64,000 bases of DNA from Owenia fusiformis (Eukaryota; Annelida; Polychaeta; Sabellida; Oweniidae): positions 28,587,936 through 28,651,935 of the forward strand of contig CAIIXF020000006.1 in assembly GCA_903813345.2 (NCBI GenBank), written 5' to 3'. How positions within the stretch are numbered: the stretch's first letter is position 1; every line of letters starts with the position of its first letter. Made by a program: the position numbers and the translations under genes. The notes under the pieces are model-generated. The model ran no database searches and was not told the origin of the DNA. It was given only the letters and a program-made list of their open reading frames with translations. Positions 1-64,000 of this stretch are shown here, piece after piece.

Positions 1-1912
1 ACATTATTCTTTAATTATTCACCGATAGGAAATAAAAACACAAATTCGGTAAATTTTTTTCTATAGGATTGAAAGTTCTCCTTGGCTTGTCTCTCCACTT
101 CATCTCGCCACATAGCAACGTACATTCAAAGTTGTCCGTGGAGTGTTTTTCGCAAGTTTTGAGAGCTTGAGTAAACGCTAAGTGTGGCTAGGCACTTGGG
201 TTGCCAGATGTCTCCGTATAAGATCCCCTCAAAGAAACTGCATGCTTAACCAGTAAATGTCACAATCATATACTATTCTATAAATTAGCATATAACATTG
301 CAATAAATTCTCTCATTTAACTTGAAAACATCAGCATTTGTCGCATTATACTTTTGGCAGATATATTGTCCAGGAAATTCTGTCCATAAAGCATGTGTGA
401 AATATCATGAACATGATAAATATATTACCCTATTTAGATGACTTGGGTAAATCAGAGATATCAATTAATATTGAAGTATGACATCAAGACAGAACTAAAT
501 TGACATCATGATGACATCATTTTATTTTCATACCTTATTTTTATCAAATGATGAATACTGTCATAATTATTGATAGTACAGAGTACAATTATGTCAATTT
601 ATTGACAAATGACAGATATTATAAAATTAAATCTAACTTGTGTAAGGTATAATTATAAATGTACCCAACTTCCCATTTCTCTTAAAGTGTAACACTTTTA
701 GACACTTATATTTAGAAGAATTTCAAAATCAAAGAATGGCTTCCTGTGGTATACTATATAGATATTCTTAAAAAACGTTATTCTTAAAATTCTTCTAACT
801 TTAATTGAACGAGTCTAATTTTGTAAATAAATATTGTAAGATATCATGGTAGAGTCATTATATAACTAATTAAAAATAACTACAATACTACAAATGAAAA
901 GATTAAACAGGCACATAGTGACCATGTACATATATAGAATGTTAACAGTGGCGATGTTAAAAAATTAAAACCTGGAGCTTAATTACGAATAGGGTAATTT
1001 TATCATATTGTTGCTGAATAAAAATAGATCAGTTATGTCCAGAACAATGCCAAGAAGAAAATCTAGCAATATTCATAAAGAAAAATAGAGAACAAGAAAC
1101 ACACAGAACATACTTTTAAACATAGGTATGCGTTACCTCATACGTCAATTAAATCCCAATTAAAATCACGAATCAAAAGTTAAATTAATTTCTGACGTAG
1201 CATGATGACTGTGTATGCCCAGGGGTTTTAATACTGAATTCAATACAACTTTTGATTGATTTATTTCAACTTTGAATACCATAATCCAAAACTGAGTGTT
1301 ACTCAGGTTAAATGTTATAAAAAATCAATTCAGGAATTTTCTGGTTTTTAGGATTATCAATAACATACAGTTGTAAATTTCATAATATATTTCAATTTGG
1401 AAGTAAAGCATTTATTAAGTGAGCTTAAATGCACCTATGAGAAACTAATCAAATCACGGGTAGCTGACTTTAATTTGAGGTTATGTTGAATGTAACCTGC
1501 CACAGTTCACCGATATTTTGGGCGATTCAATTTTAACATTGAACCTACACATTTTTGAATTCACTTTGATTGACAACTGTCCATTCACTTGAAAATTACA
1601 AAAAAAGCTGAAATGAAGAATCGTTATTGACTATTATGATGCCCAGGTGCATATTGGGTGCAATCGGGACTGATTCTTCAGGTGTACAGTTATACTGTTT
1701 TAAGATCTTTTACTAAGCTATATGTATGTATCAATGTTTCAGATAGTTTCTTTTAGCACTGAGAAGTTCAGTACATAAGAACACATTGGCGCAAATCTAG
1801 CACATACTGGTGCAAATCTAGTATATACTGGATGAGACTAATTACCGGGGCAAATCTAGTAATATTATATAACAACAACAGCATATAACAGTAATATTCA
1901 AGATATACTCAC
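1..1912. other. Part of intron 2 of the Lmx1-like gene
   Basis: This stretch lies downstream of the LIM-domain exon on the minus strand. I saw no LIM2 or homeodomain coding sequence on either strand, so the remaining exons must lie before the window. A short degenerate tandem repeat built on GCAAATCTAG occurs at about 1792-1862. Nothing else is supported. Confidence 0.6.
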
Positions 1913-2183
1913 TTGTCGTAGTCTAGTTTGCAAAAGAGTTTGCAGTCTTTGACGTAGCATGATCTTGTTAGAGGTTCCTGGCAAATACTACATTGCAAAC
2001 ACTTTTCGTGCCACGAGTTGGACATCACTTTGAGTAAAAATCGGTCCTCAATGACGGCTTGACACCCGCAACATATTTCTTTAACAGATTGTTCTGTAGA
2101 ACATCCATTCATAGTATTGTTTAGATGCATTGTCTCTATGCAATTTTTCATGCCACTGTTTCCTGTTGATCCGCACGATGTTT
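1913..2183 (-). CDS. Lmx1: Lmx1-like LIM-homeobox gene, exon 2 (first LIM domain)
   Basis: This internal exon encodes a complete first LIM zinc-binding domain: Cys-x2-Cys, 17 residues, His-x2-Cys, Cys-x2-Cys, 16 residues, Cys-x2-Asp. The motifs DRFLLKV, SWHEKCLQC and LFCKLDYDK match Lmx1a/Lmx1b closely; vertebrate LMX1A ends the same exon with a similar YDYEK. In the family this domain mediates protein contacts such as binding LDB/CLIM cofactors in the nucleus. The acceptor is a T-run ending GCAG just above 2183. The donor is GTGAGT just below 1913. It enters in phase 1 and leaves in phase 2. The second LIM domain and homeodomain are outside the window. Lmx1 rather than another LIM-HD class is inferred from motif resemblance. 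Confidence 0.9.
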
Positions 2184-3978
2184 CTGCAAAAAAATCAAAT
2201 AAACCATCAGTCAAGTCCATCTCTAGAGTAGAAATCTTTATCCCAACCCTAACGTCCATGTTCCATTTATGACTAACCATAACTCAGGATGGGGCCGTTA
2301 ATTGTCAGACCTACCTGACGTTGAGAAAAACAAACCCCCAGCTTTACAATTAGCTGTATATAAGGGTGTTCTAATTGGGCCATGAAGTAGAACTATCTTT
2401 GATATAGTACAAACATACATGTAATTGCAGGATATTTGTAATCTTTCCCCAAGATATAAGTGATACAAATGCAGAATATAAGTAGTACTGAAACATTGTA
2501 AAAACTCTTATGACACACAGTCTCCCTCCAAGTCCCCGTACATACCATTACGTCACTTCATCCTCTTGGTGCAAAATTGTTAGAAAGAGGAGGGGGTCCA
2601 TATGATCTATACATGAATATTCTAGACCATCACAAGAGATGCCAAAGAGACTATAGGTGTGGCCGTATAATTGATCTGATTCACATTATCCATAGCCACA
2701 TACATAGATCTGAAACCTCCCAGATTCGAGGAACTGAGGAGGTATACTTGTGATTATAACAATCGGTGATGTGGTTGGTTGGTGTGCAATTAATTCTTTT
2801 TTTGCGACTATGGCCAAAATTGTTCAAATATGTGCAAAATAATGAAGTGAGTCAAAAAGAGTTACCGTATTTAGAATTACAAGTTTGTCATTGAAGAGAT
2901 TCTCAAATATTCGTTATTTACACTTAGCTAACATTTGTTTTATTAAATATATAGGTACATCATGTAAATCTTTTATCACTTATTCTCTCTACCTTCTAAC
3001 TGTTAACATACGTGCTAATATAACTTCTTTTACACTTAATTCACTGAACATTTTAATTTTGACCATAATTCATGTTTTTTTTATTTTGTATCCCATAACA
3101 TTAATTTCAAGTTCAATTGCAAATATGCCATTACAAAAAAGATTCTTACCACTATCAGCCGGAACATGTTCCTCAAGCTCAAAAACCATCTTGCTATATC
3201 AATATACTATTTCTATATCTCTATATATGCTACATGTATATGCATACAGTATGTACAAGTACATACAGTTCCTTTGATGTTAGATATATTTAATCCTTTT
3301 GTTTCAATCTCTAATCACAATGTTACAATCTCTGTTTACAGTATGATTATCATGTGGTATTCTCAAGACATTCTCCTGTATTGAAATCAATCCGTTACCA
3401 AACAAATAACTATGTTTGGGTCTCTGTCCAAATCCACATGCCACCCAGTCTCTCAATACTTTACAACTGGCAGTACAAGTGAAACTGCCTGAGGTTGTAC
3501 GTGTAATCAAAATCAGAAATGAAATCAAAAAGTTTCCGGGTCTCATCGATTGATTGACAAATTCAATGATCGAAATTGATCAATCATGTTGCACAATCAA
3601 AATCATTTTTCAGGCAATTAGCACAGTTGGACCTGTTGTCAAACTTTACTTTATAACGGTCACAGATTTTTCCCAAAACTGATCACTAATAATAATTAAA
3701 TAATTTTCCTGATCTTTGAGTTTTTTTTGCAGTTAGATGATAGCCCTAAATATCTTTGTTACTCCTTGCTTTAACCTTATGTTGATCCTGAACAATTTCG
3801 ATATACATGTACTACTTAACGATCAAATGTTTCATTCAGATATTGTATATAATGAGTACACCAAACTGCAAAACACTGTCATTAACACATGAACCTAACA
3901 AACGATACAGTTGAAGAGTCATTATATGTTTGAAAACTGGCTTTGTCTGACAGTCTAGTAATATTGCATCAATCAAAG

Positions 3979-4182
3979 CAGTGGTCTCCTCAGCATTAAA
4001 GCAAGTGGGCGCAGCACCCACCTGAGATTTTGAAAGTAGGCTTGCACCCACCTGAAAATCCATTTGCACCCACTTGAAAATGAGAAAATCATGAAAAATT
4101 GGCATATTTTGACCAATTTTGGTCTGAATTGTTAAAATGAGAATTTTGCACCCACTTGAGAAAAAATCTTGCGAGATCACTG
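3979..4182. mobile_element. MITE with CAGTGATCT ends, copy 1
   Basis: This 204 bp element starts CAGTGGTCT and ends AGATCACTG, a near-perfect 9 bp terminal inverted repeat. It is flanked by the 5 bp direct repeat CAAAG at 3974-3978 and 4183-4187. The interior repeats the motif GCACCCACYTG four times. A second copy lies at 37227-37432. The CAG terminus recalls hAT elements, some of which make 5 bp target duplications, but the superfamily is not certain. It carries no transposase. Confidence 0.85.
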
Positions 4183-5210
4183 CAAAGCATATCCCCTATA
4201 TATTACTTAATATGAAAAATCAGGTGCATAATGATTATATTTATGTACTAATTTATGTTATTAATTTTGAATAACAAAATATAAGTATATAATGATTGTA
4301 TTTGTATAAATGTACCATTAAAATATAAAAAATCAGGTGTAAACTAAAATTTGTGTTCCAATCTATGTTAATGAATTTGAATAATAAAAATTTAGTACAT
4401 GTAATTATAATTATTATATTAATGTACATGTACTATTATATAAAATAGTTCCTGCAGAAATGTTGTTCTTGTTAACTTAACCATCTAAGACTTCACCAAC
4501 GATGATGATTTGTGGGTTATTTCACGCACTTTTTTTTTCTTTGCTGCCTTTCACCAAGTACTCGTATATGTGATCATTAATTGAATCTGGTGTGACACTA
4601 AATGATTATACTCATTCAACAATGTATTGGTTACATACATGTATCAGTTGGTTTTAATTTATATTACTGATTACATAACCAGATGCCCATACTGTTCGAC
4701 ATTCACAAGTTTTGATTGTATGAAGGAGAAAACATGGCACAATATTCTGATTGCCCATTTAACTGTCAGTATTTCAAAGAATGCTACTAATTATTCAAGT
4801 ACGTAGCCAAGATCTGCCAAGGAGAGGGGTTCACTTTATGAAATATCTAAGGGGTGCCCTTTTGACAACTTTGGCCCCAAAATGGTAAAAAACTGCATGT
4901 TTTTTTAAAGAATTTTTGGCCAGAGAGGGGGGGGGGTACTACGGGCCCGTTATTACAGTTCTTACATTTACCTATAATTTTTATATTTTTACATTTTAAT
5001 GGTTTTTGAAGGAGTTCATGTGAATATAGAAAAATATGTGTGAAAGATTATATTAGTGAGGGATTATGTAAGTTATGGATTATGTGAGTATATTTAAAAA
5101 ATATTTTGGTGAGTGTTTTAATGAGTGATCTATCATCTGATAATACATATACATATACATATACGTACTTGGTTATTTTTAATTGGATAAGTGTTGGTAG
5201 GATGTCTAAG

Positions 5211-5850
5211 TGAGCGATTCATCGCTGGACGAGTGCTGAGTGTTCTTTGATTGTGTTTGAATGAGTGATTCATCATTGGATGAGTGGTTATATAACTGTT
5301 CTTTGATTGGATGAGTGTTTAAATGAGTGATTCATCATTGGATGAGTGCTAATATAGGTGTTTGATTGGATGAGTGTTTAAACGAGTGATTCATCATTGG
5401 ATGAGTGCTAATATAAGTGTTCTTTGATTGGATGAGTGTTTAAATGAGTGATTCATCATTGGATGAGTGTTTATATAACTGTTCTTTAATTGGATGAGTG
5501 TTTGAATGAGTGATTCATCATTGGATGAGTGTTTATATAAGTGTTCTTTGATTGGATGAGTGTTTGAGTGAGTGATTCATCATTGGATGAGTGTTTATAT
5601 AACTGTTCTTTGATTGGATGAATGTTTGAATGAGTGATTCATCATTGGATGAGTGTTTATATAAGTGTTCTTTGATTGGATGAGTGTTTGAATGAGTGAT
5701 TCATCATTGGATGAGTGTTTATATAAGTGTTCTTTGATTGGATGAGTGTTTGAGTGAGTGATTCATCATTGGATGAGTGTTTATATAAGTGTTCTTTGAT
5801 TGGATAAGTGTTTATATAACTGTTCTTTGATTGGATGAGTGTTTAAATGA
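5211..5850. repeat. 62 bp-period tandem array of two alternating 31-mers
   Basis: About ten copies of a 62 bp unit. Each unit consists of two related 31 bp halves that both begin GATGAGTGTTT; one continues with TATATAAGTG and the other with GAATGAGTGATTC. Units are highly similar in the middle and decay toward both edges. Looser GAGTG-rich repeats extend from about 5000 to 6010. Confidence 0.9.
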
Positions 5851-7002
5851 GTGACCTACCATTAAACAAGTGGATGAGTGAGTATATGAGTGGGAGATGT
5901 TTGATTGGATGAAGTGATTGATGATGTTTTATTGGATACCTGTTTAGTGAGTGAATTATCATTGGAAATGTGTTTAAGTGAGTGATTTCTCATTGGATAT
6001 ATGTCTCTGTGAATGTACATTATATTAATTTTAAGCAAGAGATTGCGAGTTTGAAAAAGTATGTCCTAATGACTTTAGGGATGATGAAATAGGAAGTATC
6101 AATGGCAGCAAAATGGTAAGTCATCCTCGAACACAGGCCTCCAGAACTCATACCTTGTTCTTCCAAAGGCAGAAGAAACGTAATTGGATGATCTCTGGAG
6201 TTCTATGTGTGAAGAATGAAGCTAGCTAAGTTCATCTTTGCAGTTTCTACACAGTTATTGCATCTGGCTGCAATTCAATCTTCAGGCTCAAAATGAAATT
6301 TTGACAGTGTTCCCTCTGACATTGTCAACTTGATACAGCATGACTTTTCTAGGAGCGTGTCAGTATAACAGTAGTTAGAGCTCCACTCCCCTTGTCAGAT
6401 ATCTATGAGAGGATGTTGAATCAAATATCACCTTGTAGTAATGTTTTTCTTACATGTTTTTTGTTCGCACGTTAAGGATTTTAACAATACAAGTATTAGT
6501 ATGGATGTCATAGCATCCTGAGGCCTCTGTTTTTTGTAGTACATATACAGTTTGATATTTTCTTACGTGTAATCATATCCCTGGATCGGAAGAGGTATGG
6601 TTTTAACATCCTTTGAAAATAATTTTTATAGACACCCGAAGAACAAACTATTTCGACTTGTTCAAGCTGGCATGATCTACAGTTCGCACAATCACATTTC
6701 AACTACAAATTAACAACAACAAAAATGATTTGAGTAAATACCAAATATAGATGGAGGCCTCACTCAGATACACTTCTATTTTTGGTTGGTTGGTTTTGGT
6801 CATTCTGATACTTATAGCATCTCTCTCGCATCGCAGAAGGATAGAGATAGAGAGGGTGTGGCTTACCACAATGGGTTTTGGTGCCATGCAATCAACTATA
6901 TCTTGTCTCTCAAAAGAGAATTCTCCCATATTTCACTCAGGTATGACCCATCGCTAACTCACTTTTCCCTTTTTGTATCATGTATCTTGTTCCTCTAGTC
7001 CC

Positions 7003-7215
7003 TTCATTTGTCCATTCCATATATTTGTCTATTCCCTTTATTTGTATAATCACTTTTCCCTTTTTCTACCATGTATCTCGTTCCTCTATTCCCTTCATTT
7101 GCCTATTCCATTCATTTGTCTATTCCCTTCATTTGCCTATTCCCTTCATATGTCTATTCCCTTCATTTGCCTATTCCATTAATTTGTTTATTCCCTTCAT
7201 TTGTCCATTCCCAAC
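7003..7215. repeat. 17 bp tandem repeat (TATTCCCTTCATTTGYC)
   Basis: Roughly a dozen imperfect copies of a 17 bp pyrimidine-rich unit run head to tail. The periodicity creates open frames in two phases that look like proteins but are repeat artefacts. Confidence 0.85.
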
Positions 7216-8174
7216 ATTTACCCTCAATCTTCAAAGGAAGCTGAGAGGATCAATTTGAAAATAACTAATAACAATAACTAAATATAAAAAGTATATTTTG
7301 TACTATTTATATATCTGAATCTTTAGAGTCCTTGATGACAGTGTTAATAAAAACCCAGACATATAAAAAGCAGAAGTGAAACAGACATCATCAGTTAAGA
7401 AACAATCATAAATATGTCTGAATTATATGAAAAAATTGAACGAAACAGTGTTTCGATATATCGTCAGGAAAGAAGTGTTGACTGATGTGATTTGTTCTCG
7501 ATATCATGATGAACTTCTTTTGACGGGATAATTAAGAGTGAATGGTTGTAAATGCAGCAGTTTATCAAGCCCCTAAGGGAACCATATTAAACTGTATCAA
7601 TTGAATCAAAATTAATAAATCTCATTTCTAGCTTAATGCTATAGTAAATTGCTTAGATGATATGTGACAATGTGTTTTTAATTTGGTAAATAGTTTTTTG
7701 ACTCGACTAATGCGAATTTACTAAAAGGGCTAAGCAACCCTTCATTTATTCTGATCAAACAGACAACGTCAGGTTTTAAGTACTTAACCTGTTTGACTTA
7801 TTTCATGCATTAGAGATATTTAATGATTGTTGTATGTGGGAAGATTAGTCCCTTAATAATTGATTCTGTCTCCCAGCATCCAAACTGGCAAAAAATACAT
7901 TATTTACAATCAACAAGAGGGTAGAGAAGTTTGAAAATAGGAGAAATTGTTTTTTAATAAGTAATCACCCACTTCAAGATTACATCAAATATTCAATACA
8001 ATAAGCAGCAATACATATTTATTTTGCTCTAAATCTTTTTTTTATATATGTATATTCTTTATCTATGATTTTCCATGAGTATTTCTGTTTTATACATTTC
8101 ATAAAAGTGAATTGCTAAAAATGAATCATATTCTAACTTAACATTGTAATAAGAATAAAAGACACAAACTTATA

Positions 8175-8310
8175 GTTTGATTACACTACAGTGATCACAC
8201 AGTTAGATCACATCGGTCGGATCACATAGTTTGATCACACTACAGTGATCACAGTTAGATCACATGGCTTGGATCACACCATTTGACCAATTGATTGGAT
8301 CACATGATTT
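8175..8310. repeat. GATCACA-rich short tandem array
   Basis: Two to three imperfect units of about 50 bp share AGTTTGATCACACTACAGTG and multiple GATCACA words. No further function is evident. Confidence 0.65.
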
Positions 8311-10993
8311 GTTCACATTTTGTGCAGGAATATCAAATTTGTTTAAATTATATCTGTGAATGTATCAGATGAAATGATCGTATGGATACATGAGAGTTTG
8401 GTTAAACGGCACTCACTTATAATCACTTGACGTGTGCAATTAATATGCTTTATGAGTAGAACATTCAGCAAAGCCATTTAGTCATTTAGAAAAAGCATCA
8501 ATATTTAATATGACATAATGGTATGGACTATAGAAAACTGAGACAACTAACAAGAGCTAGTAACCAATTTCAATTAATGGATCTATACCATTTGATAGGG
8601 CCCTGTATGAGGATAATTAACAACAAACAATTAGAACAATCAAATTTAGACTTTATAGTAACCTTCAATTAGGAACAGGTATTCTATAGTCAATAGATGT
8701 AAAAAACACTCAAAAATATAGAAACTAATTGTTTATTGTATGAATTATCGTAATTCACTGTACTCTATCAATAATATAACATCAGACATTCGAGGAAATA
8801 AACGCAAATTCAAATATCAACTGGTATTGATTGACGCTACCATTTGGAAAATAATATTTACAAATAACTTGACTACGTTTTAAAGAACCTTGTATTCTAT
8901 ATTTCTCTCCCACATCAAGTTGCTCTTGAGGTGATATTTGATATTTCAATTTGTATCCCATTTAGGGGTTTGCACAGTGACAGGGAATCATCTTTGAAGT
9001 CTAAGATTCCAATATTTTATTCAATCAAGAATTACGACCCTTTACCTCAATAATACAATGTCATGGTAACCCTTAATTAATAATTAACGAGGGCATTTTC
9101 TAGAGCACTAATTATAGACCCATCAGAGATTTTTTTGAATCAATTTTTAAAAGATAATCTAGCGATATTACAATATTATTACCCTATATCCAGAAGTAGA
9201 GTGTTAAAACGTTATCCATATGAATAATAATTATCATTATCAAACACTAATGAAAAGACCAGCCATGCATTGTGTGGTGATCTGTTCAGATTATTAATCA
9301 CCTGAGGTACTAATGAAATAAAACAAAAATATTCAACTAGAATTCACCCAAAACTGCCAGATAGTAGAAGTCTTTACACCAAAATAAATCGATATAGCCA
9401 ATTTTCATGACTGTTCTTTGAAACTTGAAGAAATCCATGATCAAAACAATTTGATAATGTGATTATTACACATATGCGAACCAATAGGATTGTGGCATTC
9501 CATAGTAAAGTATTACTTCACTTCTAGAACTGTAACAACCCATCATGAGAAATCACGGCCTTCTATCAGTCCTTTCTAGTTGAAAAACAATAAGGCGTGA
9601 GGTGTATCAGAATGGTAACAACCTATAATTTGCACTTCAAAGAATGATGGCCCAAACTGGTTGTTTTTGTAAATGCCAAATGTTGAAGATATTAATGAAT
9701 TTGTAAATCAGCATAATAAGCTCCAATATCTGAGAGTTTTTAATTCAAAATAAAATTTAGACTTCATGTTTTTAGGAGTGTTTTAAAGCAATACTGAGTC
9801 CCTTTACTTCACAACTAGGCTAATCTTGTAAAACCCAAGAGTTCTTTATTTCTTTACTGATTTGACAAAACAAAAATAATTTAAACATTTGCAAAAGCAA
9901 TTAATATTAAAGTACAGTGTATGTGGAATTTACCTTTTTTAACCTTTTTTAACAAGTCGTTTATTTGATAATATCATCAGGGGGCAGTTGATATACATGT
10001 ACCTGTAATATATTAGATCCATTTATGATCAAAAGAAGGACATTAGCAATTGATTCAGAAAGCACTTTAAAATATGAAATAAAAAAGTACATTTGGTATT
10101 TTTAATTACATTGAGTAAGACTATATGTATCTTAATAGCCCAAAGGATTGAAAACTTTCACAGTCCTAGTCTTTATAATTTATGTTACCTTGTTAGTTTT
10201 GGTTTACTTTTCCCATTAAGAGACAATTCTTCCAGAGTACTACTGTAGCAAAAAAAGAAAGAAGTTCTAGGGAGGGTGAGAGTGTTTGTGGGGGGGGGGC
10301 GTTGTTATCAAATTCAAAATAGAATAAGTCAGAAATAAAATATACCGAAAACATTCCAGATCTCCATTTAAAACAAAGAGCAATACTACACCTGTTTAAG
10401 AATGAAATAATAGATCTTGTCTATTTTTGATAACTTTCTTAATTTCTTTTAATAACACCATGGGCTCTGAGCCCATGATAACACCAGCAGAGATAATATT
10501 TAAACTTGAGTTCTATCTTTTATATTGTATTCTTGAATTGTATTCTTTTATTCTTAAATTGTATTCTTTTATGTATTTAATCCTTAAATTAGACTAATCT
10601 CTTAAGATTTTTATTTTTGAATTCTAAGTTAAAGAACTATATTTAGTACATCCCTAGCTTAATTCAAATAAAACCACAAAGTAAAACATTCCATGTACCT
10701 ATTAACTTTTTTAAAAAACATATGAAAACGAAACAAAGACAAATGTTTAAATTAAATGATCCATTTTTTATATTACGTGTGGGATGTTTTGGAATTTATT
10801 TTATGAGAAATAAAAATGTATACTCTATTATACCATGATTTGATTGACAATTAAAAAACTTATACGACTTCCGATTTAAACACCTTGGTTCAACATGTAA
10901 TTGTATCCCTACTAAATATTTTCAACAAATATCTACAACAGTATATAGATAATATAAACTTAATCAAACTTAATAAAATTATAAGATACTCAC

Positions 10994-11147
10994 CTACTGT
11001 TTGACTGTGGATCCTGTTTTTGCAATCAAATTCCTTTTCTGCCTTTGCTCCTAATTTCTGTATCGCTGGCATATTATGATTATTGTCTAAAGTCGGTGAA
11101 TTCATTGCTGCTCCCGTTGGTTTTATTGAAGTGTCGTAGAAATGCAT
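10994..11147 (-). CDS. Lmx1: Lmx1-like LIM-homeobox gene, coding exon 1
   Basis: The exon encodes a 51-residue N-terminus, low in recognisable structure, that begins MHFYDTS and ends NRIHSQTV. An in-frame TAA seven codons upstream of the ATG supports this start; a second in-frame Met is 14 codons in. The exon ends at a GTGAGT donor in phase 1. The single trailing G joins the two leading A bases of the LIM1 exon to give a GAA codon, so the reading frame continues exactly. The short poorly conserved leader ahead of LIM1 fits the layout of Lmx1 genes. The assignment rests on phase agreement and position; the sequence itself has no diagnostic motif. Confidence 0.75.
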
Positions 11148-14100
11148 CGAAACAGAGTTTTAATGATGATGACAAAGTTTTTTTTTCACTGTCTTTATAT
11201 AATAATATCGCTTCCTCTCTTGCTGTCAACAAGGCTCTATTTATAAACTTGCTAACTTTGTAATAGTTGCATCTAATGAAAGAAGTTCGCCCATGACTTG
11301 TTCCTGTTTAGATCAAAATGTTTTTTGTTGTCTCATATCTGATCCATGATCATCTGTTATTCCTTGACTCGATCATCTGTAATTGAGTGACTCTTTAATT
11401 GTAACTTCTTTTCGCTCTGTCAGTAGCAGCTTGTTAACTACGTGCTCTCTCTTGCCTGCCTGCGCTACACTGTGGTAGCCACTGCATTGTAATTGATTTA
11501 AAAGTCTTATATTAATACTTATACATCCCACACTAGAGCTCTACATTATAGGCCAGGTTCTACCTCCAATTAGTGAATGTTTTGTTATTTTTGAACAAAC
11601 CACTACCACGATTACTTCCCTTCCGGCTAAATTTAGAGATGTCTTTTGGTTAAATTTCTCACTTTGGTGAGGTCCTTTCACAATGCAGCTGAATTCAGAC
11701 CACTCTTCGATGATACGAGACTCAGGGGGTCTGTTAAACTTTCAGTGTCTCTAAAGGCTCGATGCGCACCAGTAAACCCGTAGTTTTCAGAACTATAGGT
11801 GTGGTATTCAACTCTAAATACAACTTGGAGTTTTATTCTTTAAAACTGAGAAAATCTCATGAATTTCTTCACACTTGAAACTATGGCCAAAACCTGTACG
11901 GAGGTTAAGCATAGAAACCACAGTGGAAATATCAGAATTGTAATTCTTTAAGGATATTTTAATGAAGATGTTTTCTCCGCCTATCTCTCCGACAGCTTGT
12001 TATCTAATTGTTAAGTTTATCTGTCTTGTACATGACAACTGAAAGACAATCGGAAGATTCAAGATTAATTATTGTAATTTTTTTCTGTTTTGGAATGCAT
12101 ATTCTGTTATATAAATTATTCAAAGAGTATGCAAAGTAGAAGCTTCCTCACTGGATGATATATTGTTCCAGTAAATGGATATTTTATCTTTTACATGTGA
12201 CAATGTCTCTTACTGAATAAAAATAGATTTAGTATGTAATTTTATAGTAGCATCTTGTATAAAAGGAGATTACATTTATTCTTTTTCATAGTATGACTTT
12301 ATTTTTAATGAATAATGAAGTTTTAACAAAGAAAGTAAAACAGAGATTTACTATCAAGTAATTTGTTTCTTTAGTTTCTGGCATTCCTAGAAATAATGCC
12401 AAGTAGTATATAAATCCCAATTTTAAGTAAAAATACAATACACATACAGGTAAAGTATATGAAGTGAGGTATTTTAAGTGAAAATATAACAATGGAAATC
12501 AGAAATTAGTTAAACAATAAAATAATTATTGCAGATGTACTTTGACTGGCTTTCTCTCATAATCTTTAAATGATTGTTTATTATTATCTACAAAACAATT
12601 AATAAATTAATTATATTGTCATTACGAGAAAATATTATGTAATTCCCAACTTGGGTAAAAAACTGATATAAAAATATGAAACATGAAGTTCATGTTATGT
12701 AAAATATTACAGTTGATTTTTTTAGATGTACCACTAAATGCTTTAATTAATGAACAATAATTTAATGATAAACCATATAAAAACAATTAAACATACAAAA
12801 ATGTATAGTATCAATTAAATGTCCTCACATATAATATAATATTAAATTGATGACACACACGTTTAAGTACTACCATATGTAGAAAATAAGACCCTGTGAA
12901 TTTGGGGCGACATAAAGAATTTTTTAAAAGTAGTAAGAAATATAAACATGCATGTGATGTATATAAATATATATATTATATAATAATATATAATATTGCT
13001 AATTTCTCTAAATGAAGATAACTAATGTCAAACCCTTGACAGAGAGATTTTATGTTAAGATTTCTCCTAGCCTGGATTATGAGTTACTCAAAGTTTTATG
13101 AAAGGATTTCATGTAATCCTTAAATTGGAAATGTACACCCTTAATACTAAACAGAAAATTACAAATAAGCTAAAAGGGGAACCAACAGAATGGAATATTT
13201 CAAATATCAATCCAATCTGAATAAATCTGGAAATATACTGGTATAGAGGAGCGATACAAAAATTGGTCTTTCGATCCTCACACAATAATATAAACCAGCA
13301 GATTGTATGTTTATATCACGATACACTATTTAGAATGCAACTAATGATTTACCTGTGTATATACCTTTCTCACCTGCGGTCCGGAATCAATTGATTGAGA
13401 AGTGATAATCCCAACCTAAGTCCTCCTAACCCTTTTAAAATGATGTATACACCAACATATCCCTTATATATACTCTATGATCTATCAAAAGTCGATATAA
13501 TGCCATTTGAAAACTTGTCATTCGGTATATTCAGTGATCAAAACTTGAGACGGGGACTTTCAAAACACAGAAAATATACCCTTCAAATGGCCATTGAGCT
13601 TGTAAAAACAACGTCTACTCACCGTGAAAGCTTAATATTCAGTGTAAACGAGTCGACTTGCTTGTCAAGTACCATGGCAGGTCGAGATGAATGGTTGAAT
13701 ATCGTTGAAACATGAATTGAAAGGGAACTTTCAGCATGCCCAGAATGCTTGCAACTGAGAGCTGACAAACGCGCCGCATGACTTTACTATACAGCATGAC
13801 GTCATCTCAGGCTAAAACAAAAATGAGGCCAAGAAAATTATTATGGGTTTTGCAGACAAAGCTTTCTAAGTTCTAAGTAACTTCCAAACCCTGCAAATTG
13901 AATGCCTTGATTCTCAACAAAAATTACAATGCCCAGCTTTCAAAGTTATATTATTACACAACATTCGGCGATCGGGTTATCATAAGGAACGTCCAACTGA
14001 AACTTCCCAAAATAATATTAAAACACCTTACACGGCATAACATGCAAAATGTCACCACCTTCCATTTGTTACAGACGTGAAACGCTGAACACCAACTGCC

Positions 14101-16144
14101 GAACTCCCAAAACCAACCGCTGTACGTCGAACACAAAAAATTAGAGACTATAACAATATTAATGGTGGTGATTTAAAAGTTCGGAAGAATCATACGTGAG
14201 CCGAATTGGAAGGGCCTTTTGCCAAATTGTTTTGTAATTACCAGTTAGTTCGAAGGTTTACTTCTAGAACTTTAACCAAAAGTTAAGCCCACGGAGGCGA
14301 TCTATCTGGAATCTAGAGGTCCTGTCTGAGCACAGACATATAAAACATATGTCTGCTCTGGACATGCGTTAATTTGTACTTTATTAGATGTTATGTACAA
14401 ATACACTTTATAGAGCAATGCCATTAATAGAGGCCTACGTGTAGAGCGGATATCCATCACTCCCATCACACCCACTTTAGGCCTACTGCACTGTTTTCTT
14501 GAATCGTATCATCTTGACTTTTAGTCCTTTTACCATGTTTTGGCTGACAAAAGAAGCTTATGGGATCGGGTCTCAGGCGTCCATTCGTCTTTCTGTTAAC
14601 AATGGCGGTAACAAATTAAAACTGCAATTCAAATAATTTGAAAAACTACAAACATTGCTTTCCTTACCCGATGCATGCGTGGTTCTTCTAGAATTTAAGT
14701 ATTGCGAATTCTTTTTACATCAAACTTTATTTTAAGCCCTCAAATTGAAGGGCGGGGGGCAATCGGAAAGTTTCGTTCCAAATTTTAAAATGAGTTAAAA
14801 CCAAACCAAAGATACATCTCTATTCTGAAATGTTTGGTTTTAAATTATATTATATTCCTATCAATGTTAAATTATATACGTATCTGTTATTAGCCTTTTC
14901 GCGGATTATTTACATAGACGACATTTTTAAAGATACGTCCAACATTTTCTACCGTGCGCGCAGAGTCTAGTTATAAACTGAAGACGAAGCTCTCTTTTTA
15001 GAAGTGAAGTCAAACGAATGCAAAGGGTTAATGCTTTGTTGCAACTTTAAAATAAACTATGACAAAATTAATACACTTTAATTCAAATATTCTATTTACA
15101 AATATCTAAGCTTGGAAATTTGCCCTAGTAATGCAGAGGTAGGTCACATTAAAATTTGAAGTCAGATGTTAAAAAAAGTTTGGTCAATTTGAAGGAATTT
15201 GAAATCAGTTTTGAACAAACCAAAACTACTGCAATCGGCCGGGCGCCGGTCGTGAATCGGAGCAAAGGTGACATAGGCATTTAGCGGCATTCGGACAATC
15301 AATGCATACTCTCAAAAGAGCGATTTATTTACTTATTACGGGTGCAATATTTCTCAAACGTTCATACTAACAGGAAATATTCGTCTAATGAATGATGCAG
15401 GTTTTAGTTTGTTCGGGCAACGATTTTCCTCCATAGTGTGTTTATGATCATAGTAGCTGCGTCTCTTTACTTCCTAATTTATTTGTAGTATTTTCAATGT
15501 CTTTCACGACATCTTTGTATTAAAACTGTAAATGTGAATTGTTTATGGAATATTCTACACAGGGTGACATCTAAAAATATTATTTAGCATTTTTCTCATA
15601 GGCTAAGGTCGATAGAAATAGTTTTTAAAAGATGGCATGGTAATCGATCTGTGTTTATTTATAAAATAAAAAGATAATACTGGATTCTGTTGGTGCTGCC
15701 ATCTTTATATCGGCCCAGAACCTATGATTTTTCTCATGTGTTGTGAATCGTAAAACCATGCATGCAATGGGTATATCATTTGCACTTGCAGGTTAACTTC
15801 ACATCTGTTTGAAGTCCAATTACGCTTGGAGTAAAAGCTATTGAAAACGGCGCCATAGTATCGCACTCTAAAATGTATCATTTCTTTTTTAATTTTTTAA
15901 TTGACACGAAATTATTAGTGACATGATATGAGTACATATTTTAAGAATAATTTTGAAAGTACTGATGAGATCTAGATGTATTGGGTCATTTTATTTTTTA
16001 CGTTTTCATGAAAAATAACTTCCGAGGCTTGAAAATAAGTATGCAGTGTCACTCAAATTGGAAACTTCTTGTTTGGAGGCGAGGCGAAGTCTCGCGAGTT
16101 ACCTGATGTTTAGGGTCGTTCGAACCATGTACATTGCGATCCTG
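11148..16144. other. Intergenic DNA upstream of the Lmx1-like gene
   Basis: This is the 5' flank of the minus-strand gene. I see AT-rich unique sequence, but no clear TATA element, coding exon or complete transposon. A 106-codon open frame at 13395-13715 has no recognisable domain or splice context and is treated as chance. Confidence 0.5.
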
Positions 16145-17945
16145 AGGCCTTATTCACAATGTGTCGCATCCTATGCGATTGCGACATCGCAATCGCCATC
16201 GCAAAAATCGCTAAAATTCTTATTCACAATCAAAGTGCGATTGCGACTTAGCAATTCAATCGCATTACTAGCGTCATATAATTGCGACTACCCTCAACCA
16301 GCCGCAATACAGTCGCAATATTAAGGGTTGCTTTATGTTTTAATTAAACGCGTTTAGCGTTCTCCGAATTATCTGCTATTTTAATACAACGTTTTTCGGT
16401 ATACTAACCAACATACGATTTTAAAAAAATCGTCATTTCATGTGTTCTGACGAGATAATAAGGGTCTAAAGTCGTCTTAAATAATGGAAGAATATTTTCT
16501 ATATTTCATCTAAAATTGCTATCAATGAATCGCAATGTTATAATTCCCGCCATTATCAGTCGTCTGAGACACCGTAAAACAAAATGGCGATGATAGCGGT
16601 GAACCGCAGACAGCATCTCCCTCGTAAGACCAAGATTATTTCGCGACAGAACACATCCATTGGATATTTACGATGATCATGAGATGATCGAGAGGTATCG
16701 TCGTTTCATGAGGGAATGGACATGAACTTTAATTCCATTAATAGATAAAGAGATTGTTGTATGGTTTTTTTTTCTTAGATTCAGCCCCACCCTGAATGAA
16801 ATTTATATTTGCCCCGGGGATCGTGGTCCAATCGGTTACTCACAACAGACCATTATGTTCCCCAATATTTTAACTTGTATTCCATGATTCCCAAATAATT
16901 GTAACGGACGTGTTAATTATAATTAAAACAAATATTTTTATTCCAAGCTTTACAGTTCTCTAATTAATGCAATAAGTACATTTATCTTAATGGATCAAAT
17001 GCTTTACCAATTGTATGTCTCTTCATAAATATTTCCTAATTGAACATCAATCATATCAAATTTTAAATTCTTAACTTTCAATTATAGATTCTCAACTTCA
17101 TAAACTTCTCAAACTTCTCAAACTCCTCAAACTCGCTTGGCCTGTGATAATTATATAAAATAAACTCGATGTGAGGTTTGTAAAGTGTGTTTTTACATTT
17201 TACAAACATATATGTTTCATGTCAAATGCAGATCCTTGTTGAATGATTTAATTCCTATAATATATCCGCGCTTGTTAAATAAAAGAACTTCTCATACAAA
17301 TAATGAATAATAAATATTAATTGAAAATACTTCGTCCCTCATTTGCCTTATTCCAAAGCCGCGCAAATTACCCGTATCAAATTTGTTTCCCCTTTCTCCC
17401 TCTTTCCATGTTTCCAATCCATTCACAGATCCCTTCAAGATTCCCCATTTCAACTCCGTTCCCAGTTCCGAGTTTGTTTCGAGTTCCCCGTTGGTTCCGC
17501 GCTTTCGATCCGATCCCAGTTCTCCCCGAATCAAGTCTAAACTGCCATTTATATACCCGTAAGCGATGCTATTCTTAGCTAGGGGCAGCGTGACGTAATT
17601 TACGTATGAAAGTAGAATTGATACAAGAATGAATCATAATCGGAAATGATTCCATTTATGGTATTGACGGGAAATTATGCCTTCTAAGGAAGGTGAGTAA
17701 TAGTTCTTCTATATGTGAGATCGGCGGTAATTTTTGAATCAAAGAAATTGTACAATGTTTGAATTTTGAGTTACAACATTTACAAAGCTGCTAATTAGAT
17801 CTAACACATTGCTATCCTAATGCGATTGCTATTGCTACGCGATTGCGATATCACGTCATTGTGAATACCGCGCCAAAATTGCGATGTCGCAATCGCATAG
17901 CAATAGCAATCGCATTCAAATTGCGATGCTTTGTGAATAAGGCCT
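16145..17945. mobile_element. Non-autonomous Harbinger-like element with GCGATTGC motifs
   Basis: The element is 1801 bp with perfect 15 bp terminal inverted repeats, AGGCCTTATTCACAA, flanked by a 3 bp direct repeat CTG at 16142-16144 and 17946-17948. Both subterminal regions are dense in GCGATTGCGA and its complement, arranged so each end can fold on itself. No transposase frame is visible inside; the longest frames (near 17292-17578) overlap on opposite strands and match nothing I recognise. The 3 bp target and GGCC-TTCACAA type ends suggest PIF/Harbinger, which is inference. Confidence 0.8.
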
Positions 17946-18581
17946 CTGGTCCTGTAAATGATATGTGGAACTATTTGAATTGACTGGAGGTCAAAGCAGA
18001 ACACTGTTATCTTTGTTCAAAAAATGTTTAAAAATGCCACATGTTTTGTCACTTCCTGTTTTGTAATTTCCTGTTAAGTACCACGTCACCTTAAAACATG
18101 ATTTGTGTTTATAATAATCTCTTTGAAATGTTACCTGTTTGAGGAATGGCAACTTCATATCAATAAATCCACATTATTTGAAGATTTTCTTTATTAACAT
18201 AACTGCATAATTGTCAATGTACAATTTACAATACAATACTGTTAATAATAACTTATTACTTATTAATTTCGTCTCACGACAGATTTGTGATAAGAAATAC
18301 ATTTTTCTACACCATGAAATATAATATTATGATTATGTCATATTTTATAGCTGAACATTGTTAATCATACTTTCGGAAATTCCGAATTTCGCTTTGCAAT
18401 CTTTGTCCTGCTTAGGACTTAACACAATTTGTCATCACTGAAATATGTTAAATCCATTTCAAACAATTGAAACATAATCACATTTAAAAAAGCTTATTAT
18501 TTGAATACATTCCTTGAAAAGTACAAAATCTAAAAAGTGTTAAGGCAATAAAATCATGTCAAATTATTTTAAGTCTCAAGC

Positions 18582-18793
18582 TCAAAAGTTAATGAGTGGT
18601 CCATAGAATCGATTAAGCGTATCATCCTCTGTGCTCACAAAGTAATCACGGTAAGCATTCACAAACTCTTTTTCACTTATCTTTTCATCATGGGCAGTAT
18701 CCATGTAGTCAAACTGCATCTTTGCAAATCTCTTATCAAAAGCACTAAATACTGGTCGAATGTAAGAAAACCAGTGGCGTTAAAATCAATTAT
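18582..18793 (-). CDS. Terminal exon of a sarcoplasmic-calcium-binding-protein-like EF-hand gene
   Basis: The last about 50 codons read as an EF-hand region: RFAKMQFDYMDT followed by the loop DTAHDEKISEKE, then a tail ending NRFYGPLIN before TGA at 18582-18584. The FxGPL ending is typical of invertebrate sarcoplasmic calcium-binding proteins, which buffer cytosolic calcium. Upstream, after a strong GCAG acceptor above 18793, a second loop-like stretch DFNATGFLTFDQ is in a different frame, so one base is missing or extra near 18750. Alternatively a later acceptor (GACCAG) starts the exon in the correct frame. The loop has Glu in place of the usual Gly at position 6. A possible upstream exon at about 18890-19050 on the same strand is too weak to call. 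A degraded copy is possible. Confidence 0.55.
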
Positions 18794-19361
18794 CTGCAAT
18801 GGTAATAAAAATATAGTGATCACTTTTTCCCATTCCTTTTTGGTAAACACAACCGTTAGGAAATCAACATATAGTTGATATCATTGTTAAAGGATTTAAG
18901 CCCTGGACGTTTGTTTGCTGAATCATATCATGAACGTGTTGTTTCCAAACCTTTGCATGACCGCGCAGCAAGTCATCAAATCCAATGTGAAAAGTCCATT
19001 CTTCACCATGGCAACTGTTTAACCAGTGACCTTGCATGTGTTATTGATATTTCCCACACAAGAGGAGGGAAAACCCCATGATTCAATTGATGACATACGA
19101 TTTCTTCCTGCGCGCACCTCCTTTCCCAGAAGTACGTATATTTGTTTACCCTCCATCTTGGTTTTCAAAGTATTCAAATTGACCTAGTTTTAAACCAATC
19201 AATGATCGACTCGCTAAACCAATCAGCGACAATGTCATCTCAATACAGATTTACATTATAAGCGTATGGCATCTTTGAACCCTGGGGTTTCTCCCCCTCT
19301 TTTCCCACACTGTTCATTATATTATTCTTTTATTTCCACTGTGCCGTAATCGAGGTCGTTT

Positions 19362-21641
19362 CTTTATTATTATTATTATGTTTATTTTCCCTCCAAGATA
19401 GGAGATAAATATATAATAATTAGGATACATAAATTGCATTGAAAGTATATAATAGTGAATGATATATATGAACATCAAGTATACGTAACTATACTGTATG
19501 TACTAATGTTATATAGCCAATATCGCAAATCACTACTCCCATGTTTGCGTAAAAAATCGAATAGATGAAATAGATCATATTGATTTTGAGTGATTTATGT
19601 GCGTGCCATTATCACCTCGATAAAAAGTTCTAGTTTAAAAGTTTCCTTCTCTTTGAAGATACATGTCTCGTATGTCACATGCAATTGCTTTTAGTTCATT
19701 TGGACTTAAACGGTCATCTCCTCCGAAAATCAACATCATTTTCTCCTGTGTGGTCATAGGAGGATTCATACTGGAATAAGTGTTTACTATGGCCTCGATG
19801 CGTTTCCTATTAACAGCATTATTTGAACAAAATAAAGTGAAGTGTTCTACTGTTTCGACTTCATCTCCACAGAGCGGGCATAGCCTCTCTTGAAAAGGGA
19901 TCCCTTCCCATTCACCAGTATTTACTCTCAAATTTCCCTGTCCCGTTAAAAGACGAACCATCAGCGCACATCTTCTCAAGTATCTTGGATCTTGTCTAGC
20001 GACCAACCACCATATAATAGGTTTTACATCCTGCACTATTCCTCTGTACAGTTTTTACTTTTGATACGTGGTCACTTCTCTCTTCCATCTGTTAAGGTCA
20101 TAATCTCGGATTTTTGTGCTTACTATGCGTTTCCATAATGTCTTAGAAGGCATTTCTATAGAGTCCAACATGTCATATATGCAGTTTGTAATCCCGTACC
20201 GTTCGGCAAGGTTCATAATGTCATTTATCGGAGAAAGACTATTCAGCGGTCTAGATCCGACTCTGAATGCAACCATACGTTTAATAGCGATGCTTCTGTA
20301 AACAGATCCAAGGGTCATGGATAACACCTGTAGAAGAAACATCATCTTCATGATAATAATAGTTGTTGTAATGCTATGCCAGCCAAGTTGTGGTAGAATT
20401 GCAACATTCGGTGTGCTCACTGGGAGACCCTGTAATTTTTTCGCAATATTGCGGTGTCCCTGTTCCAAGACCTCATATTCAACGTCATTAAGGTGGACCA
20501 GTTCCATGCCAAAAGTCATCGAGGGGACGCTTACAGCCCAATATAATTTGGACGCAGTGAGTGGGTTTGTGGGGTCTGTGCAGCTTGTTGTCGTCCCAAC
20601 GTATGCGTTAATGGACCTTCGAGCTCTAGAAATCCTGTCATCTACCAGCTCCCTGTTACTGTTACGGGCAGACAGGGGTAAGCCAACGTGTTGCGTAGAC
20701 GTCACGACCGGTATCACGCTTTCTCCAATTTTTAGTTCAATGGGTGCGGTTGGGGTCTTCTTCTTTGAAAAGACAACCACTTGGCATTTTTTCGGATGGA
20801 ATTTAATCCTCCAAAGTTTACTATATTCATGCATTGTGTCAAGAACAAATTGTACAGAGTTTTTATGGTATCCTATAATGACCATGTCGTCAGCATAGGT
20901 CGGACATGTACACACAATGTCACCTATCGTGCAGCCTTTTCCACAGTTGACAATATCAAGTATTAATCTATTCATGTATAACGAATGCAATTCCATAGAG
21001 TAAATACCCCCTTGGTGTACGCCTTGTGATATGTTGAATTTTTCGGAAAGAACACCATCTGAGCTACATCTAACTGCACATTTATAATCCATATAACATA
21101 AACGCAAAAGTCTCCATAGTTTTCCATTGACACCCAAGTTAAACATTTTGTACAACAGGCCTGCGTGCCACACACTGTCGAAACTTTTACGGATGTCAGC
21201 TGACACAACAATAACGTCCTCACCATTTTCCAGTCCATGACTAATAGCTTCTCTTGCTAAGAAGGATGTATGAAGGCAGGATGTATGTTTCTTATTTGCG
21301 GCTTGCAAATCTGAGATCTTTTCGGATAACTTAACATTTTCACTTCTTGTAACCATTAGCTTTTCTAAGATTTTCATGTATGCAACTATCAAGGTGATGC
21401 CTCTGTGGTTGTCCTTATCAAGGTTATCTTTGTTTCCTCCTTTAAATATAGGAACTAATAGTCCAAGCTTAAAACTCTCAGGAATATATTCTACCTTAAT
21501 AATTTGGTTAAATAGCTCTGTAAGCAACTGGAGCAGAACCCTACCTCCATGTTGAATGTGTTCTGCGCTTATCCCATCCCACCCTGTAGCTTTGTTCTTT
21601 GTCAGGTGTTCGAGACACGTGTCGAGCTTCTTGGGTTTAGC
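19362..21641 (-). mobile_element. 5'-truncated non-LTR retrotransposon
   Basis: The minus strand carries the C-terminal half of a reverse-transcriptase protein, a 3' untranslated stretch, and an A-rich TAA-type microsatellite at 19362-19385 that looks like the 3' tail of a LINE. The reading frame stops abruptly near 21641, where sequence similar to RT ends and AT-rich DNA begins. This is the usual 5' truncation of a LINE insertion. Clade not assigned. Confidence 0.8.
19635..21641 (-). pseudogene. Reverse transcriptase ORF of the LINE, one in-frame stop
   Basis: The frame starts within the RT fingers at KATGWDGISAEH. It continues through motif A (ADIRKSFDSV), motif B (QGVHQGG) and the catalytic YADD box (TYADDMVIIG). 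The C-terminal region has CPLCGDEVETVEHFTLFC, the Cys-Cys-His-Cys knuckle common after LINE RT domains. A single TAA at about 20055-20057 interrupts the frame between the thumb/connection region and the zinc knuckle; the frame on both sides is the same. No endonuclease domain is present because the 5' part is lost. The usual FDS of motif A and both catalytic Asp of YADD are intact, so decay appears mild. Confidence 0.88.
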
Positions 21642-21894
21642 CTATTTATTTATTTTTAAATTGTTGACATCAATCTGAATAAAGAAAAAAATTGAGAATC
21701 TTTTTGCAACGTCAGAGTCATCCTTCGATCACAGGGCTTCAAAATCCAGAATATATTCTTTCTTTTTACCCCTGCGATAAGCAGTTACCATTTCCCCGAT
21801 TAAGAACTCGCAATCTGATTGCGACAGAAATCATGTGTAAGTCATTGCGCATACTTAGATCACGTGATTCAGTTAAATCGGGCGCTTCCAAATT

Positions 21895-23566
21895 CACGGA
21901 GCCCATGTCAAGCTGCGCGCCTACTATGCACGCAGTTTGGAACTCTGACAAACTGCGCGCATATTTCAAAACGGAAGACAGGGAGGTCACGACTCCCAAA
22001 AAGAGCCAGAATACGAAAAATACAAGGCTAGTCTCGTTCTTAAGATAGTACCATTCTGTGAAGATGAACGTAATTTCAAAATTTACAGTGTTAAGTTATA
22101 TTTATCTCCTTTTTTCGTTATTTGCCATTTATTCAGCCATTGTATCTATGTGTGCTAGAATATATAGGATCACTCCATCTTATTAAAGCAGCAAAGTTTG
22201 TGTTCAAAACGTTTTAAACATTATTTCCTGTCAAACTGCGCGCCTATATTCACATGTAATTCCCAAACTGCGTGCCTAATATTTCCAAACTGCGTGTCTA
22301 TCCAATCTTTTATTGTATGATCTGATAAATGAAGCCCTCTGATTGGTTAGTTCTTGTGCTATACCAATCTGTATTGCTAATGAGATGGTTCCATTTGATC
22401 ATCTCCGGAGCAATACAGAAAATATTGGTACGGAGGGGATAATCTCAGTAGCAATACAGATAATACAGAATACGTATTTCTAGGGATTATCTCCTAGGTA
22501 AAATGTATTGGCCTACGATCTACGATGAATGATTTGAAGTACAATGCAGGATATATTCTGTTAATGAATTTCTCGAACAGAATATATCCTGTATTGCACT
22601 TCAAAGCAATCAATAACTTATAGTATTTTCAGAAAACGTCAGCAACACTCCCTCTCCCGTTACCAGAAGAAGTCCGCAAAACTTGCCATGCCAGATACGA
22701 AGATATGCCCAGTGATTCTCTTAAAGCTCCTCAAATAATGACACCGCCTCCAGATTTTGGCAAAACAAATTGAATAAATGCGCTGTTAAAAAGAAAGACT
22801 TATAAAAATGACCAAAAAGGAAGCTATTTAAAAATACAAGAGACTCGTTCGAGAATACACTAAATATAGAATACTGTGAAAATATCCTCTCGATCAGATA
22901 TCCTCTCAAATCTCAAGAGAAATAGTTTATTGAGCCATCCATTCATGAATCTCCTTACTCTTATTTCAATCTGGAAGTAAACGTTTTTTCCAACTTAATT
23001 GTTACTTAGTTCTATTATAAACTTTGACTTTCAATATGCAAATCTCATAAAATCTGACGATATAGCAGGATTTTCATAGCACCTACAGTACATAATATGT
23101 ACTTTAGATAGTGTATGCGCGCAGTTTGTAATTTCTGGCTAAAATAGGCGCGCGGTTTGTGCTTTATTTCATTTTAATCTCCCGATTAACTGTTTTAACT
23201 CGAAATATTTTGAATTGTACATGATAACTGGGTTAGATTTAAATATAAAACTAGCTTTAGTGCCAGATCGATTTATGTATCAATTCCCATTAAATCGGTG
23301 ACGAAAATGCCATTAATCTGCTTCAGTTTTAAAACTTAAATTCATTTGCACATAGTTTTTGCTACTTTTTGTAAGATTCATATATTCGCCACAGAATGAA
23401 CGCATTAAACTACATTAAACAAGAAAGCAATGCAGTCTAAATGCCTTCAAATTACGTTTCAAAATACAGACTCCAACTTGAATGATGCAATGTTGTTAGG
23501 CACGCAGTTTGTGATCGAAACAAACTGCGCGCCTAAGTAGGCGCTCAGCTTGACATGGGCACCGTG
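21895..23566. mobile_element. 1.67 kb non-autonomous element with CACGG ends and CAAACTGCGCGCC motifs
   Basis: Terminal inverted repeats begin CACGG(A/T)GCCCATGTCAAG and run over 25 bp. The element is flanked by the 5 bp direct repeat AAATT at 21890-21894 and 23567-23571. About ten copies of CAAACTGCGCGCCTA, in both orientations, sit in the outer few hundred bases of each side. That is the usual appearance of transposase-binding subterminal repeats. No transposase gene is visible; the interior includes a long hairpin at 22533-22605. The CACG start and 5 bp target duplication match the smaller palindromic family at 26404, 38940 and 40755, which suggests one mobilising transposase. Superfamily unknown. 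Confidence 0.82.
22533..22605. repeat. Long hairpin, 30 bp arms
   Basis: Arms at 22533-22562 and 22576-22605 match at 28 of 30 positions around a 13 bp loop. The arms contain CAGGATATATTCTG and its complement. It lies inside the CACGG-ended element and may be a nested palindrome or part of it. Confidence 0.85.
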
Positions 23567-23571
23567 AAATT

Positions 23572-24482
23572 GGTTATATAGGGGGAAGAAGGAGGTACGG
23601 ATTCTTGACACCTGCTTAGGAGGATGCGTCAGAGTAACATTTAACTGAGCTGAATAATCAATTATATTCAGTCTTGTTGGATTTCTAGTCTGTACTCTAC
23701 CAAACGGGCTCAAATTCTAAAAATTAAAGGGGCAACGTGGCCTATATAGAGAGAATATTCGGAAATGTTTACTTTTTCTGAGCTATCAGGGCAACATTTG
23801 GCTATTTTCTTAAATGCATGGATAAATTATCAATTTCAGCATTAAGAAGTGTAGATTCAGTTCAAAGCTTCATAAAGGGAGTCCCATATGGAATTTTTTC
23901 TGTCTCATTATTCGTATTTTTGCATTCTTATGGGTATATTCACAAAATGTATTCGTAAATTGAGCATTTGTATTAGTAAAACGTATATTTTTGTTCGTAA
24001 CTTGAGTATATTTATGCAATGTTTGCATTTTTGTTTGTAAAATTAATTTGTTTCGTTTTTTCGTACATGCATGTGTTGCGTACTGAAGAAAGTCCTAAAC
24101 ATTTGTTAGTGTTAGTGACATATTTTTTATACAATGAATTTTTGGGTCTATTTTGTACCCGATATCAATGTTTTTGCAAATACACTTACGACGTTTTTAA
24201 TACCTGAATGTTAAATTTAACAATGAATAAGTCCTATCTTATTTTTTAAAATTGTCGAATTTATTTTCTAAACAATGAAATATGTTCTCGTAAAAGTGCA
24301 CATGTATTGTCCGTAAATTTGTATTCGTAATAGCACTTTTTATATTCGTATTTCATTGGTTTATTAAGATCACGTGACCGACAACGAGAATTCACCGTGA
24401 ATGAAGATGGACGATAAGTTTTTCATATTTTCAGAATAAAATCATCGTTTTTTCACGTAGTGAGTCGTTATGTGGATGAGGA
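23572..24482. other. AT-rich spacer before the integrase-like gene
   Basis: Mostly T-rich low-complexity sequence with recurring ATTCGTAAA-like words between 23900 and 24350. A CACGTG box occurs near 24371, about 110 bp before the next start codon; any promoter role is conjecture. Confidence 0.4.
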
Positions 24483-25888
24483 ATGGATGAAGCAGATGTA
24501 GATACGAAGTCAGAAGCTTCGATAGATACGTTTGAAGATTTTATTAATCATCTTGAGGCAATCCTTGACCACTGCGAACGTTATTATGGCACAACAGATC
24601 CGTTATTGATTGAGAATACTATTTTACGTGTGGAGGATGTATTGTGGACTTTACGTATTCTACTGGATGATACAACTCAGCCCTACTCGAGGAGTGCATT
24701 CGAATTTCTAGACACTCTTATCTGTCAGTTTCAAAAGATTTTAACACTATGGGATGAAAACTGCAACCGAATCATCGTCAGTTAGGTATATCTCTATCCC
24801 AGGGCTTCATTGTATAAAAAAACCTTGATGGGTATCTTGGGCTAAGGTGGGGTACTTTTCATGGCATGGGGCAATGGACCCACATTTCAGTATCTGGTAT
24901 TAGAATGGCCCCCAAATTATGGAACTCTACCTGTCGCAAGACTCATACCTGGCACAACCATCACTATGTTATTAAGTGTTTTTTAAGTTTCGCAAGGATC
25001 CTGCCATGACCGTGGTTGTGTTATCGTGAGAGCCATAAGGCTTTAGCATTACCACGGTCATAACAGACCTTGCAATATAAAATAGCATTGTCACGATTAT
25101 ACCAGGCTTTTAGGATAACATTATAACAATACCACGGTCATGGCAGGATCCTTGTCTCGCAATAAATAGCATGTGGAAATTATTATATCCTTAATTTGAG
25201 GTTGACCGGGTCTCTAACAGTTTTGGGAGATGTTTTATCTGAGATTGTAAGGAATATTTTGGTTGGTAAGTCAACTGTACACATTGCTTTCAATTTTGTC
25301 ACTCCCTTTAGATATTTTTTTTTTGTAAAATCTATTTATTTCTTAACATATGTACAAAATGTATGCATTATATTACATAATTACAGTTACAATACAGAGT
25401 TAAAAAACTATTTACATTTAATTAAAAAATTTCAATAAATGTACCACCCTCTTAAGAATTAGGTTTTCATAATATATCTCTTTTCCTGTTGGTTTTACAC
25501 CTAGACGTTCCAAAATGTTACATTCATTTCCAATCCAAATAGGTTCAATTTTTTTACAACTAACAAAAAATGGGCCATATTGTCATTTTCATCACTTTAG
25601 ATATGATTCTTACTTGTGATATAATTCTGATTGTTTTTCCAGGTCGACATATCCCAAACCTGCAGTGTTATGTCAATGAATCACAAACTGGATATCCCGG
25701 TCGTCCATCTTATTTGTTTGAACCAGAACAGATAATACTTTTGAGGCAGCTGAGTAATTCTTGGGTACGAATTTCCAAGATGTATGGTGTTTCCAAATCA
25801 ACAATTGATCGTTGTGTTGCAAAATTTGGACTGTCTGACATCACCCGATTTAGTGATATCAGTGATGAGAATCTTGATTCCATGTTAG
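24483..25888 (+). pseudogene. N-terminal part of a metazoan integrase-like (transposon-derived) gene
   Basis: Two coding segments fit the N-terminal layout of the uncharacterised animal proteins that carry an integrase-type catalytic core. Segment one (24483-24785, about 100 residues) is acidic and helical, with no motif beyond that. Segment two (about 25643-25888) contains GYPGRPSYLFEPEQ, a helix-turn-helix reading SKMYGVSKSTIDRCVAKFGL, and SDISDENLDSML. The GRP-x-HTH-x-SDEELD pattern precedes the DDE integrase core in that family. Segment two has acceptors at TTTTTCCAG or CTGCAG and a GTATAT donor. Segment one meets an in-frame TAG just before its best donor. No catalytic exon is visible downstream before other features begin. 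I read this as a truncated or decaying gene; distant unseen exons cannot be excluded. Confidence 0.55.
25222..25315. mobile_element. Relic of the TTAA-type MITE
   Basis: The sequence GGGAGATGTTTTATCTGAGA through TTTTGTCACTCCC aligns by eye with the right-hand third of the elements at 46232-46610 and 57347-57727. It has no intact ends. Confidence 0.55.
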
Positions 25889-26403
25889 GTATATACTTTT
25901 CTATGAGATAATGAATGGATCTAAAAGATATTACTGTCTTCATTAACAGAAAATAGTCATAATCCAAGATATAACTGTCTGAAATTGTTTGCTATAACCT
26001 ACGTGCTCCTTTAATTGTCTAAACTTAACAAGTATTTTTGAGAGTACTCAGATGGATGGATATTTTATCACATGACCTACAATTTAAATACGAAACATGT
26101 CAAAATTCATCAACCATAGCTTTTTAGGAACGAAATTGGAAAATGATTTCGGAAATATATTGCTTTGTTTTCATCAGCTTCTTAATGCGTTGAAATTCTG
26201 TATCCATCATATGTAGGAACTCAACTATTTTATTTGGCTGGAATTTTTTCTGTTCTTTCACGAGTTGACTTTTCAGCATGTCGTTTTGCAAATACTGATA
26301 CCCATACTTGCTATCGGGTTAATTCGGTTAGCGTATTCCCAAATTTCTTCTTTGAAAGAAATGGTGACACACTTTTAGACGGGACTTCCAAATAAGCCAT
26401 TCC

Positions 26404-26809
26404 CACGCGGTCCTAACTTCGACCGTTAATTTGAATTTTTGACCTACCAGGTGCTTGAAAACCAAGGAATGCGAGTGTCATACTGCACCGTTCTTCTTCA
26501 AACTAACCATTAAAAGCAGAATAAAATTGCCTTTCTGTCGGTGCATTACTTTATTTTAAACAGTCCCTCGTTCTAGCAGCGTTTTGGTCCCCAGCTGTTA
26601 GAAAGCCTTCTTACAGCTGGGGACCAAAATGCCGCTGGAAATAGGGACTCTGTTGAAGAGAATAATGTACCATCAGAAAGGGATTTGCGTTATGCTTTAA
26701 ATGGAACAAGTTTGAAGAAAAACGGTGCAGTATGAGACTCGTAATCCTTGATTTTCAAACATCCGGTAGGTCAAAAATTCAAATTAACGGTCGAAGTTAG
26801 GACCGCGTG
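26404..26809. mobile_element. Palindromic MITE, CACGCGGTCC family, copy A
   Basis: A 406 bp element whose two halves are near-complete inverted repeats. Ends are CACGCGGTCCTAAC and its complement. Flanks ATTCC (26399-26403) and ATTTC (26810-26814) fit a 5 bp target duplication with one change. The centre pairs TTTTGGTCCCCAGCTGT with its complement, so the whole unit can fold into one long hairpin. No coding sequence. Confidence 0.88.
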
Positions 26810-26884
26810 ATTTCAACTACTCGTTTGACCAAGTTGATGTATACGAAGGACGTTGTTTGTCAAGTTTAAGATTTTTTATGATTT

Positions 26885-26894
26885 TTTATTTATT
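26885..26894 (-). terminator. Possible poly(A) signal for the beta-propeller gene
   Basis: The minus strand reads AATAAATAAA here, about 230 bp past the predicted stop codon of the beta-propeller gene and outside MITE copy A. It is the nearest canonical signal I found, but such A/T words are common in this DNA. Confidence 0.3.
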
Positions 26895-27123
26895 GTAAGA
26901 AAGTACTCATAGTCAAATATATGAGTGTCTAAAATAATACAATACCACCATACCATACCTGGTACTTTGCTTCGAAAACTAATTGTCCCCAAGCTTGTTA
27001 TTGTTTTTCAATAACAAAGAATATACATGACAATACATAATCGAGCCATAATTAAATAATTCAATTCATATTCAAGGTATAATATCCTTTATCCACTTTG
27101 AATGCGTCCATCATATTTGAAGA

Positions 27124-30100
27124 TTAACATCCCGAGAAGCCCTTCGATTGGTTGAATTCAAATCTCCATATTTCAGCCGGATTATCCTTTGAAAGATACA
27201 CCCATAATCCCGCATCGTGTTTGCGGAAGAGAAGTCCTTCCCAATTTTTTATTGTCCCTGGGATTCGATGGATGGTCTGCAAAGTATAATAATAACCATT
27301 ATTCGTATACAATTATCTCGATATTACTTGTACATATGTTGTCCATCCACTTCCGTTCGTTCTTTCCCCAATTAGTTAGAGTAGTAACTGAGATAAGGAT
27401 TTTATCGTTAAAGGGAAAGAATAAAAGTCATAAATGTCAATTATAAAGTTTCAAATACACTGAAAATACTTAGAGTCTTAGACTTGTCTGAAACCATAAT
27501 TTTTTATGTTAGTCTCAGGATTTATGAATTTGAATTTTCAGACGTGTGAATTAGAATTTTCAGATAAACAATTGGCACTTACTACTGCCCCGGTGATCAG
27601 GTCCAACCCCACGAGAGACAGTACATTGTCGAACAACAAGTAAAGAATATTTTCATGAACCGTCATAGCGCCAACCTTTTCATCTTCTAACTCTCGGGGA
27701 ACTTTAATCTTTTTTGCGTCTATGGTTTGCCGATCATGATCTACGGGGACGTAGAACATCATCAAATTTCGCGTTGGGCGAACGATAAAGGTACCGTTAC
27801 CCACGATGGATACTGATGCGTTAGGCAGCAATGCCCGAGCCATGTATGTATCCATGTATGCCAAACTTTCCAACGAATTGCTGTTACCTAAATAAATAAT
27901 AATGAGACCATATAAATCAATGGAGAGTAGGACCATAATTTGATAGGACCTCCTACCCTTTTACACCTGTACTTGTAATATGACATATGAATATTTCGCC
28001 GCAAATCATGTGCCCCATAAAGCTGATCGTAAACTCACAAATCAGTGCTCTAAAACGAATTTTTCATCCTTGGTCCAAGGGTATTTCACCTCTTTCCATA
28101 ATTCTATCCTGAATTGAGTAATAAAAGAAGTCCTTTGAATGAAGGATGCGAATTTTTTGTTTCAGTTTTAAATTGTGCATGTTCATCCCTCTCCCTATAC
28201 AAGATAGGTCAGAAATGAAACTGTTTTCACTGCATCAAATGTGGAATTTCTAGTAATTTCTAGACGTGCTTAGTCGGTCTAGGAACTCCGTGTATCTAGA
28301 GATTTCTAGGCGTGCTTAGACGTGCTTAGAGCTGGCGTGGACAGAGCGTGACTAGAGTCTAGAAATCTCTAAGCACGCCGTGGTTAGACACAAGACAAAA
28401 TAAGTCGTTATTAAATTGCCATGTGAGATTTTGCGCTATATATGGAAACATTTAAATTATAATTTACCGCACGTGTTAATATTTCGTGTTTTACTTTAGC
28501 TAAATACGGGATATCAAATCAAAAAGAGTATGTTTTCACTTTATATCCGACTTGAGTCACGAAAAGTACATCGCAACATGACAACAAATGGTGAAAGAAT
28601 TATTGGCCAGGGGATACAGTATTATTTTAAACTAGACATCTATATCGGCGAGGGGGGGCTAACTTATTCCTGGGGTGGGGTCACATTTGATATTTGTTCA
28701 AAAATCACACGAAAACTGCTCAAAATGGGGAAAGAATAATTGGCCGGTGGATGCAGTATTATTTTAAACAATACATTACTGGGGAGGGGGCTAACATATA
28801 GTTGAAATTACAGAATACGCTACCTTTTTGATGATCTATAAACATAATCTTGTCATAAACAACTACTGATTTATATATGTGAACGGATATTTGGTTTAAA
28901 AAGAAACTGAATATAGGGTAAAAATGAGGGAGACACGGACGTCGGAAGAGTGGGGATAAAATCTAATGAACACTAAGCTGAGACAGAATGAGAATCATAT
29001 GTCTGGACTCACAAGATTTTCATAAACATATTTGTTGATTGCTCACGAAAACAAAAACAAATTTCAGGGTTCATTGGCATCACACAATATTTGCAAAATG
29101 GGGGAGTGCATTTTCCCAGGATTTAAAACAATGCTTTACTTTAAATGTCGCCCCTCATACTAGCATACGCTTTCTATCAGATTCAGTAGCACCCTGCCCT
29201 TGATATATTAATACATAGTTTTCTTGTACCCCTTTTCAAAAATACAACGAACTAAATACATAGTAATAATGATCTTGGAATTGATTGCGTTTTTGCTTCT
29301 TCAAAGACGGGATATCCCAAAATTACCTTGATTACAGCATTACGCTTTCAAGAGAGTCCATGATTGCAGTCTACATGGTCTATGGGCTATTTTTAATTCC
29401 TCGTTATTTTAGTTGTGTATCTTTGAATCTGATTATCATATACAATTAACTTTAACCAATTTTACCCGTTTCTTGAACTTCAAAACTGTCACATACATAT
29501 TGGTGGTCCCTAATCATATTAGGACCAAAAACAAATAACATAATTAAAACTGGAAAACATACAATACATATTCATCATCTCATCTATTTCTCCGGTGTGT
29601 ATCTCCCGGTAATCTTTATGCCTTGAGCCACCCCCCCCCCTCCTTACAGATACTTTAAATACACTTATTTTGACGCTACTTAATTTGACGAATTTGCTCA
29701 ATTTCAAATATTGGCGGCTATTTAATTTGGCGGAATCAGGACTGAAGTTTAATTTTTGTCTATGTTTATGCATGGCCTATCAAAAGATTCTCTTGAAAGC
29801 CCATGGTTTATGTCATTAGGACGGGTATTTACTAAGATATTTTCTGTATTTCTTTTGGGATAATGTATGACATGTTGATGACATGCTCAGTTGACAGGAA
29901 AAGGGGCCCCACAAGTTTAATTTCTGAAGTGCATTTGACAAAAATTAAAACGGGAGCCAAATTAAGTATCTTCAGCTATATCAATATTATTTTGTATCTA
30001 TCTGACATTATAATTTCGAAGAGAGATTCTCCCGGGGACATTCGGGATTTCGAACATAATAAACTTAATTCGAAATTGAATCTGAAATTCTGTCAGAATG

Positions 30101-33100
30101 GAATACATGGACCTGGTTACATGGTTTATCTTATTTTAAATGGACAAATAAGATCGCAGGGGCAGGAAACTCCCCCGTAGTTGACATTTTGTTTATATAA
30201 AAGGCATTTGCATTAATCCTTTTGATAACTTTCTTTCGTGGTTGGTCCCTTGACCCGAAACATTCTGGCTACAACAATACAATTGAATTTAGAGAAAAAA
30301 TTGTGACTAATTGAGGAAAATGTGAATATACAATTTACAATTCAATACATAATTTGCACGATCGAGTCTTAGGTTTGAATTAATTAAAATGTCGTAAGCT
30401 AAGTGTAAACTTTTTGAAAAAAGCCTATCAAAAGACGAATTGTTTTTTGAATACTTTGCGAGGAAATCAATATTGATGTACCGTATTGAAGTCATAAACA
30501 ACAGCTTCGAGATGTCAGCCCGAAGACTATCTCCCGGTTGCCATGTTTATCTCGGAAACTGCTGGTTGTAATCATAATAGGACACACGGCAAAAAATGTG
30601 TATCAAAATCCGTTGAAACCTGCTTACAGGTAATATATTTGTATTATCAAAAATACAATCTTGTTCTGACCTTCGTGAATCCTGAACATTTCAAAAAGGG
30701 CATATTTTGTATTCACCTTGACATAATGTACATGTAACTCTGTCTAGGTGATCTTCAGTCAGTGACAGTTGTAGAGACTAGTTGCAACTTTAAAAAGAAA
30801 AAAATTAAAAAGAAAAAGACACTAGTTGCATGCAACTGGTGATGTTTTCCATGGAAAGCCGTGAGCACGCTTTGCAAATGATCTCTAGCTGGACTCTCTC
30901 TCTCTCTGGACGGCAGAGGGGGGGGGGGGAGGGGGTGGGGGGTTGCGATGAGTGCGAAGCACCCCCCCCCCAAAAAAAAGCTTATAAAAATATAACCATT
31001 AGATAGAAGAAATGAGCTTTCAATTTTTTTTATTTGAAGTTTCAATCTCATTTTTGAAGAATTTTAAAAGATGCATCAATTTTTGTAAAATTCAAAATAT
31101 GGGGCTCGCTTAATAAGTTATGCCACGATCGCACATCATGACACATCTCATTTCTTCTCAGTCCTGAGATGATGTATCAGGTGAAACAGAAAGATGCTAT
31201 GAGTATCAGAATGGGATCGCACCACATGGGGAGTAGTTTCCAGAAAGATTAGAATATTGTGGATGGGGTAGCCTTGCCCAAGTCGTATCTTTTTCCTATC
31301 TTTATTTCTATTATTCAAGATCAGATAAGTAAAAAATACCGACTTGGAAAAGGCTAAGGATGCAGGCCTGTCAACTGTCCCGCAATTTGCGTATTTGTCA
31401 CGCATTTGATGAAGAATTTGAAGTCACGCCAGTTTTTTTTGCGTGACAGAAAATGTCACGCAAATACGCATTTTACCTGGTAATTGTCACGCAAAAATAT
31501 TTCTGTTGAATTTTTTTCGAAATATGTTTATGATACGGTAAAAATACGAACGTCGGAAAAAAACCGAACGCAATTTGTTCGGATTTGTCACGCGAATCCC
31601 GTATATGTCACGCATGTTCATTGGAAATTTTCGTACCTACCCCCCCCCCCTCCCGTTGACGATATCGCGAGCGTAGCGAGCGCGAAAAATTTGAGGTGAT
31701 CAAAGTTTGGCAAAGGTGCTCAAACTTTGGCCAAAGGTGTTTAAAAGTTGGCCAAAGGTGTTCAAAATTTGGACAAAAGTGTTCAGATTTGGACTTAGGT
31801 GTCCAACATTTTGAAGTCACTCATATTAGGTGGTCCCAAGTTGACAGCCCTGAGGATGGGGGTGCAAGAAGGTATCCCGGCATAAATAATGTCAGATCAA
31901 CATCCTAGATATAGTGATATCTGGACACCCCCTCCCCTATCTAACGGCCCTGAGATTCAAAGAGCTCTTTGAAAGTGTCCAAAAAATGATGAAAACTCCA
32001 TGTTATTGAAATTTTGGCCAGGAAGAGTTCCAGCCCCCCCCCCCATCTACCCTTGGCTCTTACCAAGGACATGGAGGAAATTTAGGAGTCATTTTCAAAT
32101 GCCCGATTACAAGATTACAGTGATTTATTTCCGCCCTTACATAACAGTGTTATTGGTAGGCAGAGGAAATCGAGTATGTATTGATCTAGTTAATTAGTGA
32201 TTACAGATAGATTAAAGGAAAAGTGACTTGAAAGTGAATTCTGATTGTAATCAAAACTATATGAATTGATACTAATCGCACGGACATGGACTAGTATTTT
32301 GAATCATTTCATAGCCTATCCAACAGCAAGTGAAATCAAATGATCAAGCTACATTATTTATTGAAACTGAAATAAAGGACAATATTTTTTTTACTTTTTA
32401 TGTTAGTCTCAGATGTTGCTTGCAATTTTTTTGAGTTTTTGACTCAGTTACCATATTCGGGTGGGGTAAATCTTTTACTTTTTACATTTAATATTGATCA
32501 TATTTTTGCCCTCCGGCTACTGGGCAAACCCCGATTACTGGTACAGACAAATAGAGCCCAATCTAGAAAATAAAAGATGGAATCATTACCCCCCCCCCCC
32601 CCATACATTCACTATAATTAAGTCGTTGGTGAGATCGGATGTTTTTCAAGTTTAAGTTTATGCTCAATCCAGATAACATCTTCTTTATAATAAAAATAAA
32701 AAGTACTTTTATGTAGATATATATCTCCGATATCTATACATTTCCTGTAAGAATGTGGCAACGAAAATGGGGCAACAAGACCTGGGCCTAATGCATTTCT
32801 AGTTATCTGTTTTCCTGGTTAGTTTGTTTGACACAGAGACATGTTTGAAATGGGTAAACATTGAAATCGGTTTGTTTCAAGGAGGCTTCGGGGGGAATGA
32901 CCACCCATGAAACCTAGAAAATCATGTTTATAAATTATAGATCAAGATATAATATTTTCAGGCCCGTAGCCAGGATTTACCGGGGGAGCGGTTTTACCAG
33001 GGGGGGGGGTGCCAAGGGATTGGGGGGGGGGGGGCTTTTTGACAGTTTTGGCAAAACATCATTTGGCCAGGAGGGGGAGCGGCCGCTCCCTCCGCTCCCC

Positions 33101-36100
33101 TTGGCTACGGGCCTGAATTTGGAAAGCAGCTAAGAGGTCGTCGTTTTGTTACCCTTTGCATTCGTTTGACTTCACTTCTTAAAAGAGAGCTTCGTCTTGT
33201 GTAGTTTAACTAGACTCTGCACGCAGGGTATCGTTTTGTGAAGAGGGGATGGGTGATTAGCAGCATTAGAAGTCGAACGAATGCAAGGGTAGCCATAGAC
33301 TATTATGTAATTATGCTAAATCATGTCATCTTATACATTGGTACACTTACAAAATAAGGAAATAAATTGTTCAATCAATCAATTACTTTCTGCTATCATC
33401 TAATGACGCTACAGAACAAAATGTACAATTTCCTGGGAACGATAGATGTATGTGCAATGTCCGAATAAATGATTGTGGCAAAGATTGCGATTTGCTAGAT
33501 TCTGATTTTGGAATTTCTTTGATCAAATTGTACCTCACACGCAATGTCAGAAGTGAGATTGAATGTCCAAATAGCATAGTAAGAGCCCGACTAAGAGATG
33601 CCATTCCATTTTCTTGACGGGAGATTTATCGCTCAATCCCACACTAGACATTTAATGTTAAATAACAGTGAGATCTAAAATTCATATCTTAAAATCTAAA
33701 GTCGAGTTTAGTCAGAGATTATAATTTCATTGGTAAAATGCAATCAGAAGGAACCTTTAGTAATAGTTGTTTATTTTAATAAGAGATTCATAAATTGGAA
33801 CTTAAGTTGTAGCCACCATTTGTGAAGATTGCTGGGTCTAACACCTTAGTAGAGTATACCCCCTCCCAAATCACAACCACAGTCTATTTTTTAATTAAAA
33901 CTCTTTCCCTATCCTATAATGAAAATAAATGTAATTGGAGTGAATTGCATGCATTTCGAATGAAGTTATCATATTTTTAGTATTTTATTAGTTCAAACAG
34001 GTTTACATAAGATGCATTAAAGTGACAAAGGGAAACATTTCAATTTCTAACTCTACAATTGTAATCATACATGTCGTACCAGACACATGTATACATGTGC
34101 ATCATCATGATCTTCACTGGACATTATAAACATGAGCGAATAGGGGAGGGGGGAACTTGGATTACGTCCTTTAGAATGCAGGTTTAGAAAACTGCAATAG
34201 ATGCCATTTTTCATGATAGGGGGGTTATGAAGGAGTTTGTTCGTGAAAGTGCAGAATTATGGTCCTCTTTAGGTAGTAAGCTAGCACCCAAAAATGTATT
34301 AGTTCGTGAACAAATTGAAATTACTTGTTTCTTATGTATTTTTATGTGATGCTTCAGAAAATGTTTGTCTGACGCGCCATATCCGGGGCGGAAATTGTCA
34401 AAATGGGGTTTTCGACCCTAAAATGGAAAATTACAGGGGGTACTTTATCATCACTAGATAAATCATTCTGTTAGTCTTCAATCATCATAATAATTTTATG
34501 GGGAGTTGATTGGATCATGCTGAGGTAGTATGTAAAATTCCAATGCTCTGTCACTCATGGTTGTCATGGAAAACACAATTTTCGTTCAAAATATCCTTAA
34601 TTTTGCAAAACCTGAACATGTACATCATGTAGAATATGGATTATTTTTCGAATCAATACATATCAGCACATTTTAGCACACTCAAAATAACCAGTACAGT
34701 TCAAACATTTGTTTAAATATAAAGGATATTGCAATTTACATGATTGGTCAGTGTCAAAGAACATACAATTACATGAGTGATCAAAAGTGGGCGTCGCCCC
34801 CATAATAGTAGATGATTGCTATACTCTATAAAAATAGAGTTTAACTTGACTTTTGAGATACATTTACACTAGACTTATTTGATTATATTTTATATCAAGC
34901 ATTTCTGGTAAATAATGTACATCTAAGTGTCATAGTTATTGCATGGGGGGGGGGTACAAAGGGGGGGGCTAGTAAAAGAATTGGGAGGAGGCAGAGCTAA
35001 TCAGCCTTAAGTATAAATCTCATCTACATATATCTGGATTTCATGGGGTACATCTTCTGCATGGGTCTTCTTCATATTCATCTCAGTATATGGGATATTA
35101 CAACTTACATGATTGGTCAGTGTCAAAGAACATACAATTACACATTCAAGTAATCAAAAGTGGGCGTCGCCCCCATACTAGAGTAGATGATTGCTATTCT
35201 CTATAAAAACAGAGTTAAACTTGATTTGAGATACATTTACATTGGACTTCTTTGATTATACTTTATATTTTCTGGTAAATAATGTACAACTCAGTGCAAT
35301 GGTTATTGCATGAGGAGGGGTGAGGTAAGTAACAGAATTGGGAGGGGGCAGAGTTAATCAGCCTTAGGAATAAATTCTTTCTTTTGGACTTCTTCATAGA
35401 GAATTTTTGGGTCTTCTTAGTTATCTCAATATACTGTATATAGTTATTGTATGGGATGGGGGTAGTAACAGAATTCAGAGGGGTGGGGGAACAAGTCAGC
35501 ATTAAGTATCAATTTCATCTTCAGAGTTCTGGATTTCATAAGATACATCTTCTGGAGTCTTTCTTATTCATCTCCTGTTGCTATATCAACAATCATTTGT
35601 CTGAGAATACCAGTCAATACCCAATGCAATGGTGGAGTCATTCAGTTTCCATCCATGTCCATCTTCTGCTGGAATGTCAGGGTTTACAATATGGGCCATA
35701 TGGAAGATAAGTGCTTTGTAGTAAGCTCTTGACAAGGTGGAAGAAGACTGATGTCGGTTCCTTCATAGTCTTTGATTGTTTTATGGGGTCTAAACTTCTA
35801 TTTCAATTGGTTTATGTGGTTTTGCTGGTGTAAGACATTGTGGCTTAACATAAATGTTTTTTTATTATATTAATCAGTCTTCTTTTGTTTGTCCAGCACT
35901 ACACTTTGCTGTATTCTGTGCTTATCCTAACACATTGATTGAAAGACTTATAAATGAAAGATATGTAGTCTTTAAAATGCACATGAGAGATGGATTGAAA
36001 ATGTGTTTATTCCTTGTGACAATATTACTCTCTGGGCTCATATGGGCCCTAAGGAAATATCATACTAAATTTCATGGATTCTCTGATGGGTTGTTTTGTT

Positions 36101-39100
36101 TCTGGAGCTGGCAGAAAATACATGTTTTTCAAGATACTTCTAACAGCAGACTGATTATGTGATAATTAAATCCAAAATTCTATAAACGAACCTGATAGGA
36201 GAAGAAGTGGGTGGTTGCACATCACCTTATCAAATGTAGAAATACATGAGTCCCTTAAGATTGGAATGAGTTCATGAATAAAGATGCAAACAAGAAGCAA
36301 CTATACCAGTTACACTTAATTGAATAAGACCAGAATATGGCAAGAAAAAATCTACTGTGTAGCAGGTGGGAAATGCCATATCCTTTCTAGTGATAATCAT
36401 GATAAACCATGAAATTTTATTTCTTCACAGCCCTTCAGGTGAGACAGAAAGATGCTATGAGTATCAGAATGTCTAGTCATGGCAATACAATAACAACTAT
36501 AGATGAGCCTTCTCATAGTCTGATCATTTTCATTCTTGTGATTTATCACATGATATTGATATATCAACAATCTCTCAAGAGAAAATACCACTAAACACTT
36601 GCAGATTTGAGAGTCATTCAGCTGGGACTCAATATGGTGCTCCATCTTTTTAAAATGTGCTATCCTGCCCCTTCAAAGCCTGGCACTTACTTCATCTAGC
36701 GAAGGTATGAAGGCTGCATATATTATGCCAGGCCCTAGATGGGAGTAGTAACAGAATAATTGGGAGGGAGCAGAGCTCCCTCCTAGGTCTGAAACCACTT
36801 CCCCACCCTCACCTCATGTAAAAACTATACTACTAAACATATTTATGAGAAATGGTTTATATAAATTATATTTGAACATGACTGTATTCACGCCTTCTAT
36901 AAACTGTGTACAAAGTCAACATTTTACCCGGGGTATATATGTCAACACTACCCTTGGTAATAAGAGTAATTTGTGACATCAAGAGGGCTGTAGTAATGGC
37001 AGACCATAAGTTGAATATTCAAAAATTTTGGGGAGTTTTCATGTTTGAATTGTAATATATACCTCAGAGCAGGTGTGATATTGACAATGACCCCTTAGGG
37101 CTAGGTACAAAAGCTTTCGAACCCCTGACTCCCTTGCATAGCCATGTGGAGTGTATTTGTCAATATAACACCTGCTCTTCAGTCTATATTTCTTAAATAA
37201 TAGAAGTAAAGATGACGTATAGATGACAGTGATCTTCCAAGCATTAAAGCAAGTGGGCGCAGTATGCATCTGAGATTTTGAAAATAGGTTTGCACCCACC
37301 TGAAAATCCATATGCACCCACTTGAAAGTTAGAAAAATCATGAAAAATCGGCATATTTTGACCAATTTTGGTCTAAATTGTGAAAATGAAAATTTTGTAC
37401 CCACCTAAAAAGAAATCCTGGGGAGATCACTGGATGATCTTAAAACTCTGTTGACCTCTGTTTGTAGAGAATGAACCATATACTGTTGTTGGTGAGATTC
37501 CCACTTTTGATCACTTATGTAATTGTTTGGTCTTGGATACTTACCTATCATGTTTATTGTAATATCCTATATATTGAGATGAATATGAAGAAGACCTAGA
37601 ATATGTACATGTTCCTTAGTAAATCCAGAACGAAGTATTATGAGCCCCCTTCCAGTTTCTATTACTAGCTCCCCCTCTCTCAACCTGCCTCTCATGCAAT
37701 AACTATAAAACTCAGATGTCACTGGTCAGTATCGAGCGATGGTATATGCCATATAAGCCTGGTTTAGTTCAAATATCAAAGTATTACATCGACTATAAAG
37801 TAGTTTAAGTCAATGAAAACTATAAATATCTTCTCAACTGACACCAGTTAGATGTACATTATTTACCTGAAATGGTTGATATTAAGTATAATCAAAGAAG
37901 TATAAATGATAAATATATATATATCTTGAAAATTCTACTTGAACCCTGTATTTATAGAGAATGGAAATCATCTACTATTATGAAGGTGATGATGCCTACT
38001 TTTGATCACTTATGTAATGGTATGGTCTTTGACACCAATCATGTAAAATGTAGTACCTATATATTGAAATGAAAATGAAAAAGACCCAGAAGATGTAACC
38101 TTTGAATATCCAGAACTATATAAATGAGAATTATACTAAGGCTGATTAGCTCTGCCCCCTCCAAATTCTGTTACTACCCCCCCCCCTCCGCTCCCCATGC
38201 AACAACTTTTACACTTATATGTACATTATTTACCAGAAATGCATGATATTAAGTATATTCAAAGAACTTCAATATAAATGTATCTCAAAAGTCAAGTTAA
38301 ACTCTGTCTTTTCAGAGAATGGTAATCATTTACTATTATGGGGGCGACGCCCACTTTTGATCACTTATGTAGTAGTATGGTCTTTGACACTTACCAATTA
38401 TATAAATTGCAATATCCTTTATGCTTAAACAAATGCTTGAACTTCCCTGGCCATTTTGGGTGTGCTAAAATATTCTTATATCTGTTGATTTGAAAAATAA
38501 TCCTCATTCTATATTATGTACCTGTACAGGTTTGGCCAAAATTAAGGATTTTTCAATGAAAATTGTGGTTTCCATGGCAACCATGAGTGACAGGTGATTG
38601 AACCTTAACATACTACCTCAGCATGATCCAATCAACTCCCCATAAAATTATTATGATGATTGAAGACCAACTGAAGGATTTATTCAATGATGATAAAGTA
38701 CCCCATGTAATTTTCCATTTTAGGGTCGAAAACGCCAATTTGACAACTTTCGCCCCGGATACGGCGCGTCAGACAAACATTTTCTGAAGTAGCACATAAA
38801 AATACATAAGAAACAAGTAATTTCAATTTGTTCACGAACTAATACATTTTTGGGTGCTAGCTTACTACCGAATTATGGTCCTCTTGGAATAAGTTCTGCC
38901 TTTCGTAGTATTATTTGTCCGATTACTAGTAAGTATAAACACGAGGTGCCAACCCCGACCGTTAATTTGAATTTTATACCTACACCTGTTTGGAAATCAA
39001 GGATTGTGAATCAATATACACTGCACCGTTTTTCTTCAAATTTGTTCCATTAAAAGAAAACAAATTTTTCTGATGGTTACATTATACTGTTATACCGACT

Positions 39101-42100
39101 GAGAGTCCCTCCTTTTAGCGGCGTTTGGATCCCCAGCTGTGAGAAGCGCCCGGGGAGAAGCGCTGTACACAGCTTGGGACCGGCCCCGACAGCAATGCAC
39201 TGACAGAGAGGCATTTTTGTTTAGGTTTTAATGGAACAAAAACGGTGCATTATGAGACTCATAATCCTTGATTTTTAAACACATGGTAGGTTTGAAATTC
39301 AAACTAACGGTCGTAGTTAGGACTCTGTGATAAATGTTTAAGGCCCGGGGTTTAAGGGATATTGAATTATTAGGGGCCCTGGAGAAACCAATGTGGAGGG
39401 GTCATAATATTACAAGTTCACGTGCACTTTGTCTCTAAAACGTGTAGCTTAGCTCCTCTCAAATGATAAAGTTAATACATAGGGGTTATGCACTGGAATG
39501 TTTTGGATATAGGGAATATCCTGAGGGATATACAATATATCTTCCCGAGGGCCCAAAGAGACAAAGGGAAGATATATTGTATATCCCAAGGGATATAATG
39601 CGGGACATACGATCCTTGCTGGAGCAGGACATACGAGAAATATTTGCCCGGATCTGAAATATATTCCCGGTTGATATGTCTCTGAAACCTCATCAGGTAT
39701 GGAATACGTAGTATTATGTACAGCAAGGTCTAGAATAATTTGCGAATCTGGAAGGAGAGATTGACAAGGGGACATCCCAAGGTGGTTCCGAAGCAAATAA
39801 CTAGGGGTGGAATTAAACATCGTAATGGGTAGGGGGTATCTAATCTGCAAACCCGTCTTTTTGGCTCGGTCTTGAAATTCTTTAGCGCAAAGTTTTTACG
39901 ATGTTAGTCCCCGCTTTTTGAAAATTGTTAAAACACACTCAGACTTGAAAGTGGCACGTACAACAACATAATAAGGAAGTAAAGAATAAAATGTCTCATT
40001 AATACGGTTGACTGTATAATTCTCTCAATTTGCCATTTCTCATTGATGTCGAGTGTTATACTGTGCGTTGGTGGTTTTCAATATTGATGGACTGGTAAGG
40101 ATTATGACGACGACAGCATTTTTAAAGCTTTGACTTGTTTGAATTCCCCCCCCCTCATAAGTCATTCACATTCATTCAAAATATGAAAAAGCAAAGCAAC
40201 TGACTACAGAACAGGTGTACATCGATTAATATGCCTTTTATAAAATGCCTCTTATAGCAATGCCCCGAGCAATGCAGTAAAACGGTTGAAACTGGAAGCG
40301 TAATTAAAAGTATTTAGCTAAGGTTAACTAATAAAAACAAGCAACATTCTATCTACAATCAAGCTGTAATAAACATGTGCAATCTCTTAGCCCGGAGGGG
40401 GAGGGGTTAAGAGGATGTGAGCGACCAAACGTTTGTACAAAATCATGGCGTTTTTCTCAGTGATTTTCAAGTGATTTGGGGCCAAAATGTGACCTCTTCG
40501 ATTTTGGATTAAAAAGCAAACCACCCCCTTGGCAAACCTGGCATTAATAAGTAATACGAAATCAAAACAATAGATACTTGGAAAGAAGTAGAACTTATCA
40601 CCACCGCCAACAAAGAGAGCTACATTACTAATTATTATAATTATGAACTTTCAAGTCGTATAACATGTAACTGTTGGCATAACATAACGTATACACGCCA
40701 TGTAGTATAGCCCTGTAACGAAAGATTTCAAAACAGCCTTCGTTAAGCTTTAATCAATCGGTCCTAACTTCGACCGTTAATTTGAATTTTTGGCCTACCA
40801 GATGCTCGAAAATCAAGGATTGCGAGTCTCATACTGCACCGTTTTTCTTCAAACTTATACCATTAAAGCAAAACAAAATTGCCTTTCTGTCGGTGTATTC
40901 ATTACTTTATTGTAAAGAGACTCTGAGTCCCTCGTTCTAGCAGCGTTTTGGTCCCCAGCTGTTCGAAGGCCTTCTTACACATGGGGACCAAAATGCCGCT
41001 GGAAGTAGGGACTCTGTTTAAGAGAATAGTGTACCAACAGAAAGGGATTTTTGTTATGCTTTGAATGGAACAAGTTTGAAGAAAAACGGTGCAGTATGAG
41101 ACTCGTAATCCTTGATTTTCAAACATCCGATAGGCCAAAAATTCAAATTAACGGTCGAAGTTAACACCGCGTGTTAATGTCCTGTTTAAAAAACAATAGG
41201 CGTTACCAAGTGGGGAGGGGGGGGGGGGGGTACGATGGGTGCGATAACCAATAATAGAACCATGAGATAGAAGAAGAAAAGGGTAAAATGTTTTTTATTT
41301 TGAGCCTCTAGCTCAATTTTGAAAGAAGTTGCATCAATATTTGTAAAATTCAAAATTAATTTATCGGTCTGTTTAAGCCACAATGCTACCCCCCTGCCGA
41401 AATTCGTTTGGGCATCACCCCCCCCCCCTCGACTGAAAGCTGGCATGATTGTGCCTTTTGAGATTCGATCAACTTGAGTTCTTCTGGGAAAATGAGGAGT
41501 CTTCAATGGTGCATCGACATAACATGGACTGGTGAGATACATGATGGAATCCCGATCATTGGAATGGTTAATGGTGTATTTGAAAAGTGCTCACAATGGT
41601 GAAAAGCTGCACGCTTTTGAAAGATCTAGACTTTTTGGCCAGGGGGGGGCTTTCACCAACCCTTCCAAAGGGACACGATATATTTCTCGAAGGCTCAGAG
41701 GGCCAGAGGTTAATATCATGTTGTCACAGGGTATAAAACCATAGGCCATATTCAATTCCGATCATGATATTCCTAGCTATCTTCAATGAAATCTGAAGTT
41801 CGAAGTCCACATCTAAACTTTGTATGATGAAACAAAACCAGAAGTCTTATATCATAAGTCTACAAAATATCCGATGACTTAAAATGACATTTTGAAATAT
41901 AAAATTTTATTGAATAATATAAACACACCAGCATCAAAAAAATCATGGAAACAATATAACAGCGGCCAAACAAAATCGCTTGTTGCTCAGATATCTATGT
42001 CAGAGCATAATGATGAAATTACCATTCACATGTGTTTAATAGGCTCAAACAGAGCTTCATACTCCTTTCGTTTCAAAATCTCTTAATTTTCAAATGGGAG

Positions 42101-44393
42101 AAGAATTCAATTTCGTTAGCGAATTTTGAGATGAATGCGATTTTTGTGAGAGGGATTGGTCAGGACAATGTGATTTTCTTTTCGGGCGATGGACGATGGG
42201 CGGTAAACACAATATCGCGTCTTCATTACGCACCCCTTCCATTAGATTGGCAATCGTGTGTTTTCATTTCGAAGCATATCAATATTTAAATCTAATTATT
42301 TCCTCAATTGCAATGCTAGATCTAGTAGTTCAGTTATTTGTGATATTTGACGAATTTATCTAAATCGCCAATCATAATCAGGATTTGATTAGATAGGTGG
42401 CCGAAAAAGGGATCCTGTTACTAATTTTATGGAGGGGGGGGGGTGTATGTAATATCGACCAATGTCCAAACAATTATATCCTGTACTATAGGAGAAAGTA
42501 CTCTTTAAAAAAGGGTTTCAAAAAACTATTTTGAATCATCGTTCTGTAATTGTGCACAGGAGTTTTTGTTTTTAGCGTAACGTAAACTATATTTTAATTC
42601 TTGTTTGCTTAAAAAGATTAATTTCAATATGATTCGCAAGTATGATCACTGCATCAAATGTGGAATTTCTTGCAATTTCTAGACGTAGGATGGTCTAGAA
42701 ACTCCACGTATCTACCGGGAGAGGCAACTTAAATGAATATGCTAATTGCGTCCATAGGCGAAGCAAGGGGGGGGGGGTGCAAAAAAGATAAAACCATGAG
42801 AAAGAAAGGCTCGATTTTGAAGAAATTTTTGTAAAATTCAAAATAAATCTTATTTTTATGGCTTGTTCATGCAACAATCGCAACCCCGTGACTGAAAACC
42901 GAAAAGTTTTTGGCGATCGCACCCCCCCCCCATCCTGAATGAAAGCTGCCCTATATCAATTAGTAATGATACATTGCATACACAATATGAACACACAGTT
43001 TTTTCATCCATTTGGTCAGACGCACAATAATAATACTATTCTAGTGTCTTGCTTGATACCCGGGGTTTGATGTAACAACTTGATAGATGCCCGGGAAAAC
43101 ATATTTTTACTAGTTATCAGTACAGCTTGTTTGGTATTTTACAAGCTTTAAACAGTACGTGATTTATTATTCAATCATATATGTAAAACGTCATGGTATA
43201 CGTGAACAGTTCGTTATACAAAATAATAAATAAAATAGATAAAAGATAAAAAGAAATTAGTATATTTCAGTGAAAATATGTCTAAATTATGAATGTTGAT
43301 CATAATTGCTTATAACAATATACATTCACCTGATTCGATAATTACTTTATTCTAGATTTCAATCATTAGTCTCAAGGCGTGCCAAGACTTTTTGTCACAC
43401 TCTAAGCACGTCTTTGCACTGCGTGTGCTTAGACGTGCCTAGAGATGTCTAGAGTTGGTTTCATCGCGTACCTAGACGTGTCAAAACTAGTCACGCCTAA
43501 GCACCCGGCGTGCTTAGACTTAGTTTCTAGACGTGCTTAGTCTAGAAATTCCATTTTTCACGCAGTGTTTCATACAGAAAAAGTAATGTTCATGGGATAA
43601 CATTGTTATCATCTATTTTGATCCCTCAAGTCTGTAAACATGTGAGAAAGTAATTGTATGTAGCTAAAATAAATATATTAAAGAAGATCATGAGATAAAA
43701 TGAAATATATGTACCCCATTTGGTGCCAAACGACATAGTCCGAAGAATCGCTCCCTTGCTGATGTCGTATTCCAAAATTCCATTTAGTTCTCCTTCAGAT
43801 CCAATGTAGATGATATTAGGATCATTTGCGAATGTTAAACTTTCGAAATCCAGCAAGGCAGATCCTGAAATAGTTCAGCATACTTTAAGGACGATTATTA
43901 TTAACATTTCTGATGACAATGTAAACATGTACTTCAAAATGAACTTTAAATTGTGATATATATACAACTGTTTTAATCTGTTTCAAGGCCATGAAGTACG
44001 TTATATAGCATCTGAAGTCTCAGTCTCATTTACTCTACGGCAGCCGTACTGCGGTCGTAGCTTCACAAAATCGATTTACATCGTACTGCTTATCCCAATC
44101 ATTTATGCTGCATTTTTCTCTCGATTTTGGGAAGCCACAGCCGCCGTGCGGTTGTCGTAGATCAAATGTGACTGAGGCATTACCCGAGCCAGCAATATTT
44201 CCACCAACAGTTATTTCTTCCTTAAACACCCCAGTATCCAGATCAACCATGGCAATCCTGTTGTCGGAACATGTCCAGGCAATCCGCCTGTCAGGATCAA
44301 TTGAGGCAAGGTCACTCGGGGTAAAGAACAGAGGAGTATTCTGCAGCGGAAGACGGTGGCAGGATGGAGACTCAAATTGTGGGAACACAGTTT
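27124..44393 (-). CDS. Phytase-like beta-propeller protein (four exons, 5' end unresolved)
   Basis: Four minus-strand exons join in phase: 44184-44393 (GTTTTAG acceptor, GTAATG donor), 43715-43864 (TTTCAG, GTACAT), 27583-27887 (TTTAG, GTAAGT) and 27124-27276 (TTTGCAG, ending TGA). Junction phases are 1, 1 and 0. The protein of about 272 residues shows blade-like repeats: DLASIDPDRRIAWTCSDN, DFESLTFANDPNIIYIGSEG, LESLAYMDTYM, ILYLLFDN and NWEGLLF, then a tail VYLSKDNPAEIWRFEF. The ESLTF-x-YIGSEG and EGL-x-SKDNPAEIW patterns resemble esterase-like-phytase or SdiA-regulated propellers. Usual length is 300-400, so an N-terminal 60-100 residues, probably with a signal peptide, is missing; no such exon was found. 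It lies 0.3 kb downstream of the VTC-type gene on the same strand. The 15.8 kb second intron is filled with mobile DNA. Enzyme activity is inference. Confidence 0.7.
28228..28385. mobile_element. CACTGC / TCTAGAAATT element, left-end fragment
   Basis: It begins CACTGCATCAAATGTGGAAT exactly as the element at 42647 does, then carries repeats of AGACGTGCTTAG and its complement. The right terminus is missing. It lies in the large intron of the beta-propeller gene. Confidence 0.65.
30895..31100. repeat. G-tract MITE-like repeat, copy 1
   Basis: Long poly-G and poly-C runs surround an A-rich body containing ACCATTAGATAGAAGAA and GTAAAATTCAAAAT. The same body occurs at 41200-41440 and 42750-42935. 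Ends are not defined. Confidence 0.5.
31362..31853. mobile_element. Element with GGCCTGTCAACT ends and GTCACGC motifs
   Basis: The left end reads AGGCCTGTCAACTGTCCC and the right end is the complement of AGGGCTGTCAACTTGGGACC, an imperfect inverted pair about 490 bp apart. The left half has seven or more TGTCACGC words; the right half has a short tandem repeat of GGTGTTCAAA(A/T)TTTGG type. A related left half lies in opposite orientation at 47090-47346. Confidence 0.6.
32959..33115. mobile_element. Short MITE with CAGGCCCGTAGCCA ends
   Basis: The 157 bp unit starts CAGGCCCGTAGCCAGGAT and ends TGGCTACGGGCCTG, with G-rich tracts between. Flanking 8-mers AATATTTT and AATTTGGA agree only partly, so the target duplication is uncertain. 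The CAGG ends recall hAT MITEs. Confidence 0.7.
34272..38869. mobile_element. 4.6 kb foldback element with satellite arms
   Basis: The ends are inverted copies of GGTAGTAAGCTAGCACCC and continue as long inverted arms of at least about 450 bp (34272-34740 against 38400-38869). Inside the outer arms come tandem units of about 345-370 bp, marked by GTGGGCGTCGCCCCCAT, two to three on the left and three inverted on the right. A central region near 35700-36700 has no convincing gene. The 16-mer GAATTATGGTCCTCTT lies in direct orientation just outside both ends (34254-34269 and 38870-38885). This architecture recalls foldback (TU-type) elements of sea urchin, but their target duplications are much shorter. 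A CAGTGATCT MITE sits inside the right half. Confidence 0.8.
37227..37432. mobile_element. MITE with CAGTGATCT ends, copy 2
   Basis: A 206 bp copy with a perfect 9 bp inverted terminus CAGTGATCT and an exact 5 bp direct repeat GATGA at 37222-37226 and 37433-37437. It aligns along its length with the copy at 3979-4182. It interrupts the right half of the foldback element and has no counterpart on the left, so it probably inserted later. Confidence 0.88.
38940..39329. mobile_element. Palindromic MITE, CACGCGGTCC family, copy C
   Basis: A diverged 390 bp relative of the element at 26404 with the same fold and centre (CCCCAGCTGTGAG). It is flanked by an exact 5 bp direct repeat ATAAA at 38935-38939 and 39330-39334. 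It sits about 70 bp outside the foldback element. Confidence 0.82.
39525..39587. repeat. Perfect 22 bp inverted repeat
   Basis: Arms at 39525-39546 and 39566-39587 are exact complements around a 19 bp loop. The arm core is GATATACAATATATCTTCC. Transcribed RNA would form a strong hairpin; no known family is recognised. Confidence 0.85.
40755..41173. mobile_element. Palindromic MITE, CACGCGGTCC family, copy B
   Basis: A 419 bp copy very similar to the one at 26404, with an exact 5 bp direct repeat TTAAT at 40750-40754 and 41174-41178. The left terminus has two changes (CAATCGGTCC). It is a full-length palindrome with no coding content. Confidence 0.87.
41200..41440. repeat. G-tract MITE-like repeat, copy 2
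   Basis: A poly-G run, then ACCATGAGATAGAAGAAG and GTAAAATTCAAAAT, ending at a poly-C run. Same body as at 30895-31100. Confidence 0.5.
42647..43567. mobile_element. CACTGC / TCTAGAAATT element with both ends
   Basis: The left end is CACTGCATCAAATGTGGAAT. The right end carries TCTAGAAATTCCA and finishes CACGCAGTG, forming an imperfect inverted pair. The right 200 bp is packed with CGTGCTTAGAC and its complement. A G-tract repeat (about 42750-42935) appears nested in it. No target duplication was recognised, so the two ends might come from two copies. Confidence 0.55.
42750..42935. repeat. G-tract MITE-like repeat, copy 3
   Basis: A poly-G run, ACCATGAGAAAGAAAGG, GTAAAATTCAAAAT and a poly-C run follow the same order as at 41200-41440. 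Lies within the CACTGC element. Confidence 0.5.
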
Positions 44394-44703
44394 CTAAAAC
44401 TAATGGCGCATACTTATTCATATACATATTAACTAATTATTTTGATATTATCTGGATTATTTGCAATGAATCACTGACATATGCTAACCCTAAACTTGAC
44501 CCAGTTACACCAAACAAACCACAGGTGCACCAGGTGGCTCATTTGAAAAGTATAAAAGTTTTAAAAACAAGGAACCATCTAAAAATCATTCAAAGTACTC
44601 CTCCGTAAAATCATGTCAAAATTAGATCAAGCAACACGGATCAAGGGCCATCGTAGAAACTTCTCCACTGCTGACTGTGACGATGTAATGGTAACTCACT
44701 AAA

Positions 44704-45910
44704 TTATTGAAATCTATGTACATAGTTACCTTTTATTTGACCCGGGGGGGACATGTAAAATGTCGCACATATCCCCCCAATTAGGAACACTGTCAATATA
44801 CCTGGACCGAACCAATCATCAAATCTAGAAGCGTTTCCTTTTTTGATCAAATGCAGGCGGACCTATCGAAAGTAAGATAAAACTATTTATCAAAATGTAA
44901 TATTTTAGTTTCTAATGTTCTGTATGTTTAATCGTTTACGATTATTATATATCAAAATGGAAATATCAAATATGGAAGGTCAACGTTATATGTGTAATCC
45001 CAAATGAGATATGAACTGCAAAATTTTAAGATGGAAAAAGTCAATTTGAAGCGAGTTGAAAATACCTTTTTGATAGTTTTATTAAAATCATAAAACTAAA
45101 TTAGCTATCATAGTTCTTCTATATAACTAATAATAGTATTGTTCATTTACTTACATAGAACACAGTGCAAGCATAGATGAACATAAATAGTGACAAAGCA
45201 AAGAACATGATGCTGATATTCCTCGTGGCCTGGTCGTGAATACCAACTAAAGCTCCTCCAACACCAAGCAGAAACATCCCAGCCTGCCCCCATTGCATAA
45301 ACGTTCTTTCGTTTGCGAAGTATGTTTTAGGCTCAATTTTCAGCCTTTTTGTTGCTTTTTTGTAAGATTTGTTCCTTCCAAAACAACACCCGCTTTCAAT
45401 GTTTACATCACGATCTTCAGTGGTTGTAGGGGAAACCTCAACGATACGCGAATTTTCAGATTTGGACGCACCTAAATAGAAATTAAAACATTAGAGAATC
45501 AAGCACAACTAATCCACGTTCTTGTCAAAAATACTGATGACGATCTTTAATCAAGCATAGTCTTTTTCTCATACGAATCTTTTATAAAATATTATTGAAT
45601 TGAAAACATATTATTGTAGAATTACGGGTGCTTTATAGAATCAACAGTAATACTATTGTTGTCAAGGACATCCTAGGCTGTATTTAGGTATGTCATCAAA
45701 ATCAATGGTGCGTGTAGAAATTCTTTATTTCGTTTTCTTACTTGGTTTGTTATGTGTTCGTGTTTGTTGGTTAGTTACCACGGCGTCTGTGAAACCCCCA
45801 TTGACATATGCTTTCATATTAGATTTGCAGGTAAGGCTCATCCTTGGGAAGGAAACTTTCCGATTTAGGTCCTCGCTGATGGTGTCGACTTTGTCGCATC
45901 CTTCTCTTAT
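44704..45910 (-). CDS. SPX-VTC-DUF202 gene, 3' part: linker and DUF202 membrane domain
   Basis: Three exons: 45742-45910 (linker; CATAG acceptor, GTAAGA donor, leaving in phase 1), 45155-45471 (phase 1 in, phase 0 out, GTAAGT donor) and 44704-44862 (TAA at 44704-44706). The middle exon has KTYFANERTF, the signature at the start of the DUF202/VTC1 domain, then two membrane segments around FLLGVGGALVG and IMFFALSLFMFIYAC. The last exon has RFDDWFGP followed by a third segment, ILTVFLIGGICATFYM. Order and spacing match the three-helix C-terminus of yeast Vtc1 and Vtc4. In yeast this domain forms the channel through which polyphosphate crosses the vacuole membrane. The linker exon was placed because it alone reconciles the phases of its neighbours, so it is less certain. 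A GTATAT donor in the last exon (just below 44802) could allow an alternative 3' end. Confidence 0.88.
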
Positions 45911-46079
45911 CTATGTGATAATGATAATCAGACTACTGTTCACAATTGACATTCACCCACCCAATGTGGATAAAGTATTTCGAAAGACGACGTGTTTAGC
46001 CAAATTTTATTCATAATCTGATTCGTAAATATCTTTAGGAGTATGAAAAGATCTATAAAATCATTACTATATGTTTTAC

Positions 46080-49000
46080 CCTTTCCGTTCTTAGTTTCGC
46101 CTGGTCCATTTCTTCTTCCTCGAACCAATAAGGAAATATTTTTACTCTGTCTGCATTGAATGAAGCTGCCCCTTGTTGGAACTTGGAAAACTTGCTGACC
46201 TAAATATAGATAAATGTTTTCAAGATTAGAATTAAAGAGAGAATCAGATCTAGCGAGCAGGCCAACAAAAAATTATTTCAATTTTAGAAAATTTCTGGCT
46301 CATGTCATTCCTTGTCATGTCTAATATTTTCTAAAAATCCCCAAAGTGCACACTTTATTTTCGGAAAACTAAAGATTTTTACAATAAGTTGTCATTTTTC
46401 TATAAGAATGGTTACCATTCTTATTATTTGGGAGAATTTAAACATTTTTCACCCATTTTTGAACTTTGAATCCATAATAACTTTATCAATTAACGTATCA
46501 TGAATCTTTTTGGAGATATTGTATTTGAGATCATAAAGAATAGATTAATAGATCAATTGTACATGTTGCTTGCAATTTTTTCACCCCTATAGATCTGATT
46601 CTGCCTTTAATGTTAAACTACAACTCATTTTGTTTTATTCTCTCAATATCCGTTTATGCAGACACATGTATTTCTAAATATGTATGTCTTAATGTAGATA
46701 TCTTGCATTTACACTAAATCGGGGCTTAAATCATTCCTACTTGTTTTAATGTGTGGATGTATGTAAAAAGTATTCGTCAATTAGGATATTTATTTAAATC
46801 ATGCTAAGTATAAATGAACCAACTGAACGCCCTTTGGACTTACCATGCGTATTATTGGAGAAGAAAGAATTTCTTCGAGCCACGGAGGAGAATCGGTTTT
46901 CAACTTGACCTCTAAAACTGCAGCTTTGAAACTTAGGCAATCCTCTTCTTTGCATTCTATTGTTTGGGTTGGACGATACCACAGTGATTGGTCTCTAACA
47001 TCTGGGTGTTCGTTTACAAAAGACAGAGATTGGTCCAAGCTTGAAATGAAATCATTGAAAGCTAGCCTATATTTTCCCAATTTCGAACGGAATGCGTGAC
47101 ATATCCGTAATTCGCGTGAAAAGTCCCAACGAAATGCGTACGTTTTTTTCCCGTCGTTCGTATTTTTGCTGTGTAGACGATCTTTTTTAGAAAATTTTCT
47201 CCAGAAATATTTTTGCTTGACAATTACCAGGTAAAATGCGTATTTGCGTGACATTTTCTGTCACGCAAAAATAATTGGCGTGACTTCAAATTCTTCAGCA
47301 AATGCGTGACAAATACGCAAATTGCGGGACAGTTGACAGGCCTGAATACTACAGGTATATAAGCTTATATAAGCTTGTATTCGCGAATGCAACTCGACTG
47401 TTGGCTATCCGATTGACCTACTTTTCATGGCAAACTCATTTAAATATGAATGGAATACTAGTAGTAGCAAGTACTATTCATATATAAATGAATTGGTTAT
47501 GTAATAGTAGCTTAATCCGTCAGCCAAAAGCCGGCAGTTGAATTCATGAATGCAAGATAAGTGACCGTGCGAAATCTCTAATTCGATTAAATCATGAATT
47601 ACTCATACGTGATTCTGACGTCATCAGATGACACAAGTTGAAATGCAGATCTCTTATACACCGTCCTGACAATGGGAACCAATCTTTTCTTTACGATTTC
47701 TCTTTGAATATCCTCTGCTAGGGCATTCCCAGATTTACTCAGACAGCAGTCAGCTGCGGATTTTCTTCCTGGTAGTGGCGCACATGAAAATAAGATCAAG
47801 TCGTTGTATCTTTGATTAATTAATTTTCAAAGCAGGGTACAAACTCATTGATAATATGGGTACTTGAAGCAGGACTACTGTGTAATCTTTGAAATGTGTT
47901 CATTTACAATATTCCCTTTGAAGATAACTGATAGCTAATGATATTTGCCATACCTGTTACATAATCCATGATGGAGGAACTGTCTATGGGAAATCTCTCT
48001 TTCAGACTCCTATCAAGGACCCACGACTCGTGGTGTGTCTTTCTCTCGAAATATAAACCAGTTGAACCCGTAGCAGGAGGGTTTGGAATGAAACAATTCT
48101 CATCTTTACTTCCAGAGAGCTCATTTGGATCAGCATACCTACAAAATTAATTAATCATATATTACCATCTTGTTATAAATACAACAAGCAGTCAGTCGTC
48201 GCCATAATGGCATTTTGGAAGAAATCCTTAAGTGGTACATTTGCAAAATATCTGACATACGGTAAATAACGATTTCACGATGAGGGGAGCATAGAAGAAA
48301 AACAGGCAATTCTGGGCTGGGTTGCGTCTATCTAACGCAAATTGGTCTTTATGACTACATACCATCGCAGGCGAATCAACGTTGAACCTTCTTTCATATC
48401 AAGTCTCTTGTGGTAGGAATGAAGATCCGAACTGTCGAAATAAACTGAAGATATCCAACCCGTTTTCTGTAAGCTCTTCAATTTTTCAAACTCGGCTTGG
48501 TGCTGAAACGAAGACGATAGGCTGTAAAATGAATTATTGAATGGTTTTGATAAAAACACGGGTTCTTTTTATCATTAAAGGGACTCCATGCCTATTTTCT
48601 GCAGCATTCTTTGACAAAACGAAGTCTTATTTTTGATTGATATTTCACCGGAAACCAAAACCAGCTCAAACAGACCACATTAGAGTTTACAATAAATTCT
48701 CCGAAAACATTTTCGATCTGTCAATTTTACATGAGTGTCAAGTTTTTAGCAATGTCAATGAAAGATGGTGAAGTTGTTAGCATCCCCGATTCATTCATTT
48801 TTGATATGATCATTAACCATACGCCATCTTTTAAAATTGAAATCAAAAGTTATTTAAAAATACACTTTGTGAAAAGTGGCCATTGTAATTCTATGGAACT
48901 CTGAACTTCAAATGCTGTTTCTATGTAAGTTATTTTTTCACACTTCAGTATCAACCAAAATTAAGGTTTTTATCACATCTGATTGAGTGTGTAACATATC

Positions 49001-49563
49001 TCAAAGATAATTTCATCCTTTTTTCAAAAATATGCATAGTGCCTGTTTAAACTACGTATATTTGATTTGCTACTCTCGATTTGAAAAAGCGAAAAAGCTG
49101 AACACAAACAAAAAGATGTATAAACATGCGTTTCCATGGTTCCACACATACAACATTTTAGAAAAGCAGAGATCAAGATGTTTGTGACACACCTCCTCAT
49201 GGACGTAAAGGCCCTGTTATAAATGGACAGACGATTAATGAGACCAGGCCCTTACTGGCCCTGATTGCGTATAAGATAATGAGGGAAAGAGTTGTATTTA
49301 GGTCACCATATAAATCAATGGAGAGTACGATCATATTTTGATAGGACCTCCTCCCATTTTACACCTGGACCAATCCGCGCTGCATGTACGTGTACCTGAT
49401 CAAGCATTATGCTTATCTTCCTTCGATTTAAATGTCGTTGATCGACATCGTCTTTGCCCCGATGGAATATAAAGATAGGCAAGTGCTTCACCAGCATCGT
49501 CTTCAGCTTGAAAACATCTTCACGATTCACCCAGTATTTACTGCTTTTTCTTTCGAAACTCTC
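46080..49563 (-). CDS. SPX-VTC-DUF202 gene, middle part: VTC polyphosphate polymerase domain
   Basis: Six exons join with consistent phases: 49396-49563, 48363-48502, 47954-48138, 47609-47768, 46844-47039 and 46080-46199. Together they encode a full triphosphate-tunnel (TTM) domain. Motifs in order: FERKSSKYWV, KLKTMLVKHLP, SSVYFDSSDLHSYHKRL, LIRLRWY, YFERKTHHESWV, KERFPI, PIVRTVYKRSAFQ, VRITLD, AVLEVKLKT and SKFSKFQQG. In yeast Vtc4 the same motifs supply the basic residues lining the tunnel and the metal-binding Glu; the enzyme turns ATP into polyphosphate. None of these residues appears lost, so activity is plausible. The 46844-47039 exon starts at a less typical CAAG acceptor. Introns hold a TTAA-type MITE and a TGTCACGC-rich element. 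Whether the protein sits in a lysosome-like organelle is unknown. Confidence 0.92.
46232..46610. mobile_element. TTAA-type MITE inside a VTC-gene intron
   Basis: The element reads TTAAAGAGAGAATCAGA at the left and ends TCTGATTCTGCCTTTAA, an inverted pair bounded by TTAA on both sides. That fits a TTAA target duplication as made by Kolobok or piggyBac elements. A copy of the same length lies at 57347-57727. It occupies most of the intron between two VTC exons. Confidence 0.82.
47090..47346. mobile_element. TGTCACGC-rich element fragment in a VTC-gene intron
   Basis: On the minus strand this matches the left half of the element at 31362: GGCCTGTCAACTGTCCCGC, then several TGTCACGC words and TTACCTGGTAATTGTCA. 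It lies just upstream of the VTC exon at 46844-47039 and extends that exon's open frame artificially. Confidence 0.7.
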
Positions 49564-49908
49564 CTGTTAAAGAAGGAATAAGGTTTTTACTTTGGCAAAA
49601 CAGATTGTCCAAACGTTTATTTATTTCAGTATTTTTAGTCACTTCTTTGTGACTTTGTGCACACACACTTTATGCACACACTAAAGATAGAACAATAGAC
49701 TAGATATGATGAGTTATTATGGGTAGGGATTGCAGAGATACCAAAACCTTGATTATCGTGTGGATTACCCTTTAATAGGTTGTCTATTGGAAACGCCAAA
49801 ATAAAGTAACATATCTGTGATTTACATTCTACAGAACACCGGAAGTTCACCCATTTTGTTACGTAATCAGCCCCTCCACCTTAGTAGCACAACTGTAACT
49901 ATACAAAC

Positions 49909-50409
49909 CTGTGATGATTTATTTTCTTTAGATGGTTGTTGAGCATCTGCGTCAGTTTCAGTACAAGACAGTTTATCTTCATTTCTGATATGTTCATACA
50001 GATCACTTAGCTGGACTAACATGCCCTCCACCTCATTGGATACTTCGTCGAAAAACTGGCCCTGTTTTTGGGCTTCAAACCAATACGAACGGATCCCAAC
50101 CGCTTTGTCATGTTTTTTCACGATCTTTCGAAATCCTTCATTATTGTAATGCGCAAACGTGTTTATGTATGATAATTCGTCTGCCAAGTCGTCTGCAAAC
50201 TGTTTTAGACGATGGATTTCGTCAGAGTCGTCACAATTATTGCGTCCCTTGATTTCAATGTTCTTTTCAATGGTTCTGAACTTATTTCTCAATTCTTCAA
50301 TCCTAGAATTAAAAAATCGTATCAAGTAGGATTTTAAGAGTGATATATGGTATACTTTCAGGTGTTGATATATAGCCGCCTTGTCCAATTTGCGTGTATA
50401 CTCTGGCAC
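49909..50409 (-). CDS. SPX-VTC-DUF202 gene, 5' part: SPX exon
   Basis: The exon encodes most of an SPX domain. The diagnostic stretch is YINTFAHYNNEGFRKIVKKHDK; in known SPX domains the Lys residues of this motif bind inositol pyrophosphates and so sense phosphate status. Coiled-coil-like helices (RIEELRNKFRTIEKN, VEGMLVQLSDLYEHI) flank it. The exon ends SSQ before a GTTTGT donor in phase 0, matching the next exon. The upstream limit is unclear: the frame stays open to about 50457 with no ATG, and two acceptors are possible (TTCTAG near 50306, or GTACAG near 50445). The SPX N-terminal helix with its conserved Tyr and Lys must come from an exon I could not identify. Known full-length proteins have about 720 residues; the exons found here give about 700. 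Confidence 0.85.
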
Positions 50410-51165
50410 GAGTGTTTTTGATGGGGAATTTACGATGACTGATACTGTACCCTATTTATTTTCGTCAAATCCTGTTCGATTTACACGTTATATTCAAATC
50501 GAATTGATTTGGTCTACACAAAATAGCAACTAATCCCTATGTACATTTTTAACTTCCAGCTTTGAATTACAAACAGTAGGATTTTTATGTACTTGAAGAA
50601 AGTTTCGATAGAGTTAAGCATAATATTTTATTATCTACACGTTTTATGGAAGTTAGGCCTAGTGGATTGAACGATTTGTTAAAATATAAGATGATGACGT
50701 CATATATTGTATTTAGAGACAAGGAGGATTGGCTACCAGGATTCCAACTCGATATTCTGCCATATATGGAGATGTCGTGGCCACAAAATTCGAATTAAAC
50801 AGCTGCCATTTTATTCACTTCTTGAATCGCGAATTTTGGTCCCGGATTTTGGTCTTATTTCCATCCCAAAAAATCCAAAAGTACACAAGAAATGATAAAG
50901 ATATTGATTCGAATCTTTTGGACTATTTATTATGAATTTATAGCCAGTTACAATTTCAGAAAATAACGACATTCTGACATTTTCATTGTAGGAAACTATC
51001 GAGTTGCGTCCCTGGGAGCCAATCGTCCTTTTGTCAATATTAGACCGCAGCAGCAATAGGTTTTCTAAGGAGTTCCATAGGGTACCACGTTGACCGAAAT
51101 ACTATTTTATTCAAACGTAAATTATTGAGTTCATGGATGCAACAAAAAGTAAAAGTATTTATATA

Positions 51166-51192
51166 CAGGGTGGGCAAATAAAAATGGGACAC
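51166..51192. mobile_element. Solo mariner-like end
   Basis: A TATA-preceded CAGGGTGGGCAAATAAAAAT continuing to GGGACAC mirrors the right terminus of the element at 60058-61100 in inverse orientation. No partner end was found nearby. Confidence 0.55.
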
Positions 51193-52002
51193 TTACATAT
51201 ATTCAGAGCAGATATGAACTAAATGTTCAAGAGTATATAAAGTTTGAACATTTTTCGTTCATGTAATTTAAATTTCAAATCAAACAGTGTAAGTTTTCAT
51301 ATGTTTTTCTGCAAGCAAGAAATGTGACACATTACCTCGAAAACCAGAATTTTGGTGACATATCTTCGATTGCAGACAATGGAGATATATGATTGAGTGT
51401 AGGTATTTCTGTCGTGAATTCAAGTTGTCTAGATGAGGCTGTCCAATATTTTGTATCCTCCAAACATTAAAATATCATCTTTGAGAAAAAATATATTTAA
51501 ATTATTATTTTGAGAAATGAAAGTACTTAATAAAAGTGTTTAGATCATCATCATTTAATTTTTGAATTATTTGAATTGTCTTTGTAAAACATTATTAAGC
51601 ATGTGTTGAAGGATACAAAATGACTTTAAAATTATGTGAAATATAAACGTACAATCAAAAGTTAGTTGTATTCATATTTTTATGTTATATTTAAATTACA
51701 GCAAAGAATGAGTCATTGCCAAACCAAGCACCAATATATTTCACTCTCAGTTTTACATGTGATCATGTTATAACTTTGTGGGAATAGCGCTGCATGTAAC
51801 CTTTACATTTCTATTCAACATGCTATGCGTTCTTTTTATTTCCATGACAGACACACAGCCATACAACTTTGAATGATGTTTTTCATTCCCTCATTGCCCA
51901 CGCTGTGTGTTTTTTCATGATATTATATTTTGAATGCCGTTTGTCGTTCCCTATGATAAATGTTTGGCCTTTACCCGAAATGATAAATGTTTCTTGCACA
52001 TC

Positions 52003-55000
52003 TTATGCCTTGGTCACATAGGCTCCGATTTTCACTACGGCGCCCGGCCGATGAGTATTTTGTTCAAAATCGGCCGGCGAGCCCGGGCATCGTACGGGCG
52101 CCGGGCGATGATCGCCACTCATCTGCCGATTTTTAGACATCGTACGGGCGCCGGCAGAGTTTTATCGCGGAGATGAAAGATTTTTTCTCAACCAAACTAA
52201 TCGGTACCTACCCGGCCGTGTCCCGTCCGTTCATCGTACGATTATCTTATGCCTAGGTCACATAGCCACCGGGCGCCGGCCGATGAGTAGTCATCGGCCG
52301 ATTTCTAAATCGACCGGGCGCCGGTGACTTTTCACCGATGTCTTGATCTAATCGTGAGTATGGTCACATTAGTACAGGCATCGTACGGCGCCCGCAATCA
52401 ATTGAATCTGAAAGACATCGCACGGGTATCGCAAGGCTATCTGCCGATGGCCGTACGGCACCCGCCAGGACATCGGTCGATCTACAGGCCTCTAGATTTA
52501 TACAAAATTCTTGTATGACCCGGTATGCCTGTTCCACATAGCGTGAATGCAAGATTTGAAAACGAAATACTTCGATAGACAGGACTTCCAGGATAATAAT
52601 GTTTCCATGCAATAAAAAATCAGAAAGATCCTCTTTTGAGTAAATAGGTTCAATATTTAGAAAAAAATGCTGACATGGGGTCCCTATTCATAATTTTTCA
52701 AATTGTTTAATTGATATTTTCTACTAATATCATGGGTACTTCAATTGAAAGAAAACATATTGTTTTAATAAAAAACACTGTATTTATGCCCAGAAAGTAC
52801 TCATGGTGAAAGATATGACCGTCTAAAATCACTTGCCATACTGCACGTGGTCTTTTCATCGAAGTGAACCCTGACCTTAATTCATTTTTAGATCTTTCAT
52901 ATAAACAAATACTATGTCTACCTGTCCATCCGATGCTATTAGCAAAATTCCATATTTCTGCAAACTTCTTTTGACTGTTCCCGTAAAGATAATTTGTTTG
53001 GTCATAAAAATATGGCCTATCTTCAAAGAAATTGGCGATTTTTTCTTCTATTTCAAGTGGAGTACCCTCTTCCTTAGACACATCTAAATCTTCATCATCC
53101 ACCAGCTCAGTAGCATTGTTATTGTCTTTTTCCAAATGTCTTCCCAAGGCCTTCCTGATATATGGCCCATTGGCCTTTATCCCCTCTATCCTTAGCCTTT
53201 GGCATATTAACTGTAATTGAGACAGTGAACTTTCGTATTAAAATTGTGACCCTTGAAAATACTGTACTCACAAAAACATTCAGAAGATTTTTAGAATAAA
53301 TGATTTGTAATGGTACATGCATGAGTGAATATACGCATAGAATTGTATCACTCTATTCATTGTGTATGACAGACATACACGATTAATGTCAATATAAAAA
53401 CGACTAGATCAATGCAACCCACCCACCCAGCCATTCAAATGTGTGTCATTGTTTTACAGTAAGCCTTATTGTTCCATTTATGTTTTATAAAAAATCTCTG
53501 ACAGTGTGTAGTAATTATAATTCCTTACCTCATTCTTTTTAAAATCTTTGTATCACTTTATAAGTAATCATTATTAAGATTTATCAAACAAATCAGCACG
53601 CAAAATCCCAAGATGACCGTGCTATGCCACCGGGCGCCGTAAGATAATCGTACGATGATCGGACGGGACACGGCCGGGTAGGTACCGATGAGTTTGCTTG
53701 AGAAAAAATCGCCAAGACATCGGCAACTTTTATCTCCGCGATAAAACTCTGCCGGCGCCCGTACGATGTCTAAAAATCGGCCGATGAGTGGCGATCATCG
53801 CCCGGCGCCCGTACGATGCCCGGGCTCGCCGGCCGATTTTGAACAAAATACTCATCGGCCGGGCGCCGTAGTGAAAATCGGAGCCTATGTGACCAAGGCA
53901 TTACGGCGCACGGTGGCATCGCACGGTCATCTTGAGATTTTGCGTGCTGATTTGTTTGATAAATCTTAATAATGATTACTTATAAAGTGATGTAAAGGTT
54001 TTAAAAATAATGAGGCAAGGAGTTACTACACACTGTCAGAGATTTTTTTATAAAACATAAATAGAACGATTTGGGTCACTGTGAAACAATGACACACATT
54101 TGAATGGCTGGGTGGGTGGGTTGATCTAGTCGTTCTTATATTGACATTAATCGTGTATGTATGTCATACACATTGAATAGAGTGATACATTTTATGCGTA
54201 TATTCACTCATGTATATACCATTACAAATCATTTATTTTAAAAATCATTTGAATGTTTTTGTGAGTACAGTATTTTCAAGGTTCACAATTTTAATACGAA
54301 AGTTCACTGTCTCAATTACAGTTTATATGCCAAAGGCTAAGGATAGAGGGGATAAGGCCAATGGGCCATATATGAGGAAGGCCTTGGGAAGACAGGTGGA
54401 AAAAGACAATAACAATGCTACAGTCGAAACAGAAATGTTTGTCACTACTTTAAATTTAAAAAATAAGCAATCAAATGACCATATTGAAACAGTTTATTTT
54501 AAAATAGAAACATTTATATTTATCCTAACTTTTGTTTATTTTAGTTTGTTTTGTAGTTTAGCTATCATATCTGTGTCCTCTTATATTTTGATACTTCTCT
54601 GCCATGTTATTTTCGGAAAAATTAACATGGCCGAAACTCCGTAAATTACAAAAGGCCACAGCTTTGCTGCACATTATACATTACTATCTGAAATATACAA
54701 AAGTTAGGATTAATATGTTTCTATTATTACATAAACTGTTTAAATATGGTCATTTCATTGCTTATTTTTTAAATTTAAAGTAGTCACAAATATTTCGTTT
54801 TCAAATCTTGCATTCACGCCATGTGGAGCAGTCATACTGGGTCATACAAGAATTTAGTATAAATCTAGAGGCCTAGCCTAGCCTAGCCTGCCTGTAGATC
54901 GACCGATGTCCTGGCGGGTGCCGTACGGGCATCGGCAGATAGCCTTGCGATACCCGTGCGATGTCTTTAAGATTCAATTGATTGCGGGCGCCGTACGATG

Positions 55001-55132
55001 CCTGTACTAATGTGACCATACTCACGATTAGATCAAGACATCGGTGAGAAGTCACCGGCGCCCGGTCGATTTAGAAATCGGCCGATGACTACTCATCGGC
55101 CGGCGCCCGGCGGCTATGTGACCTAGGCATTA
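52003..55132. mobile_element. Inverted pair of Harbinger-like elements
   Basis: Four termini of the form TTATGCCTWGGTCACATAG occur: at 52003 and 52247 on the plus strand, and ending at 53903 and 55132 on the minus strand. Each is bordered by TTA, the classic Harbinger target. Next to them are GC-rich cassettes of about 250 bp made of short palindromes such as CATCGGCCG and GGGCGCCGG. Two related cores lie in opposite orientation: 52560-53620 (minus) and 53930-54790 (plus). The minus core carries a MADF exon; the plus core lacks it. The cassettes contrast sharply with the AT-rich surroundings. Which terminus pairs with which was not resolved. Confidence 0.75.
52922..53205 (-). pseudogene. MADF (Myb/SANT-like) exon of the Harbinger-like element
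   Basis: It begins ATGCCAAAGGCTAAGG (MPKAKDRGD) after a pyrimidine stretch and ends at a GTAGAC donor. The C-terminal half reads EEKIANFFEDRPYFYDQ and KKFAEIWNFANSIGW, the first two helices of a MADF-type DNA-binding domain. Harbinger transposons encode such a Myb/SANT-like partner of the transposase. Compared with the plus-strand core at 54330, this copy has one extra A near 53178 that shifts the frame, so the protein is split. The second half of the domain and the transposase are not visible. Confidence 0.65.
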
Positions 55133-55228
55133 GTCATTGTAGGTGCCAGGATACTTTTATATCGATTCCAATGAAAATGATTGCATCCATTGCAATCTTT
55201 AATACTTCACATGCAATATGAGCAACAT

Positions 55229-56092
55229 GCCCGTAGCCAGCTTTTAGTAAGGGGGGGGGGGGGAGGGGGGGGTCGAACCCATCCCCCTGCCCACACATAA
55301 ACATTTTCCATGCTAAAGCAATACCTTGGGCGACCCTGAAAATTCAGAGGGTGGGGGAGACGTAAAAAAGGCATTAACATGACAAAATGTCACCACCTAG
55401 TTGCTCACAATATTATTAGTTCAATCTTAAGTAAGATTTGAATTTCCGAAAACTTGTAGATGATTTTAAAAATAAAAATTGCTCAATTTGAAGCAAGTTG
55501 AAAAATACCTTTTTTGACCCTGACAAGGTCATTGAAGGTGAAATCTCAAATCTTAATTCAGAAGTGAACTTCTGAGAACTTGTAGATGATTTTGGAATAA
55601 AGAATTGATCAATTTGAAGCAAGTTGAAAAAAGACCTTTTTGACCTTGAGAAGGTCAAATATTTTTTTGACCTTGAGAATGTCAATGAAAGTCAAATCTA
55701 TAGTCAGATTTGAACTTTTGAGAACTTCGAGATGATTTTGAAAAAAGAATTGGTCAATTTGAAACAAGTTTAAAAAAATACCTTTTGACCCTTTTTGACC
55801 TTGAGAAGGTCAATGAAGGTCGAATCTCAAATCTTAAGTCAGATTTGAACTTCTGATAACTTGTTGATGATTTGAAAAAAGAATTGGTCAATTCAATTCA
55901 ATTCAGCTTTATTTTCTTATATATAGTATTGAATTGGTCAATTTGAAGCAAGTTGAAAAAAGATCTTTTTGACCTTAAAAGGGTCACCGAATGTCAAATA
56001 GAATTCAATGTCAAATCTTGAAGGCCAAATAGAAAGAAGATCGCACGAGCCCCCAATCCCCCCCGCACACACAGCCTGGCCAAGGGCCTGAG
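55229..56092. mobile_element. Element with GCCCGTAGCCAG end and internal tandem repeats
   Basis: The left end GCCCGTAGCCAGC plus a poly-G run, and the right end CCTGGCCAAGGGCCTG, resemble the termini of the short MITE at 32959. The body holds four copies of a 126-150 bp unit (55437-56018) with AACTTCTGAGAACTTGTAGA, TCAATTTGAAGCAAGTTG and TTTGACCTTGAGAAGGTCA. A similar stretch occurs near 45025-45080. Confidence 0.6.
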
Positions 56093-57346
56093 TAATATAA
56101 AGAAAGGCTTCAGTCAAAAATGTGCATGCGTGTTATTTGGAAAAAGAAATTGCCCCAGTAACTTAAAATCATGATGGTCATTTCGAAAAAGCTCTTTTAG
56201 ATTAATCGTAATCAAAAGCTACGAAAAGTCTCTTGTTTAAAAAGCCATATTCATTAACAAATTGGTTAGATTCTAGGTTTGCTCTGTAACATATTTCACC
56301 TATTAACGAGAATGACCAGAATAGTGGAACCAATTCTAAAAAAATCTTAAAAGATACTTCTGATGGAATGCGCATCGGTTTCTTTACGAAAACTTTACTT
56401 TAGCTTAGACACATTTTATTTTGCTCGTACAGTACTAGGTTTTTATTTTATTAAGAAAAAGGTAACGGTTAAACATAGGAAATGGAATTTCATTGCTTCA
56501 CAAAAAACGTTGTAGAAACGAACGTTCGATAATACAATACAATATTTCAGGATGTCAAAATCCACCTCATTCAAAAAATGTGTCTAAATTCCATGATGAT
56601 CACTTACAGAATAAAAAAGTTAGAAACTTCTAAAAAGCTCTCCGTATTAATCCTTCTCTTTACATTTCTTTGTAGGAGGAGAAGAAGTAATATTAGGGAG
56701 TTTTAGCTTGCATGTAAAATCGAAACGCCAACCTATGTGTTGTACCATTCCGTAACCGAGCATTATACCATATACTACATTGATAGTTTGTGAAGCTTGA
56801 ACTAAAAAAATCACGGTCAAGTTCACTGTCTAGGATGTTGTTACAGACATTTACATATAAAAATATTTAGAAACTAGATCAGATCTTTCTGAAACGATGA
56901 AAATATCAGTTTGCTCAAATGTCATCACCCTCGTTTTGTACCTACAGTGTGCGTTCACCTGTCACGCTTAATTAGGTACACACCCTGTGATAATAGGACC
57001 CGGTCCATTCACTTTCAAAATTAAACTAATTGAAAGACTTAACAAATATAATTAAACAAGGTGTAATGAATATATTACATTAAAATACCTTTACAAAGGA
57101 TCCATACCCATTAGTGTACCTATAAGAACTTAGAAAATTATTGAAAAGGGTAAATTGGATTATTTTTATATAATATAAATCTTTAAGAAGTATATTTTCA
57201 ACAAATCACAAAAATAGTGTGGAAAATATGGTAAAAAGGTGTTTTTAACAGTGATTCTTAACACATGTCATGTTGACTCTTCAAATAAGTAATTTTGACA
57301 TATTTTCACAGAACCTTGATTAAAATCTTGAGTTTTGAAGATAGAC
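56093..57346. other. No gene seen
   Basis: AT-rich sequence with no recognisable coding exon, repeat array or paired element ends. Confidence 0.5.
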
Positions 57347-57727
57347 TTAAAGAGAGAATCAGAGATAGCGAGCAGGCTAAACACAAAATTGTTTCAATTT
57401 TAGAATATTTTTGGCTCATGTCATTCCTTGTCATGTCTATTTTATAAAAATCACAAAAGTGCATACTTTATTCAAGGAAAACAAAAGATTTTTACAATAA
57501 TGTATTATTTTTCTATAAGAATGGTTACCATTCTTATTATTTGGGAGAATTTAAACATTTTTCACCCATTTTTGCACTTTGAATCATTAATAACTTCACC
57601 AATTTATAACATATTGTGAATCTTTTGGGAGATATTGTATTTGATATTGTAAGGAATAGATTGGTAGGTCAATTATGCACGTTGCTTGTAATTTTGTCAC
57701 CCTCTATAGATCTGATTCTGCCTTTAA
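57347..57727. mobile_element. TTAA-type MITE, second full copy
   Basis: A 381 bp copy with the same TTAA-bounded inverted ends as the one at 46232 and high similarity along its length. The most conserved part is TTTCTATAAGAATGGTTACC and its surroundings. Confidence 0.82.
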
Positions 57728-60057
57728 GTTCACTTAAGAACTACAATGTGTCCTAATCTACTAAGCTTCATTTCATGTGCCATTCATGCATAAATAGTTA
57801 GTAATCCTATTGTATTGAAAGACACCCTATTGTGTTTTTGTTGTAAACAGTGAATGACCTCCATTCATTGACAGATTGAGGTACTTCCACAAACCAGACC
57901 CCCTTTGAATTTACCTTTATTGTTTAGTATTGACACTATTTTATAATTCAAACATGAAATTAGAGAGAGTCCTAAGTGTGGAAGATACACAATATGAAAG
58001 AATAGCAAAAATCTTAGTTTCAAAAAGGAGGCCATATTGAAATTGCCATTATACTCAAGAATCCATTCTGCCTTGAATGTATTGCTAAAGATAGGTGCAA
58101 CATAGAACCTTCTACAAAAATAGAAAATCTTATTTGGAAAGAGATTCTGGACTGAACCTTCCAACAAACTCTGTCATTTGCAATAACGATTGTGTCAACG
58201 TATAACGCCACAGAGACATCAAGCCCTGGTTCCCATAGATAATTCTGAGCACCATGTTCAAACCTCTAAACAGACATGTATTCAATTTTCAATGACAACA
58301 AGATCAGAGAAAACATGTGTCATTTGCAATTAAATCACAGGTAACTTAAAATATGTTTTTCAAAAATCTGTTCATGGGGTTTACTATTAGAGCATGTGAT
58401 ATGTAAGCAATGAGCCTGATAATTAAAAAATATGTTTCGGCTAGTCATTTGTTTGAATTAATATTACTTGTTAAGTGTTCACATGAAATAAACGAAGACC
58501 ATTATGTCATCTATCATTGTTTTAATTTCTTTGACAATGCCAATGGAAAGTCGCAACTAGATTTAGCTTGAATTTAGGTTTTATATTTTGAACTGTTGCT
58601 CTTTGTGTTCTACCTTATCTTTAATGATATTTTCACAGTATCAGGTTGAATACCCAGGTTAAAGCTACAGTATACACAATATAGGGTGATCATGGTACTA
58701 TTGTTAAGAACACATTTAACAAGATTCATTTAATGTTATTTTAATATACCCTAATATACCAACTGAGGTGATCATGGTACTATTGTTGAGAACAAATTTA
58801 TTAAGGTTCATTTTAGGTTAAGATATTTTAGGTTTTTAGTTTTTTTTATGATATGTGTTTTAAATATGTTGCCCTTGTGTTTTACCTTAACGATGTTCTA
58901 ATATATCGATTGAGGAATGGTCAACATACTTAAAATGATCATGAATGAAGACTAACATACCCCTAAAATGATATTTAGAATGATTTGCGCAGTTTAACTT
59001 AAATGCACTGAATGACCTTAGTTTTAATCCAAATGACCTAATTTCATTTTTGATGTGTTCATAATTGATAAAAGTAACTATTTCATTATTATTTTCAATG
59101 AAACCTTTGGGGGCACCTTCAGGTACATTAGGTAACGGATCCTTTGTATATAAAAGAGTGAAAATGAATAAATATTTTACTTTTCAACATTATTTAAAAT
59201 GTATGATGTTATAAAGTAGGCCATGTCATAGTAAAAGGGGTACTCTTGGAATGATTAATGGAGTCTAATATAAATGTATCATCAAAACAGATGTGTATTG
59301 GAGGATTCATGATTATTAGACACCCTTTTCTGGAAAAAACATATTAAATGATGCCACAAACTTTGTCCTATAGTGAGGGCATCAGAGAAGAAGTGTACAT
59401 GTAAATTGTATGAACGTATCTTGCCCATTTCTTAAGTTATCGCTTTTGACATAGGGGTCGTTCAAAATAATTTGCGGCTAATAATTTCAAACGATAACGT
59501 TGACTCTATTTACATTTTTATTTTTACAATTCAATACTAATATCCAAGGAAACATGTTTATTGTTTGTTTGACACACACAAATGTGATAAATAATATCTT
59601 ATTTGAAATTAAACCAGACTTATTGAACGATTAACAAAAATAACTAATTTTGTATTCCTTTGAAAATTGCTCAGGTTACGAAATGCCAATATAGTTACAA
59701 TGATGCCGCTTACGAATTTATAAAATATAATTCAAATGTGTTTCCTCTACAATTCAAGAAAAATCCGTCGTCATATGAATATTTTAATTTTCAAATTTTG
59801 TATTTTTTGAAATATCTATTATCGTAAATTGGCCCTTGTATCCTAGCCAATCTCCTTTATGTTAAGAATAAAGTTGGGACAATATTATGACTTTTTGTTA
59901 CAAATATACGCTTAAGCTAAATGGGTACTTGTATGAATTGTTTCTGAACAATTGTTTCTGAAACCTCTAAAAATCAAGGTTTCTATGCAAAATGAAACTG
60001 TATTGTGACAATAGGTTGAATACCCATTGGATATTGTAACAAACTGAGGTTTATATA
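57728..60057. other. No gene seen; one short tandem duplication
   Basis: AT-rich DNA. A unit of about 81 bp containing GTGATCATGGTACTATTGTT is duplicated at about 58684-58850. Two overlapping open frames at 57865-58211 on the minus strand are low-complexity and lack domains. Confidence 0.5.
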
Positions 60058-61100
60058 GGGCGTCCACAAAAAAGTATGCCCAACTTCAATACCAGGTTAC
60101 TAGAATTCTGAGCAATTTTAAAAAAATACAAAGGTAGCAGTAAAAGTCCTAGTTTGTCCTCCATCCAATGGTACCTAGATCATTATGTTACTGTCATGGA
60201 TGACTGATCAATCATGACTTTTATGAAAGGTGCTAAAATCAGCACTGTGCCAAGTTAGCATTCTTGTAGGAATGACACAGTGAAAGTTTTTTTTGTGTTC
60301 AAAACATTATTAATATTTAAATCAATACTTGTTTTATCTTCTTCACACTTTTAGAACTTTTTGTTGGCTCTACTGCCCAGGTGTCAGTTGAAACATTTTT
60401 GCAGGCCTATTTTAGAGTAAGTTAAGCTTTTTGCCAAACCTTTTTTCGTAAGAGTTACTCAGTCCCAAGTCTAGTTCAGTATGGAAGGCCTGTCCTCTAG
60501 CTTAATGTAACAGAAAAATAATACTATGCCAATTACACATCAATTGCCACACAGGAAGGTCACTTGGCACAGTGCTAATTTTACCACCTCTCACAATGGT
60601 CAAGATTTCTCAGTCATACATGGCAGTTACATAATGATCTTGGTATCCTTTGATGGAGAATAAATCAGGCTTTTTACAACTACCTTTGTATTTTAAAAAA
60701 CTGTTAGGTTTTGCTAAGTTTAGAAGGTTTTGCGGCGGCCATTTTAATCCAAAGTCACGGGATACGTCACATGATCAAAAGTCCCACTATGCCTTATAGA
60801 AAGAATGAACATGTTCATTCTCGATGTGGCTTCATTGGACTTTGCCCCATCTTGCCCCATCGAGTCCAGCGTAGGACAAGATGGGGCAAAGTCCGGCGGA
60901 GTCCCATGGTATCCCCCGGAGTCCATGGGGCAAAATCTCATGAAGTCCCACGCAAAGGTCCCAACTTGCCCCATCGTCGATATTGGGCTTTATTAAAGCT
61001 AAATGAATTCCCCATCTTTTGGTATAAGCACATGGTTTATCTGTCTGATCTTAAATACTTCTAAGAATGATACATAGTGTCCCATTTTTATTGCCCACCC
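60058..61100. mobile_element. Mariner-like non-autonomous element
   Basis: Both sides are bordered by TATA. The left end GGGCGTCCACAAAAAAGTAT and the complement of the right end, GGGTGGGCAATAAAAATGGG, are related but diverged. Inside, 60117-60270 and 60535-60700 are inverted to each other (around CTTGGCACAGTGCT), and an 18 bp perfect hairpin lies at 60837-60894. TA targets fit Tc1/mariner. No transposase frame is present. Confidence 0.5.
60837..60894. repeat. Perfect 18 bp hairpin with TTGCCCCATC motifs
   Basis: Arms GGACTTTGCCCCATCTTG (60837-60854) and its complement (60877-60894) surround a 22 bp loop. The words TTGCCCCATC and GGAGTCC recur through 60840-60980, making this a locally GC-rich island. 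Confidence 0.8.
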
Positions 61101-61613
61101 TATATATATGATAGGCATTTGTGTTCAATGTATTGGCATTAACAGTGACAAAATCGCAATCAACAACATGTAAAGTTGACCAACCAATATATCCTTTCCA
61201 ATCTCAAATATAATATGATATATTGTATTGTATTTTGTTTACCACCAATGAAGGTGAGCAATACCTCTTGGGTATATCCCGTAATGTAATATAATCCTAT
61301 AATAAAATATAGTATTCTAATAATATATTAGAATACATTTTTATTCATATACTAAACATGATTCCGAAGCCGATTAGCTGTTTTAATTTAGTGTATAATA
61401 GTTCATTTGCTGGAATAACACCACAAAATCCGCTAAAACGTTTTAGTGGAAGGCGTTTTACAAAATCGCCATTCTGATTACACCAACATTTCTAAAGCGT
61501 CTTAGGAATTATATTTTGGAATAACACCTGTTTTTTCTAAAACGCCTTTCGTGTTACTCACTTCGAGAGCCATGTTAGATTTTGAAACTTATGGCTCTCA
61601 AACGGAGAAGTGA

Positions 61614-62091
61614 ACAGCTGATCAATAGTGACCTTTGAAACTGAATTAAGTCGATCCGCAGCTTACTTTTGGTCTCTAACTGTGTCTTACATCAGTATCA
61701 TCAATCCGTGTAAGTATTGGAGCGCTGGAGTACTTCTTTTTCGATCAAGACTTGTAAATTGTTCATCGAGTTAAAGTTTTACAGACCTATTTCCAATATG
61801 GCGGTTTGCTAGGTGCGAGATACGCAACGAACGAAATGAATTTTGAGAATTAGTTAGGTTCGGACAACCTCCGGAGATTTACGAAAATGTCCGAGCAGAA
61901 ACCGCCATATTGGAATTTGGCAGTAAAACGATTTCCTCGACTAACAATTACAAGTCTTGATCGAAAAAGAAGTACTCCAGCGCTCCAATACTTACACGGA
62001 TTGATGATACTGATGTAAGACACAGTTAGAGACCAAAAGTAAGCCGCGGATCGACTTAATTCGATTTCAAAGGTCACGATCATTGAGCTGT
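61614..62091. repeat. Long internal palindrome
   Basis: Arms of about 190 bp (61614-61812 and about 61895-62091) are near-exact complements, marked by CAGCTGATCAATAGTGACC outside and CCAATATGGCGG near the loop. It forms the centre of the TGCTGGAAT-ended element. Confidence 0.85.
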
Positions 62092-62380
62092 CCAAATGCT
62101 CCGTGGGAAAGCTATTATATCAAAATCCAAATAGCTTTCGCAGGAAGTAACTTTCGTGCACTTTTAACGATGTAGTTATGGGTAATATCCAGCATACATG
62201 TATGTGTACATCTCCTGTAAATGTATTCTTTTTGCATCTAACATAAAAAAAAAAAATTTGTACATATTCTCTGAAGATAACACTTGATTTCGATGTGACC
62301 TGGCGACCATCATCCATTTTTCAATTTAGATATAGCCAGATGGGACTGCATCTTTTCCAAATCGAGGTTGGACCATGCAG

Positions 62381-62420
62381 CCGAAGGTAAGCCATACAAC
62401 CGAAGGTAAGCCATACAACC
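62381..62420. repeat. 19 bp direct duplication
   Basis: CCGAAGGTAAGCCATACAA occurs twice head to tail. Confidence 0.8.
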
Positions 62421-62852
62421 GAATTTCGCCGATTCAATCTGACGGAGAATGCCGAGCCTCTCTTTTTGACCAATTAGAGAGGTCCTCTTTACATTCGTGG
62501 TACCCTCGGCCAACTTCGTTTGCAAAGAATATCTTCGGCAATCTCCGGCCTTTCTTGAGGTATCTTCGGTTGCAAGCCAAAAGCCAGATAGCAGCGTGAA
62601 ATGAGGTCTTATTTCTTTTAGGGCAAATGTTAAAAACTAGTAAAAACAGGGGTAAGGCGTCTTACAAAAAACGATCGGTATTACACTGCACCCTTAAAGC
62701 GCCTAACGACTGATGCCGTTTACTTGTGACAAGGGTTCTTGGAGTTTTAGAAAAGCGCTTTTGTAAAACCACAATCGTGATTACACCTAATTCTTAAACC
62801 TGGTTAAAACCGAAGAAGCTTTTGTAAAACGCCATGTGTAATTCCAGCAATT

Positions 62853-64000
62853 GTAACTTATAGCTACATTATGCTAACATGCGCGCAGTCTAATGGTAAC
62901 GTAAATTATGAGAACGTGGGACTAAAAACCCTTGACCTTCATCACTATATTTTTTCAAATTCGTGACAAGTGTTTTTGTTTTGTATTAAGACCATATGAA
63001 TTAGTTACAGAATGTTTTTTACAAATTTTTTTATAGATTTTTTAGCGTTGCTTCGAAAGGACATAAATGTAAAATTTGAAATGATTATTTCTAGTCGTGT
63101 TCGTCACGAAATAAAAAATTACATGTTTTAATCACGATTCAGTCTACCTAATTAAATGAAATATCTTATTGCTACTAATTTGGCACCAGCTTTAATTTGG
63201 GGGATTTGGCGAGGACCCCAGTTTCGCCAAGTCAGGTCGCCACCAATGTTCAAATTGGAAACACCTGTCCCTGGGAATCCCCGTTTTTTCGTTCGGTGAT
63301 ATATTAATTCCATTTTCGCTTGTGAAAAATCGAACGAAAATGTAAGTTTAAATATAATTGATCTGGTAAGTTATACAAGGGGCGATCCATATATTCTGAT
63401 AAAAATGCTCTCATTTTGTGATTTTTTCACATAACCCTTTCATTTTTTCAGAACATGTAGATTATGTAATTACACATACGATGCTAAAATATTCTAGCTA
63501 TATCTTTAATTAATTTTAAAATAAGGTTGCCATGGTAACCTGTATTTAGGGTAGGCAGGTCAGTTAAATAATAACGTCTAAAATAGATAAATATGTTAAT
63601 TTAATCATTCCTCGGTACCTATTTTAAGCAGATCAGACGCATCTTCCAGTCATTGCCAACTATTCATTGATGTGTTCCATACCCCTGTTGCCCTTGTTTG
63701 CTAATTTATACAGTGGGATAGCTATCTTTTCATAAGTAACATCTCAATTTATCGTAGTGTTATTCTCTGTCCGCAAGCTCCTCTTGCAACCAGATTGTGG
63801 ATGATCTTCAACAGTGACCATGCCTTCCTCTTTACGATACTACCTATAGATTCTTTATGCAGATATAACACCTTGCCCATGCACTTAATGAGTCCAGGTA
63901 TGTCTCTGACAGTGTCCTCTTACTCATTCTTGAAAGAAAATAAAATCTAATGGTATTCCCTAATGTATCCATTAATGTCACACTCTGCATCAGCCACATT
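62853..64000. other. No gene seen
   Basis: AT-rich terminal stretch. No domain, splice-bounded exon or repeat array was recognised. Confidence 0.5.

Follow-up and report, generated by a model that had tools for sequence, protein, structure and literature searches.

The window analysed here, 64,000 nucleotides of an Owenia fusiformis contig, holds exons 2 to 15 of a gene that we call B, which is read on the minus strand and runs beyond the window at its 5' end. Gene B has 15 exons over 42.5 kb and introns of up to 19 kb, the longest separating exons 1 and 2. Exon 1, encoding the start of an SPX domain (MKFGNTL...), lies on the same strand outside the window, 19 kb upstream (69637-69447 in extended coordinates). 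The remainder of SPX is encoded by exon 2 (49909..50302), whose acceptor, before GAT(A/T)GA at 50302, and whose phase (2) are common to gene A, a second complete copy present on another contig of the same assembly. The VTC/TTM domain begins in exon 3 (49396..49563, KYWV), continues through exons 4 (48363..48502, with R295 and R297, equivalent to yeast R264 and R266), 5 (47954..48138, ERKTHH), 6 (47609..47768, RTVYKR and VRI) and 7 (46844..47039, AVLEVKL, in which E456 corresponds to yeast E426), and ends in exon 8 (46080..46199, KFSKF). A divergent cytosolic linker follows in exon 9 (45742..45910). Exon 10 (45155..45471) encodes more linker and DUF202 helices 1 and 2, including K623 and R630, equivalent to the yeast channel residues K622 and R629, and exon 11 (44730..44862) encodes helix 3.

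An earlier note on this DNA had described ten exons with matching phases over 5.8 kb. The junctions from exon 2 to exon 11 (50302-44730), all joined in phase via GT-AG sites, hold, and together these exons code for the rest of SPX, VTC/TTM, the linker and DUF202. The gene is longer at both ends. The first exon formerly placed at 50457-50303 was rejected, since it lies ahead of the acceptor shared with A, and the genuine exon 1 is the one located outside the window. Similarly, the stop at 44704, taken as the end of the gene, was rejected, because it lies inside intron 11: the phase 1 donor after 44730 has its counterpart in A, and four further exons follow. In both copies, exon 11 splices on into exons for an additional C-terminal domain, some 265 residues long and predicted to be extracytoplasmic, which in B begins in exon 12 (44184..44393) and extends through exon 13 (43715..43864), exon 14 (27583..27887, preceded by a 15.8-kb intron and carrying a conserved NGT sequon) and exon 15 (27124..27276), which contains the stop codon TAA after the protein end GFSGC. 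A degraded copy of SPX exon 1, frameshifted and devoid of a start codon, was seen on the minus strand at 26163..26346, 0.8 kb beyond the stop of B.

Genes A and B have 15 exons each and encode proteins of 1022 and 996 residues that are 50% identical. All 14 introns have GT-AG ends and phases matching between the copies, an agreement that is not an independent test because the exon joints were placed manually, with each copy serving as a guide for the other; in the alignment, 13 of the 14 occupy identical columns or differ by a single column. Between the copies, non-synonymous difference was 0.29 per site (uncorrected) versus a saturated 0.84 for synonymous difference, and the corresponding uncorrected values for the C-terminal domain were 0.34 and 0.83. 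A and B are two intact copies under purifying selection, and the C-terminal domain is under purifying selection as well.

Of the three profiles proposed in the earlier note as a check, two scored above their cut-offs on the spliced proteins: VTC (PF09359, cut-off 23) with 174.5 bits in B (E 3.4e-51) and 194.9 bits in A (E 2e-57), and DUF202 (PF02656, cut-off 23.4) with 39.9 bits in B (E 5.8e-10) and 38.2 bits in A (E 2e-9). The SPX profile (PF03105) remained below its cut-off of 27.8 bits in both (21.1 in B, 22.7 in A), and a genome search with it missed the SPX exons of both genes. However, the SPX part of B aligns from residue 1 with the solved yeast Vtc4 and matches a Vtc4 SPX fusion construct (5iit, E 2.5e-8). 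Among solved structures, B is matched best by a yeast Vtc4 chain (E 4.1e-58). The SPX, VTC/TTM, linker and DUF202 regions read earlier from the letters are indeed encoded, and the motifs then named (KYWV, RLRWY, ERKTHH, RTVYKR, VRI, AVLEVKL and KFSKF) all occur in the spliced protein. In a hydropathy scan of DUF202 at a threshold of 1.6, only helices 2 and 3 passed.

Conservation was also read at single positions, using residues of yeast Vtc4 that PMC9911596 places at the ligand site, the catalytic site or the pore. All 11 that were tested are kept in both A and B. They comprise Y22, K26, K129, K132, K133 and K136 of SPX (yeast numbering), the catalytic R264, R266 and E426 (R283, R285 and E440 in A; R295, R297 and E456 in B), and the pore residues K622 and R629. 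Both proteins thus have an N-terminal SPX with the residues of the inositol-phosphate site, as expected of a Vtc4-type protein. Ten further tunnel residues are also kept in A and B. These comparisons support A and B as candidate SPX-VTC-DUF202 polymerase genes with a complete predicted active-site chemistry.

The C-terminal domain is more difficult to place. Phytase-like PF13449 matched the isolated domain of B with 26.1 bits (E 1e-5), under the cut-off of 27.6, and, when the complete B protein was searched, with 21.3 bits (E 2.8e-4); against the domain of A it gave no match at E up to 10. Among PDB structures, no match was found for the domain by profile, nor for the A sequence, and the B sequence gave only two chance-level matches (E 1). 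An internal repeat of four-stranded blades, as in a beta-propeller fold, was not significant: its score was reached by 52 of 1000 shuffles of A and, for B, by 189 of 1000. The NCBIfam matches, at E 0.17 in B and E 0.26 in A (the latter to a 6-phosphogluconolactonase model), were both taken as noise. In the search for relatives of the domain, 74 stretches of bacterial genomes and 38 of viral contigs were pattern-matched, with none confirmed in either set, and seven plasmid records gave a best E of 0.4, three of them being Roseibium 'YncE family' genes (E 6). The best plasmid place lies, by our reading, in a CoA-transferase-like frame, and its record contained no PF13449 match. Searching the animal's own genome with PF13449 gave no candidate, but the same search also missed the exon-split domain of B.

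An SPX-VTC gene in an animal raises the question of its origin. The possibility that contamination or mis-assembly brought in a gene from another organism is favoured by its phylogenetic oddity and nothing else. The two loci lie on contigs of 62.2 and 40.8 Mb, both chromosome-scale, in an assembly of 498.26 Mb that includes 12 contigs of this scale and animal Wnt genes, and a LIM-homeobox-like exon is found in the same window as gene B. Introns reach 19 kb. A dispersed repeat in intron 7 of B (46220..46600) recurs on every one of the 12 chromosome-scale contigs, with 41 matches scored when its own position is counted, and the DNA is native for this reason. The earlier note had invoked intron repeats found elsewhere in the window: introns 3, 6, 7 and 10 do share sequence with other places there, but all four partners fall in introns 1 and 13 of gene B itself. 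Its conclusion is nevertheless borne out by the genome-wide repeat, the Wnt genes, the LIM-homeobox-like exon and the two loci with matching introns. A and B sit in native animal DNA, and contamination, rejected on the genome-wide repeat and the Wnt genes, keeps practically no probability. A more serious alternative, although we consider it unlikely, is that the gene was acquired horizontally, from an alga, protist, fungus or giant virus, and duplicated afterwards. VTC is stated to be absent from animals in the reviews PMC10657179 and PMC12526157, so that its distribution would be patchy; moreover, an SPX-VTC gene on the viral-looking contig NZIV01000064.1 is about as close to A and B (37%) as yeast Vtc4 (34% and 32%, respectively). 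Against transfer, the matching introns together with the 50% identity between A and B suggest a long stay in the genome. No VTC was found in plasmid records. When the VTC part was used to scan viral contigs, starting from a few exact peptide patterns, no relative was confirmed, which is weak evidence of absence.

Two other alternatives concern what the genes encode. The C-terminal exons could belong to a separate downstream gene, the polymerase then stopping at DUF202 like yeast Vtc4: a stop follows exon 11 when intron 11 is left unspliced, and in B an in-frame ATG directly precedes exon 12 and the 15.8-kb intron 13 cuts off part of the domain. Yet the order is identical at both loci, intron 11 is in phase 1 in A and B within one alignment column, the unspliced tails past exon 11 look unrelated between the copies, and in A the frame leading into exon 12 lacks any ATG downstream of the last stop ahead of that exon. 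We judge a separate gene very improbable. It could also be that A, B or both are non-catalytic SPX-VTC subunits or regulators that make no polyphosphate, given that yeast Vtc2 and Vtc3 also possess SPX and TTM while Vtc4 is the catalytic subunit (PMC9911596). This appears improbable in view of the strong constraint on A and B and of the 11 published and 10 further tunnel residues kept in both, a comparison made with Vtc4 only.

We favour the view that A and B encode a VTC polyphosphate polymerase-channel in a native animal form, which the sequence evidence makes quite probable; both genes are presumably expressed and their products enzymatically active. Genome searches with PF09359 and DUF202 found two loci each, A and B in both cases, the DUF202 loci lying within these genes. 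Unlike the composition in yeast, these searches, which could overlook weak or divergent genes, revealed no Vtc1 or Vtc2/3 gene apart from A and B, and A and B may therefore form the entire complex. As the yeast VTC needs three subunit kinds (Vtc1, Vtc2/3 and Vtc4), a Vtc4-like machine of one or two subunits would be a departure.

In the mechanism that we propose, SPX would act as a sensor of inositol (pyro)phosphates, the tunnel domain would transfer ATP gamma-phosphates onto the growing chain, and DUF202 helices from several subunits would line a basic pore feeding the chain out of the cytosol, at an acidic organelle or at the cell surface. Three membrane helices should put the C-terminal domain on the far side, lumenal or outer, where it may take up, bind or trim the chain. 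More tentatively, and with somewhat less than even confidence, we suggest that some animals have a one-protein polyphosphate machine combining sensor, polymerase, export pore and an exit-side domain catching, trimming or mineralising the chain, working without Vtc1 or Vtc2/3, and that this machine is the missing polyphosphate synthase of the lineage.

The earlier note held that the animal synthase is unsettled, and the literature agrees: papers from 2020 to 2026 describe animals as lacking VTC, or their polyphosphate synthase as unidentified (PMC7332688, PMC10657179, PMC12526157, PMC13061417). PMC8233357 reports metazoan-assigned SPX transcripts from sea samples, identified by the SPX domain only and not by VTC. 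Finding two intact genes in a single animal contradicts an unqualified claim of VTC absence, and makes A and B a candidate animal polyphosphate synthase that is directly testable.

Among known systems, the Phytase-like family PF13449 of Pfam (esterase-like activity of phytase) offers only a sub-threshold likeness, confined to the C-terminal domain of B. The protein encoded on NZIV01000064.1, a contig filed as a Neomarinimicrobiota MAG that looks viral, similarly combines SPX and VTC in one chain, with the KFSKF and RLRWY motifs, but it has 426 residues in a single open frame and, by our reading, neither DUF202 nor the C-terminal domain. Yeast Vtc1 consists of DUF202 only; its chains are matched by the DUF202 helices of B (E 7.3e-13), whereas a stand-alone DUF202 gene was not found in the animal genome. 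The closest comparison is with yeast Vtc4 (PDB 8i6v, 7ytj, 3g3q), which serves as catalytic subunit in the vacuolar transporter chaperone complex: SPX, the tunnel polymerase and a three-helix DUF202 follow in identical order, with 38% identity across the tunnel domain of B. The two systems differ in their host, here an animal in which separate Vtc1 or Vtc2/3 genes were not found, and in the additional C-terminal domain, for which no credible solved match was found. The likeness to Vtc4 claimed earlier for the protein as a whole, with exon 1 misplaced and this domain left out, accordingly applies up to DUF202. The presence in both copies of a predicted exit-side domain suggests that polymer export is coupled to something outside the cytosol, a coupling absent from the solved yeast complex.

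Gene B, the minus-strand SPX-VTC-DUF202 gene of the window, and gene A, a second copy on contig C1, were modelled from the C1 locus and from DNA past the right end of the window, the exon joints being set by hand with the two copies guiding each other. Both have 15 exons, with GT-AG at every intron. Intron phase is identical in 14 of 14 cases, and positions fall in the same alignment column for 11 introns and one column off for two; the remaining one, intron 9, sits in a divergent linker and was left out of the position comparison. Aligned over their full lengths, the two proteins (1022 and 996 residues) show 50% identity.

Exon 1 of gene B (69637-69447, in window numbering continued past the right end) lies outside the window, 19 kb before exon 2, and shares 64% identity with its counterpart in A. 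In the hand-joined model, exons 2 to 13 occupy 50302-43715 and exon 14 27887-27583; exon 15 (27276-27124) terminates in TAA, all on the minus strand. The ten exons of the earlier note are recovered as exons 2 to 11 of these 15, but its first exon extends into intron 1, and the stop placed at the end of its last exon falls within intron 11. At 0.8 kb beyond the gene B stop, a damaged copy of SPX exon 1 (26163-26346, minus strand), with a frameshift and no start codon, is probably the remnant of a local duplication. Inverted arms directly upstream of this relic (26400-26830), spotted by eye, look like a small terminal-inverted-repeat element. Elsewhere, 19638-21641 (minus strand) holds a LINE-type reverse transcriptase open frame (RVT_1, E 3.5e-24) and, after it, a frame whose zinc-binding RT match is below threshold (zf-RVT, 19.5 versus 27.5 bits).

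Among the three families proposed for a profile check (PF03105, PF09359 and PF02656), VTC and DUF202 were detected in both genes (E 3.4e-51 and 5.8e-10 in B, 2e-57 and 2e-9 in A), whereas SPX stayed under the cut-off in both (3.6e-4 and 1.2e-4). Eleven Vtc4 residues named in the available part of PMC9911596 were mapped by alignment: Y22, K26, K133 and K129, K132, K136 at the SPX ligand site; R264, R266 and E426, whose triple change is inactivating; and K622 and R629 of the pore. All of them, 11 of 11, are conserved in A and in B. At two positions neighbouring these, neither known to be functional, V619 is replaced by I in both copies and T630 is conserved. Ten further residues, which we take to be tunnel residues of Vtc4 (K200, K281, K294, Y359, R361, R373, K428, K455, S457, K458), are all conserved in both. 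Over 948 aligned codons, uncorrected differences between A and B amount to 0.84 per synonymous site, which is saturated, and 0.29 per non-synonymous site overall (SPX 0.29, tunnel domain 0.24, linker 0.40, membrane part 0.23, C-terminal domain 0.34). Judged from sequence, both copies are retained as proteins, C-terminal domain included.

The window corresponds to C6:28587936-28651935 of an assembly that comprises 525 contigs and 498,259,871 bases; C1 to C12 measure 31.9 to 62.2 Mb each, and the next, C13, only 0.66 Mb. The VTC profile (PF09359) gave six exon matches in the genome, at two loci, B (minus strand) and A, and the tunnel domain of B as protein query gave 12, six in each gene. The genome search with the SPX profile (PF03105) did not return A or B; its sole match was an additional SPX exon (G000:C6:22591026-22591262, minus strand, in the same genome; 52.7 bits), probably of the phosphate exporter XPR1.

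Contamination had been argued against on the ground that the introns contain repeats found elsewhere in the window. Such repeats do recur: introns 3, 6 and 7 of B have counterparts elsewhere in the window at 86-91% identity, and for intron 10 there is a 32-base match. However, all four partners lie inside the same gene, in introns 1 and 13, and window-internal repeats alone would therefore still be compatible with foreign DNA. The repeat in intron 7 decides the matter. Counting its own locus, it has at least 41 matches genome-wide (of 2,979 candidates, 40 were scored), is 87-94% identical to other copies, and occurs at least once on every one of the 12 large contigs, which excludes a foreign piece. 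Wnt (PF00110), a family confined to animals, gave 42 exon matches in the assembly and none in 14 prokaryote controls. A LIM-domain exon at 1912-2283 (minus strand), closest to an Lhx3 construct (1.9e-14) and also close to an LMO4 construct, probably marks a LIM-homeobox-like gene. A and B are a real, native and apparently functional animal VTC gene pair.

The yeast Vtc4 layout, formerly assigned to the whole protein, leaves out a C-terminal domain: in both copies, approximately 265 residues follow DUF202 helix 3, with 51% identity between them. A separate gene for this part would find some support in B, which carries an in-frame ATG shortly 5' of exon 12. In A, however, the frame enters exon 12 without an ATG; exon order is identical at both loci, the join agrees in phase between the copies and in position to within one alignment column, and intron read-through would give unrelated-looking tails in the two copies. 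On these four points the C-terminal exons are part of the polymerase gene, and their belonging to another is very improbable.

In yeast VTC, according to the available part of PMC9911596, SPX and tunnel domain are cytosolic and each subunit has three helices, so that, by analogy, the extra domain would sit across the membrane from them. In a hydropathy scan (threshold 1.6), DUF202 helices 2 and 3 alone passed in A, and B showed in addition one stretch within the C-terminal domain. One NGT sequon is common to both copies (A 902, B 875). In total A carries 4 sequons and B carries 7, and some of these fall in cytosolic parts. The Phytase-like family (PF13449) matched B below threshold (26.1 bits versus 27.6; 21.3 within the whole protein) and did not match A in Pfam; a hydrolase role is hinted at by this sub-threshold match only. 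Against the PDB, neither a profile search with the extra domain nor a search with A's version gave a match, and B's gave two hits at E 1, the chance level. Scans of bacterial and viral collections, seeded by two exact peptide patterns, confirmed no relative, and eight of nine matches in the own genome are in A and B, the other being at E 0.96. Five propeller-like segments were read by eye; a shuffle test gave them no support.

If the yeast mechanism applies, inositol (pyro)phosphates bound by SPX would activate the tunnel domain, which would build polyphosphate from ATP and pass it into a pore formed by the first helix of each DUF202 domain. Since genome searches found no stand-alone DUF202 gene and no VTC gene beyond A and B, this pore is probably made of A and B subunits, which would place several C-terminal domains round the exit. 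There, the extra domain may bind or trim the chain or take part in its mineral handling.

In their available parts, PMC10657179 restricts Vtc4 to fungi within Opisthokonta, PMC12526157 describes a polymerase of this type as absent from animals, PMC7332688 calls the animal polyphosphate-making protein unidentified, and PMC13061417 calls the polyP kinases of metazoans elusive; the last two agree with the earlier note, which held the animal synthase to be unresolved. Genes A and B contradict these review statements. Among the matches listed by a full-text search, mostly of papers outside subscription, no title or abstract reports a VTC gene in an animal. Public databases presumably contain SPX/VTC proteins of some invertebrates under automatically assigned names, and for this reason no priority among animals is claimed. 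A single-frame SPX-VTC gene also lies in an 18% G+C stretch of a Neomarinimicrobiota MAG record (NZIV01000064.1, L023, 646-1926), which reads as eukaryotic-virus-like DNA mis-binned into the MAG. Among solved proteins, B matches yeast Vtc4 with an alignment that starts at residue 1 (4.1e-58), and its DUF202 matches Vtc1 (7.3e-13); the C-terminal domain is an addition to this known VTC architecture.
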